Source: Isoetes taiwanensis
Lineage: Eukaryota > Streptophyta > Lycopodiopsida > Isoetales > Isoetaceae
Assembly: GCA_021234155.1 (NCBI GenBank)
Contig: JAJEKV010000094.1
Location: 3,640,535-3,704,534 of the forward strand
Direction of reading: 5' to 3'
Length of the DNA: 64,000 nucleotides
Made by a program: the position numbers and the translations under genes. Positions 1 to 64,000 of this stretch are shown piece after piece. The notes under the pieces are model-generated. The model did not search any database and was not told the origin of the DNA. It saw only the letters and a program-made list of their open reading frames with translations. Position 1 is the stretch's first letter, and the number at the start of each line of letters is the position of its first letter.

Positions 1-489
1 ATCATTGTTTTGTATTGGATCTATCTTGCATATTCAATTACTGCACAAAGTAAAAGCGAGACAAAGAGTCTAAAGTGGGTTCATGGTTTAAATTTCATTT
101 TACATTTCTCAAGCATGCTATTTACATCATCTTATAGCAGGCAATGTCCTACTTGGTTGAGCTGCAGAGGACTCACAACTACTCATCATAACTTCCAGAA
201 GTAAGTATCTTTTGAATAATACAATATTTGCTCAAACATATAGCAGCATGGGGACTTTAGAATGCTAATTTAGTAGTTTAGGGATAGTAATATCCAATAG
301 AAATGCATGTGGGAGGACTCTATTGATCTTTGGCGTAATGTCTACATTTGATTGCATCAGCTCACAATAAAACTGGAAATGTAAATGCTTGCTTTTCAAA
401 GCTGAATGATATCCTATTGTAGCGGAGAAGCGTAAAGAAGACAATCCCCCAGGCTGGTCTTCTAAATTTTGCAACCCATTTTTTAAGAG
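1..489. other. No recognised feature
   Basis: AT-rich sequence with short chance reading frames on both strands. I see no domain, repeat or promoter I can support. Confidence 0.5.
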
Positions 490-1190
490 GTGATATTTTT
501 TCTTCCATGGGAAAGCGAAGAAGCATTAGCAAGTTATTACGATGGGCTGAAAAGTCAAGAAGGAATACTTAGGAAGGTGATCCACGAATGGGAGATAGCT
601 ACCGCCAAATGGCTGAGGTTTATACGAGGTCCTTGGGTATCTGAGATACCTTATCATTTGCTAAAAAGCTTTGGTTATTCATCAAAAAGTCATGGCGTTG
701 GATCTCTTGCGTAAGCATCGGATAGGCGGCTTCTTGCGGTCATCTACAAGGGCATGGATGATTATGAGAAGGTTTTGGAACAACATAAGCTTGCGAGAAG
801 TGTTTATACAACACAACTTTGCGGATGCTAGAATTGCGGATATTGCAATTCTGCGGACTTGCAAATTATCCTCAAACTTTATAGCGATCTTTGTGGCTAC
901 AACTGCGAGAATACATTATCTCAAATGGATGCGAGAAAGCCACGCAAAATCATTAGTACATGTGAACTTGGCAAAAGCATAAGCTTAGTTTGGAAAATGT
1001 GGTGGATGCCGACGCCATTGCCAAATTCCATTAGATATATCTAAGAACGACAAGGCTAGCAAACAAGTTGGCGGTTCTTGAGAAGGCTTTGTTGAGCTTG
1101 CTTCCATTAGTGAAAGGTTGAGTGAGTCGAGCAGTTTGTTACATTCTTTGAAACATGTGCACAAATGCAACATGTCTCTATAGAACACTA
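490..1190 (+). pseudogene. Decayed coding-like fragments, unrecognised
   Basis: Several short plus-strand stretches in different frames have protein-like composition. One runs about 490-708 (aromatic and charged, ending just before a GTAAGC donor-like site near 711). One is around 745-830, with a segment reading MDDYEKVLEQHKLARSVY. A third lies around 1035-1185 and is rich in Ser, Leu and Lys. They are separated by stops and frame changes, so this looks like an old exon cluster or a transposon coding region that has decayed. I do not recognise the family. The minus-strand frames here look like shadows. Confidence 0.25.
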
Positions 1191-1825
1191 AAAGCAACTT
1201 TGGCGCATCAACAATCTGTGATTAAGGCTCTTGCTTCTCCTTTTTGGGATGCAATTATAATATAATCAATTAAAATGTGGCAAAATTAATTAATTAAAAT
1301 GTGGCAAAATTAATCAAATCGCCCCTATGTACATAAATTTAGTTCATTGGATTTGTCATGGTTCCCCAATCACTTCCTCACGGTTTACATAGCATTTATT
1401 GATTGAATTTGTTCTTCTATGAATCATCAAGAAGAGGATATTATCTTACTATGCAAGTTAATGCCTTTGTTCCATTAATGATGAAGCTTTTGTGCTAGAG
1501 CCGATATATAGGCACTTGGAATTCTTGCATTGGGTTAGTACATGGTCATGCACCGTTCTCAAAATATCCACCCGATGAAGGTAGTATCCATTTTGAACAT
1601 GTGCATGATAAGTTTTCGTTCTCAAAATATTTACCAATGAAGGTAATATAAGTTTGTTCGATTTATTTGTTTCAACATGTGCTAGGTTTTTTATCTTTCA
1701 TTTAATTGTTCTGTACCATATACTTATGAGACAATAAATTTTCAACATACATTTAGTGTCACATTACATGCTACCACCTATTACGTTGATAGCCTTCACA
1801 TTGTGATTTATTTATGGCTGCTGGC
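1191..1825. other. AT-rich gap with small tandem duplications
   Basis: No gene is seen. A 24-bp unit around ATGTGGCAAAATTAAT is tandemly doubled at about 1268-1315, and a second loose repeat beginning TTCTCAAAATAT recurs near 1557 and 1618. Confidence 0.5.
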
Positions 1826-2051
1826 TATTTTTTCTCCATTCCCCTGTTTAATGGCCCCACAAAACAACTCTTCCATCTAATCTTTGGAAAGCAAGAGTGG
1901 GTCTCTTTTGACAGCCAGTACTTTAAAACTCTAGCAACAGAACGACATTGAACTTAACAGAAGTAATAGGAAGGATACGGACAGATTGGATAGACAAACT
2001 GTAAGCCTGTAAGGCAAGGGATAAAGGTTTTTCCTGAATCAGTACTGTATT
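1826..2051. repeat. 226-bp tandem repeat, unit 1 (uninterrupted)
   Basis: This unit begins with a 24-bp run that recurs exactly at 2052-2075. The rest of the unit (from 1850) recurs at 7319-7520 with roughly 85 percent identity by eye. It is the intact first copy of a tandem pair whose second copy was split by the Mutator-like element, so it shows the pre-insertion site: CCCCTGTTT followed directly by AATGGCCCC. Confidence 0.8.
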
Positions 2052-2075
2052 TATTTTTTCTCCATTCCCCTGTTT
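2052..2075. repeat. 226-bp tandem repeat, unit 2, left part
   Basis: An exact 24-bp copy of 1826-1849. It ends in CCCCTGTTT (2067-2075), the left target-site duplication of the Mutator-like element. The unit resumes at 7319. Confidence 0.8.
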
Positions 2076-2160
2076 GAGTGCAAATTTTTAGAGGGTTTTT
2101 TTAAGGATGGTTTAGGGGGTTTTTTTGTTTATGATTTAAAATGTGCATTTAAATGCACCC
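2076..2160 (+). repeat. MULE left terminal inverted repeat
   Basis: Matches the reverse complement of about 7220-7309, most clearly over the AGAGGGTTTTTTT core at 2090-2102. Identity is perhaps 70-80 percent with small gaps, by eye. Confidence 0.65.
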
Positions 2161-2707
2161 ATTTCGATGAGAGTGGCTTTGAGATGTTATATTTATGTCA
2201 TTGATTAACAAGGCATTGTAAAGTTAGATATAGAATAAAGCTCAAACTTTCACTAGAATATAGAACTTTCTACTTCCAGCTAATTACCGTTTCAGCAACA
2301 TCTATTCATATAAAAAAAAAACCTTTATGTTATAGATCGTAGTTGATTGTGCCAAGAGGATTTTAGAGCTTTTGATTTTAACTTAAAAAAGCATACTTAG
2401 AGTTATATGTTGAAGTAAAGAAAACCTTTAAGCATTTTAACCGGTTTGCATACAAGGAGAAGAAGTAAAACTTAAAGCTCTTGTCCCGTCCATATCATGA
2501 TAAAAACATCTCAATCCTGTTCACATTCATCATCTACAAGGAAACATCGCTTGCGCCTCTTATCTTTTATCTTTTGAGATCTTGATCCAACTAAAAAGCG
2601 AGCCATAGATTCTGCATAGACAGGAAGAACACTATAATAATTAGCTAATAACCATAATTAACTATTATTACAAGAAAAAAGAGGAAAGCCACTTTCATGT
2701 ACACTTA
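2161..2707. other. 3' flank of the methyltransferase gene inside the MULE
   Basis: AT-rich sequence with no open frame of note. It is presumably 3' untranslated and subterminal sequence of the element. Confidence 0.45.
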
Positions 2708-3637
2708 CTAAGCAGGTTCGTCATCTTCTTGAGGTATTTCGTCATCAGATTCTTCATCGAAAGATATATTGCGCTTCTCAGTAGTGGTAGGAGGCACTTT
2801 TTGAAGTTTTGATAAACGCGTAAATCTCACATGCTCAACAAGTGCCTTATCATTGTCAATCCCATAACAATGACGAGACAAAATAGCAGATGCAACTAAT
2901 GTAGAACCTGTTCCACTAAATAAATCTAATATCAAACCTTCTTTGGGACTCATGTTCTCAATGATGAATTTCATGAAGTCGATTGATTTCTCAATGAGCT
3001 TTCTACTTGGTGATGATTGACTCGCAGCAAGTCTACTTCCAGGTGTAAAGAAATGTTTCAGTGAAGCTTTGGCACATGAGAAACTATCACCTGAAAAGAC
3101 CACATCATAAAAGATTCATAAGATTGTTACCATATAATTTTAACATTCATTACATTAAATGAAAATATAGCCAAACTTACTTTCAGAAATGCCACTTGTT
3201 TGAAGAGATGGTTTTGTTCCCTTTCTTGACCATAAGTTAACAATAAGCACATTATTTGCAACCATCCCCATTCTATCTTTTGTGTAGCCAAAAGCTCCAT
3301 CTTGTTGCAGAAAATAAAATCTTGTAGTTTCTAGGCATTTCAGCCTTGCCTCTTTTTCTATTGTCTTCCATTGTTCTGGTGAACAAATAGATACTATCCA
3401 ACCATCATCATCTAAACATAAGGTTCCAAAGGAGAATGCAGCTTGCACCAAACTGTGGGTGCATTTGTTCCACTCTGGAACCTCCAAGTAATCGTTGCTT
3501 TGCAAGTCATGTGTGGGAAAGTCAATGATAACTAAATCATAGCCCCAATCTCTTGTAACTCCGCTTCTGCTATATTTATGAGAGTCCCTGGAATGAACTT
3601 TTGCAAACTCCTTATTCAGGTTTCGGCAAACTCCTTA
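2708..3637 (-). CDS. Beta-group DNA methyltransferase-like protein (N6-A/N4-C type), spliced, 5' end not found
   Basis: Exon A is open from about 3637 to 3181 and exon B from 3090 to the stop at 2708. The intron has clean ends (GTAAGT at 3180, TTTTCAG at 3091) and splicing keeps the frame. In order the protein shows a motif IV position reading IDFPTHD (about 3506-3526), the sequence VLIVNLWSRKG that resembles the exit strand of such enzymes, a helix-rich SRKLIEKSIDFMKFIIEN stretch, and motif I LDLFSGTGSTLVA (about 2900-2932) followed by GIDND. Catalytic motif before SAM motif is the beta-group order of bacterial amino-methyltransferases. The C-terminus is acidic. The catalytic box is DFPT, not DPPY, so activity is uncertain. 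No ATG is found in exon A, so a further 5' exon is likely. The gene lies within the MULE, divergent from the transposase. Confidence 0.7.
3091..3180 (-). other. Intron of the methyltransferase-like gene
   Basis: A 90-bp phase-1 intron on the minus strand with donor GTAAGT and a pyrimidine-rich acceptor TTTTCAG. Joining the exons keeps one open frame, which argues the gene was expressed recently. Confidence 0.7.
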
Positions 3638-3712
3638 CTTAGGCAAACTCCTTATTCAGGCAAACTCCTTATTTCAGGCAAACTCCTTATTCAGGCATAA
3701 TCTCCTTATTTC
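3605..3712. repeat. Short tandem repeat between the divergent MULE genes
   Basis: The unit GGCAAACTCCTTATTCA occurs about six times with 17-21 bp spacing and small changes, followed by a last partial copy. It overlaps the 5' end of the open methyltransferase exon and lies about 80 bp upstream of the transposase ATG, where a shared regulatory or transposase-binding region would be expected. Confidence 0.65.
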
Positions 3713-3792
3713 GTTTGTGCTGTTAAACGTATTGCACCAACTCACCCATTTTTATTTTACAGGATAATTGGCTCTGAATCTTCTTCTTCGTC

Positions 3793-6700
3793 ATGGCTCT
3801 AAAGGATTGTGATATTCTGAGTTTCACCGCATCCGATATGATCATCACCTCTCCTGGAAAGCGTATGAGAATCTTCTCGAACTTTGATAATGGAGAATGT
3901 TGTTTGAACAGGAAGTGGCTATGTGACAGTTTCCAATTCAGGTTGGTCGGTTTGTGTGTTATTCAATCCTTCACTGGTAGAGAGGGAAGCTCAATGCGCC
4001 TTGAAGAATCCACCGACGATAAAGGTGAAGTTGTTTTCAAAGCACTTGCAGCAAATGGTAACTTTATTTCTGTCGAAGGAGCGCCAATTTGTATAAGCAC
4101 TCCAAATGCACCAATACTGGTTGAAAGCCCTACTAATGAAGGTCGAGAACGATCCAACAAGCCTGTGTCAACATTTGAAAGAATTCTTTGGAGTTTTGGA
4201 TCAAGTAAGTTGAAAAAGATTTGTGAGTCAGTACAGTTTGCACTAGAAGTTGAATACCTACCGCCCTAACTATAATGATACTTTAGTTTTTGAGTTGCCT
4301 CTGATGTCCTCAAGTCCATATGCGGTATGGAACATAAAGCTTGATCCATATATTTGGAGCAAGCCAGAGAAAACGAGTCAAGCATTTGATGGTGTGGTTA
4401 AATATTCTAGATGTTGTGGACATCTAAGATGCATGAATCCTACATGTGACTATTTCCTTTCTAGAGGTGTTCCAAACGATGTTCAATGGAAAGGTACTTT
4501 GTGAAAACAACCCACGCTTGGTCTTTTGTCCAAGGTCAAGGTGTACTAGCTTGTGAATATTGTGAGGAACAACCTTCGTTGCATCTCATTATGCAAATGT
4601 GTAATCTATTACGTATTCCCCGATAATGCCAATCACACAAGATTAGTCCTTCATGTTGGGAAGCATGAACACCCATTTAGATCTCCACCAAGTCGGGAGG
4701 AAGTAATTCAGTGTAAAAATATTGTTCAAGCAAAAGCAAGTGGATCTGTTCTTAGAAAGGGGCCAAAAGAAATAGAAAAGGAAGTTGCCATGGAAATGAT
4801 GATCAATAAATTGATATCATCAGATGAAGCCTCTGAAATACATATGTGGGACAAAGAAAAAATTGATGGACTGCTAAAACAATTGCAGCCTCTTTGCTTC
4901 AAACGGAGGTATGGCTAGTATACAAAAGAGAATAACATTGTTCTCTTTTCTTCATTGCATATAACGTGAAGTCTAAGCATTTCTTCATTGCAGGATACGT
5001 CAATGGATAAACAAGACTCTAGAAACGCGTAGCCAACAGAAAGATGAGATTGGGAAGATCCTCTACTTAAAACAGCATTGCAAGTATCAGTTTTTCCATG
5101 GTTCCAAGTTTCCCTATCAACTTCACGACGAGGTTACTGGTAGATGCTACATATTCAAAATGTCAACAACTGGCCCTGGATCTGGAGTAGAACTTGTGAA
5201 CAGGATGCGTCCTGGAGGAGATTTGGAGAATGCTTGGGTCCATTTTGACCACGTTAAGCGTATACCTGGATGGACATCTTTGGCTTGCCATGTATATGAT
5301 CCTAGGTACTCATTCAACTTCAGTCATCTATGTGACTTGTATTGTTTAGTTTACCATATTTAGTTTTTGTTCATTACTTTCAGCATGCGTTGTCTATTGA
5401 AGATACCAGCTCACAAGTAAAGTTTTGGAAGAAGCTAAACAACGTGATGGTCTTAAAGACTTCCAAGCCTGCACAATTTAGAGGATTCATGGCTGATGAA
5501 GCTCAAGCCAATTGGAATGCAGTTCGTCTAGTATTTAATGATGGCCAACCAATGGAAGGCAAAGAGCGTGGATGTCAATTTCACTGGGAGCAGTGTCTTC
5601 AAAGGCATACAAATAAATATATTACACAAGAACATAGACAAGAGCATTTAACTTTATGCGAGCATGGAGATTAGCAACATCTTTGAATGAAGCTGAGATT
5701 GCTTATCATAATATTATCACATGGTGGCCAGGAAGAGCCAATCCAGGAGACCTACCTTCATTAGGATCTTGGCTTGCATGGTGGCATCAAAGGGCTAGTA
5801 GGTGGGGAAATTTCATGCATGATGGTGTTGATCTAATTACAACCTTTCGGATACCAAACACAAATATAATCCGAATACGTGCATGCAAGTTGGTTAGCTT
5901 CAAGAGGTTATGTTAGTAAGATAAGTTTGTATGATGCTTGTCTACATGATCTCAATTGAATCATGCATTAAAAAGTGCAAAGTGTAAATCACCACGGGGA
6001 TCACAATTTTGTTGGCACAGTCACGGGTGGCCACAGCGATTCGAAGAATAAGCACTCCCAGCTCTTGACATGGTAAGTCCTTGGTTTGTGTCAATGCGGT
6101 TAATTCATCTCTTTGCATCTTGGAATTAGGTTTCCACAAATCCGGGTTAAGGAGGAATAATCGAGGCAGTTCTTAAGTGGACAAGAGATAGTTCAGTACA
6201 ATAGGGACAATGGATCGGTAGCCATCGACCCGGATAAGAGGGCTCACACTTTCGGTCTAGAATCGGAATTGATGCATCAATAAGACGTAATATAGTGTTT
6301 GATGAAGCTACCTATATTGTTCATGAGTTTGATGTACCTCAAGAAGAGTGGGCTATTAGAAGAACTGAACCAGGTAGTAGAGTGAAGTGCCAGGGAAAAT
6401 TAGGACCAAATGGTAGAAAGTGCAACTCCTTTATCAATAAGATCATTACTAGATCAACGGCGACACCATGTTTCACGAGGGGGCAAGGGCGACAAATGGA
6501 AGGAAAGTCGTGCAAAAGTTTTGGTTTTGTCCTGAACATGTGCAACACACTTGGTATCCCTCTACTAACATATTACATGTGCCAGCTAGACCAGCTGATT
6601 GGCCAGTCAGTACTGGGGTCAAACTAAGCAGTGAAGAGTTGGGAGTATTAGAGAGGGGGAACTACTCAATTAGAGGGATCAACCCAGGCAATCCTTGCAT

Positions 6701-7016
6701 GCAAAATGAATCCACCACGGCGAGCAACTCAATGACAGTTATGGTGCGGTTTGGAAAACGTATGAATAAAAGAACAAAGTTGGGGAAGGAAGCAGAAGTT
6801 AGACTTGAACAAGCTCTGCAATTCGAATGTCAAGTGCTTTCAATGAAAGTCATCACACCTCAGTTAGATGTCGAATACTGTATTAGAAGACCAAATGAAA
6901 CTTACAAAGTGAGAATGCAGAATATCGAGTGCACATGTGCAGATTTCTTGGCTAGAACAACAAAACAATAATATACTCCATGCAAACATCGATGTTTGTT
7001 CCGGCCAAGATATTGA
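3793..7016 (+). pseudogene. MULE transposase with SWIM zinc finger, frame-broken
   Basis: The first open part starts at ATG 3793. Coding then continues through several frames. Cys-rich pairs near 4425-4450 (RCCGHLRCMNPTCDY) and 4550-4620 are followed by HVGKHEHPF. A well-conserved block lies at 4994-5305 after an intron at 4909-4993 (GTATGG...TTGCAG). A DDE-type core region reads ACHVYDPR and then GFMADEAQANWNAVR (about 5490-5530) and CQFHWEQCLQRHT. A WLAWWHQRASRWGNFM stretch follows near 5770-5815. The gene ends in a SWIM finger: CTC at 6930-6938 and CKH at 6981-6989. Breaks include a frame change near 4575, one near 5660, a degenerate stretch at 5900-6290, and an in-frame TAA (6969-6971) inside the SWIM finger. 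The order matches the plant MULE family. A second likely intron (5306-5383) does not keep frame. Confidence 0.75.
4909..4993 (+). other. Intron in the MULE transposase gene
   Basis: The donor GTATGG follows CGGAG, and the acceptor is CATTGCAG at 4993. Splicing gives an uninterrupted frame from the exon ending ...CFKRR into IRQWINKTLETRSQ, so the join is well supported. Confidence 0.65.
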
Positions 7017-7219
7017 ACCATGACCCTAGATTGCATTTAGGCGTCATCCAACCCGTGATCACGGATGATGTCCTCACGATTAATCCTTCGTTGATGTCCT
7101 GTTTAGTCCTACGTAACATATCTCTTTGAAATTATTTCCATATGTTAATGTTATCTTCATATTAATTATTAAGCGAAGTGTGCACTATGTCTCATGAAAT
7201 GCTTATTCATTCTAAGTTG

Positions 7220-7309
7220 TGAGGTGCAAATTTATAAATTTTAACTTTCTTTTTTTGGTATTTAACCCTCTTTGCCATCATGAAAAAAACCCTCTAATAA
7301 AAATCCCCC
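7220..7309 (-). repeat. MULE right terminal inverted repeat
   Basis: The inverted counterpart of 2076-2160, with AAAAAAACCCTCT at 7283-7295. It is followed directly by the right CCCCTGTTT target duplication (7310-7318). Confidence 0.65.
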
Positions 7310-7520
7310 CCCCTGTTTAATGGCCCCACAAAACAACTCTTCCATCTTATCTTTGAAAAGCAAGACCGGGTCTCTTTTGACAGCCAGTACTTTGAAGAGA
7401 GCGACATTGAACTCTAGCAGAAGTAATAAGAAGGATACGTACATATTGGACAGAGACAACCTGTAAGCCTGTAAGGCAACGGATAAAAAAGGTTTCTTTT
7501 GAAGCAGTACTACTGTATTT
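7310..7520. repeat. 226-bp tandem repeat, unit 2, right part with target duplication
   Basis: Starts with the second CCCCTGTTT (7310-7318) and continues with AATGGCCCCACAAAACAAC, matching 1850-2051 to its end. It is the other half of the repeat unit split by the MULE. Confidence 0.8.
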
Positions 7521-7952
7521 CTCTATCTTTATATCTAGAGTTGTACTCATTATTCCCATCAACAAATTCAGTCCCAATTCCACTCGGTAGTTATTGTATG
7601 ACTGGGGTACACTTAATGAATTTTTGTTATATCTGTCCAAGGAGAATCTGGTTTCTGGTATTTTGCACTTTTAAACATTATGATCATGTTACTTTACCAC
7701 AAGCACAAGACTATATGGAGAGTATATTGACAGGATTTTCATTTGAATGTTAAGTTATTAAAGTTGTAAACATTATAATCACGTTATTTAATCAAATGAT
7801 GCGTTCTCAAATTATTTGCATCGAAATGTTATTAACTTATTTTACACTTCACAGTCACTTCTTTGATCCAACAAGCGAAAGTTCTTTCTTTATAAATTTG
7901 TTTTATGAAATAGGCATTTAATATGCTGCATTTAGCAACCCAAGTCTCATGC
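7521..7952. other. No recognised feature
   Basis: AT-rich sequence. One 84-codon plus-strand frame covers 7499-7753, but it has no recognisable motif and odd composition. Confidence 0.5.
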
Positions 7953-8560
7953 TCTCTACCCTATATAAAACTGACATTATAGACTACAAATACGAACTTG
8001 ACATTATAGAGTCCAAATACAACCTTAAGACCATGTTTAATTCCACGCACAAAATGCCCCTATTATGCTCTCCTACCATCTTCACCTAAAATATACGCCT
8101 ACCATCTTATAAATGCTTAAACAATAGAGATAAAAAAAATCTCCAACTTCTAACCCATTTAAATTTCAAAACCACCTGTGCATACATAAAAGTGAACCAT
8201 GTGAACACATCTACACACCAATATTGAATAATACGGTATTATGAAAGTCCAAGCTAAACCCCAGCTGTATTTCAAACCACCTCTTCAAATTGTGCTTAGG
8301 CAACATAGAGGACCAACTATCTGAAGCAATTATCAAGTACATCCAGGTTCGACATCATGTTATGAGTATTTGTACTTGGTCTAATATAGCATAATCAAGT
8401 TTAAAGTCCTAAATACCACACACATAAAATCCATATATTGAACTCTGTGTCTATGAATCTTAAAAAGTTCCTCTATACCATATGTCTATTCTAGCCAATA
8501 ATGACACGGGCACCTCTTCAAATTGTTACTAAGCCCGGCAACGCCGGGCACCATAACTAG
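7953..8560 (+). mobile_element. Small non-autonomous Helitron
   Basis: The 3' end is diagnostic: a GC-rich hairpin, GCCCGGC (8533-8539), AAC loop, GCCGGGC (8543-8549), followed seven bases later by CTAG (8557-8560) and a T. A TCTCTACC start at 7953 fits the usual 5' terminus, although the base before it is C rather than A. The interior is AT-rich and non-coding. There is no Rep/helicase. Confidence 0.65.
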
Positions 8561-8737
8561 TATCATTAGAAAACAGGAATCACATTTGCATCCTTATACA
8601 CTTGGCTGCATTTACAGATTAGATTGAAGAAAGCATACTGTCAAATATCTAACATGTGGGTAAAGTTTTACCTGTTGATCAAGAAAACCAGCACATGCGG
8701 AGTAGCTTCTCTTGGTTTTGCTTGTTTTGGCTTGGAC
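8561..8737 (-). pseudogene. Duplicated exon fragment next to the Helitron
   Basis: About 175 bp that match 20841-21015 almost base for base. They cover the 3' half of the minus-strand exon annotated at 20951-21133 and its donor and intron start. The match stops abruptly at 8737 in the middle of the exon and, on the other side, at the Helitron end. It is therefore a partial gene copy. Confidence 0.75.
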
Positions 8738-8849
8738 ATTCCATTGACAAGAAATTTAGATATTTATGATATATGAGAAATCAGAAAGGTGTGTTAAATA
8801 ATGGAAGAGATAAAAAAAGACCCATGTTAAGAACACATAACTGTACGTT

Positions 8850-9424
8850 GAACACATAACAACATCCAACATATAAAAATTAAATCCCCCAACACATAAC
8901 AACCATTACATTAACAACCAACACATAACTACTATTGACATTAATTAACACAACCATTGGGTCCAACACATTTAAATTAAAATCCCCCTTAAACCCCCTT
9001 TGGTTTGGGTGTATATTCACCACGGGGGTGACTCCAGGACAACGAGCTTTGGATAGGCATATTCACCCCTTATTCCTTAATCTACACCGCATTAAAGTTC
9101 CTCGTTTGTGGGGTATGCAAGTATAAAATTTGCTATCTTGTATAACAAGATTCGCAAAATACTATAAGATTTCAAGCGGGAATACTATATGGTGTTGATT
9201 TTGTGCACGTGCAAAATACAATTATGAGGGCTCTCGCTACCCTCGTTACCCCGGTGTGAATATACACCCAAACCAAAGGGTTTAAGGGGATTTTAATTTA
9301 AATGTGTTGGACCCAATGGTTGTGTTAATTAATGTCAATAGTAGTTATGTGTTGGTTGTTAATGTAATGGTTGTTATGTGTTGGGGATTTAATTTTATAT
9401 GTTGGATGTTAATAGTTTGTGTTG
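8850..9424. mobile_element. Foldback element, copy A
   Basis: The left arm (about 8850-9030) is the inverted complement of the right arm (about 9235-9424); for example AACACAACCATTGGGTCCAA on the left answers TTGGACCCAATGGTTGTGTT on the right. The arms are about 190 bp around a 200-bp centre. The left tip is degenerate. There is no coding capacity. Confidence 0.75.
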
Positions 9425-10449
9425 CAAAAAATTTTGGCCGAGGCCTTAGGACGCCCCTTGGTGTGACAAAAATTTTAGAATTCAAACTAGAAAAAACTAG
9501 AATTCATTTTGAGACTTTCATCACATTGTAGCTTTTGACTTTCATCACAATGAAACAAATAGAACATAAGTAAAAGTTACTATAAAGATAGAGCGGATTG
9601 ATCCCATTATTCCGAAAGTCATAAAGTTTGCAACACCCATACACAAACATTTTTCAACCGAATTTAACAAAGACCTTTGGCCTCCATGGATTCTTGTGGT
9701 GAGAAACCAAAGTGGGAAACTTTTCTCGCGTGTTAGCACAAGGATCTAGAAGCCTTGGAATTTGCTTAATAACTGCCTCAAAATCTAAAAATGCATGGTA
9801 ATTTTTGCAACCTGCATTCGAATGAGCCATAAAACAATATCCAATAGCGCCAATCCTTAATAATCAATTTGGTAGGATGTGAAAGCCTACCAAACCCGCC
9901 AAAAATTACTGTTTTAGCATAGATAACTTAACCAAACATATCCATATCATACACTATCAAAACGATCTCGGAGAGAGATTTCCAACGCAATAAAAATCAT
10001 CTCAAATAGAGCTCTGGATCAAAAGTTATGATAAGAAATGTGTTGCCGGCCTTCAAGCCCTTCATGTGCCCATTATGCACCACACACACAAAAAGAGGGC
10101 TTTTGTTGTGAGCCATTGGTTGTTGACCATTACGCACCACACGCACAAAAAGGGGTTTTTGTTGTGAGCCATTGGTTGTTGACCATTATGCACCATACGC
10201 CCTGGGGGCTTTTGTTGTGAGCCATTGGTTGTTGACCATTATGCACCACACGCACAAAAAAGGGCTTTTGTTGTGAGCCATTGGTTGTTGACCATTGGAA
10301 AAAAAAAGGCTAAAATCAATGGCTCAGAAATGGTGCACTCTAGATATACGCATTAGTACATCCATTTGAATACATCACGAAATCATAGGAAAACCTTAGT
10401 GAAAAGCGTACAAAAACACAAAGAAAACCCCCTGTTATTATGCTACATA
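9425..10449. repeat. Tandem-duplication segment A
   Basis: The sequence from the foldback end to the next foldback copy. Nearly all of it recurs in order at 11026-11849. Segment A has an extra stretch of about 100 bp (near 9895-10010) and more minisatellite units than segment B. Confidence 0.75.
10071..10295. repeat. 56-bp minisatellite, four units
   Basis: Four successive units of the pattern CATTATGCACCACACGCACA...GGGCTTTTGTTGTGAGCCATTGGTTGTTGAC. The third unit has a shorter variable middle. The same repeat has about two units at 11570-11685. Confidence 0.8.
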
Positions 10450-11025
10450 CAACACAAACCATTAACATCCAACATACAAAAATTAAATCCCCCAACACAT
10501 AACAATCATTGACATTAACAACCAACACATAACTACCATTGACATTAATTAACACAACCATTGGGTCCAACACATTTAAATTAAAATCCCCTTAAACCCC
10601 CTTTGGTTTGGGTGCATATTCACACGGGGTGACTCCGGCAACGAGAGTGTTGGATAGGCATATTCACCCCTTATTCCTTAATCTACACCGTACGTAAAGT
10701 TCCTCGTTTGTGGGGTATGCAAGTACAAAATTTGCTATAATGTATAACAAGATTTGCAAAATACTATAAGATTTGAAGCGGAATACTATATGGTGTTGAT
10801 TTCGTACGTGCAAAATACAATTATGAGGGCTTTTCGCCCGCCGTCACCCCGTGTGAATATGCACCCAAACCAAAGGGGGTTTAAGGGGATTTTAATTTAA
10901 ATGTGTTGGACCCAATGGTTGTGTTAATTAATGTCAATGGTATATATGTGTTGGGTGTTAATGTCAATGGTTGTTATGTGTTGGGGATTTAATTTTTGTA
11001 TGTTGGATGTTAATGGTTTGTGTTG
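10450..11025. mobile_element. Foldback element, copy B
   Basis: Second copy of the 8850-9424 element, with better preserved tips: CAACACAAACCATTAACATC at 10450 and its exact complement ending at 11025. It is 576 bp with long inverted arms and no ORF. Confidence 0.8.
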
Positions 11026-11849
11026 CAAAAAAAATTTTGGCCCCTTGGGGCCTTAGGAACGTCACCCCCCCCCCCCCCGGTGTGACAAAAATTTAGACTA
11101 GAATTCATTTGAGGCTTTCATCACTGTAGCTTTTGAATTTCATCACAATAAAACAAATAGAACATAAGTAAAAGTTACCATAAAGATAGAGCAGATTGAT
11201 CCCATTATTAGAAAGTCATAAAGTTTGCAACACCCATACACAAACATTTTTCAACCGGGATTTAACAAAGACCTTTGGCCTCCATGGATTCTTGTGGTGA
11301 GAAACCAAAGTGGGAAACTTTTTCGCTTGTTAGCACAAAGGATCTAGAAGCCTCAAAATCTAAAAATGCATGGTAATTTTTTGCAAGCTTCATTCAGAAT
11401 GAGCCATAAAACAATATCCAATAGCGCAATCCTGTATTAATCAGCTGGTAGGATGTGAAAGCCTACACGGCCAATCTTAAACAGAGCTCTGGATCAAAAG
11501 TTATGATAAGAAATGTGTTGTCGGTGGGGAAACTGCACTACATGCGCCCTTCAAGCCCTTCATGTGCACATTATGCACCACACACACAAAAAGAGGGCTT
11601 TTTTTGTGAGCCATTGGTTGTTGACCATTATGCACCACACGCACAAAAAAAGGGCTTTCGTTGTGAGCCATTGGTTGTTGACCATTGGAAAAAAAAAAGG
11701 GCTAAAATCAATGGCTCAGAAATGGTGCACTCTAGATGTACGCATTAGTATATCCATTTGAATACATCACGAAATCATAGGAAAACCTTAGTGAAAAGCG
11801 TACAAAAACATAAAGAAAACCCCCTGTTATTATGCTACATATTGGAGAG
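11026..11849. repeat. Tandem-duplication segment B
   Basis: The copy of 9425-10449, ending with the same CCCCTGTTATTATGCTACATA junction (10449 in A, 11849 in B). It contains a C homopolymer of about 15 near 11056-11070 and a shortened minisatellite. Confidence 0.75.
11570..11685. repeat. 56-bp minisatellite, two units
   Basis: The contracted array equivalent to 10071-10295, with two units instead of four. Confidence 0.8.
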
Positions 11850-14817
11850 GCATTGGTTTTTCTCCTTCAAATGTGTATGGGCCATTATATTGAGATTATC
11901 TTCTATCTTCTCTTGTTTATTGTGCTTCATGGCTCACTAAAACCTTCATGTTATACAGAAATACATCCTCTATATTGAATATCATGATTCATTTTGGATT
12001 TTGCTTGGTCAAACTAAGGAACAAAAATATGAATTTTGCTTTCGCATGTTGTATCTCTTCATTATATATGAGACATTTAGGCAGGCATGGTCATTGTGAA
12101 TAAGGAATCAAAGTTTGATAACTTGCATTTGCACCAACATTTTTATCTACGTGATGTTTTGAATGATGAATGAAGAAGAAGAGCATATTTTACATTCACC
12201 TGAGACCAACTGATATGTTAGATGCACATACGACCACACCAACATTGCTCACTAGGTCCTTCCCCTGATCACTTTCTACTGGTATGCAAGCCTGGGAGTA
12301 GAAAACTAGCGTGTTACCATTAGACAAAATGTCGAGAACATGTGGCATTTCTTTTTTATGGTTTATAATAGAGAATAGAGACTTAGATGGGAGATGAAGC
12401 TATGGACTTAAAATTTAATATGGAAATCTAGGTACATATTTCTTTTTTGCCCAATAGATGTACCTATGTTTGAATCCTAGGGCCCACTTGATCTTAGGCA
12501 TAACGTAACTAACACTGTTGCAAATTAAACGGGAGTGTTGCAGCACTCCCGTTTCGTAGATTCCCTTTTTAAAAACACCACATTTCTAAAATTAGCCTTT
12601 TTTGAAACTTGTTGAGAATTCGTAGAAGTTCCATGTTTTTTTCCTATCATTTAGGGCCGTCATTAGGCGACAACTTTGTATTTATGGAAATAAAATTTTC
12701 TAAAAGGCTCCACTAAAATGCTTCTCACAAGCTCTCACGGCGACCAGGTTTCCATTTTGTTTCTAAGCTTGGAAAATGGAAAGCCTACAAAATGCCCCGC
12801 CTAACATATAAGCTAAATCGGTTTTTTCCCCTCCTTTTCCTTTACCACAAAATGTCGACCATGAAAAAAGGTTAAAAAGGCTAATAAAAGTTAAAGGTTT
12901 GTATTAGCAATCTATGTGCATTTGTGAAATCAATATTAGGGTTGGATTGTAGGGGTTTAAAGGGTAATCGAGATTAGTGTTCGATTGTTAAGGGCAAGCA
13001 TGGAAGACAACGGATCTCAACATTTTATACTTCTGTAAAGTCAAGGTGCTATAGATTTAGCCCGTGCATCCAAAGATGTCGCCACATGGTACCATTCTTT
13101 TCTTGAATGTAATACAATTTTCGGCGACACTTACAGCGACATTTTGAAATTTCACCGCAATTCTACCTCTAGCCATTAGATGCTTGCCATGCGGTCTTTG
13201 AATCTCACGACACCGTAACTTCACGTTCGCGAGGGAACATCCCTCTACCTTGAATTTATTGAGTCAAAGCAGGGCCTCCACGGCTCTTTGCGAGGTATTT
13301 CAACCTTTCTCGCCAGACTTCAAGGCAGAGGGGCATTTTTATATATAGCAAAAAAATTGTGAATCTACTTGAAGACTATGATATGCTCAAAGGATCGGCC
13401 AAAGTGGACAAGCAACAGTTCCAGAGATTTTATTTTTGTAAAATACTAGGAACTCAAAGATAATTGGCACTGGAGGTTTTGAGCAAGGAGGTTGATCTTT
13501 GGGGTTGGGAATTATTCTTTACGAAGAACTTACACTTTTTTAGAACTCAAAAGCTCAGGTGTTAAATGCAAACTGATTAATAAGGAGGATTTGGCCATTT
13601 CACATTTATTTTCCTGTTGATACATCATCCGAAGCAAAAGATCTTGTTCTGGCCTTGTTGCAACCCAATCCAAAAACAAGAATATCTTTCATGATTGTAT
13701 TTCATCCCATCCCTAGGTTTTTGAAGCATAGTTTATGTCAATCGGTCGGTTGCAAACCAAAATGCAAAAGAAACCCATTTGTAGCACAAGCCCAGGCCAA
13801 GCATCAACGAATTTGATTGCAACTTAAAAATCAGGAAGCAACTGTGCCCCATGTGCTCGTTAAATTTCAATGGTTAAATGTCAAATGGCAAGCTACTACT
13901 CACGAATTTCCTCTGCTTGGAAAGGTTTACTGATACAATTCCCTTTATCAAGATCTCCTCCTTCAAGATATGGGAGTAATTTATTGGAACAAGCTTAAAG
14001 AAAAAAAGCCTCTATTCAGAGTTTGTTCAGGTTTTCATTTGTACATGTGTACTTGGACAATTTTTTCTAAACTACATTCATTATGAGCTAGTTATAGCTC
14101 ACTTGTTGTACATACAAAAGATGTGAATAAAAATCATCATGGGATTACGTCTCTTTTCCCAATAATAATTTGCAAGATCCCTCCACATTAGAATTATAGG
14201 ATTGTAGAATTATGTCACTATCTAGGAGCTAGTTGACATACTTGGCCAACTGAATTAATTTGTGCAACTAGAGGGAGAAAACATAAATTTTTGTTTCATG
14301 TAATGTATTTGTTAGAATGGATAAGATGTGGCAATATGAAAGTTTCGTGTATAAAAGGTGTCCTCCATCCATATATTCAATACATCTTAAAATTTTCTGG
14401 AGTCAACTATATTATTTCATAATATGTTAGGTTTTATTTTGTAGAACCATACTTATGTAAATCGTTTGTGATGCTCACATTGTAGATAACGTATTTGAAT
14501 GATCAATCTTTTGTTGAATGTGTATTTTGTTCTATCTCTTCATTTGCATTAGAATTTATGCATGATTTTCTTTTGAAAGAAAATAATAAAATGTACAAAT
14601 GTTGGTTGTCTTCTTTGGTGTTCGTGTAACTTTTATTTCTTTATAAATACAAGACAAAGCTATAAGGAAGAATACGACTTACATTCGAATTTGTAGTAGC
14701 AATGATGACTAAAATGATAAACGAATAATGAAAAGAACTTATATTTTTTTATCCCCTTCACCCCTCTTAATCCAGGATGCTGGGTGGAAGACTGCGAGGT
14801 AAGATCTGCGGGGTGAA
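11850..14817. other. Long non-coding stretch
   Basis: About 3 kb with no supported gene. The only structure that stands out is the hairpin at 12527-12554. A weakly coding-like patch at about 12995-13340 has several in-frame stops and no recognisable family. Confidence 0.5.
12527..12554. repeat. Perfect 11-bp inverted repeat (hairpin)
   Basis: AAACGGGAGTG, a 6-base loop, then CACTCCCGTTT. The stem is GC-rich within AT-rich surroundings, and the preceding bases (AACACTGTTGC) partly echo the loop. It has no poly-T tail or neighbouring gene that would suggest a terminator. Confidence 0.6.
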
Positions 14818-15327
14818 ATGGGTAGCCGAAAATCAAAGGAAGCCAGAGCCGAGCTTGGAAAAAAAATGGGGGAAATTTTGGATACACACGCCAGGAGGGA
14901 GCGAAGGAATTTCGGGACCTTGCGAAACGTAATAGGGAAAGTTCACCTCGAAAAGATTCCTCGAGGGAATTTCCTCGGTGAACCCGCCGGACGAGGCCGC
15001 CCGGGTACGCTTGCCCGCCGAGCCCGGCTTATGCTGCGAGAATATTCCCCCAGGGATCTTTAAGAGGTGAACTCTCGTACCTATGATTTCCGATTTTTTT
15101 TCTTGTATTTTTATTTTGGGGTAATTTCTGGGTTTCCCTATTCTAAGTGGCGCCGCCCTAATGGAAGTTGCTTGAAGCTATGCAGCCTGCCGAAGCATAG
15201 GGATTTATCTATCCCTGATTATGGCTATGGTGTTGCCCACATCCTATCTGCCGGAATCCTTCTGGCTCGTCATAAGCTTCAAAATGAGCTCCAGATAGCC
15301 ATTTCTGGCGCAGAGGCGAAAATCTTG
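14818..15327. other. GC-rich patch, no recognised gene
   Basis: Plus-strand frames of 81 and 103 codons exist, but neither shows a motif. 14950-15050 is GC-rich compared with its surroundings. It could be the decayed 5' part of the kinase fragment that follows. Confidence 0.35.
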
Positions 15328-15690
15328 TGTACAGAGACGAAATCTCGAGAAAATGCGATGTGTACAGCTATGGCATGATGCTAATGGAGTTGGTGAGCAG
15401 AATAAGGGCCAGGGAGGAGATCATATTGACGAAGCAGAGCTTGCTTGCCTGGATTAGAAGAAAATCATGGATGATAGATTGAGAGAAATCAGAAATCATT
15501 GACGAGATTGGGCAAATATCAGAAATCATGGACGATAGATTGAGAGAAGAAGAGGTGCAATGGGAAGGCGATATCAGGGCTCTCATCAACATTGCACTGC
15601 ACTGCACCCAAGAAGATCGCCAGAGGCAAAAATCTTCTTTGCTTCTATTTCTAAAGATGGTCGTTGCTGCAGACAAACCTTCTGAAGGCC
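15328..15690 (+). pseudogene. Receptor-like kinase C-lobe fragment
   Basis: In one frame the sequence reads RDEISRKCDVYSYGMMLMEL (about 15330-15395), the subdomain IX block of plant receptor-like kinases, then LLAWIRRKSWMID and a stop. After a small duplication (AGAAATCATTGACGAGAT-like and AGAAATCATGGACGATAG-like segments near 15490-15545) another frame gives MDDRLREEEVQWEGDIRALINIALHCTQEDRQR, the usual C-lobe end. N-lobe, catalytic loop and DFG are absent. It is a truncated, frame-shifted pseudogene. Confidence 0.75.
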
Positions 15691-15978
15691 AAGAACTCCA
15701 CCAGAATTCGCAAACCTGCCAACGATCGTCGCTCTATAAACATTCGCCGGTTTCAGAACAATTTTGCTGACATGGAGAATATGCCACATGTCCGTAAATC
15801 ATAGGGTACACGTGGCTTACGTTTTGTAACGTGCCACCAATCTGTGGTTTCTAAAGCTGGAAACCACCTCATGCGCTCGTAGGCGCCGCCAGTCAGTTTC
15901 CAGCTGGAAACCACGTCATGGTGGCACGTTATCATAACCAATAATGAAAGAGCAGATTGTCAATCTAGACTGAGGTCT

Positions 15979-16218
15979 TTGCTTCGTGGAATACACGCCG
16001 GTGTTTGGAAAGGTTTCTTCCACGAGTGTGTGTATAAAAATGTGGGGCCATAGACCGATCTTTACATGGTTGCTTCATGGAATACATGGTGTTTAGAAAG
16101 GTTTCTTCCACGAGTCTGTGTATAAAATATGGCCCCATAGACTGAAGCCTTTACATCGTTGCTTCGTGGAATATATGGTGTTTAAAAAGGTTTCTTTACG
16201 AGTCTGTGTATAAAAATG
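15979..16218 (+). promoter_or_regulatory. Triplicated promoter segment with three TATA boxes
   Basis: Three tandem units of about 90 bp start at 15979, 16070 and 16159. Each begins TTGCTTCRTGGAATA, contains AAGGTTTCTTYCACGAG or a variant, and ends GTGTATAAAA. TATA boxes lie at 16033-16040, 16121-16128 and 16209-16216. The last is 64 bp upstream of the ATG at 16280, a normal plant spacing. The TTC/GAA-like patterns loosely recall heat-shock elements, but this is inference. Confidence 0.75.
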
Positions 16219-16279
16219 GTTCTAGAGCAGAGCCCAAGTGCCTTAGTCAAAGCCCAAGTGCCATAATACTTAGATCATC

Positions 16280-16681
16280 ATGGCTGCACCAGTTTTCCGC
16301 AAGATTGTCGCCTTTGTAGTGCTTGTGTTAGCATTTGACAGTTTAAGCCCTTGTAATGCTGCTAAAAGAAGGATTGCTTCTAGATTTCTGCTCGGAAAAT
16401 GCAATTGCACAGATGATTCAGACTGTAGAGAGGACATTCATATGAGCAGAATGACTTGCCCATATGTGCCAATTGTGTATGCAGCTATCCTTCTTCTAGC
16501 ACAACTCTCAGGAGTTCTCGCCGCTCATGCATTGCAGATTCAGAATGCATCACAAAGGGAACTTCGTCAAGCAAATGTGAGAGTGGATGCTGCAGCTAGG
16601 CAAGGAGGAAAAATACTTCTCTATATGTATGTAGTTATATGTTTCATACCTTTTTTTTATCCTGCTATGAATAATAAATAG
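16280..16681 (+). CDS. Small secreted or membrane protein, unrecognised
   Basis: A 133-codon frame beginning MAAPVFRKIVAFVVLVLAF. It has a strong signal peptide (residues about 1-27, likely cleavage after CNA), a basic segment KRRIASRF, a short Cys-rich part (CNCTDDSDC, then C near residue 60), a hydrophobic helix (about residues 62-84, PIVYAAILLLAQLSGVLA), an amphipathic Gln/Arg-rich segment and a second hydrophobic end. The last part after GGKILLY coincides with a GTATGT donor-like site near 16629, so the true protein may continue in another exon. I do not recognise the family. The TATA box and start spacing support a real gene. Confidence 0.55.
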   Translation: MAAPVFRKIVAFVVLVLAFDSLSPCNAAKRRIASRFLLGKCNCTDDSDCREDIHMSRMTCPYVPIVYAAILLLAQLSGVLAAHALQIQNASQRELRQANVRVDAAARQGGKILLYMYVVICFIPFFYPAMNNK

Positions 16682-16782
16682 GCTGCATATTTTGCAGTAA
16701 AAAATAAAAGGGTGGTAATATTATCTTGTCATGTTGGTTATATTATATTGATAGTTGTGTTGTTTCATACTCTTAAGTTACT

Positions 16783-16860
16783 ACTACAAGAACTTTATCG
16801 CAGCGCCCAAGACCACCGCGAACATTTCTCTTTACCGGCTCAAGTGTAAGTTGAACCCAT
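16783..16860 (+). repeat. Dispersed repeat, partial copy a
   Basis: About 50-60 bp resembling the reverse complement of 21545-21610 (shared core CCGCGAACATTT). It is probably a 5' piece of the SINE-like family also seen at 18925-19145. Confidence 0.4.
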
Positions 16861-16929
16861 GACTATGCCCGTGTTCTTGTGTTCTAACCTGAACCAAAGT
16901 TGATAATAATAGAAAAATGATTAATTGTA

Positions 16930-17959
16930 GGGAAAATTATAAAAATGCCCCTATATTTTATAGGAATTATGAAAATGCCCTTGTATTTTTGAAAATTATC
17001 TAAATGCCCTGTCGTTTCTTCTACGAGCAAGAATGGGTATATGCAGGCAATAAATGAAGCTCAAATCAAGCTTTGAGCTTCCTTTTTCTATTCTATCTGC
17101 GCCATAGCTATGTTGCATCTGAAATTCCGCTTGTGCATTGCCATCACATTTTTCCAGAAGTAAAAAAATGTCTGAAATCTTCGGATTTGCCCAGGCTCGG
17201 ATGCTCTGAGAATTTGGGCAAAAATTGGGCGAGAAGCTGGTTGAGACCCAGAAATTTTGTGGATTTGGTTGGTTTGATTCAGAGCTTTAGGGTTGGTGGT
17301 AGAATCAGGGCCAAATATGTGTGTCCTTACTGGGAATTCTGTTAATAGTTGCTAAAATAGCCATAGCCAAATTGGAAATTTTCCAGTTTGATGAGCTAAG
17401 GCATAGCCAAAGTGGGAATTTTCCAGTTTGATGAGATCGGAGGAAGAACAGGAACCTCCGCCTTCTTTGTTTCTGGAAATCCAGATGTTCAATTGATACT
17501 TTATTTTGGAAAACTCAAATGATTTATTTTGGAAAACACAAACGATTTACTTTCGGAATTCAGGTGTTGCATCATCGTTCTGTTTCAACAGCGGTGAACC
17601 TTATTCGAATTGAGGGCCATTCCCATGAGTTCCATGAGTTCAAGCCAAAGACGCTCTCCTGGGGCTCTGTGTAATTTAAAGACTATATACAGAAACAATT
17701 TGAGCTCCATCTAAATCTCTGCTAAATAGAAGCAACGACCCTAAATTGATCACTCTATTCTAGAATAGGCCTCCGCCTGAATTGTCTTTGATGCAAAGTG
17801 ATCTTCTTTCAGAACTGTCTTCATAGATGGGCTCTTCTCCTGCGAGACTGTAGGTATAAGAATAAGTAGGAGCATTTTAATAAATTAAGAAAATATAGGA
17901 GCATTTTCAAAAATATTTAAAAATACAAGGGTATTTTTATTGATTTTTATAATTTTCCC
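16930..17959. mobile_element. Non-autonomous MULE-type element with captured sequence
   Basis: Ends GGGAAAATTATAAAAAT and its complement ATTTTTATAATTTTCCC, with inverted similarity over about 90 bp. The flanks are 9-bp duplications TTAATTGTA (16921-16929) and TTAATTCTA (17960-17968), one mismatch. The interior is not repetitive. A plus-strand segment from about 17168 (ATGTCTGAAATC...) has coding-like composition with two stops. The structure fits a Pack-MULE holding a gene fragment, but the donor is unknown. Confidence 0.75.
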
Positions 17960-17971
17960 TTAATTCTATTA

Positions 17972-18363
17972 GGCTGAGATTCCACTGGCGGACATTAATG
18001 CCTGGCATTTAACAGCAAGCCAACCAAATGGACAGATTGCAAACTTCCAGAGTTGCACTGTGATTCCACTAGCACAGGCAATTTAGGTTTGGGAAGATGA
18101 TGTGGAGCATCCGGGCGAGGCTAGGGAAGAGATAATTGCCGGATTAACTGTTAGGGAATTGTCCCCGACAATTTGGTAGGAAGGAACTGCTGGCATCAAG
18201 ATCTTTACACGCGCTCCTCATCTCCGACGGATTTGCTCGACAATTTAGTTTCAGCCCAAGGGAATTGTTGCAGTGGAATCAACGCAGCGGCAGCTTAGGT
18301 TTTCTAATAGAGGCAGTTTTGGTGAAACAGAGAACTGCCCCTTCCCGCCGTGGAATCTCACCC
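17972..18363. mobile_element. Tourist/PIF-like MITE 1
   Basis: 392 bp with ends GGCTGAGATTCCA and TGGAATCTCACCC, flanked by TTA on both sides (17969-17971 and 18364-18366), the 3-bp duplication typical of PIF/Harbinger elements. It has no coding capacity. Confidence 0.8.
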
Positions 18364-18411
18364 TTAGAATACAGTTCCCTTTTTGTTTATGATCGTGTTC
18401 TCGTATTCTAA

Positions 18412-18780
18412 GGGTGAGATTCCATTAGAGTGGACGTCTTTTATTGACGTGGCACTAAAAATCTCCATATTAAAATGGAGTGTTTGAGCATGAGATTCCA
18501 CGCTTATGCATGTCCTTTTGAAAAAAAGGAGATCAAGAACAGGATGTTAACCTTTCCTCTCACGTGGCGATAAAAGATAGGTGGTTATATTTTTATTTTC
18601 TAAAGGACAGGGATTATTGGCTGATAGTTAAAAAATAGTTAAAATAATAACACCTTGGCATATGCACATAAAGACCAGGCAAAGGGGAATATGTCAAGCC
18701 TCTTAATTTTCAGACGTGACGAAACTTTATTTGCTTGTAATTAAAAGTTAAGTTCTAAATGCCGTAGTTGAATCTCACCC
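18412..18780. mobile_element. Tourist/PIF-like MITE 2
   Basis: 369 bp with ends GGGTGAGATTCCA and GAATCTCACCC, flanked by TAA (18409-18411 and 18781-18783). It shares only the terminal repeats with MITE 1; the interiors differ. Confidence 0.8.
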
Positions 18781-18924
18781 TAACCTTGAACCAAAGTTGA
18801 TATAATGGACAAACGATTATTAATTCTATTAGAATATAGTTCCCCAACTCCCTCCTTTTTTTTTGTGCTGGCAAATTTCAATAAATTCATCCATCTCCTA
18901 TCTGTCTTATTAACAGTATAATTC

Positions 18925-19145
18925 TTTTGTGACAAATCTCACAAGGCCACTATAAATATTTCTTTGATTTCAAACTTATGGGGTTGGACCCAAATTTTTG
19001 AGATTTCAAACAGTTGGACCCGAATTTCTGCTAGTAATGGATTTGTATTAATTTGAATGGCGAGAAAGATGTTCTTGAACATTTGGAATTTGAACCTACG
19101 TTATGCACAAAGTTTAAGCAAACTAAAATGGAATTACAATGGGTG
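18925..19145 (+). repeat. Dispersed repeat, copy b
   Basis: Matches the reverse complement of 21390-21560, best over TTTGAATGGCG and TTTGAACCTACGTTATGC. See copy c at 21385. Confidence 0.55.
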
Positions 19146-19205
19146 AGAGTTCATCAAGATTTAAGTTCCTATTGGGGTTGAATTGCTATCGCCACACATT
19201 TGAGT

Positions 19206-19275
19206 TACTATTTCCCCCACATTTGCAAATGTGATCATTTCCTGCTATTTCCTCCACATTTGCAAATGTGATCTA
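19206..19275. repeat. 37-bp tandem pair with perfect palindromes
   Basis: Two units, each containing the perfect 16-bp palindrome CACATTTGCAAATGTG (19218-19233 and 19255-19270). Confidence 0.75.
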
Positions 19276-20782
19276 TCCCTTATTATGAATGCTTTTTATG
19301 GGATATGTTTGATGGAAGCCATGTTTCTAATCCGCGAGTACAAATCCATGGGTTGCAAGTGAAGCATGACTCGGTGCATGAAGAGAACAGAATAAAAAAA
19401 TGAAGATTGGCTTTACTTGGTCTCAAAAACACTGGACCTCGAACTACAATTTGTTCATGGGTTGCTGGCAAAGTATGAAGTTATGCATGAATAGAGCAAA
19501 TATGAAGCAGAAATTAGTCCTGGCTCAAAAAAGATCGGCCATGCTTCAAAAAAAAAAAGGCAGTTTTTTCATATCTTAATTTTGATAAAACAGAATCTGG
19601 AAGTGCAATTTCTCTCTATGGGTTACTGACAAAGCATGAATCAAACTCTAGTACAACATGGCAACTGGGGAGCCCATTCAGCCTCCGGAATGGAAAGCGG
19701 GTGCTTGATTCCGCCACGGCGGGTCAAGAACAAAATTTTGCATCCTCCCGGTTCCATGTTGTGGGGGCAACAGTCGCTGATTCGGGGACCGCTCCGCCAC
19801 GGTCATGGGACCCCTCGAATCGCCCCCCGCTTCATCCCCCATACGGGTAACAAAAGCACTTAAGACTGGCAACTCCGACCGCTCCTTTTGGAATATACGT
19901 GGATGTTCGGAATGTATGTACACTGAGATCGAGTGAAGAAGGTTCGGTTCATCTGGTAAAGACGTTGCAAATTGAAAGAGCTGGTATAGATTGGCAGGAT
20001 GGCTTATCTATGAAAGAGAAGGAGGTTATTGTGAATCAATTCGGCAAGCCTTATCATGCAGATACAGAAATCAGGAGAAGCACACAACGGAGGATTTGGA
20101 AAACCGTGTTTTTCAGCCAGTTGAATCTCAGGCAAATTGAAGTATGCCCGTGACTTCTCAAGGTAGCAATGTACTGATTAATTACAGCAGGGAAGAGCTT
20201 CAGGTGTTTTCAACTGTGGACAAACAGGGACGATTAATTGCACAAGGTGTACGATCTCTAGAGACAATGGCAGCTTGACATCTTTGATGCCATGGAAATT
20301 AGAAACCCAAAACAAAAGCTACCGAATAAGCTAAAGGTGAATCAAAAGCTACTGCAAAATGAAAGTTGAAAAAGAATAGATTAGAAAGCTTTAGGGCAGC
20401 GGTGGCAGGAAGAAACAATCCAATCCAATCTTTTGAAAAATACCCTTGTGTAGCAGAATACCTAAGCATAAGTTACAAATATGCTATGAATATTAAGAAT
20501 AAATATGTTCATAGAAATATCAACAAATGACACTTACAAAACCATAGCATCCTCAATAGAAGATGAAAGGGCACCAAACACTACCCACTATCCAATTTAA
20601 AGGAAGCACACTGCCAACCACAACATACAATGGTGTTGAACAGAGTAAATCAAACCAACACTAAGCCGAGGAAGAGATGCATCCATATATTCCCTTTATA
20701 CCAACAATTCCACAAAGACCCAATGGCATTCTCACATTCTTACAAATCCTGAAAAAGATGGGATCTACAATTAGGCAAATAC
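19276..20782. other. No clear gene
   Basis: A GC-richer patch lies at 19660-19850, and an 84-codon plus-strand frame at 19899-20153 has plausible composition but no recognisable motif. The rest is AT-rich. If the minus-strand gene at 20783-21133 is real, its 3' exons or UTR would lie here. Confidence 0.4.
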
Positions 20783-20809
20783 CTGGAGCGACTGCAGCTG
20801 TAGACCCAC
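20783..20809 (-). CDS. 27-bp micro-exon of an unrecognised gene
   Basis: Nine codons (VGLQLQSLQ) bounded by TTTTCAG (acceptor, 20810-20811) and GTATTT (donor, 20781-20782). They join in frame (phase 0) to the exon at 20951-21133, which is why I accept so small an exon. Confidence 0.4.
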
Positions 20810-20950
20810 CTGAAAATTCCATCTAAAGAATAGGAAATATCATTAGAAAATAGGAATCACATTTGCATCCTTATACACTTGGCTGCATTTATAGATTAGA
20901 TTGAAGAAAGCATACTGTCAAATATCTAATCTGTGGGCAAAGTTTTACCT

Positions 20951-21133
20951 GTTGATCAAGAAAACCAGCACATGCGGAGTAGCTTCTCTTGGTTTTGCTT
21001 GTTTTGGCTTGGAGTAATCTTGCAGATAAGATTGCCGAAAAGGCCATAGAAAGGACCGCCAAAGATGCTTTCTCTTTTTGCCTATTTCTAAAGAACCTCA
21101 AGTATTCAAGCCTTTGCCATTGCAGCACACCAC
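20951..21133 (-). CDS. Internal exon of an unrecognised host gene
   Basis: The exon runs from an acceptor (TTGTTTAG) near 21134 to a GTAAAA donor at 20950. It reads VLQWQRLEYLRFFRNRQKEK, then a small-residue helix (ASLAVLSMAFSAILSARLL) and a basic QAKTSKTKRSYSACAGFLDQQ. The middle could be a membrane or amphipathic helix. I do not recognise the family. It is open throughout, has consensus splice sites, and a partial duplicate lies at 8561-8737, so it is probably a real exon. Other exons were not found. Confidence 0.5.
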
Positions 21134-21384
21134 TAAACAATAGAATAGAAAAATGAATTAATACCAGGTGCTTCCGGACTTAAAAATTTAGACGACCTTT
21201 GTTGTTATAGCAACCATAAGCAATGGAGAAATGCCTTAACCCCAGACAGCAGTGTTGTTACGTACTTACCGTACCTGTACGACACTGTAAGTGTTTTATG
21301 TATCATACCTCGTAATGTACCTCTGATTTTTTAACGTACCCGAAAAAAAGCAGTACGCTCATGGATCGTGGTTACTTCATGGCT

Positions 21385-21610
21385 ACCTCTTAGCCATTGT
21401 AATTACAATATGGGATGCTTCAATTTTGGGCATAACGTAGGTTCAAATCCCACATGTTCAAGATCGTCTTCCGCGCCATTCAAAATTGACAAATATATTC
21501 TATTATAAAGTGACGGACATTAATAATAGATTCAACCTTGCAATTTTGGAATCAAACAAATGTTCGCGGCGGCCTTGGCCATAACGATAAATTTCTTGTT
21601 GATATAGGCA
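21385..21610 (-). repeat. Dispersed repeat, copy c, SINE-like
   Basis: The inverted counterpart of copies a and b. On the plus strand it has GGTTCAAATCC (21440-21450), a pol III B-box-like sequence, about 60 bp after a GGCTA-CCTCT-TAGCC hairpin resembling a tRNA arm. A tRNA-derived SINE is possible. No clear A box lies on the same strand and no tail is seen. Confidence 0.4.
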
Positions 21611-21945
21611 TAAGGCTAGTGTTTACATGTGATGAGTATTCCAAAATCATCAAAATATACTAAGAATATGAAAATGAAAATTGATATTTGGCTTGTTGGA
21701 ATTAAGTGGCCTTAGAATAACCCTCCAAGTGGCAGGTCCAGAAGCGGGCGCCGTAGATCTTGGCCACAACTTTTGCTGTGGGCAACATTTTTTTTTCCAC
21801 TTTTAGTGTGTTTCAATCACGATGGTGGGCAATATTTACATGGTTTGGGTCCGGAAGTAGTGAACTGATGCTAATAGGATATTATTTAATGCAAAAAATT
21901 GCTTCCCATTTTCCTATAATAAAGCCCCCTTGACTGCAGATAATT

Positions 21946-22090
21946 AGAATAGAATAGAATAGAATGGTTTTTATCGTCTACAGAGACGAATGGACCTATG
22001 TGACCCAATCAAGGAGCATAGCAGACTGCCATAGAAAAAGAAAATAAAAACTCTAAAATGCAACAGTTGAAGCCTGCAGATTAAAGAAGG
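21946..22090. repeat. AGAAT-anchored dispersed repeat, copy 1
   Basis: Four AGAAT units (21946-21965), followed by TTTTATCGTCTACAGAGACG-like sequence and GACCTATGTGACCCAA. Close relatives follow the AGAAT runs at 43421 and 62420. Confidence 0.55.
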
Positions 22091-23351
22091 CGGTCGAATT
22101 GGGCGGTCGGGGTTCTGACGGTGAAACTTTAATCGGCGATATCTCTCTTATCTGGTGTCAGATTTCGGCGTGCTTGGGCTCGTTGGAAAGTATCGTAGGA
22201 GCAAGGTTTCAAAATGGAAGATCTGTACGCATTTGCACCTCTAGGATGGAGTGTTATGGTTACGAAATAAGAACATAAGAGGATGCAGAATGGCTAGTGA
22301 GGGAACTGGGAATAGTCAAAGAATATATGTGATTTTTATGATTGATGAAGAAAAGGATCCAGTTTACCAGGCATAATTTGCAGTCATGCAACAAAGGGCT
22401 TATCTTCATGACTTGCAGAGATTTGAATCCTATGGATGCGCACTATGATGCGGTATTTCGCTTCCCGAGGTAGGCAAAGGCAGAATACACGATCCAGCTG
22501 AACCGAATTGTATGTAATATAAAAAGTTGTCTTCTTCTAATTACTAAGCTAGTTTCGACTAACATGGGGTAGGAAGGCAGCAGGGACCCCTGACTGGTAG
22601 CGCACTAAGGCCTCTTTCAATGAGGTGCATAAGTCATCGGGCAAGAGGTATATTTCGGTTCTTTCTATTTCCATTGTCTTATATTCAAATTGCATAATAT
22701 AAGCATATTAATCAGAGCAACAACAGCTGGCAGGAAGAAGAAATTAGGTTGAATAACCCATGGTCATGGGAATGTAAATCTCTAATAAATTTTAAATCAA
22801 AATTTTATCTTATCATTAAAAAATGTATTGTATATGGATAGTAAGGTAAAATAATGTCGCTCTAATAATATATATGTAATCTCAAAAAGGACAAATGACC
22901 AGTTCAGATTTGACAATAGATTGACAAAGGTTTAACAATAGTATGAAAGTGTATGATGTCAAGTTTTGGGACTTATATGGTATATACACAGGGGCCAGAC
23001 ACGGTACATTGATTGAACATGGTAACTTATGTCCCATGTTGGTTTCCATATTCATAAACTCTAATGCTTAAAATTATTTTTCTTTATAGTACTACAACAT
23101 ATGTCACTTTTTAACTTATTTGTTCTTGGTTCCACTATAAAATATCCCAATTAATGGTCTGTATTTTCATATAATAGCAACATCAAAAGGAAAGATCTCG
23201 TCATCATATATCATCACTGTTGAGTTTTGTCATATTTGAGCCTCATAGCAATCCAACAAATAAATCAAGTTGATAAGAGATGTAGCTTTGGTTACCTGCA
23301 TTCACACAATACCAATGTTAGCAAGATATAAGGTAATAAGGCAAAGCAGGA
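22091..23351. other. Intergenic or old transposon sequence
   Basis: 22085-22260 is GC-richer and resembles LTR or leader sequence in style, but no end or partner is visible. The remainder is AT-rich without supported features. Confidence 0.35.
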
Positions 23352-25450
23352 ATGGAGGTTGATAACGTTTATGCTCGTAATAATGCTGGGCAAAGAAAGT
23401 CCTTGTGGGTCAGCATCAAGAACAAGGCAAAGCGTTATGCCACTAATACTACATCGATCATGGTGGCAATAGTGAATATATGGCTGGTTGCAATTGGCAT
23501 GATTGTAGGTCATTTTGAAAATGAGCAATGGCCTAGTTTGTTGTCTGAATTACATTTGTTAGAACTACAAGAAACACGGAGTTCACATGGTGCAATAGAG
23601 GGATTGATCAAGAGAGTGTCTATGCTTGGTATGACAAGTGTTATGTGAACCATATCATAATGAGTGCTTGTCCGGACTTATACCGCCACAAGTTTAAGGA
23701 GAACGCAGTTTCAATCATAATCCTCGATTACTCTGTCTTGACAATGTCAAACAATTTAGAGCAGCATCCAAGTTGAATACTGGGTATTTGGATGAAGAGT
23801 CTAAAACACACTGAAAGGGTCTGGATTATGAGAGTTCATATAAAAGTGGTATCAATGTGATGATTTTATCTTTGGCAGCTGTTATAAGATTTGCTAGAAG
23901 TTGGAGGAGGAGTAAATGTACGAGAGAGAGGGCTTAGTTGGACTCTTTGTATTGTAGGCTCTCTAGGATTAGGAAAGTCGATTTCAATTCAGGAGAAAGA
24001 GAAGTTATAGAAGAAATCAAATAGCTCTAGTCCATCAAAGTGGAAGCCAATGTCAAACCTGCTCTAAGCTAGGTACATGAAGGTGATAGATGTCCTAATT
24101 TTTTCTTTAGAGCTACCAGATAAAGGACACATTCTACCCGATTGGTATCCTTGGAGTTGGAGAATGTGTGGATAGTCAGTGAACCGCAACATATGAAAGA
24201 ATTTTTACATAATCACTTATGCTTCTTAGAAGGATAAATTGGGGACTGGGGAGTCCATTAAGCATGCCTCCTTTCTTATGGAAAAAGATGTGTTAGTATA
24301 TGCTCAACTTACTTGGTTTGGAGCAGATTATCTGGACATATGGTTGAATACAAGTTGCATCACTTTCATACCTAAAATAGCAAAGCCTAAAACTATTAAT
24401 GACTGTCGGTGATCAGTCTATTGTCATCCTTCTACAAGATAATTGCAAAGGTATATGGGAAAAAGTTGAAGCCCGCTTTGCAAAAGCGTCTTCAAAATGC
24501 GATTCAGATTTTTGCCAAGAAGTATCCCAAGCAACATAACAACAATATTCCAAGAATTCCACTAGTCTAAGAGGAGAGACAAAAGATTACTAGATTTCCA
24601 AGTTTATGAAAACACTCTTTGCCTTTGGTTGTGGAGTAACCTTCACATCTATGGTAATGAAACTTCTATTTTCTAGAGTTAGACTATTGTTATTTTTCCC
24701 AAAGAAATCTCTCATATTTTATCAACAGGAAGGGGAAATGTGCCCTCTGGTTCCTTTCTTGTTTAACATAGTAGCAGGGTTTTCTCGTCTACTTCTTTCA
24801 ATTATTGAACATCAAGTCATCATTGGCCTTACCATGCATGATGGAACACAATATGTTTGTAATTAAGATGTCGATGACACCTTCCAATTAGAAGCACCAA
24901 AAGAAAATTTGCCCATGCTAAAAAGATTCTGAATTCATCTTTGTTTGCCTTCGGCTATTTTTTTAATTGGATTAAGTGTGCTATCTTGTGGCTGTTAGAG
25001 GATCCTTTGCTATTGTGAAGCACAATTACTCATAGAGTCTTGTTCCATATGAAGATTCTTCCAAATTGTTGGGCACCCAAATTGGTATAGACAGGTCCGT
25101 TTTAGCAATTTGGTATGAGATCTGTCTCAATCTTCACAAATATTTGAACTAGTGGAGAACCTGCAAATTTCTATGGCGAGCAGAATTTAGTAGCTAAATC
25201 TTTTTTGAGCAATTATGTTAGCCTATGAGAATATCATATAGAAATTGACAAAAGATAGTGCATAACTTTGTATTTGGCACCCGGGGGGATGTGGGGGAAT
25301 GAGGGTACAAACCTCAAAGTGGCCTAGAGGAAATGTTGCCTAGCTAAGAAATATGATGGTTTGAGGATGTTAGATTTCTCCCTACATAGCAAGGTGATGG
25401 GCATACATTGAAGAATGGTAAGAGAGAGAAGGAAGGAATTAGTGGCTTTA
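23352..25450 (+). pseudogene. 5'-truncated LINE (endonuclease and reverse transcriptase)
   Basis: From the left: endonuclease motifs VDNVYARNNAGQRKSLW (about 23355-23405) and a W-LVA-G-M block near 23480. The frame then changes to EFTWCNRGIDQESVYAWYDK (about 23578-23640) and LDYSVLT, in the position of the conserved SDHSPL. A K/R-E helix region with CPNFFFRA lies near 24090-24120. The reverse transcriptase is recognisable from ITFIPKIAKPKTINDCR (about 24358) and SSFYKIIAKVYGKKLKPALQ, then CPLVPFLFNIVAGFSRLL (about 24740-24800) and DVDDTFQLEAPKEN, the degenerate -ADD- box, near 24870. A C-terminal KYDGLRMLDFSLHSK lies near 25345-25390. Frameshifts and stops are many. The N-terminal endonuclease is missing, as expected of a 5'-truncated insertion. 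Confidence 0.75.
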
Positions 25451-26143
25451 AGTGGGAAAGTCAAGGTCAGCTATGGCAGAAGTCCAGTGAAGGTATGGTC
25501 ATTAAGTCAAGCGGAGGCAATTAGAGGTTTTAGGAAACTGTAAATCATAAAATATTACTTATCCTAAATTTAATGTTTGCCCTAAATAGGAAAGGGGATG
25601 ATATAAACGAAAATGTATGCCTTACTTTTAGAGGGGCGGCATGTGGGGGTAAATACACACCCTGATTAAAAAAAAAACCAACTAAAAAAAAATTGGTAGG
25701 CATTGACCCCCTGTTTTTAACTTAAAAATCTCCCTTGTAGAGAACTCGATCAAAGGAGTTTTTGAGGGCATTGAATGCTCTCTTTGTGCTATGTCCAAAC
25801 ACACAAAAATCGCATGCATCCGAGTTTTTTAGAAAAACGTTATCTTAGATTTGAGGAAAAGACATCCTTTGCTCTAATTTTTATCAATTTCCCTCAAAAC
25901 TATGCTATATACTTTCCCCTTTTATCTTTCATAACAATCACAACTCAGGCTTCTATAACTTAAATTCCCTAACGAGGACTCTATAATTTAGAACCCTCCT
26001 CTCAAGATTAAATACAACTAACAACAAAGTACTTCTATACTACTCGTGGGCAACATGTTGGGAATTTTCATCCAATCTCTACACTGATCAACTCAACTAA
26101 GTAGGGCATGACTAGTGCTATGATTCAATCTACCAACATCACG
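25451..26143. other. LINE 3' flank and possible leader of an LTR element
   Basis: A-rich runs lie at 25667-25691. No gene is seen. If the minus-strand LTR element is real, 25.7-26.14 kb would be its leader. Confidence 0.3.
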
Positions 26144-26155
26144 GATCTGATACCA
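26144..26155 (-). other. Possible tRNA-Met primer-binding site
   Basis: The minus strand reads TGGTATCAGATC, near the TGGTATCAGAGC complement of initiator tRNA-Met used by many plant LTR retrotransposons. It is preceded by ...GCA A, that is an LTR-like CA end and a one-base spacer. Confidence 0.4.
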
Positions 26156-26156
26156 T

Positions 26157-27979
26157 TGCGATGCTCCCTCAACCAATACGATATTCCCATCATATAATCC
26201 TCTTTCCCAATGAAAACTATCACCAAGAAAGGTCCTCCGTCTGGCTCAAACCACTTGTGATGGCCAAGCATTTAAGTGAAGGACCCATAGGTTTCGTTGG
26301 CCCATTCCTCCTCTGGAACATTCTCTACTGTAGAAGCATACATTCCTATTAGCATACAACATCAATACTTACAAATAGTACGCCACTATCAGCTCAAAAC
26401 AAAACTATAAACATGCATAATACACATAAATACATGGATATCTAGCCCGACTCATATTCCAAAGGGTCAGCTAACACTCCAAGGTCTCCAATAGAGCATA
26501 CATAAACATGACAATAACTTTGGTTGGCATCGAACATTGGCAAGGGACCCCACAACATCTGCCTCTTCTGTGCACACTTTGCAGATAGCCTTTAAAACAT
26601 GCTGAGTAGTGATTGTAGCCTTCCAGAGACATGACCCCAAGGATTCACTCTATGGGACCACTCCAAGTTGCATCTCCCTGGTCCGATAAGACAGGAATTG
26701 GACAATTCTCATTCAAGAGCACAATAGGATTATTGCGAGCTAGAGGATCGAGATCACCCATCCTTATCGCATTTAACCAACTAAAATCACTGAGTCAGGG
26801 TTCCCTCTACCCAGGGGGTGTTAGACCCAAACCTGGCCCACACGCAGTGATCGACTATAAGTCCAAGTCAATATAAGAACCGCAATAGTCATGCCCAACG
26901 AGGTCCTATCTCCATAGTTCCACTATCCCCATTTGTCTGATGCTCAATCACCACATAGCATCCACAACCAGGAGGGCTCTTATGTACATGTTGAAATTAT
27001 TGGAGATTATGGGTATTCTAGCTAGGATCATCTACACATCTACTAGCTTTTAGATCTCTACCCCCTTCCCCAAGCTCAAGAGTTGCAAACTGAACTACTA
27101 CAGAACCATCTAATACCGAGTAACTAAGAATCAACTGAACATCTAATAACCATTGTCATGGAGTATCTCCATCCTTCGAGGCCGCTACTGTCCTTGGAAC
27201 AAGTGAAAATCTCCAAGTCGAATGGGATTATGGTTAGTACTAGGTTTGTCTAGCCAGAAGTGGCAGATACCATTCGACCAATCTATTTAGGCCAAGTGGC
27301 ATCTTAATGGCCTTTTAATTAACTTAGATATAATTACTTAACAAGTCTAATTCATTATAACTTGACTAACCATAACTAATTAGCAGATCTAATTAATTTT
27401 ATTCTTGCTAACTTACCAATGTAATTAATTATACCTTAGTTAATTATGGTGACGTACCATACATTATATCCATATAGGCATACAATGTGGTGGAACATCA
27501 CAGACTTAGGCAGTCCTCTTCTGCACTGGATCAACTCTCAGTTGGTTTGCATCGTTGCTTGCGGCCTTAAATACGGAGCCGGAGGCTTGTTTTGGAGGCA
27601 TTGATATACAACATATTGCCATCACCAAGCTCAACAATCTCACACAAGGGTCGCGTCCAAGCAAGCTGCCTCGACTGTGGGACAATACTATAGGCTCTAC
27701 CATTGTCAACGTGGAGGGGGTTGGACGTATTTCAATTCTTCTATGAGAATGTTACTAGCGTATACAACATATGGAGATAGGGATACAAAGGTGTGTGCTA
27801 CTTATGTGTCCAACATTCGGGGATCAAGAGACAAAAGTTATTACTAACTTATGGAACTTAATAAGGTTGTTATTATCCATGTGTTATTGTTTTTTTTTTG
27901 TGCATTGGATGAAGGCATAATCGTGAGAATATGCCAAATCAAGGGTGTCAGATTTTACATCTCACACCCCAGTACATCA
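26157..27979 (-). mobile_element. Possible LTR remnant, minus orientation
   Basis: The segment upstream of the primer-binding site on the minus strand would be the LTR. A plausible start is TGTACTGGGGTGTGAGATG (near 27976), which resembles the starts of several plant LTRs. No second LTR or gag-pol lies in the window, so this rests on two short motifs only. Confidence 0.25.
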
Positions 27980-28527
27980 ACACGCTCCCCATATGCTTTA
28001 CATATGTACACCAATAACAATGCATACAAAATAAAAAATAATACGACCTAAGGTCCCACATTCGCAAACTAACTGAAAGTCAAAGTAACAGAAACTATAA
28101 AGGATGTTCTTATACATATGACGACTGGAAAGGAGCCAAGAGGAAGTGCAAGTGACAGAAACGTGTATGCAAATAGAAGATGCTTTGATATATCACAATG
28201 TGGAAAACAGGTCTACATCTTAAATGGAAAGCTGCATGCACGTTACTTGTTCCACAAGCATGACAGCACATCATGCTAAACCACGGAAATGAACATCAAA
28301 ATGAGGATCCGGCATCACTTTGGAGCTTCGTTCACACAGACAATGCATTGCAAAAACAGTTGTACAAGAGTGGCTTGCAAAAACAACTCTACAAGAATAG
28401 CCGGAAGAAACCATAGACACTAGGCCTGCATAGTCCGAAACACTGCTCTACCAAGGCGCTCTAATGTATTTAAATGCCTTATCAGTGTGGCTCTCATAAG
28501 ATTCATCTGCCCACGGAACACCCTGCG
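27980..28527. other. 3' flank of the minus-strand gene
   Basis: Non-coding. It probably includes the 3' UTR of the gene ending at 28528. Confidence 0.35.
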
Positions 28528-29429
28528 TTACTTCAGGGATACTTTCAGGTCATCCATGTCCAAACAATGCAACGCGTCATGAAGGCACTGTATGGTATTC
28601 CCAAGAGCTATCTTCGATTCACGAATGGACATCATTGTCTCCTTAGCTAGCAACTCCACATCCACGTGCAAATGAAAGCACTCCGACTTGCCATCAACAG
28701 CAATATGCGCATCTGTAATGCGATGTTCATCAGAATCAGTGTCAAGATTCACGACCAGGCTGCAAATCGCATCTAGATTTGCCATTTCTTCAGTCTTCTC
28801 TATCTCCTTACGAGCTCCTACAAGAAACATGAAATATGTGCATAAGCACAAAGTGCGAAAATGAGCTACAGAGCAGCAAGAGTGTGATCCTCCACACCCA
28901 CGGCTATGAAACCATCCCATGGGGCTGGAATTTCGCACATCTATGGCTCTGGACACCCCTCCCCATCATCGAAGCCCTCATCACTGTCCACCTCACAACC
29001 GTTGGCCTCACCAAGACTCACATCAGCGTGAGCATTCCAATAGCGTCTTTTCCCCTTACCAACTCGCTCTACATGTACAACTCCAGGAGGTAGCCCAAAC
29101 AATACATTCCTCACATCATTACGAGAGGCATGTGCAGGATCTAGAGTCAATCTCCAGGCAGCTTCAACACGATGCTGGGAAATGAAGGCTGTGTTTGTTG
29201 GCAACACCCACGATCCACTGAATACAAACTTCTCCGTTTGCAGCATCCTACAGATGGTTTGAACAAGTAAGGCACTAATATGCCTACGGCCATGGTACAT
29301 ATGGAAATGTTTTGCTTTTGCAAACAAGTTACGATTATCAAGAGTCACGCAGTTCTTAATGTCTCCAGCCCCATACAGAGCATAGAGATTCCTACCCCTT
29401 TCAATTTGATCCGCTGTCACATTCTTCAT
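28528..29429 (-). CDS. Unrecognised two-exon protein
   Basis: Exon 1 begins at ATG 29429 and is open for over 150 codons. It is basic and His-rich at first (AKHFHMYHGRRHISALLVQT), has VEAAWRLTLDPAHASRNDVR and GKGKRRYWNAHADV, then turns acidic. Exon 2 is open from an acceptor CTTGTAG near 28821 (ARKEIEKTEEMANLDAICSL) to the stop at 28528, with many Asp, Glu and His residues. A donor A|GTGATG near 28986 would join them in frame; the next 30 codons of exon 1 otherwise run to a stop at 28941. No domain is recognised. The long open frames, consensus acceptor and upstream TATA box suggest a real gene or a well-preserved element gene. Confidence 0.5.
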
Positions 29430-29488
29430 GTGATGTCTATGATGGAGCTTACCTAAGTCCTTTAAGCAGTAGCATGGAAAAAATTAGT

Positions 29489-29502
29489 GGCTATATATAG
29501 CC
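29489..29502 (-). promoter_or_regulatory. TATA box, palindromic
   Basis: GGCTATATATAGCC, a perfect 14-bp palindrome, lies 60 bp upstream of the ATG at 29429 on the minus strand. A short ATG reading frame (29475) followed by GTAAGC lies between and could be a leader exon or upstream ORF. Confidence 0.45.
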
Positions 29503-30216
29503 AAATGGCGATTTTTTAGGGGGTCTAGGCAATTTTTGCGGCGAATTTTATGAAGAGAGATTTCTTCTGAAAAAATAAAAAATAGCCATAGTTAAAACAA
29601 GTACTCCATTATTTTTTTAAGATTAGCCAAACTATTTTCCCCCTTTTCCTTAAAGAAAAAGGGATTAGCCTTTCTTTATATTATAATATTTATATATGAA
29701 ATCATTAATAGCCAAACAAAAATGAATTCTTATTATAGACTTTTACACATGCCCACCTACTATCATCAGTGATAGTAGTTTTTCAAACTATGAATTTTTA
29801 TTATATATACCACGTATGCATCTTCAAAAAGGAACTGTAAGAGATGGCCAATATCCCTATAGATGCCCGAGTTGGTTGCATAATATCCTCCTTCAAGGGT
29901 TAGAGATAAGTGTAATTTGATCATCATATCTACAAGGTGTCGTTGCATTGAATGTAGTTCATACTATGGATGTTATAAGCTAGGTTGTGAGCTTCTATTA
30001 CAAGTTTTTGGGTTGCCCCTAAGGGGGCAAACCCTTGTTTACGTGGGTTTGTGGCATATTATAGGTATATGCCGGTTATATGCTTGAAATATGCCTATGA
30101 CCGCTAAAAACCCCTTATTGGCTACATAAATGCTTTCGGTCGTTTTTCGTTGTTGGGCAGCCACTCTTGAAACCGGCTAACGGAGGGCACCTTTCTGGGC
30201 AAACTGGCATAAGAGT
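29503..30216. other. AT-rich intergenic sequence
   Basis: Repeated AATAGCCA and TTAGCCAAA words occur at 29580-29715. They recur as AGTAGCCAAAG and ATAGCCAAACC at 46690-46820, possibly from an old shared repeat. A GGGTTGCCCCTAAGGGGGCA hairpin lies near 30010-30033. No gene. Confidence 0.4.
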
Positions 30217-30236
30217 ATGGGATTTAGTATCTGGGA

Positions 30237-30990
30237 ATGGCTTCGAGGAAATGGGCTCTGGATCGCCCGTCTCAATATTCTTCTACGCCCGCTCTCTTCC
30301 ATCACCAAGTCAGAAGAAGATCTGCAGGTAACATGCTACTGTTTGGAAACCCGAAAACTTCTTTCCAAGACCAAGACGAGCTCCGCTCTCCCCTAAAGTT
30401 GAGATCCAGGACATTCTTACGCTTCCATATCCAAGCTCGTGAGCCAAATATTGACACGATGGAGCTCCTTTATCTCAAATGGTAAGATAGGCCCGGGTTG
30501 GCTTCTGCTGTGATTAGAGATGGTTAGTTAACATTCTTCTGAAAGACATCACGTGTATCGGGCTCTCTCAAAAGTTGTCTTGACAAGATCCTCGCAAAAC
30601 TAAGATCTCAAGGGCCATTTCTGCAGTCGATTAGGTTTTAAGTTTTGGCTCTGAGAAGTTGTTCTCATGTGCACGTTTTTGTAGCGCAAAGGTTTCTTTG
30701 TGGAAGAGGAGGGCAAAATGGAGCTACCCAGTGAAGAAAAATCACAACTCATGTCTACGCTCTGGAAATTGCTTTCGAATAGAGAATGGGGACGGATAGA
30801 AAAACTCACAAGCAATTTTGATGTGCAAAGCTCGACATTGGCAACATGCATTGCCATTGCATACGACTCGATCTTACATGATTGTCTCATTCACTTTGTC
30901 AATATGAGGGCGATGAAGTAAAAGCGTCTAGGCGGACTTCATGTTATTAGTACATCTCTGCATGAGTCCCATCGGATTGATAACCAGGTA
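30237..30990 (+). CDS. Possible host exons, unrecognised
   Basis: A first open block (30237-30479) starts MASRKWALDRPSQYSSTPAL, Ser/Arg-rich like an organelle transit peptide, and ends at a GTAAGA donor (30480). A second block starts after TTTTTGTAG near 30686 and has two open frames. One reads KMELPSEEKSQLMSTLWKLL and runs to 30921, but its phase does not match the first block. A third piece ends at a GTACAATG donor-like site near 30989. Another frame from ATG 30217 (MGFSIWEWLRGNGLW) overlaps the first block. Exon boundaries are uncertain. Confidence 0.3.
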
Positions 30991-31160
30991 CAATGTGCAC
31001 TTCTGGAACCTCACTAGATTTTCATTATACATGTGCTTTCTATCCAAATTTGAAAGCAAACAGTTCATATAAACAAAAATTTCATTGCTTATAATAAGAG
31101 AAGGGACTCATTCTAGTTAGCATTGTACAATAGCTATGCGGAAGATCAGGGCGGCAAGGA

Positions 31161-31726
31161 TGTTAGTCCTGTGCCTCCTGGTACAGGACTATTCATGCAT
31201 ACAACGGACCAGGTCAAGCTCAAGGATCCACAACGGTGGTCACTCGTCAAAGGCTCAGTAGAAGACCAAGCAGCGAACCATGCGGCCAAAGCCTAAGAGG
31301 CGCCGCTCGACACAAGTGGCGGCCCGTCACCGCCAGCGTCGGCGTCGGCATGATTCTAGGCACTTCAAGAGCACCGCCAACATTCCTCAAATCAGGCCTC
31401 CCTTCCAGAGTCGGCACCGAGATCGGTCCGAGTGTCCATATTGGGCCAAAGGCCATTGTACTATATATATATGACTAGAGCTCCGCACATGAGTTCTAGA
31501 TGAGTTTTGAGTCTTGTCTCCTTTCGGTTTTTCTCTCTATTGCGAGAGCTCATGTATGTTCATCATTGATATCAAGGAAGCTTATCATTTTCCTCTCATT
31601 TGTTACATTTTTCTTCTTCTTGTTCTCTTCTTGCAAATCCGTGACATAGTCCCAGAACTCTCTGTTAGATCCGCGGGTCCTCACGGAGGGCTGTCTTTCG
31701 GAGTTCCCGAACCCGGACCCCAAACA
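31161..31726 (+). repeat. 5' LTR, copy 1
   Basis: 566 bp, TGTTAG...CCCCAAACA. A TATA run (TACTATATATATATGACTAG, near 31459-31478) marks the likely U3/R promoter. It is patchily diverged from the other three LTRs. Confidence 0.85.
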
Positions 31727-31728
31727 AC

Positions 31729-31746
31729 TGGCGCTGCGGGTGCGAT
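31729..31746 (+). other. Primer-binding site, copy 1
   Basis: TGGCGCTGCGGG starts two bases after the LTR. It resembles the tRNA-Asp-type TGGCGCCGTTGCCGGGG used by Athila-group elements, with a small deletion. Confidence 0.5.
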
Positions 31747-31859
31747 TCAATCCTACTTTCTTACGTCACCATAATACGTAAAATTTCCGCCCGGAAAGAA
31801 CTCCTTTCTCGGGCGGCATCTAAGCGGGAAGCCATCAGCGTCGAGAACTGTTTAGCGAC

Positions 31860-34800
31860 ATGTATGGATCTGCCTATGACATAGAGGCCATCTTGGGTCT
31901 AGGGCTCGGTCGGTACCCACCCCTCGTGTCTGTCTCGTCCCGGTTCCCGCCCCAAAGCGTGCAAACATTGCTCCGACCTCGATCACCTCATCACTATCGG
32001 GGAGCCCTATCGGGCTCAACCTTCTCAACCGTACTTTCCTTACACTGAACATGCCTACATCCATCATTCTTGGGCCATGCGCCTCTTCCTTCACAACCAT
32101 CATCTCCCCGGGTGAACGCGGATATCCACAAGTCTCTTTTTCGCCTACCGGGGAATATCCTTTCCCTACATTTCCCCTTTGCCCTTCCTCGTTTACAACC
32201 TTCACGGATCTCAAAACCAATGCTCGGGCGACCGGTTCCTCAACCCAGATCACCCCTTCATCGGGGTCCTTGGGCACCATGCCACCTCCAACTCAACCTC
32301 AATATCCTCACTATCGCGTTCTGTCCAGATGAAACACTTTCACATCTACCTTCCCGGACTCGGCCCTGACTTATCCCACCTTTGGCAACCACGAAGGCAA
32401 ACCCTTAGACCAAAGTGCTCAGGCCCACATGGAAGGAATTTGAGGCTCTAAACGTCCCTAAATGGTCATGCGCAACCTCAACTGAAATTCCACATCTTTT
32501 CCACCACCACCCGCATGGCTCTCCTCATCAATGGCTCATGTCCAACAAAAGCCATTGGAAACAAACTGGTCGAAATGAGAACCTGCTTTTCTTTCTCATT
32601 ATGGGACCACGGATGATGATCGGCTTCATCTCAAGCAACTCAATGAACTTCAACAAGAGCCCGCAGTGCAGGGATTTTTGCGGATCGACTTCACATTACG
32701 CTTTCGATGTAAACTCAAGGAGTACCCAACCTGAGCCAGTTTTGGTCTGGTTTCTCCAAGGACTTCCCTCCGGCTATTAGACTCATGGCGGAATACACCG
32801 TCCCAAGACTTTGGAGGAGGCTATTGATCTTGTCAATCACTTTCGATCAATGTTTCCTCCCGTGGCGTGGCTCTTCGGGAGCTCCCTTTCATTCCACCCT
32901 TATGGTTCCACGGCGGGTTGTCCCGGCCTCAACACGCCAATCCGGCAGTAGCGATCGGATCTGGTGCCATATCTGCAAAATACCAAGGCCACTTGGCAAA
33001 TGAGTGCAACTCCACCAATGGCCCTCATTGCAAGAGATGCAACATGTGCAATGCAATCATGCCACGGAAGAGTGCACTTTCGCACTCATCCCACACCTTT
33101 CCGCAACAAACTGGTTTTATCAAGTGCAAACCACACCTCGGCAACAATGGCACTATCGGCCCACCGCCAGGTGCAACCAACTCAACTCTATCGGCAGCAG
33201 GGCAACAGCGGGGACCCAACCCGTCCTCCTTTTGATCCTTCTAAAGCTTCGGTGTTATCAGCATCAAGAATGGGGTCATACCACCACGGCGTGCCCTCAA
33301 CTTCCACAAGTTCGAGTCTGACTTCACGGCACCAATCCGGACCACATCGGTCAGCCTCATGGCTTACCAACTCTGGATTGCTAATGGCAAACAAGGCGAG
33401 ACCGATTCTTAAGAAGCCACCAAGGCGCCTCCGGCAATGGCGCTATCAACCAGCTCCGACAAATCAACCTCACTGGATCAACAAGCACGGGGAGGAAATT
33501 TTTCAGGCACTTAATCCTCCGGTCCGACCATCAAATTGGGTTGGTTTGGTTTCCACGCCCGACGAGGGCATCCGTCCCTTGACCATTATTCCAAATGGCC
33601 GCGCAACACGCGCTGCGGTTGACACCATTCCTCATGAGGGCGAAAAAAGGTTCACTTTGCACGACTTGGAGAAACTAATGCCACATGTCATGCCTAAAGT
33701 TAAGCCAAAGCATTTTAAATCTCATGCAAAGGCTGCTGAAGGCCGCCGCGCTAGCGAATGTTCATGCCACCACGAGCTCAACAAAGACAAGATACACCTT
33801 CCACATCTCAACCTCCGCTCTCGGGCGTATCCCCATATTCTTTGCGGTTGACTTACTCAAAGTTCTTTGCTTCACTACCACGCCTCCGGCACCCGTGGAA
33901 CCCGGCGGATCCTTTTTCTCATGTGCCTCACGGAACTCCAAGAGGGAGCTAGCCAAGATCAAAATTCCTTTAAAGCTTGGCCACCATTTTGAAACTTCGT
34001 CCTGCTCTCAAGGACCCGGTTACCACTCCCAAGCTGTTTTAGTTGGAATTTTGTAGCTACCTCTACACCCACGGTCCATGCCACGGTGGGTAATCGTCAA
34101 GTCAACCATGTTCAAATAGATGGAGGTAAGCGCGGTCAATCTCATCGCGGATAAACTCGCCAAACAAAATGGGCATCACTAACTCTTTCGTTGCCCCATA
34201 TGACATCAAGTTGGCTAATGGCCATATCACGCGCGACCTCAAAAAGTCACGCCTCTTCTTCACATCAACATCGGTGATCTCCGGCTTCCCCATGGAATTT
34301 GGAGTTTGGAAAGGCGGCGAAGATCCGGTGACTATGAAATGTTGGTCGGCGGACCTTTTCTCCCGCCGAGGCCAAGGTATCCATTCTTTGGGCCACGGAC
34401 GGTTAGTCATCAGCGATGGTCACCTCAATTCCACCATGGACTTTACAAGCAGGCGGGGATCATTTTACGTTGAACATGCGGAACCCTCTCTCTCCGGACC
34501 GCGGATTACGGAAGCTCGGAATATTTATCAAGTTCGGGCTCCACTGCGAGTGCGCCTCTGTCATCCTACCCGAATATCTTGATCCTTGGGGAGAAATGAC
34601 TCTTGATTAGGGACCAGGTTGTGGCTGCTTTAATTGACCCTTACCTGGCTCCTTGCCATAGAATCAACGTGTCGATCACTTTTCGATCGTCGAACCTCCT
34701 GCAACCCCCTCGTTGATGTACACAGTCATGTCATGAAGCAACCTCTGGCTGGATGAAACTTCGGCCACCTCTTTTTTTTTCACGCAGAAAGTGCCATGCA

Positions 34801-37720
34801 TCTGTTATGCTCCAACCTCCACACACATTGTCGGTGGTACCGTGATACCCCATATTGGGACTCCGGTCGAGATGCGGGGGGGCGTTGGCAGCAATCAGCC
34901 GTCCGGAGCTTCGCGCAAATCTTCCGACACCCTATCGTAACAGGGCTGTCAAACTTTTCCAAAAAGTTCAAACACATCTTTGCACGGAGCTGAGAGATCT
35001 TGGGAATCAACAAAAAGCTTGGGGAACTCACCATTCCTACCAAATCTGATGCAAGACCGGTTTAGCAAAGCGGCGGCGACGGGCTCAACCCTAATTTCCG
35101 CAGGTGATCGCGTCCAGGCGGAAATTGACAAACTCGCTAGCTGCGGGTTTTGATCTATGAGGTCAAACATTACGAATGGGTGAGCCCCCATAGTCATTGC
35201 CCTCAAACACAATGGTAAGATCCGTGCATGTGGACTACCTAAAACTCAATCGAGCCACGGGCGTGATCATTTTCCACTTCCCTTCACGGACCGGGTTCTA
35301 GAAGAGGTTACTTTGGACATGAGATGTACTCCTTCATGGATGGTTTTTCGGCTACAATCAGATCTCAATCAAAGAGTTACGATCAACTCAAGACTACTTT
35401 CACCACCGGGTGAAGTTCTTTTTGCCTACAAGGTGGTCCCTTTTGGATTATCAAACTCTCCATCAACGTTTCAACGCATCATGCTCTCGGTTTTCCATGA
35501 TTTCATGAAGGAAAATCCCTTCTTACAAATCTTTCAAGATGACTTCTTTGCGCCTCGGTTCATGGCTGACCATTTGGATAAATTGGAACTTCGTCTTCCG
35601 AAATGTGATGAGTCAGGCATTAGTCTCAATCTGAGAAATGCACCTTTTGCGTCACCTCGGGGAGTTACGTTGAGCCGTTATGTCGATGCAGCGGTATCAC
35701 CACAGATCTGCCAAAATCGGTTAATGTGCTCAAGGCTCAAGCACCAGCCAATATCAAGGAGACACGCTCTTTCACGGGTAAGGTCAATTATTACTCCACC
35801 TTCATACCGGACTAGCAGCCATTGCAGATCCCATTCATAAACTCACGGGTGAGCCCGATCCACACGGGCTTGGAATTCCCAGGCGGATCGCGCTTTCCAA
35901 CGGAAGAAGCTTTTGCTTTACCTCGGGCACCGGTTCTTGTTCCTCCTCAATGGGACAAGCCCTTTCATGTTCATGTCGATGTCGATGTCCGGCGTTTGCT
36001 ATTGGGCTGTTCTTTCTCCAGAATATGATCGCTGCTCGACAAACCAAATCGATCACGCCCGGTAGAAAACTCAATTACTGGCCGCCTTTGTATTCGCCCA
36101 CAGGCGTGAAGCTTTGGGTCTCATTTTACGTGTCCAACGCTTCCGTCACTACCTTTTGGGCGATCAAATCAAGTTCTTTGTGGACCACCAAGCACTCCTT
36201 TATTTGATCAACAAGTCCACGCCCGCCGGCGCATTGCTTTCGTTGGGTCCTTCTTCTCAAGAATTTGCCCCTTTGAAATCGTTCATAAGGCTAGGCAAAT
36301 CTCATGTCGTCCGGATTATCTTTCACGCATCCACCACGATGATCCCTCAACTGGAGTCTCGGGCGCCTTTCACGATGCTTTCGGCTCTTTTTAGTCACGG
36401 CAACACCATTGGTTCCATGATTTTCAGCCAGTACCTCCTCCACGGGTGCTCTTCCACGAAGCGAGCGCCTCTCTCCGCCCGGCAATCCGTCGACATCAAT
36501 TTCTCCGCGAGGTCCGTGACTACACCATGGTTGCGAGGCATCTCTACAAAAGGTAAGGACACCATCCATCGACTTGCCTTGTTTCTACCTCATGAAGTTC
36601 GGATATTGTTAGAGAAGCTCATCAAGGGCTGGGTGGTGGTCATTTTCATGGTGACACCCGCGACGCATAAAATCCTTCTAGCACGTATTTTTGGCCTGAC
36701 TCTTCAAAAGACGCTCACATACGCGTGGAGTGTGATGCTTGCCGTACGTGGGGATGACTACGACGGCCGTGGCGGAGCTCTTCCTTGACGCCGATTACCA
36801 CCCACTTCCCTTCCGGCAAATGGGGAATGGATTTTGTGGGACCCATCGACCCTCTGTAGCGGCACAACTGTGGATTACGTCTGGTTCTCAATCGACTATG
36901 CTACTAAATGGGCTAAGCTTCGCACTTCAGGTTAACAACACCGCAAAGAAGTACGCCCGGGGTCCTTTATCAACAAATCATCCGCGATTCTTGCCCCACC
37001 TGGAAGCCGGTCGTGATCGTGGTGTCCATTTCATCAATCATACCATAAAGGAAGGAGGCGAAATTATCTCGATCCATCATCACAAGAGCACACCTTTACT
37101 ATCCTCAAGGTAATGGTTTGGCGAAAAGCACCAACAAGACTCGGTCACCATTCTCAAGAAAATTTGTGACGCTTCGCATCGCCTTGGCAAACAAAAACTT
37201 CCAAGCGTTCTTTGGGCCTACAATACTTGTTTCAAAATTACTACGAGTCACACTCCTTTCAAATTGGTTTATGGTCATGAAGCTCTCATGCCGGTTTGAA
37301 TACATCCTTCCAATGCCCGTTTTCAATGACTCACGCCCATAATCCGCTTTGCCGACTCAAAGAAAGGGTCTATCAATTGGAACAATTGGATGAACCGAAG
37401 GATGCTTATATTCGAGTTCTTCATGGACAACGGTTGCAAAAATCTTTACATGACAAGCGTCACGAAGACAAAAACATTCAAAGAAAGGCGATTTGGTTCT
37501 TCTTTATGATTCAATTAAAAATTTTCCGGAAAGCTTAAGTTTCGTTGGCTTGGCCCTTATCAAATTGTTCAAGTGGTTTGTTGCGTTTTTCCAATGGTTG
37601 GAGTTAGATGGCACTCCATTACCTACTTGGTTAATGGTTTTCGACTCAAAACATTTCATCACCACGTAGCGAAAATCAACAAATGAATCTGATTCAAGCG
37701 GCAAACACCACGAGTGAGTA
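31860..37720 (+). pseudogene. gag-protease-RT-RNaseH-integrase region, copy 1, frame-broken
   Basis: In order: a gag start at ATG 31860; Pro-rich gag; two CX2CX4HX4C zinc knuckles (about 32965-33007 and 33036-33080), each disturbed by a small indel; retropepsin-like IDGG near 34116-34130; RT from about 35050, with the box FQDD at 35532-35543 and LGKVNYYSTF-like sequence near 35785; RNase H with HVDV near 35968 and a VDHQALLYLINKS block near 36180-36215; integrase with GGHFHGD (near 36633) and CDAC (near 36737) zinc-binding pairs and the FVGP-type core near 36830; and a GP-Y-type C-terminal module near 37540. The longest open piece is under 300 codons, so no intact polyprotein can be made from this copy as read. 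Confidence 0.8.
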
Positions 37721-38634
37721 GAAAGGCGACATATTATATTATAGTGGATATTTTTACAAAATGCGGGCAGCCCCGGCTACTTCCGCTATAGGCACCGCCC
37801 TATATACAAAAATGGGCTCCCGAGCCCCATCTACTAAAAAGCCTAAGAAAAAAAACCCCTCTACTGGGGTTGGGAGCGAGGTATCTGCGGAGGAGGTGGT
37901 AGAGGTTACGCTCGGGGGTCCCAGCGAGGTCGAGAACCACCTCCATCCGGGTTGGTATGAGGGTCGGGATGTTCAACCATCCCGAGCACCACCATCCATT
38001 ATGCGCCACGATTGTGGCGGCGCGAAGGTCGAGCAGTTCATTTTGCCGTAATCCACTCTGGCGGTTGGTGGGCATAGTGCAATTTTACGTTCAAACCCCG
38101 GCGGCCATGCTCGGCGCCATAGAATGCCTTCACTTCGCTTTCCGGTTAGTCTTATATAGCCCAGAGGCGCTGGTCGGCGTGGACCCGAGTAATTTTGCGC
38201 GTGTTTGCAATGCAAGGCTCTTTCTAAGCGGAGAATCTTTTCTCATACATATCTAGCCGGTGCAGCCGACACATTACGTTTTAATGTTATCCCCGCCGGT
38301 TACCCGGCATTAAATGCCCACTTGCTTCTTTTTATGCGATCCAACATTAAACTATGTCCTTTGGCCACCTATCACATCAGCTCATTCTCTCACGACCCAT
38401 CTCCACCGTTCATTTTCTCCCTTAAGTTGTTCGGGGACTTAATAAATTTTGCCTCTCATCATCAGCAATCCTTCGCATCTTTAGGCGCATCAGCCATCAG
38501 CGGTTCTAAGGTTTCCCCTCATCATACCTCTTAAGCCTCCGATTCTTGGCGCCCTAAAACTTTAGTTCTCTGGCGCCTTAGTTCTTGGCTTTCGTCCTCG
38601 CCTTTGGATCACCGTTCTTTCGCACATCTTTACC
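37721..38634. other. Spacer between pol and the 3' ORF, copy 1
   Basis: GC-rich linker with no recognised product. It matches 56640-57579 in copy 2. Confidence 0.5.
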
Positions 38635-41560
38635 ATGGTTGTAATCTTCAAAATTTACATCTTCTTCCGGGGACGGCTCTTTTGAATGTGTATCCTTCTT
38701 GACGCTAACTTTCTCCGAAGCCCACTGGGTTCAATCGTGTAAGTCTTGACAACGAAGCTTTTAAATTCTCTCAAATGGAACTCCGGCTCCAAATCCCGCC
38801 TGATTGAGCCAGCGTTCGCTAACATCATCAACAGACGCATGGATAATAATAACCGGTTGATGGCACCAACATTTTAGACTCAACACTTGATTTCGTGAGG
38901 TATTCCATATTCGCTTTCCAAACTCCTTGTTTATCTTGGTTCGCCTACGATCTAGATGTCACCGAAGTTTGGTGCCCTCTATCATGCCAATGTACATGGC
39001 GACAAATATCGACAACCCCCATGAAACTTTAATTAAGTGGCGGGCTAGTCCCTTGGGTAATTCTATCATCATCAAGAACCCCATATCAATAAGCCTTTCT
39101 ATAGCCATGGTGTCATTGCTACACACTCCAACCACCACATGGATTGGCCCAATTCGCTGTTCTACCGTTCTTCTCAAGAAGGGGACCGCCTTCGGGTTGC
39201 CACTTCCATTTCTCGGCAGTTCATGGGAGGCCACCTTCAAGCCATTGTCCATTTCCTTCCTCCCACCCACAAAATTCTCATACTTCCCACTCGGCTGGTC
39301 CCTTCCCAAGACTCACCGTTGGTACTTCATGCCTTCTTCTGGTCATGACCAAAATGCGCACTCCCATGTCACTGCCTCCTCTACTACACCATCGGCCACA
39401 CCACATCTCCCAAACATCACAAAACAGCCTTGCTGGGCTCCACCACCACAAAGACCCTCGTCGGTATTTGTACCATCCAATACTCACATCGCCAGATGCT
39501 CAAGTCGCCGTTCTTAAGTTGCTAGAATCCCAAGAAGCTCTGAACGGGGTTCCAAGCGGCACTACAAGGCCTTCGATCTCGTGCGTGACCTTCGGACTCA
39601 AGTCACACCCTAAGTTGCAACTTTGGAGGCCAAACTTCAAGACAAACCGCGAAGACTCTCTGCCGAGGCTCACTCTGAGATCTCAAAGTGCGGATCGGGT
39701 CAGCCAACGCGATCAGCAGACTCGGCTCCAATGATTAATTTGTTGGGCAAAACAAGTCGAACACTCTCACGGAGGAGGAATTTGCCAAGGAAAAGATATT
39801 TCTAAGCTCAGCGCCTTGTACTACGAGCTTTGTGGCAACTCTGACTCATAAGTTGAGAACTATGGGCCAGGGGTGGTCAAGAATTGCCTCCTTATTTCGG
39901 CTTTCTTAGAACCTCTCGGCTCTCTCTCCCAAGATCGGCTTCTGAGGTGCGAGAAGCAGGAAGATTGGCCAGTAGCCCGGCGCTTGGATTGCAGGTGCCC
40001 GTCTTGAACGGGGCAATCCTCCTCCCGAGTCAACAATTCCTTGAAAGGTCCGTGACCAATCCATATACGCTTAGAAAGGACATTGGATCGTGATCTTGAA
40101 CAACATTTGCAACAAGCTATTGTTGATCTGGTAGAGGGGCTCAAAGCTTAAAAACTTCGACTGGCCATCGCCATTGTCAACAACACGCCCCGACTTCCAG
40201 GTTCCTTCCTCCTATCAGATTATGTGTAGTTTGCGCGCCACCTATTTCCTTCGAGAAGTGGCATCGGTGATGGACTGTGGATGTTCCCCCCTGCGGATTT
40301 TCTTGGGATCGGCGAACTCACCATTGAAGACAAAGGTTTATCTTTGTGCCCTTTTGGTCTTTTGATCTCGCCCTGCTAGCGCCCGATCGGACTTTGTCTG
40401 CCTTCGATTGTTGACCCGCCCGGCTTACATTTTTCATGATTTTTACGGGGTGATACCGCGAAAAGCGTTGAGGGATGGGCCCACGCCAGTCTTTGGGGGT
40501 GACCCCACTTTGCAATGGTTGCTTCGGGATAACAACCCCTATCTTGGCGTCGACAACGGACCCACACTCTTCATCCCGGTACATGCTTTTGAGCTTGCCA
40601 ATCATTTTACTCTCGGCTTAGCGGGCGGCTGTGAGAATCTGGAAGTATGGGGATCCCGAAGATCTTCCCCTATGCTTTGGATTTATATAATAGGCACCTC
40701 ATGGGTTATAATCAATTAAAATTTCTCTGGCGGATAGTCAAATTCCCCCGCGAGGGTTGGATAGCCCTCCTCTGCTCTCAACTTCACCGCCTCGATTTGG
40801 GATCGTTGGTGTCCAAGCATGATCGACTCTTGTCGATCAATTCGGGGAGGCATTTCTCGATAACCCCGCCCCACGGGCATGGTTCACTTCTCCCTATGCT
40901 TCCACAGGTGTTCCTCCTCCCCGGGTTCTGACTTCGATTAGAAGCCTCTCCCCTTTGGACAAAAGGTCATGGATGGCCATCTTTGGATGGACTCCACCTC
41001 CGGATCAAGCGGATCTCCGTTTGGATCCCCGTTTATTCGCCGGATTCCCATTATTGGGAGGAGGGTACCCACTCGCGATACCATGAATTATGGATCTATA
41101 TTGCTAATGGCGTGGTTTGGCAGCGGCGAATCTCGATTCATGGTCTTTGACTTTTTTACCTTTATGCGAATGCCACCTCACGGAATCATGGTTCATCTTC
41201 AAGCAGATTTTTGTCTTTGCTCTCAAATACCTCTTGCTTTCTCCTTCATCGGCGGCGGCCAATTTTTTCAACGCTGCAATCCGAATGCGGTCTTCGGTGC
41301 CTTCGACCTCGGACACCTCCTCATGGAATGTCGATTCGTTTTTTTTTTGTTATCTTTGCCCTTGAAGATATGATGCGGCTCGTTTCCTCATTGATGCCGA
41401 ATCCGCCCCTTGGCATCAACACACCTCACGCTCTACAATCCATGGGACCTCATTGCCCGGATGCCATAATGGTGCCGAGCCTCATTCAGGGGATCACTTT
41501 CGGGCGGCATGGCTTCCATACCGAAAGCACTTCCCCTTTTCCTTCCCCGGTTAATGTCGT
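38635..41560 (+). pseudogene. Extra 3' ORF region of the retrotransposon, copy 1
   Basis: Begins at an ATG in the context TTTACCATGG (38635), shared with copy 2 (57580). Protein-like stretches occur in changing frames, for instance one including YIFHDFYGVIPRKALRDGP and PTLQWLLRDNNPYL (about 40430-40550). Athila/Tat elements often carry an extra ORF here. I see no envelope, RNase H or other domain I can name. The reading frame is interrupted many times. Confidence 0.45.
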
Positions 41561-41571
41561 TTGGTGAAGAG

Positions 41572-42115
41572 TGTTAGTCTGTGCCCTCTGATACAGGACT
41601 ATTCATCATACAATGGACCGGTCAAGCTCAAGATCCACGGTCGGTAGTCGGTGGGTAAAGGCTCGGTAGAAGACCAAAATAGCGGAACCATGCGGCCAAA
41701 GCCTAAAAGAAAGGTTTAAGTGGCTGACCCGTCACCGCCAGCGTCGTCGGCATGATTCTAGGCACTTCAAGAGGCACGCCAACATTCCCTAAATCAAGGC
41801 CTCCTTCGAGTCGACACTTGCGAATCGATCGAGTGTCTATATTGGGCCAAGGCCATTTAACATATATATGACTAGAGCTTCGCGCATGGTTCTAGATGAG
41901 TTTTGAGTCTTGTCTCCTTTCAGTTTTTCTCTCTATTGCAAGAGCTCATGTATGTTCATCGTGATATCAAAGGAAGCTTATCATTTTCCTCTCATTTGTT
42001 ACGTTTTCTTCTTCTTGTTCTCTTCTTGCAAATCCCGTGACATAGTCCCCGGACTCTCTGTTAGATCCACGGGTCCTCCACCAGGCATCTTCGAGTTCGA
42101 ACCCGAACCCAAACA
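41572..42115 (+). repeat. 3' LTR, copy 1
   Basis: 544 bp, TGTTAG...CCCAAACA, preceded by a purine tract (GGTGAAGAG) that serves as the polypurine tract. It is followed by target duplication AAGGA. Confidence 0.85.
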
Positions 42116-42989
42116 AAGGAGATCGTTCTACAATTTATGATAAGGTAAAAGTATTTTCTTGCAACATGTGTGCATATCAATATACCTCTCGATGAGATGT
42201 TCTTGTTTACGCCAACTCTACGGTTGATTATCATCGTTCCAAGGTTAAGATGAGATGCTTTGAAGTATGGAGGAGAATTTGCATATAGTTCTTGAGTAGT
42301 GTGGGGAGATGATTTGGATTGGATGTCGACATTGCGAAGATTTCTTACAACGGCAGTGTGCTTTATCCATATCTACTCTAAAGATTTACGGATCTTTTTA
42401 TTGTTTGTTGTTTATGTCTGACGACTTCTAACAATCCAAACAAGTGCGGAAAAGCTTTTTCTACCATCGGGCGTAACTTGGTTCAGTTATGATGAAGTGT
42501 TGGAGGTAGAGGCTATTAGGGCATGTAATTTAAAATCTAAGTTGTTGCAAAGGGCAAGTTGAACATTATCTAAAGGTTGCTATGAATTTTGACTAGGTGC
42601 GGGGAGGCATGTTTGCCAGCTTCGTGAATCATTAGTGACGGGGGGACTACGGAAATATCGGAACAACGTTATTACCGGTTACTTCTTTAAGCATGCGACT
42701 CACTTTGTAGATTCTATATGTTTGAAGAAAGTTAGGGATTGCATGCCATGTTTTCGGTATATCTGGGGGAGTTGCGGATGAAATAGTTTTCAAGAACACA
42801 AATTCACACATAAAGAGTATCATTTCCGAATTTCATTTTGCATGATATTCTATGCTTTAGAAGATGTAAGTTCACTAATGTTTCTTTTGCGGGATCAAGC
42901 TTGTGGAATATTGAAAGTGTTTTAAGTGAATTCAATGCACTTGCATTGAACCTTCTCGACCAATCACCAATCTCATTCTCGTAATGCCT

Positions 42990-44476
42990 TCATTTCATTC
43001 TTTTCTTGGCCTTTACCTTCTTTTTTCTATGATTATTGAGTTCTTGAGTTAAAACAATAGAATCTGGATGTACTGATAATGTCACAAAAGACATGCTCAT
43101 ATCTTCCATTAAGCGTTGATAAAATCGTGGCGTGATGTAGAAACGAGAATGGGAAGGCATTCTTTGCTTCCCCGACTGCCTGCGAAATTCCGGAGACGTA
43201 GATGTACAGTCCATGGGCTGAATTTGTTGAGTGAGGATGATATGCTTGGTCGTGGGGCAGTTAGGCGTTGTACATGATTTGGTTGGAAACATGCCATTTC
43301 ACCCTCTACAAGTTCCATGGATTTATTTGATTGGTTCTTATAGGATATTAAGAGGATTGGGTTGTGCTAATACTTAAATGATTATTATAAGGGCCAACTT
43401 TGGAAGACTCATCACAAAATAGAATAGAATAGAATAGAATATGATTTTATAAACCCGAGGAACCAAGCGTACCAGGACCCAAGTACAAGAGAAGACGGAT
43501 ATTACTACCGGATTAAAACCCCACTTCCCAGGTTTTGGGGAAAAACCTTAGTAGCAATAAGGATCTTGACATCTTTGCGGATTATATACATAATCTAATC
43601 AAATCTGGTGAGGTTAATGTCGGACGAGGGGGCATAAGCGTATTAAGCGTATCCATTACCTCCGGAGATACGATCAACCAGCCGCCTCGAGAGATGCTGG
43701 GCAGTGGCTCATGCAGGCGATGGGGAGCTGTAACCGAGCATACCCCGAGCCGGATATGCTCCGCCTGCCCGGGCTGGGCGTGACTTTCATCCTCAATAGC
43801 ACCACTGTTATACGGCCAGCAGCAGGAGACTCTGTCCTCACGCTCCCGGGAATCCATCTCCCTGTCTCCAGTGGGTGAGTGGAAATCACATGTGAGTTCT
43901 GCAGAGATGGTGGCGCGAAGCGTCAGCCAAAGGTTGAGAGGCGTGGGCTTTCTCCATCGGAAGCCGGGTGGGCTGCGGAGGGCAGATAGCCACCACCTTA
44001 GGAAGTAATGACGATATGGGACCAACAGTCCGGAATTTCACTCCCGATTTTGCGGGCCAAGAAGGCCTTCATGCACAACTCTAGATGGTTCAAGTGGTGA
44101 GGATATCCTTTGGGCTTTACCACTTCTGCCCCATAGGAGGACCCGGTTCAACCAAGGCCTGAACAAGTGTGCTGGTGATCCCATGTACATGACTCTGCCT
44201 TGTTTTTTGCATTGCCTCCCCAACTTTCCGCCTGGTGACAAAGTCATAAAGCATGGTTCCACATGTTCTATAGTGCCCATGCATGACAATAGCATATTGA
44301 TCATATCCATTTTTAGTTACATATTCCTTGCTGATGTTTGTATCGTAAAATGTTGGTGATATGGCATGCGAAACCATCATATGAGAAAAGGGAAAAAAGC
44401 GGAGATAGAAACGGTTTGAGTTCTTTATCGGAATCTTCATGGGAATAAACATGCCCGGAAAATCATATAAGATCAA
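42990..44476 (-). pseudogene. Unrecognised minus-strand coding region, copy 1
   Basis: Minus-strand frames read, from the 5' side, MFIPMKIPIKNSN, RFFPFSHMMV, EYVTKNGYDQYAIVMHGHYR and TMLYDFVT; then a GC-rich diverged middle; then MACFQPNHVQRLT; and finally MEDMSMSFVTLSVH ending in a Lys-rich tail (KKKVKAKKRMK). The same blocks in the same order occur at 62010-63737, which argues for real coding sequence. The frame changes several times. Family unknown; it may belong to a further transposable element. Confidence 0.4.
43421..43500. repeat. AGAAT-anchored dispersed repeat, copy 2
   Basis: Four AGAAT units (43421-43440), followed by ATGATTTTAT and GACCCAAGTACA-like sequence. Compare 21946 and 62420. 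Confidence 0.6.
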
Positions 44477-44720
44477 TCTAGTACTTTCACGATATTGTAA
44501 CTTCCTTATGAATGAGAATGAAGATTATATATTATAGCGTCTGGATACACATCTTAGAGCTGTTGATTAGTCGGTTTGGATAAAGTCGACCTCTATTGCG
44601 ATTATATAAGCTTTGGCAAAACCCCATAATGAGTCTCATTTGGTGCACTCTACCTTGCTTTCGAGGAAATTAGCTATAGCGGAATGCCCGATTACTCGAC
44701 ATCATAAACAAGCATTCTGC

Positions 44721-47082
44721 TCGTGTCACCGATGTCTTAAACATAAATCAATGGCACAGACAAACTATTCAATTCAAGATCCTAATATAAGTGTTGGTTT
44801 TGGGTTTAAAGAAACCCTAACTAATTGGAATATGCTTGTAATATGTGTGGCAATGGCATAGATTAGGGTGTAGAAAGGAATAGGAGAGAATATCCCAAGT
44901 GGAGGGCTAGAATAGTAGAAAAGAAAAAGATGTATTAGCGTTTATTTCCACATCCCAGCTCACTTGAATATGTGTTATTCAGGAAAGTCTCAAATTGCAT
45001 GAGTTGTTGGGGTGATCGATTGGAGAGGAGTTTTGGGATAAAAACTTGAACACCGCAAACCCTCTATTCTACGTTAGGTTTAATGACCTCTATGTCTATA
45101 AGCGTTTTACTTTGGTTTTTAAGTCGATCTCCTTCTTGGGTGTCGTTTCCTCATCTACCATGTTCTTGGTTAATGGAGTTCATGAAATCACGATGCCTCG
45201 GCATCGAGATGGTTATGGTGGGCGCTACTAAAAAGGTCTCAAGAGGCCAAGCGAGCTTCTTTGAGATGCCTTCAAGAACTAGGGACTTGCAAATCAAATA
45301 ATTGAGGGTTCTTATTCCCCACTAATTTATTTGGTTGAATTACCTAATGAAATCTAATTCAATTGTCTACTAGGTTGATCTTTAAAGAAGAATAATACTT
45401 GATTTTTGTGCTTCTTCAAGGGTATAAAAGTTTTGTAGTGCTCTTGGAAGGTATAAAAATATATGCGAATGTGTTCCTTTTCTTAACAAGCAAGCAGTCA
45501 ATATTCTTGCGTCTTAGATGTTGTGCATGTTGTATCTCCTTCCCTTGAACGAGCCAATCTTGCATTTGAAGATGGAGGAGATGAATTTGCTTTCCAACTT
45601 CCATCTTCAGGACCACTGAGTTAAAAGATAAAGCGTTGATTTGCCATGTTTGTATGGATAACTTTGATTGAGCTATAAAGCATTTGTTTAGGAATGCATT
45701 ATCTACTTACCAAGAGAAACAACTTCAATAACCGCATGCTAAGAAGATATGCATATAAGCATGATCATCGTCAATACCTTGTCTAGGCATCTTGTCTCTA
45801 CATTTCACGGTATATTATTGTAGGATACGCAAATTATGGCACAAACAAACATTGCTCTGCCATTCAATTTGTGCTCTTGCCCACTTATTTACTTGTCTCT
45901 TGGAATAAACACCTACCACAACAACTTAAGTCCCACCAACAACAAAAACATTGTATTGGAAAATGTATATTACAAGTTGTAGTCCTACTTAGGCATTAAT
46001 GAGGCATTGAGTATACTTTTGTCTCCATACATCAAAAGTCGTACCACAAAGTACTTGTATTACGACTCACGGAGAAGGATCGACAAAAAAAATTGATCTC
46101 TTGTTCCTCTATTTCCGATTCTTCGTAAATTGTTTCATGTGTTATCAATTATCAAGTACTCAATGTATATCATCTATTAATAAACTCATGGTTTCAAGTA
46201 CTTTATTATCTAAAAGTACCAATTTCAATCAAAATGTCAAAACATAACTTTCAACTACGATTTAAGCCACTTCACAAAACATGTACATCCATTCTCTCCT
46301 TTATTACACTTTTCTTTATGCTTCACTTGTCCTAGTTCCATACCAAGCACAAACACTGATACCGCTGCACTCAAATCCCAAAGTGCATATGTCTAACTAC
46401 ATCCTACTCCAACAACACCTCAACACCTAAAAGCGAGAACTTAGTAATGAAAAGTACCAACACGTTCACAAAATGTCAATGTCTTAAAATAGCAATTTGA
46501 TTCAAACACTCTATTGTCTACAACTACAACCAAGCCGCTTCACTCTCTCCCGTGGAGACAACCCTCGTCTGGCGACACCTTGTTAATATTATTGTATGTT
46601 GGATTTGATTGTTGATTATTATTTGTAAACGTAGTACAATTATCTAAAGCTACATAATTTAATTTACATTTTGCTTTTCTAGTTAAAAAAGTAGCCAAAG
46701 TGGTTATAGTACATAATTCAAAAGTTTACTTAAGTCAAATATATATAAAATGTAATAATAATAATAACTTTAGCCAAATTTATATCATAAAATCTTTAAA
46801 AATTTTGAAAATAGCCAAACCATTTTTTTGAAAAAAATATATAGTATGCTTAATTTTTTTTCCACTGGTAGCCTATCATTCCCTCATAGCGGTGCATCTT
46901 GGTGTCCTTGAGGGCCCTTGCACATCTCCACCGGCAAGGGTTTGTCGTGTCCCATTTAGAATTCTGTTTGACCTCAACTTTACCTAGGAGACTAGTCAAA
47001 GCAATTACGAAGACCCGCTTTGAACATGGAATTCTCAAGCTCACAATACCCCGGCGGTCAGATTCAAAACTACAAATAGCAG
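44721..47082. other. AT-rich intergenic sequence
   Basis: Short frames only. No domain, LTR or promoter is supported. Confidence 0.4.
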
Positions 47083-47970
47083 GTGTATATTGACTTTACA
47101 TCTACATCACCACCTAACGGTGGCACTAAGATCAGGAAGAGGCTCATCTACGGTAGCGGCGGCATGTCTTGGGGGCTTGGTGATGGCTTTCCTTCCTCAC
47201 TTTGCAAGCTTCTTGCAGGGGGAAAACTTGTTTTTTTCTCACGGACCCCTATCTACAAATCGTTCTTTGTGGCAAAGTCGGACCTTTGGTACAAAGTGGG
47301 TGATTAGAAAATTTTTCCTGAAAGAAACATGGGGCCTCACGATTTCATGCAAAGAGGCCTGACAGGTATCTCTGGGAACATCTTGCTCCACTTCATGTGG
47401 GAGCTTTTGTAAGAATTAGGATCATCACCAAGGCTAAAATCTTTCCACGGACTCCCTACAAAGACGCACTACTCTCGGGAGGCACGCCCCTCTGCATCCA
47501 AGAGCCACTTTCCCAGCTGCCCTTGCAAACTACGGGAAGAACATCATCTAATCTTGTAAAAAACAAACTCAAATCTTACCTTCACTACCATGACGGAAGA
47601 TCACCATGCCATGTGAACCTTGACCCACTTCTTGACATGAGATTTGGTAGGGGGCACCATTTGTACAAGGCTCCATGGGGGCGCCTACATGTTTGTTCAT
47701 AGGCCCCCGTGAACATAACACATGCTATTCACGACCATGGGGCATCTGAGAAACAAAAGCTTCGAGGTCCCTCGGACCATACAAAGCAAAAATCGAGGGC
47801 ACCTCTATTTTGACCCGCACCTCTTAGAAAAGCAGGATATTTTTGGGAGCGATACTAAGGCCAATGCCATAATGAGATTTGGGGGACGAAAAAAGAAAAG
47901 CCACATCAAATGGACTTCTCAATGCATGGATTGTCTCCCATCTATCCATGGTGTTTTAATAAACTTATAA
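47083..47970 (+). other. Weakly coding-like stretch
   Basis: Several plus-strand frames of 70-101 codons follow one another (47083-47307, 47397-47702, 47722-47970) with protein-like composition. They could be decayed transposon coding sequence. No motif is recognised. Confidence 0.2.
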
Positions 47971-48454
47971 GTGCTTTCTTTTCTCTTGGCCGAATATATG
48001 CCGATGGTTTTTCACTCGATTTGGGTTGGAGTTGCGAAGAAACCTCATAGGGTTTCTTGTTTGAAACTTAATGTGGTTTCAATGGAAACTTGATGTAGTT
48101 TCCATGAAAGAAACACATCAAGTTTCAATTGAAACCACGACAATTCCATGGATACTATGTTAGGTTTCCTCTATTAGTGAAAACCTTGTAATTTTTCCTT
48201 TATGGAAACTATCGTGGTTACTTTTGAGAAAACTCTATAGGTTTCGCTTTTCAAAAATAAAATAGAAAGAGTCTAAACAGTGTGTAGATTTTGTAACAAA
48301 TTTTCAAGATTGTATGACAAAAATGTAATCTATCCACATGTGTAAAATCTTATATGAAGATTATTCCCAAATGCACGAGGAGTCTTTTTGAGGAGTGTGC
48401 CAACTTTTTTGAATTTGAAGCGCATTAGGTTTCAAAGAAACATAACTATATTAG
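47971..48454. other. Region rich in GTTTC/GAAAC words
   Basis: Many dispersed GGTTTC, GTTTCC and GAAACC words on both strands from about 48030. They grade into the tandem array that follows. No gene. Confidence 0.5.
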
Positions 48455-48582
48455 GTTTATAAGGTTTCCATTTTGGATAGAAACTTTTATAAGTTTCCAT
48501 TCTATAAACTTTTATAAGGCTTCCATTTTTGATAGGAAAACTTTATAAGGTTTCCATTTTGTAAACTTTATAAAGTTTCCGT
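48446..48582. repeat. 26-31-bp minisatellite, about five units
   Basis: Units of the form AAACTTTATAAGGTTTCCAT followed by TTTG or TTTTGATAG, with one-to-five-base length differences. Confidence 0.7.
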
Positions 48583-50120
48583 TTTCCTGAGCGTGCAAGG
48601 GTGCGGGTGGCAAGATAGAGGAGCTCAGACAAACTATCCAAGGCGTCCAAGCGGAGACCTCGAGGGGTACTAGGTTCTAGAAAGCGATGGCCGGCACTTT
48701 GATTCAAGGGATCATATGCACAATCACGAGACTCTTGCGAGCTCCTCTTTACACTTCTAAAATGCCGAGACCACTTGCGGGAACAACCACCTTTACAAGC
48801 GGGGAGTAGACCAAGGGGGTGGTACTAGTGTGCGAGCCCGGTTTCCTTGTGGCGAGAGTTATGATGAGAGTTTGAGTCACAATGTCCTCGATATCGGACA
48901 TATATTCATTGTTTTTAGTAACAATGTTAAATGCATGTTGTACAATATTGTTGTGAATTGATGAAGAAAGGTTTTCACAAAAAGAAAAGTTTGTGTTTCT
49001 GTGATGCAATACATTATAAAGAAATGATGGCCAAATAAACACACATAATATATTACACCAAAGGTAAAATGCCAACATAAATACTCGAAGATATGTAACA
49101 TTCGAGGTCATTCTGGTGTACAAGCGTCCATTCAAAGTGCAAAACAATCCAATAGGAAGAAATATGGCTCGGGTGCAGCATCAGTATGGGATAAGAACCA
49201 CTCTAACCAGTCTGGAATAAGCTCAGGTGGTTTGGTGCCTAAGACTAATTAACTTTGGTGAACTCGGTGATGGACCATCCTTTTAACGGGCCGGCCAGGC
49301 CCATCGCCATTATATCCTTTCTGCTTGTAGCAAGAAGGCGAGGGGATTGATAGCCATTGGCGGTCATTTGAGCAGAAAATGGTTCACAAAGGTAACGATC
49401 AAAAATCAAATCTACAATCAAGCAGGAACGGAATCAACATATACTGAGATCCAGTCATAAACCAAACTCAAAATCTTTGCCTCATAATTTCGAATCTTTG
49501 TGATTTGGTTGAAAAATTGGTTTAGAAAGATTAGACGTAAGTGGAAGAATGTTTGTGCATGGATTGGATTTCAACTGGAGATGGAGGATACATACCTGAG
49601 CTTGAAATCGTTATTTGGTCATTTTGCAGTTCGAGACGCCTGACAGACTCAAAGGCCAGGTTCCAAATTTGAGCTAAAGCTTATGGTTCCAAATTGAGCT
49701 ATGTTAAGTTTCTATTTTTTGATAACCGGTCAGTAAGATGAGTCTCGGAGACCTTAACTCGGATGTGATTTGGGATACTTTGCTCCAGGGTTGTCGTATC
49801 TGGTGACTACAGGAACAGCATACGGTACTTCCGGATCTTGTTCTCCCTTGTTTTGTGGACTCTGTTCCTCCAGCTGTTTGTAAGTATAATCAAGGTTTTA
49901 TGAAATCAACGAGCAAAATATTTGCGCGTATCGACTAATTCATGGATCAGTCCTCCCTGGGAATCTGTTAAGGCCGAGACAACAGGCGTGTGGATTCAGT
50001 AATAACCACACATAGATTTACATGGGCCCCAACACAAACTGAGGTGATTTGTGCATGGATGAAAGTGGGTGTAGCCAAGTGAAACTATGGGCTAGCGCTC
50101 TGGTGAGGTTTGTGCATGGA
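48583..50120. other. Unassigned sequence
   Basis: A plus-strand stretch at 48600-48720 encodes IEELRQTIQGVQAET, reminiscent of a gag coiled coil but too short to assign. A 132-codon minus-strand frame at 48749-49147 is hydrophobic and unrecognised. The rest is non-coding. Confidence 0.3.
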
Positions 50121-50692
50121 TGTCCCAGGCCTCCCGGCATGTGGACTATTCATGCATACAATCCGACTCAGGTCAAGCTCAAGGATCCACAACAGCGGGC
50201 CGGGCCACAAAGGCTCACCCGAAGACCAAGCAGCAGACCATGCAGCCAAAGCCTAAGAGGCGCCGCTGCATAAGTGGACGACCCGCCACCGCCGGGCCTA
50301 AATAGCCAAGATGATTCTAGGCACTTCAAGAGGCAATCGCCAACATTCTAGAATCAGGCCTCCTTCCGTGAGTCGGGCACCGAGATCGGGCCGAAAGTGT
50401 TCATATTGGGCCAAAGGCCATTGTACTATATATATGACTAGAGCTTGCACATGAGTTCTAGATGAGTTTTGAGTCTTGTCTCGCTTTCTTTTTCATTATG
50501 AGAGCTCATGTATTGATATCAAGGAAGCTTACTATTTTCCCTCTCATTTTGTTCCCCTCGTTTCTCTTGTCTTGTTCTCTTTGCAAATCCCACAAGGACA
50601 TAGTCCCCCTGGACTCTCCCTCTCAGATCCACCTCCCGTCCCTCACAGGGCTGTCTTCTTCAGAGTTCCCCGAACCCGTGACACCTCAAACA
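50121..50692 (+). repeat. 5' LTR, copy 2
   Basis: 572 bp. The start TGTCCC is altered from TGTTAG. It ends CTCAAACA. A TATATATGACTAG promoter run is shared with the other LTRs. Confidence 0.8.
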
Positions 50693-50822
50693 CCGCTGGG
50701 CCAAGGTATGATTAAATCCTACTTTCCCCGCCATGTTCCGTCCAAATTTCACGCCCGAAGAACTCCCTTTTCTCGGCCTATGATCTCGCTTTGAGCCATC
50801 AACAGCTGAAACCGTTTCGACA

Positions 50823-53800
50823 TGTATGGATCTGCACGGCGACATAGAGGGAGGCCATCTTCGGCCTTTCCAGGGCTCATCCGGCGCCAGGCCCACCCTC
50901 GTGGTCCTCCGTTTCGCCCCAGCCTCCCTCTGCTGCAAACATTGCTCCAAATGTACCGGGCCACCTCACTATCAGAGCCCTATCGCTCCCACCTTCTCAA
51001 CCGCATTTTCATACACCAACATGCCTACATCCATCATTCTTCGTGCCATACGCCTTTTCCTTCACAACCATCATCTCCCGGTGGGCACGGATATCCACAA
51101 GTCTTTTTGCGCCTACCCGTGAATATCCTTTCCTTGCATTTCCCACCGCTTCCTTCCTTTGCTATAACCTTACAGATCTCAAACCAATGCTCAGGCAGCT
51201 TCAGCTCAACCGCAGTCACCCCTTCATCGTGGTCCTTCAGCACCATGCCACCTCCAACTCAACCTCAATATCCTCACTATAATCGTTCTCCGCCCAGCCA
51301 AGCACTTTTCACATCTACCTTTCGTAACCTAAAACCGACTTATCCCACCTTTGGCAACACGAAAGGCAAACCCTTAGACCAAAGTGCTCAGCCCACATGG
51401 AAGAATTTGAGGCTCTAGTCGTCCTAAATGGTCATGCTAACCTCAACTGAAATTCCACATCTTTTCCACCACCGCTGCGGGTTTCCCTCATCAATGGCTC
51501 ATGTCCAACAAAAGCCATTGAAACAAGATCGGTCCGGAAATGAGAACCGCTTTTCTCATTATGGGGACCACTTGGATGATGATCAACTTCATCTCAAGCA
51601 ACTCAATGAACTTCAACAAGAGCCCACTGAGTTCCGCCTGGATTTTGCGTGATCGACTTCACATTCTCGCCAAGAACTCAAGGAGTACCCCAACACGAGC
51701 CGATTTTTGTCCTGGTTTCTCCAAGGACTTCCTCCAAATATTCGACTTTTCATGACGGAATACCAAGGGCCCCAAGACTTTGGAGCAGGCTATTGATCTT
51801 GTCAATCACTCGGGCCAATGTTTCTCCCGTGGGCGGGCTCTTCAGAGCTCCCTTTCATTCCACCTGTTATGGTTCCACAGACGGTTGTCCAAACCCCTCA
51901 ACACGCCAATCCACAATAGCCAGATCTGTGCCATATCTGCAAATACCAAGGCCACTTGGCAAATGAGTGCAACTCCACCAATGGCCCGCCCATTGCAAGA
52001 GATGCAACATGTGCAATCATGCCACCTGAAGAGTGCACTCGCACTCATCCCACACCTTTCCGCAACAAACCGGTTTATCAAGTGCAAAACCACACCTCAA
52101 AGAATAATCGCACTATCAGCAGCCACCACTTCAAAAGTAACCAACTCAACTCTATCAAGAATGTAGAGCAACAACGGGGACCCAACCCACGCCCCTCCTT
52201 TTTTGATCCTTCTAAAGCTCAAAGTGTTATCACCGCCAAGAATGGGGTCATACCACCACGGGCGGCGTTCTCAACTTCCACAAGTTCGTGTACAACTTCC
52301 GGCACCAATCGATTCACATCAGTCCGCCTCACGGCTTACCAACTCGATTGCTAATGGCAAACAAGGCCCGAGACCAGTTCTTAAGAAGCCACCAAGAGCG
52401 CCAAAGAATCACGCTTATCAACCAGCTCCAAAGAATCAACCTCACCGATCAACAAGCACAGAGGAAATTTTTCGTGCACTTAATCCTCCAAATTCAAATT
52501 TGCCATCAAATTGGGTTGGTTTGGTTTCACGCCGCACTGTGGCATCACGCCCCTTGACCATTATTCCAAATGGCACGCAACCCGCCTTTGCAGCTTGACA
52601 CCATTCCTCATGAGGATCTAAAAAAGGTTCACTTTGCACCCGACTTGGAGAAACTAATGCCACATGTCATGCCTAAAGTTCGCCAAAGCATTTTAAATCT
52701 CATGCAAGCCGCTGAAGGTCGCGACGCTAGCGAATGTTCATGCCACCACCGAGCTCAACAAAGACAAGATACACCTTCCACATCTCAACCTCCACGCCTC
52801 GACGTATCCCAATATTGCCGCAGAGGTTGACCTACTCAAAGAAGTTGCCGCTCACTACCACGCACTCCAAAGACCCGTGGAACCAAAGAGATCCTTTTTC
52901 TCATGTGCCTCGAACTCCAAGAGGAGCTTGGCCAAGATCAAAATTCCTTTAAGCTTGGCAACCATTTTGAAACTCTTTGTCCGCTTCTCAAGGACCAAGC
53001 TTACCACTCCCAACCGCTTTAGTTGGGCCGTGGGCTACCTCTACACCCACGGGCCCATGCCACGGGTAATCAAGAAGTCAACCATGTTCAAATAGATGGA
53101 GGTAGCGCTAGCCAATCTCATCACGGATAAACTCCGCAAAACAAATGGGCATCACACAACTCTTTCGCGGCCCCATATGACATCAAGTTGGCTAATGGCC
53201 ATATCACGCTGACCTCAAGGCGCCACGCTTCTTCTTCACATCAACATCGGTGATCTCCGCTTCCCCATGGAATTTGAGTTTGGAAAGCCGGCAAAGATCC
53301 GTGTGACTATGAAATGTTGGTCGGCAGACCTTTTCTCCGCCAGCCAAGAGTATCCATTATCGGGCCACGGACCGCTTAGTCATCACCGATGGTCACCTCA
53401 ATGCCACCATGGACTTGCAAACAAAGCAGATCATTTCGCTGAACATGAAACCCTCTCTTCTCGACACCTGATTCGAGGAAGCTCGAACATTATCGTTCAG
53501 TGCTCCACCGCGAAATCGGCTTCGGCCATCCTACCTGCAATATATGCCGATCCTTGGGGAGAAATGACTTTTGATCGTGACCAGCCGGTTGCTTTAATTG
53601 ACCCACCGCTCCTTGCCATAGAATGCAACGTGTCGATCACTTTTCAGATGCTGAACCTCCCCGCAACTCCCCGTTGATGTACACACCGCCATGAAGCAAC
53701 CTCACGGATGAAACTCAGCCACCTCTTTTTCACCACGCAGAGTGCCACGATCCTCGCTCTCAGCCCAACCTCCTCGCACACATTGTCCAGATAATCGGGT

Positions 53801-56640
53801 GATACCCCATATTCGCACTCCAAAAGAGATCGTGGACGCTGGCAACAATCAGCCCGTCCGACTTGTCGAAATCTTCCCACACCCTATCGTGAATGGCTGT
53901 CAAACTTTTCAAAAAAATTCAAACACATTTTGCCCGAGCTACAGAGATCTTCGAATCAACAAAAGCTTGGGGAACTCACCATTCCTACCAAATCGATGCA
54001 AGACCAGTTTAGCAACGACAGCACGGGCAACCCTAATTACCGCGGATCGCCAAGGCGAAATTGACAAACTCCTTGTCGCAGTTTGATCTATGAGGTCAAA
54101 CATTCAATGGGTGAGCCCCATAGTCATTGCCCTCAAACACAATGGTAAGATCCGCCTCCGTGGTGGACTACCGAAAACTCAATCGTGCCACGGAGCGCGA
54201 TCATTTTCCACTTCCCTTCACGCACTGTGTTCTCGAAGAGGTCACGGACATGAGATGTACTCCTTCATGGATGGTTTTTCCGCTACAATCGTATCTCAAT
54301 CAAAGAGTCTGATCAACTCAAGACTACTTTCACCACCCCGGGGGCACTTTTGCCTACAAGGTGGTCCCTTTGGATTATCAAACTCTCCATCAACGCTTCA
54401 ACGCATCATGCTCTCAGCCATGATTTCATGAAGGAAAATCCCTTCTTACAAATCTTTCAAGATGACTTCTCTCGCCACAGCCCATGGCTGACCATTTGAT
54501 AAATTGAACCTCGCCTTCCGTAAATGTGATGAGTCCCAAGATTAGTCTCAATCCCGAAAATGCACCTTTAAGGCCACCTCGAGTTCTCATAGCCACGTTG
54601 TCGCTGAAAGCGTATCACCACGATCCCCGCCAAAATCGGGCCAGTGTGCTCAAGGCTCAAGCACCACCAATATCAAGGAGACACGCTTCTTTCCCCGGTA
54701 AGGTCAATTATTACTCCACCTTCATACCGGACTAGCAGCCATTGCAGATCCCATTCATAAACTCACGGTGACGAATCCACCGGGCTTGAATTCCCAGCGA
54801 TGTCGCTTTCCAACAACTGAAGCTTTTGCTTACTCGTGCACCGGTTCTTGTTCCTCCTCAATGGGACAAGCCCTTTCATGTTCATGTCGATGTTCGGCGC
54901 TTGCTATTGAGCTGTTTTTCTCAAGAATATGATGCGCATTAATCGACAAACCAAATCGACACGCCACCGAAAACTCAATTCTCGGCTGAGCGCAACTATT
55001 CTCGCCACGAGCGCGGAAGCTTTGGGTCTCATTTTTTCAGGTCCAACGCCTCCGCTACTACCTTTTTTGCAGCCAAATCAAGTTCTTTGTGGACCACCAA
55101 GCACTCCTTTTATTTGATCAACAAGTCCACGCCCACGGGCCGCATTGCTCGTTGGGTCCTTTCTTCCAAGAATTTGCCCCTTTGAAATCGCTCATAAGGC
55201 CGCAAGAAATCTCATGTCGCCCCGGATTATCTTTCACGCATCCACACGATGATCCCTCAACCGAGTCTCGACGCCTTTCCCGATGCTCAAATTTTTAGTC
55301 ACGGAACACCACATTGGTTCCATGATTTTCAGCAGCATTCTCCTCACAGTGCTCTTCCACCGTAAGACGAGACGCCTTCTCCTCGCCAAGCGGCAATCCT
55401 GGCCGACATCAATTTCTCCCGCGAGGTCCGCGGATCACACCATGGTTGCAGGACATCTCTACAAAAGGGTAAGGACACCATCCTTCGACGCTGTGTTCTA
55501 CCTCATGAAGTTCCAGATATTGTTAGAGAAGCTCATCAAGGGCTAGGTGGTGGTCATTTTCATGGTGACACCACGCACGCAAAAATCCTTCTAGCCGGGT
55601 ATTTTGGCCCACGCCTTCAAAGACGCCACGCCCACGCCAAGACGCGGTGATGCTTGCCAGCGTGGGGGACGGCCGACGGCCCGTGACGCCTTCCCTTGAC
55701 GCCGATTGCCACGCCACTTCCCTTCAAAAATGGGGAATGGATTTTGTGGGACCCATCGACCCCTCCCGCGCAGACACCCGCGTCTCGCTATACTCGGTTC
55801 TCACCGACTATGCTACTAAATGGGCGGAAGCTTTTTGCGACTTCCGCACAACACCGCAGCAAGCACAAATCTGTGGTCCTTTATCAACAAATCATCACGC
55901 TGATTCGCTGCCCTACCTGAGAGCTGGTCGCTGATCGTGGTGTCCATTTCATCAATCATACCATAAAGGAGCCGACTTGATTATCTCCCTCGATCCATCA
56001 TCACAAGAGCACACCTTACTATCCTCAAGGTAATGGTTTGGCGTAAAGCACCAACAAGACTCGTCACCATTCTCAAGAAAATTTTAGACGCTTTCACGCA
56101 CGCACCGCAAACAAAACTTCCAACTGCTCTTTTGGGCCTACAATACTTGTTTCAAAATTGCTACAGTCACACTCCTTTCAAATTGGTTTATGGTCATGAA
56201 GCTCTCATGCCGCTTGAATACATCCTTCCAACGCCCGCTTTTCAACCGCTACGCCCATAATCCACCACGCCGCACTCAAAGAAAGGGTCTATCAATTGGA
56301 ACAATTGGATGAACTTCGAAGGATGCTTATATTCGAAGTTCTTCATGGACAACAGCTTGCAAAAATCTTTACATGACAAACGCCCCAAGACAAAAACATT
56401 CAAAGAAGGCGATTTGGTTCTTCTTTATGATTCCAGGTACAAAAATTTTCCCGGAAAGCTTAAGTTTCGCTGGCTTTGGCCCTTATCAAATTGTTCAAGT
56501 GGTTCGACCCGGTTTTCCAACCGGGCCGAAGTTAGATGGCACTCCATTACCTACATCGGTTAATGGTTTTCGCCCAAAACATTTCATCACACGTAAAGCT
56601 TAAAAATCAACAAACAGATACAAGCTCAAGCAGCAAAACA
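50823..56640 (+). pseudogene. gag-protease-RT-RNaseH-integrase region, copy 2, frame-broken
   Basis: Collinear with copy 1. The first zinc knuckle (about 51929-51970) is intact here as CHICKYQGHLANEC; the second, CKRCNMCN followed by HAT, is broken by one base near 52026. The protease IDGG is near 53091-53105. The RT box is again FQDD (54455-54466). RNase H HVDV is near 54885, integrase zinc pairs near 55550-55680, and WGMDFVGPIDPSRADTRVSL (about 55731-55790) is better preserved than in copy 1. The C-terminal module KEGDLVLLYDSRYKNFPGKL lies near 56400-56460. The frame breaks are mostly at different places from copy 1. Confidence 0.8.
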
Positions 56641-57579
56641 CCACGAAAGTGATTAGAAAGGCAAAGATATTATATTATAGTGGATATTTTTAAAAAATGC
56701 GGGCACAGCCCAAATATTCGCTATGGGCACTGCCCTATATACAAAAAAATGGGCTCGTGAGCCCCATCTACTAAAAAGCCTAAGAAGAAAAAACCCCCTC
56801 CCTGGTTCGAGCAGAGGTAATGATGAGGAGGTGGTAGAGGTTCCCGCCAGGTCCCAAACGAAGGTGCAGAACCACCTCCATCCCGCTGGTATGAGGGCTC
56901 TGGATGTTCAGCCATCCCGAGCACCAGCCATCCATTCGCGACGCCACGATTGTGGCAGCCCGCAGGTCCGCATAGCCATTTTGCACGTGAATCCACTCCC
57001 GACAGCTTGGTGGGCATAGTGCAATTTTTGCTCAAACCTCAGCCCATGCTCGGGCCATAGAATGCCTTTCACTTCCTCCCCGCCTCGCCTTATATAGCCC
57101 ACCGAGGAACTGCTAGTCGACGTGGACCAATCGAAATTTGCCAACGTGTTTGCAATGCAAGGCTCTTTCTAAACGGAGAATCTTTTTCTCCCGGCCAAGA
57201 TATCTAGCCCCTGGTACCTTCTCACATTCATTCGCTTTAATGATATCCCACTTCGAAGTTGCCAAGATTAAATGCCCTTGCTTCTTTTTATACCCGCCCA
57301 ACATTAAACCGTGTCCTTTGGCCACCTTGGCACATCCGCCATTCTCTCACGACCCATCTCCACCGCTTCATTTTTCTCCTTTGTTGTTCGGGACTTAGCC
57401 AAATTTTTTGCCTCTCCATCTCATCCTTGGCATCTTTCGACACCCCGCACCATCAACGTTGCGCTTTCTCATCATACCTCTTCGCCTCCAGCTGCGCCTC
57501 TAAACTTTTGTCGCTCCTCCATACCGTTTGGCTTTCGCCCTCCGCCTTTGAATCAATCGTTTTTCTGCACATCTTTACC
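56641..57579. other. Spacer between pol and the 3' ORF, copy 2
   Basis: Matches 37721-38634. No recognised product. Confidence 0.5.
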
Positions 57580-60535
57580 ATGGCTGCACCAAAATTTTCT
57601 ACACTTCAAGCTACCGCTTCCGTGGACCCGCTCTTTTTGATCAGATCCTTCTTGACGCCAACTTTCCGGTAGAAGCCCTTGTTGGCCCGATAAATCGCGA
57701 AGTCGCCAACGCAATAAGCTTTACGTAATTCTCTCAAATGGAACTCCCGGCTCCAAATCCCCGCACCGCTGAAGGCCATCGCTAACATCATCAACAGCCA
57801 AAGCATGGATACACAACCGTGGTTGATGGCACCACCATTTCGGGCACACTCAACACTTGATTTCGTAGGTATTCCATATTCCTTTGCAAACTCCCTTTGT
57901 TTATCTTTGGTCTACCATCTACAGATCTAGATGTCACCGAAGTTTGGTGCACCTCCTTATCATGCCAATGTACATCGCCTCGACAAATATCGACAAACCC
58001 CATGAAACTTTTGTTAAGTTTTTCGTGGGCGCAGTTCCTTTGGGTATTCTATCAAGAACACCCATATCAATAAGCCTTTCTATAATATGGTGCTCACGGC
58101 TACACACTCCAACCACCACATAGATTGGCCCCAATTGTCGTTTCTACCGTTTTTCCAAGAAGTGGACCGCCTTCGGGTTGCCACTTCCATTTCAAAGTTT
58201 CGTGGGAGGCCACCTTCAAGCCATTGTCCGCCATTACTTTCCTCCCACACCACAAAATTCTCATAATTCCACTCAATGTCCCTTCCCAAGACTCACCAAG
58301 TTGGCACTTCACGCCCTTCTTCCCCGGGTCATGACCAAAATCTGCACTCCCATGTCACTGTCTCCTCCTCCTCGCTACACCATCCAGGGCCACACCACAT
58401 CTCCCAAACATCACAAAACAGTAACAAAGAAGGCTCCACCACCACAAAGACCCTCGCTACCGCTATCAATATCAGCAGGATGCTCAAGCCGGCCGTTCTA
58501 AAGTTACAAGAATCCCAAGAAGCTCTTATGAACGGGGTTCAAACGCACTAGAGGGCCTCGATGCAAGATAATCGCGGACCTTCAAGTCACCACGCCTGCT
58601 GCAACTTTGAGGCCAAACTTCAAGACAAGCACGAGCTCTCTTTACAGCTCATACGATCTCAAAAGTGCACGTGATCGTCAGCCAACTTGCCGAGACAATG
58701 TGCTCACCCAATCAGAAATTCAGAATTTGTTGGAGCAAAACAAGTCCAAAGACACTCTCCCGGGTGCCAAGGAAAAGATATTTCTAAGCTCGACGCCTTT
58801 GTACTCGAAAGCTTTGTGACAACCATACAGCACCAAGTTCAAACCTTACAGAGCGGGATGCTCAAATTGCCTCCTTCGACGGCTCGCCTCAGCTTTCACA
58901 CGCACTCCTCACCACCTCTCTCCAAGATCGCCTTACGAGGTGCGTAAACGTAAGATTATTGATGACGCCGGAGATTGCCGTGTTTCGCCTTAATGCTCCG
59001 TGGCAATCCTCCTCCTGTGTCAACAATTCTCGTAAACGGGTCCGCGGACCAATCACGCCTTCTGCTAGAAAAGGACAACCGGATCCGGTGATCTTGAACA
59101 ACAAAATGCGAGAAGCTATTCACCGGCCGATGAGGCTCAAGCAAAACTCGACGGCCATCAATGCCATTGTCAACAACCCGCTTTTTGACTTCCCGGTTCC
59201 TTCCTCCTATCATGATTATGTGGTTGCCCGCCGCCACCTATTCCTTCCGGCGGCATGCGGCCGATGGACCCGTGGATGTTCCCCACCCACCGCAGATTTT
59301 TCTTCTGATCCGCCCGAACTCACCATTGAAGACAAAGGTTTATGCTGGCCCTTTTTGGTCTTTGATCTCATACAATCGCTACCATCCGGACTTTGTCACC
59401 TTCAGAGTTGTTCAGCCCATGGCTTACATTTTTCATGATTTTTACCCGGTGATACACGTGAAAACGTTTCGGGATGGGCCACGCCAAGATCTTTCGTGGT
59501 GACCCCACTTTGCAATGGTTGCTTCGTGATAACAACCCCTATCTTGCTGATCATGCTCGCACCCACACTCTTCATCGAGTACATGCCCCGAAGCTTGCCA
59601 ATCATTTACCTCTCGGCAAGCTTAAGGCCGGCAACAAATAAGGAAGTATCCGACATCCCAAGATCTTCCCTATGCACAAGTTTATATGCAAAGACCTTGC
59701 AGGTTATAATCAATTACGTGTTTCCGGCCGGATAGCAAGTCCGGCCCCCCACGGGTTGGATAGCCCTCCCCGCCAACTCTCAACTTCCCGCCTGCTTTGG
59801 GATCGCTGCAGTCAAGCACTTGATCCGGCTCTTGTCGGGCCATTCGTGGAGATACCAAGAACCCACCACCACTGCATGGTTCCTTCTCCCTATGCTTCCC
59901 TGGTGTTCCTCCATGCCCTGTGTTCCTCGACTTCCGAGATTGGCGCCCCCCTTTGGACAAAGGTCATGGATGGCCATGTCGGATGGACTCCACCTCAGAT
60001 TCTCCGGGATTCTCCTGGGATCCCCTCTTATTTGTTCGGCTTCCCATTGGGAGGAGGGTGCCACTCTTGATACCACCACAAATTGATCTATATTGCTAAT
60101 GAGCGTATTGGCAACGCCTCGGATGCATTCATGGTCTTGACACCTTTATGCGCACGCCACCACCTCACCGCACTTTCGGTTCCATCTTCGCGTGTTTTTT
60201 GTGCTGCTCTCAAATGCCTCTTGCTCGCCTCCTTAAATTCCAAATACCAATTTTTCACCGCAACCAATGCGAAGTCGCGTTTTCGCCTCCGTGACCTGCC
60301 TCCTCATGGAATGTCGGGCTCGTTTTTCAGACGCCCATGCCCCTTTTGAAGATATGGTACGCCGCTCGTTCCTCATTGATGCGCCTGATCCCACACCTCC
60401 TGCCTCAACAATCCCGCCAACCTCATTAGCCGCACCATAATGGTGCCCGACCTCATTCCCGAGAGGATCACTTTCGTGACGATGGCTTCCCGCACTCGTA
60501 AACACTTCCCCTTTTCTTCACTTTCGAGTGTCGCT
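57580..60535 (+). pseudogene. Extra 3' ORF region of the retrotransposon, copy 2
   Basis: The start ATG at 57580 is in a favourable context (ACCATGGC), reading MAAPKFSTLQATASVDPLFL. It is collinear with 38635-41560. Conserved protein-like islands include YIFHDFYPVIHVKTFRDGP near 59425-59480 and an IANERIGNASDAFM stretch near 60090. I cannot assign a domain. Stops and shifts interrupt it. Confidence 0.45.
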
Positions 60536-60546
60536 TTGGTGGGGAG

Positions 60547-61103
60547 TGTTAGTCCCGGCGGCTCCCCGGTATGACTATTCATGCATACAATGGACCAGGT
60601 CAAGCTCATGATCCAGGATCCACAAGGTCAACCAAAGGCTCACCAAGACCAAGTAGCAGACCATGCACTAAAAGCCTAAGAGGCGCCGGCAAAGGAGGCT
60701 CACATCACTACAATACAAGATGATTCTAGGCACTTCAAGAGGCACCGCCAACATTCCTCAAGAAATCAGGGCCTCCTTCGAGAGTCGGCACCGAGATCAC
60801 CAGAGTGTCTATATTGGGCCAAAGGCCATTGTACTATATATATGACTAGAGCTCAGACATGAGAGTTCTAGATGAGTTTTGAGTCTTGTCTCCTTTCGCT
60901 TTTTCTCTCTATTGCAAGAGCTCATGTATGTTCATCATTGATATCAAGGAAGCTTATCATTTTCCTCATTTTGTTCTGTTTTCTTCTTCTTGTTCTCTTC
61001 TTGCAAATCCAAGGACATAGTCCCCCCTGACTCTCCCCTTCGTTAGATCCACGGTCCTCACAGGAGGTCGCCTTTCCAGAGTTCCCAACCTGCACCCCAA
61101 ACA
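60547..61103 (+). repeat. 3' LTR, copy 2
   Basis: 557 bp, TGTTAG...CCCCAAACA, directly preceded by the polypurine tract GGTGGGGAG (60538-60546). Confidence 0.85.
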
Positions 61104-62009
61104 AAGGAGATCCGTTTCTACAAGATTTATGATAAGGTAAAGGTATTTTTCTTGCAACATGTGTGCATATCCAATATACCTCTCCTCGATGAGATGTTCT
61201 TGTTTCGCCAACTCTCTCGGTTGATTATCCATCGCTCACCGCCAAGATGAGATGCTTCGTAAGCATGGAGGAGAATTTGCATATAAGTTCTTGAGTAGTG
61301 TGGGAGCCGATGATTTGATGTCGATATTGCAGCGATTTTCACAAACCATGGTGTATGCCTATCCATATCCTACTCTAAAGATTTCTGGATCTTTTATTGT
61401 TTGTTGTTTTATGTACGATGCCTTCTAGCAATCCAAACAAGTGCAGAGAGCGCTTTTTATTCTACCATCGCGAATTTGGTTCAAGATGATGAAGTGTTGG
61501 AGGTAGAGGCTATTAGGGCATACTTAATTTAAAATCTAAGTTGTTGCAAGGGCAAGTTGAACATTATCTAAAGGTTGCTATGAATTTTGACTAGGTGCAC
61601 AGAGGCATGTTTATAGCTTACGTGAATCATTAGTGACGGGGACTCAAATATGCAGACAACGTTATTACTAAGATTTTTAAGCATGCAAATTCACTTTGTA
61701 GATTCTATATGTTTCGTAAAGTTAAAGGGATTGCATGCCATGTTTTTTTCAAAGTATATGCAGGAGTTGCGATGAAATAGTTTTCAAGAACACAAATTCA
61801 CATAAAGTATGTCATTTCGAATTTCATTTGCATGTTCCTATTCTATGCTTTAGAAGATGTAAGTTCACTAATGTTCTTTTGCGTGATCCAAGCTTGTGGA
61901 ATATTGAAAGTGTTTTATGAATTCAATGCACTTGCATTGAAGACCTTCTCACCAATCACCAATCTCATTCTCGTAATGCCTTCCGTTAATTCTTTTCTTG
62001 GCCTTTACC

Positions 62010-63737
62010 TTCTTTTTCTATGATTATTGAGTTGCCGAGTTAAAAGTACAATAGAATGCGGATGTACTCAAGAATGTCACCAAAGACATGCTCATATCTT
62101 CCATTAAAGCCGCTGATAAAATCGTGACGGATGTAGAAATGTAATGGGGAAGGCATTCTTGCTTCCCCTCACCTCTGCAGAATCCGGGAGCGCCCGCGGT
62201 ACACGCCCATGGAGCCGGGAATTTGTTGAGTGAGGATGATATGCTTGGACGGCAGGCGCTTAGACGTTGTACATGATTTGGTTGGAAACATGCCATTTCA
62301 CCCTCCTACAAGTTCATGGATTTATTTGATTGGTTCTTATAGGATATTAAGAGGATTGGGTTGTGCTAATACTTAAATGATTATTATAAGGGCCAACTTT
62401 GGAAGACTCATCACAAAATAGAATAGAATAGAATAGAATATGATTTTATCGCCCACGGAGACCAACTGGCCTATGGGACCCAAGTACAAAGAGAGAGCAA
62501 AGAGCGACATTACTACGGGATTAAAAACCCCCACTCAAGGGTTTTTTGGGGAAAACCTTAGTAGCAATAAGGATCTCGGCGATACCGCACGCTTATATAC
62601 ATAATCACAAGTACACCGAGGTTAATGCCGGACGGGGGCATAATCGGTCCTCAGATCCATTACCTCCTGGAGGTACGATCCCAACAAGCCTACAGAGGCC
62701 GTGGCTCGTAAGCTCATGCAAGGCCCGATGGGGCATTGGAACCAATCGAGCATACCGAGCCCGGATATGCTCATACACCGGACAGGCCCGGAGGGCGTGA
62801 CTTTCATCCTCAATGGCACCCCGTTGACAAAGACTGGCAGACAGACTCGGGTCCTCACGCTGCTCCCCGAATCCATCTCCCCTGCCTCAATGCGAGGTGG
62901 TGTGCACCTCGTCTTGAATGGAGCAATCGCCCTGGCTTTCATGGGTAGATGGGTGCTGCGGTGATGGTGTGGGCCCCCGCGAGCATGGGATTAATCTGGC
63001 GGCCGATAATTTTGCCACCCACATGTGACGGCCTCGTGATCCCAAAGCTTGGCCATGAAGCAAGCATCCGGGCTTGCTTCAAGGCGTTCCTTCCGTATGC
63101 ACCGGTCCACATCCGCGCGCTTTGCTTGTCTTTCCGTGACTTTTGAGTATTTGGGGCCCATCGCCACCCGCCAAAGCAAGGTTGGGCAGGAGCTTCATCC
63201 ATAGCCACCACCTCGGAAGTAAATAATGTGGCGCTCCGGTCGACCCTCTGTAATGGAAGGAAGCCTGTCACTGAGCAAGATCTGATATGGGACCTGTGGG
63301 ATTTCACTCCCATTACTGCACAGACCAAGAAGGCCAGCTGCACTGCTCTAGATCGTTCCAAGTGGTGAGGGATAATACCTGGGCCCCACACTGGCCCCAT
63401 AGAGGAGGACCGGGTTCAACCAAGGCCCCTCGAACAAGTGTGCCTCGGTGATCCCATGCATACAACTCTTTTGTGACTCGTTGTTTTGTATTGCATACAT
63501 GGCTTTCCAAACAAGCTCAGTGGACAAAGTCATAAAGCATGGTTCCACATGTTCTATAGTGCCCATGCATGACAAACCATATTGATCATATCCATTTTTA
63601 GTTACATATTCTTTGGTCGATGTTTGTATAATGAAAATGTTGGTGATATGGCATGCCGTAACCATCATATGAGAAAAGGGAAAGAAGCGTATAGAAACCA
63701 GATTTGAGTTGTCAGTAATCTTCATGGGAATAAACAT
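62010..63737 (-). pseudogene. Unrecognised minus-strand coding region, copy 2
   Basis: The fuller copy of 42990-44476. It reads MFIPMKITDNSN, RFFPFSHMMV, EYVTKNGYDQYG, HVEPCFMTL, ELVWKAMYAIQNNE, later SFGITRPSHVGGKIIGRQIN, then RTRVCLPVFVNGVPLRMKVT and MACFQPNHVQRLS, and ends near 62010. The region is about 570 codons if continuous, but at least four frame changes are needed. Family not recognised. Confidence 0.4.
62420..62500. repeat. AGAAT-anchored dispersed repeat, copy 3
   Basis: Four AGAAT units (62420-62439), then ATGATTTTATCGCCCACGGA and CCTATGGGACCCAAGTACA, closely matching 21966-22020. Confidence 0.6.
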
Positions 63738-64000
63738 GCAACGTGAAAATCATATAAGATCAATCTAGTACTTTTTTATATTGTAACTTCCTTATGAATG
63801 AGAATGAGAGATTATATATTGTAACGTCCGGATACACATCTTAGAGTCATTAGTCCCAGATCGATAAAGGTCAGCCTCTAGCACAGCTTATGTAAGCTTT
63901 GGCAAGAAAACCCATAATGAGTCTCATTTCGGCCGCACTCTACACCTTTGCTCGTAAATTAGCTATAGCATTTAATGCCCGACACTCGACATCATAAACA

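Follow-up and report, generated by a model that had tools for sequence, protein, structure and literature searches.

Accessory genes beside the transposase are already known from Mutator-like elements (MULEs), and the closest described system is that of the VANDAL elements (e.g., Hiun) in Arabidopsis, where the accessory protein VANC is described as binding tandem-repeated motifs in non-coding parts of its own VANDAL family and lowering methylation (PMC5735166, PMC13317346, PMC10398659). The Isoetes taiwanensis element described here resembles VANDAL in being a plant MULE with an accessory gene beside the transposase and in a motif that by eye is like the SWIM finger listed for VANDAL in the MULE survey (PMC6446971), and the direct repeats of its intergenic region recall the target repeats reported for VANC (PMC5735166). 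The differences are that VANC is described as a motif-binding, hypomethylating protein, whereas the accessory gene here is methyltransferase-derived and matches PF01555, and that VANDAL elements are described as non-TIR (PMC13317346) or with TIRs of 46–174 bp (PMC6446971), while the Isoetes element has imperfect inverted ends. Other eukaryotic MULE clades share the 9-bp duplications and extra or antisense open reading frames and have a SWIM finger, which the motif here resembles by eye, but the accessories named in the relevant passages of the survey are PMD, FAR1, SET, an ovarian-tumour gene, PHD and unknown frames (PMC6446971), and its text contains no word beginning with "methyl". The mariner elements of algal giant viruses are likewise DNA transposons with their own methyltransferase gene, but by their description they belong to another superfamily, also carry an endonuclease, are viral and have other methyltransferase domains (PMC3627910). 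No MULE with a methyltransferase gene was found among the papers listed from the open-access PMC literature on transposon-borne methyltransferases and plant PF01555, and the word "methyltransferase" is absent from a review of 2026 on gene capture by plant transposons (PMC13317346). The prokaryotic beta-class amino-methyltransferases (PF01555; DpnA 5hfj, CcrM) are similar in the motif order IV...X-I (by eye) and in the SAM-motif half. They differ from the Isoetes protein, which has D-(F/L)-P-T at motif IV, an N-terminal part of about 640 residues with no match among the families searched, and eukaryotic introns. DIRS retrotransposons, which are tyrosine-recombinase retroelements unrelated to MULEs, also contain an adenine-methyltransferase-like domain. 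What appears new against this literature is a MULE accessory gene of a methyltransferase-like type.

Within the window, meaning the whole 64,000-nucleotide stretch of I. taiwanensis DNA that was analysed, positions 2076–7309 are a Mutator-type element that pairs a broken transposase with the remnant of a methyltransferase-like gene. The element is flanked by the 9-bp target-site duplication CCCCTGTTT, located at 2067–2075 on the left and directly repeated at 7310–7318 on the right; its left end (2076–2121, plus strand) starts with GAGTGCAAATTTTTAGAGGG and is matched by an inverted right end (7264–7309, minus strand), with imperfect inverted repeats of 37 nt that are 81% complementary (2085–2121 and 7264–7300). 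An earlier note, made from the letters of this DNA alone, had described two head-to-head genes inside exact borders, and this description holds. GAGTGC forms the initial six bases of the left end in the window copy and in the copies L020, L043/L044 and L045 alike. The target is present as a tandem repeat with a unit of about 226 bp, and it is the second unit that holds the element. The methyltransferase-like gene lies on the minus strand, with its last exon at 2708–3090 (motif X-like EKS, SAM motif I LDLFSGTGS, stop codon at 2708–2710), a clean intron, as in the earlier note, of GT-AG type and 90 nt at 3091–3180, and a truncated penultimate exon at 3181–3634 that contains the motif IV position. 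The order of motif IV before motif I, also reported earlier, is correct, but motif IV reads DFPT and not DPPY. A 17-bp minisatellite with a deletion scar (about 3612–3676) occupies 3601–3702, and the transposase follows on the plus strand with exon 1 (3793–4908, broken), exon 2 (4994–5305, borders by eye against L020) and exon 3 (5384–7050, broken, end approximate), the last of which includes the conserved GFMADEAQANWNAV ... HWEQCL stretch and a SWIM-like C-x-C ... C-x-H motif (6930–6989) split by an in-frame stop.

The element is called Mutator-type because of its 9-bp duplications, its ends and its motif layout, the Pfam profiles being silent on the transposase: neither the window pieces, nor the 854-aa product of L020, nor the C-terminal stretch matched the Pfam MULE and SWIM profiles. 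As for the MULE transposase with a SWIM finger described in the earlier note, the SWIM-type CxC...CxH was seen by eye in the window, in L021 and in the protein P0006, a layout that the profiles do not confirm. A protein search with the L020 transposase gave six relatives (P0001–P0006) at 32–38% identity, none of the six with a precomputed Pfam domain; the transposase core is conserved with them and appears MULE-like by eye, and P0006 spans the transposase C-terminus including the SWIM-like motif, where Pfam SWIM reaches only E 8.

The I. taiwanensis genome was searched over 1.66 Gb in 1110 contigs, where the left 1040 bases gave at least 46 DNA matches at 72–100% identity (40 of 137 candidates scored), and 20 genomic stretches were compared together with the window copy, making 21 copies. 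L020 is about 9.6 kb long, with both ends and a perfect 9-bp duplication; its methyltransferase gene runs to about 957 codons in five coding exons, and by eye there seems to be one more intron before the start codon. Compared with it, the window copy lacks L020 positions 1477–5993, about 4.5 kb in which L020 has its intergenic region and the remainder of the methyltransferase gene; this loss takes the methyltransferase N-terminus, its scar sits in the 17-bp minisatellite, and what is left is about the last 270 of some 957 residues, without an ATG ahead of motif IV. The copy in the window is dead and internally deleted. The contrast drawn in the earlier note between an open methylase and a broken transposase, read there as a hint of selection or reuse, does not survive, since the gene is a truncated remnant whose open frame is no sign of reuse, and reuse of this copy is rejected on account of the truncation. 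Element ends are retained in all eight copies compared, and perfect 9-bp target duplications were observed in six of the eight copies examined, with none clean in L011 and L015. Both genes lie head to head in the same order in 12 of the 21 copies, and within the same ends and 9-bp duplications in the window copy, L009, L016, L020 and L021; the transposase was not found in nine of the 21 within the 3.2–9.7 kb read, and one of these nine, L010, keeps its two ends although its transposase is gone and its methyltransferase is incomplete. None of the copies read has both genes intact, all having lesions in one or both, such as L019, whose nearly whole methyltransferase has no in-frame stop but foreign DNA inserted into its exons. 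Open stretches occur among the more distant methyltransferase loci, of which L053 was read as one. Direct repeats abound in the DNA that separates the two genes. A PPR protein is encoded in the stretch L046.

Genome-wide, the methyltransferase protein gave at least 145 matches (77 of 1188 first-look candidates scored) and the transposase protein at least 187 (126 of 1078 candidates scored), and the main listed DNA and protein matches were merged into at least 84 methyltransferase and at least 134 transposase loci, omitting additional exon matches within a locus already included, matches confined to the left end and whatever lay beyond the listing, and keeping C907:36050823 and C925:2360430 as methyltransferase loci although little or no coding exon is covered in them and neither is paired. 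At least 37 methyltransferase–transposase pairs lie within 20 kb of each other, and all 37 are divergent, with none tandem and none convergent, against 0.27 pairs expected by chance in any orientation, which rejects chance proximity. The methyltransferases of the paired loci are 31–98% identical to the query, including some at just 31–37%, such as C1034:26602060, whose transposase partner is 4.4 kb distant, and four further paired loci (L009, L015, L016 and L044) were identified by direct comparison. Methylase matches thus do sit beside transposases, as the earlier note had asked, and its proposal of a Mutator-like element carrying its own methyltransferase-like gene extends across the family. 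Copies of the MULE without the methylase, which that note had named as evidence against it, were encountered in part: L043 has about 0.6 kb from its left end to the transposase with no methyltransferase match there, and no partner was found among the matches listed for 97 of 134 transposase loci and 47 of 84 methyltransferase loci.

Similar evolutionary patterns were observed for the two genes. Unrooted trees of both separate group A (window copy, L009–L014, L018, L019, L022 and L023) from group B (L015–L017, L020 and L021), with a support of 0.999 for B together with L026–L028 in the methyltransferase tree and 1.000 in the transposase tree; L024–L027 were excluded from the counts that follow, and L028 entered only a variant of the methyltransferase count, the transposase count and the segment rates. 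For the methyltransferase, 66 silent and 49 replacement differences are fixed between A and B, against 93 and 214 within the groups, corresponding to dN/dS of 0.18 and 0.57, respectively (Fisher p 5e-7), or 0.23 and 0.58 when at least three copies per group are required (p 9e-4). For the transposase, counted over the first 840 codons and with only three group A copies, 61 silent and 34 replacement differences are fixed against 72 and 110 within groups (dN/dS 0.15 and 0.42, p 1e-4); the copies are relatives and not a population sample, so that all these p-values are guides. Wrong reading frames, used as a control, gave fixed ratios of 1.2–1.7, and fixed divergence amounts to 7–14% in the four introns against 2–5% in the coding exons. 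The low fixed dN/dS and the faster divergence of introns indicate that the methyltransferase and the transposase were both maintained during activity, and the pattern is that of two proteins under purifying selection while the family was active, with decay of the copies afterwards. The dN/dS below 1 sought for the methylase was thus found. A and B are parted in both trees, and discordance by identity was observed between L044 and L045. Among four diverged transposase loci read upstream, with L042 chosen for its nearby methyltransferase match, the methyltransferase is present in L042, L044 and L045 and absent in L043; of the latter two carriers, L044 is the nearer by its transposase (72%, exon 1) and the more remote by its methyltransferase (46% and 63%, two parts), while L045 is the more remote by its transposase (56%) and the nearer by its methyltransferase (60% and 76%, two parts). 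Either module swapping or uneven rates would explain this discordance, for which there is no methyltransferase outgroup.

The C-terminal portion of the methyltransferase-like protein of about 957 residues is a SAM-binding domain of the PF01555 type, preceded by an N-terminal part of about 640 residues. The window product, through its last exon, matches PF01555 (N6_N4_Mtase) with E 3.8e-11 and 43.8 bits, above the curated cut-off of 26.7 and with SAM motif I, as expected of the beta class, the match covering only the motif X–I half. The canonical beta-class motif IV is (D/N/S)PP(Y/F/W), with a final aromatic residue needed for base stacking. Each of the five groups examined, namely A, B, L042/L045, L044 and L053, instead shows D-(F/L)-P-T: DFPT in 14 of 15 fully readable group A and B copies, with one DFPI (L014), DFPT again in L042/L045 and L044, and DLPT in L053. 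Taken group by group, the same five also retain the SAM motif D-x-(F/L)-(S/A/T)-G-T-G-S and, in the motif X region, E-K-S; departures in motif I occur in single decayed copies (GTCS in L010, L011, L014 and L023; GTSS in L018), and there are gaps in the decayed copies L021, L022, L025 and L028. FLCWDGNHRT is preserved in the N-terminal half of three aligned sequences, and relatives at about 36–80% identity retain D-(F/L)-P-T and the SAM motif, and DGNHR too is retained in the three that were aligned. On these alignments the D-(F/L)-P-T variant is not decay, as it holds over large distances. Because motif IV has neither the canonical DPPY nor its final aromatic, catalysis is uncertain and may be lost, the protein is labelled methyltransferase-like and not a certified enzyme, and the DNA methylation suggested for it earlier is not supported. 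No protein homologues were found among 5.8 billion proteins at E 0.01 for the window part or at E 0.1 for the long protein, and none for the C-terminal 567 residues in GTDB contigs and IMG/VR by pattern scans, which reach close relatives only; phage tblastn gave weak matches, mostly over motif I (best E 2e-4). The N-terminal two thirds had no match in family or solved-structure searches (Pfam, PHROGs and PDB). A ParB/sulfiredoxin-like reading of the DGNHR stretch received no support from the same searches.

A different family was recovered by the PF01555 profile search of the genome, in which at least 150 of 1443 candidates were scored and listed, every one of them exceeding the cut-off. The loci read from it have DLPY as motif IV and LDAFSGSGTT as motif I, with L047 broken, and share with the window family the motif I region alone. 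By DNA search this family has at least 40 copies at 83–100% identity, nearly all near full length (40 of 1175 candidates scored), and over 1,000 candidate loci in the same genome. The shared sequence ends at the stop codon in two copies and about 300 bases further on in L047.

That the gene pair recurs head to head, and that the gene is under purifying selection like the transposase, makes the methyltransferase-like gene a selected accessory gene and not a one-off capture. MULEs often capture host gene fragments, and the window copy alone, a truncated fragment with an intron, would fit a Pack-MULE that acquired a host gene fragment once and carried it passively; for the family this is contradicted by the 37 of 37 head-to-head pairs among the matches listed, spread over 31–98% identity, by the purifying selection (0.18 vs 0.57), by copies sharing the gene order with both genes moved inside 9-bp duplications and by the existence of full-length gene copies, so that one-off capture, the earlier note's own refuter, is very improbable. 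Equally remote is a host methyltransferase gene family in whose neighbourhood MULEs prefer to insert, for which the 47 of 84 methyltransferase loci without a transposase neighbour among the matches listed would speak, but against which stand the five copies with both genes inside the same ends and duplications and the complete lack of tandem or convergent pairs. The anatomy and the selection of a two-gene Mutator-type clade are almost certain, and the explanation as a whole, in which its second protein acts as an accessory factor on its own element, is judged probable.

The recurrent pairing and the conservation suggest that the second gene serves the spread of the element itself. The second protein would bind element DNA, at the ends or in the intergenic region with its many repeats, and, whether by SAM-dependent modification or just by binding, would keep the element active against host silencing or, alternatively, license its transposition; a VANC-like role would thereby have been reached from a bacterial-type methyltransferase. 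Such a self-directed anti-silencing or marking role, drawn by analogy with VANC, has a little under an even chance, and either an enzymatic or a binding-only version may apply. An active amino-methyltransferase, which despite D-(F/L)-P-T would methylate the element's adenines at N6 or its cytosines at N4, so that its own transposase recognises the marked ends or host 5mC silencing is resisted, is rather unlikely: the SAM motif I and motif X region kept in five of five groups, the PF01555 match above the cut-off, the retained D and second P of motif IV, the DLPY of the second methyltransferase family in the same genome and the report that bdelloid rotifers use 4mC as an epigenetic mark (PMC8885841) favour it, but Thr replaces the motif IV aromatic in five of five groups and further motif I changes occur in single copies. 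A pseudo-enzyme, with the methyltransferase fold serving as a SAM-bound or DNA-binding regulator (a transposition cofactor or a repressor of its own element), is put at about one chance in several; motif IV altered near-identically in every group read, in a protein nonetheless conserved under selection, is consistent with it, but the SAM-binding motif is conserved too and would be needless in a pure DNA binder.

Whether 6mA or 4mC is meaningful in plant nuclear DNA, and what writes it, is disputed. A selected bacterial-type methyltransferase-like gene in a transposon family is a concrete candidate for a plant 6mA/4mC writer, and the self-directed accessory factor would give a second, separately derived accessory protein beside VANC for how DNA transposons may counter silencing. 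In this clade the gene is old, occurs in several families and was possibly swapped among them. It is conceivable, though doubtful, that a plant Mutator-type clade has had its own SAM-dependent amino-methyltransferase since before the divergence of its families (to about 36% methyltransferase identity), writing 4mC or 6mA on its own DNA to evade host silencing or to license its transposase; if true, and given the second, much larger methyltransferase family of this genome, mobile-element-borne amino-methyltransferases could be a major, overlooked non-5mC source in some plants.

The flanking DNA of the Mutator-type element carries a tandem duplication of about 226 bp (window positions 1826–2075 and 7310–7510), with the element inserted in the second copy. 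Elsewhere in the window, the minus strand at 28941–29483 matches the HUH endonuclease domain of Replitrons weakly (E 0.005, under the Pfam cut-off) and is possibly a Replitron remnant. Two degenerate retrotransposon regions were detected at 32900–36800, with matches to RVT_1 and RT_RNaseH, and at 50800–53700, where the frames appear by eye similar to those of the former.

Another, much larger family of PF01555 methyltransferases was also observed in the same genome (L046–L049, L052, and the block L050+L048+L051 at C1066:8244600–8257300). Its motifs are DLPY (motif IV) and LDAFSGSGTT (motif I), as seen in L046, L048 and L049, and open frames occur in many copies. All 150 of the PF01555 matches scored in the genome, the best of 1443 candidates, exceed the Pfam cut-off, and the 40 second-family DNA copies scored, the best of 1175 candidates, are all 83–100% identical. 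No vehicle of these methyltransferases was found at L046–L049, L052 or the L050+L048+L051 block. Big, broken frames (IIHDNMDQSKTCLPQ...) adjoin the methyltransferase in the L048 block (block positions 7230–10073, minus strand) and look by eye like the transposase of another DNA transposon; a Pfam search of these frames returned no match, and they are absent from the other second-family copy compared.

The copy L043 (C1034:19480000–19488000) has a transposase 73–74% identical to that of the window family, and no methyltransferase match was detected in the approximately 0.6 kb between its left end and the transposase. The diverged locus L053 (G000:C1034:26602060–26603740) exhibits an open methyltransferase stretch of 560 stop-free amino acids, 36% identical to the window family, lying head to head with a transposase at a distance of 4.4 kb, and possibly belongs to a branch of the two-gene element clade that is younger and more intact. 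The nearest family to the window family differs between the transposase and the methyltransferase, as observed for L044 (C372) and L045 (C1037), a discordance that would fit either an exchange of the methyltransferase module between families or uneven rates of evolution.
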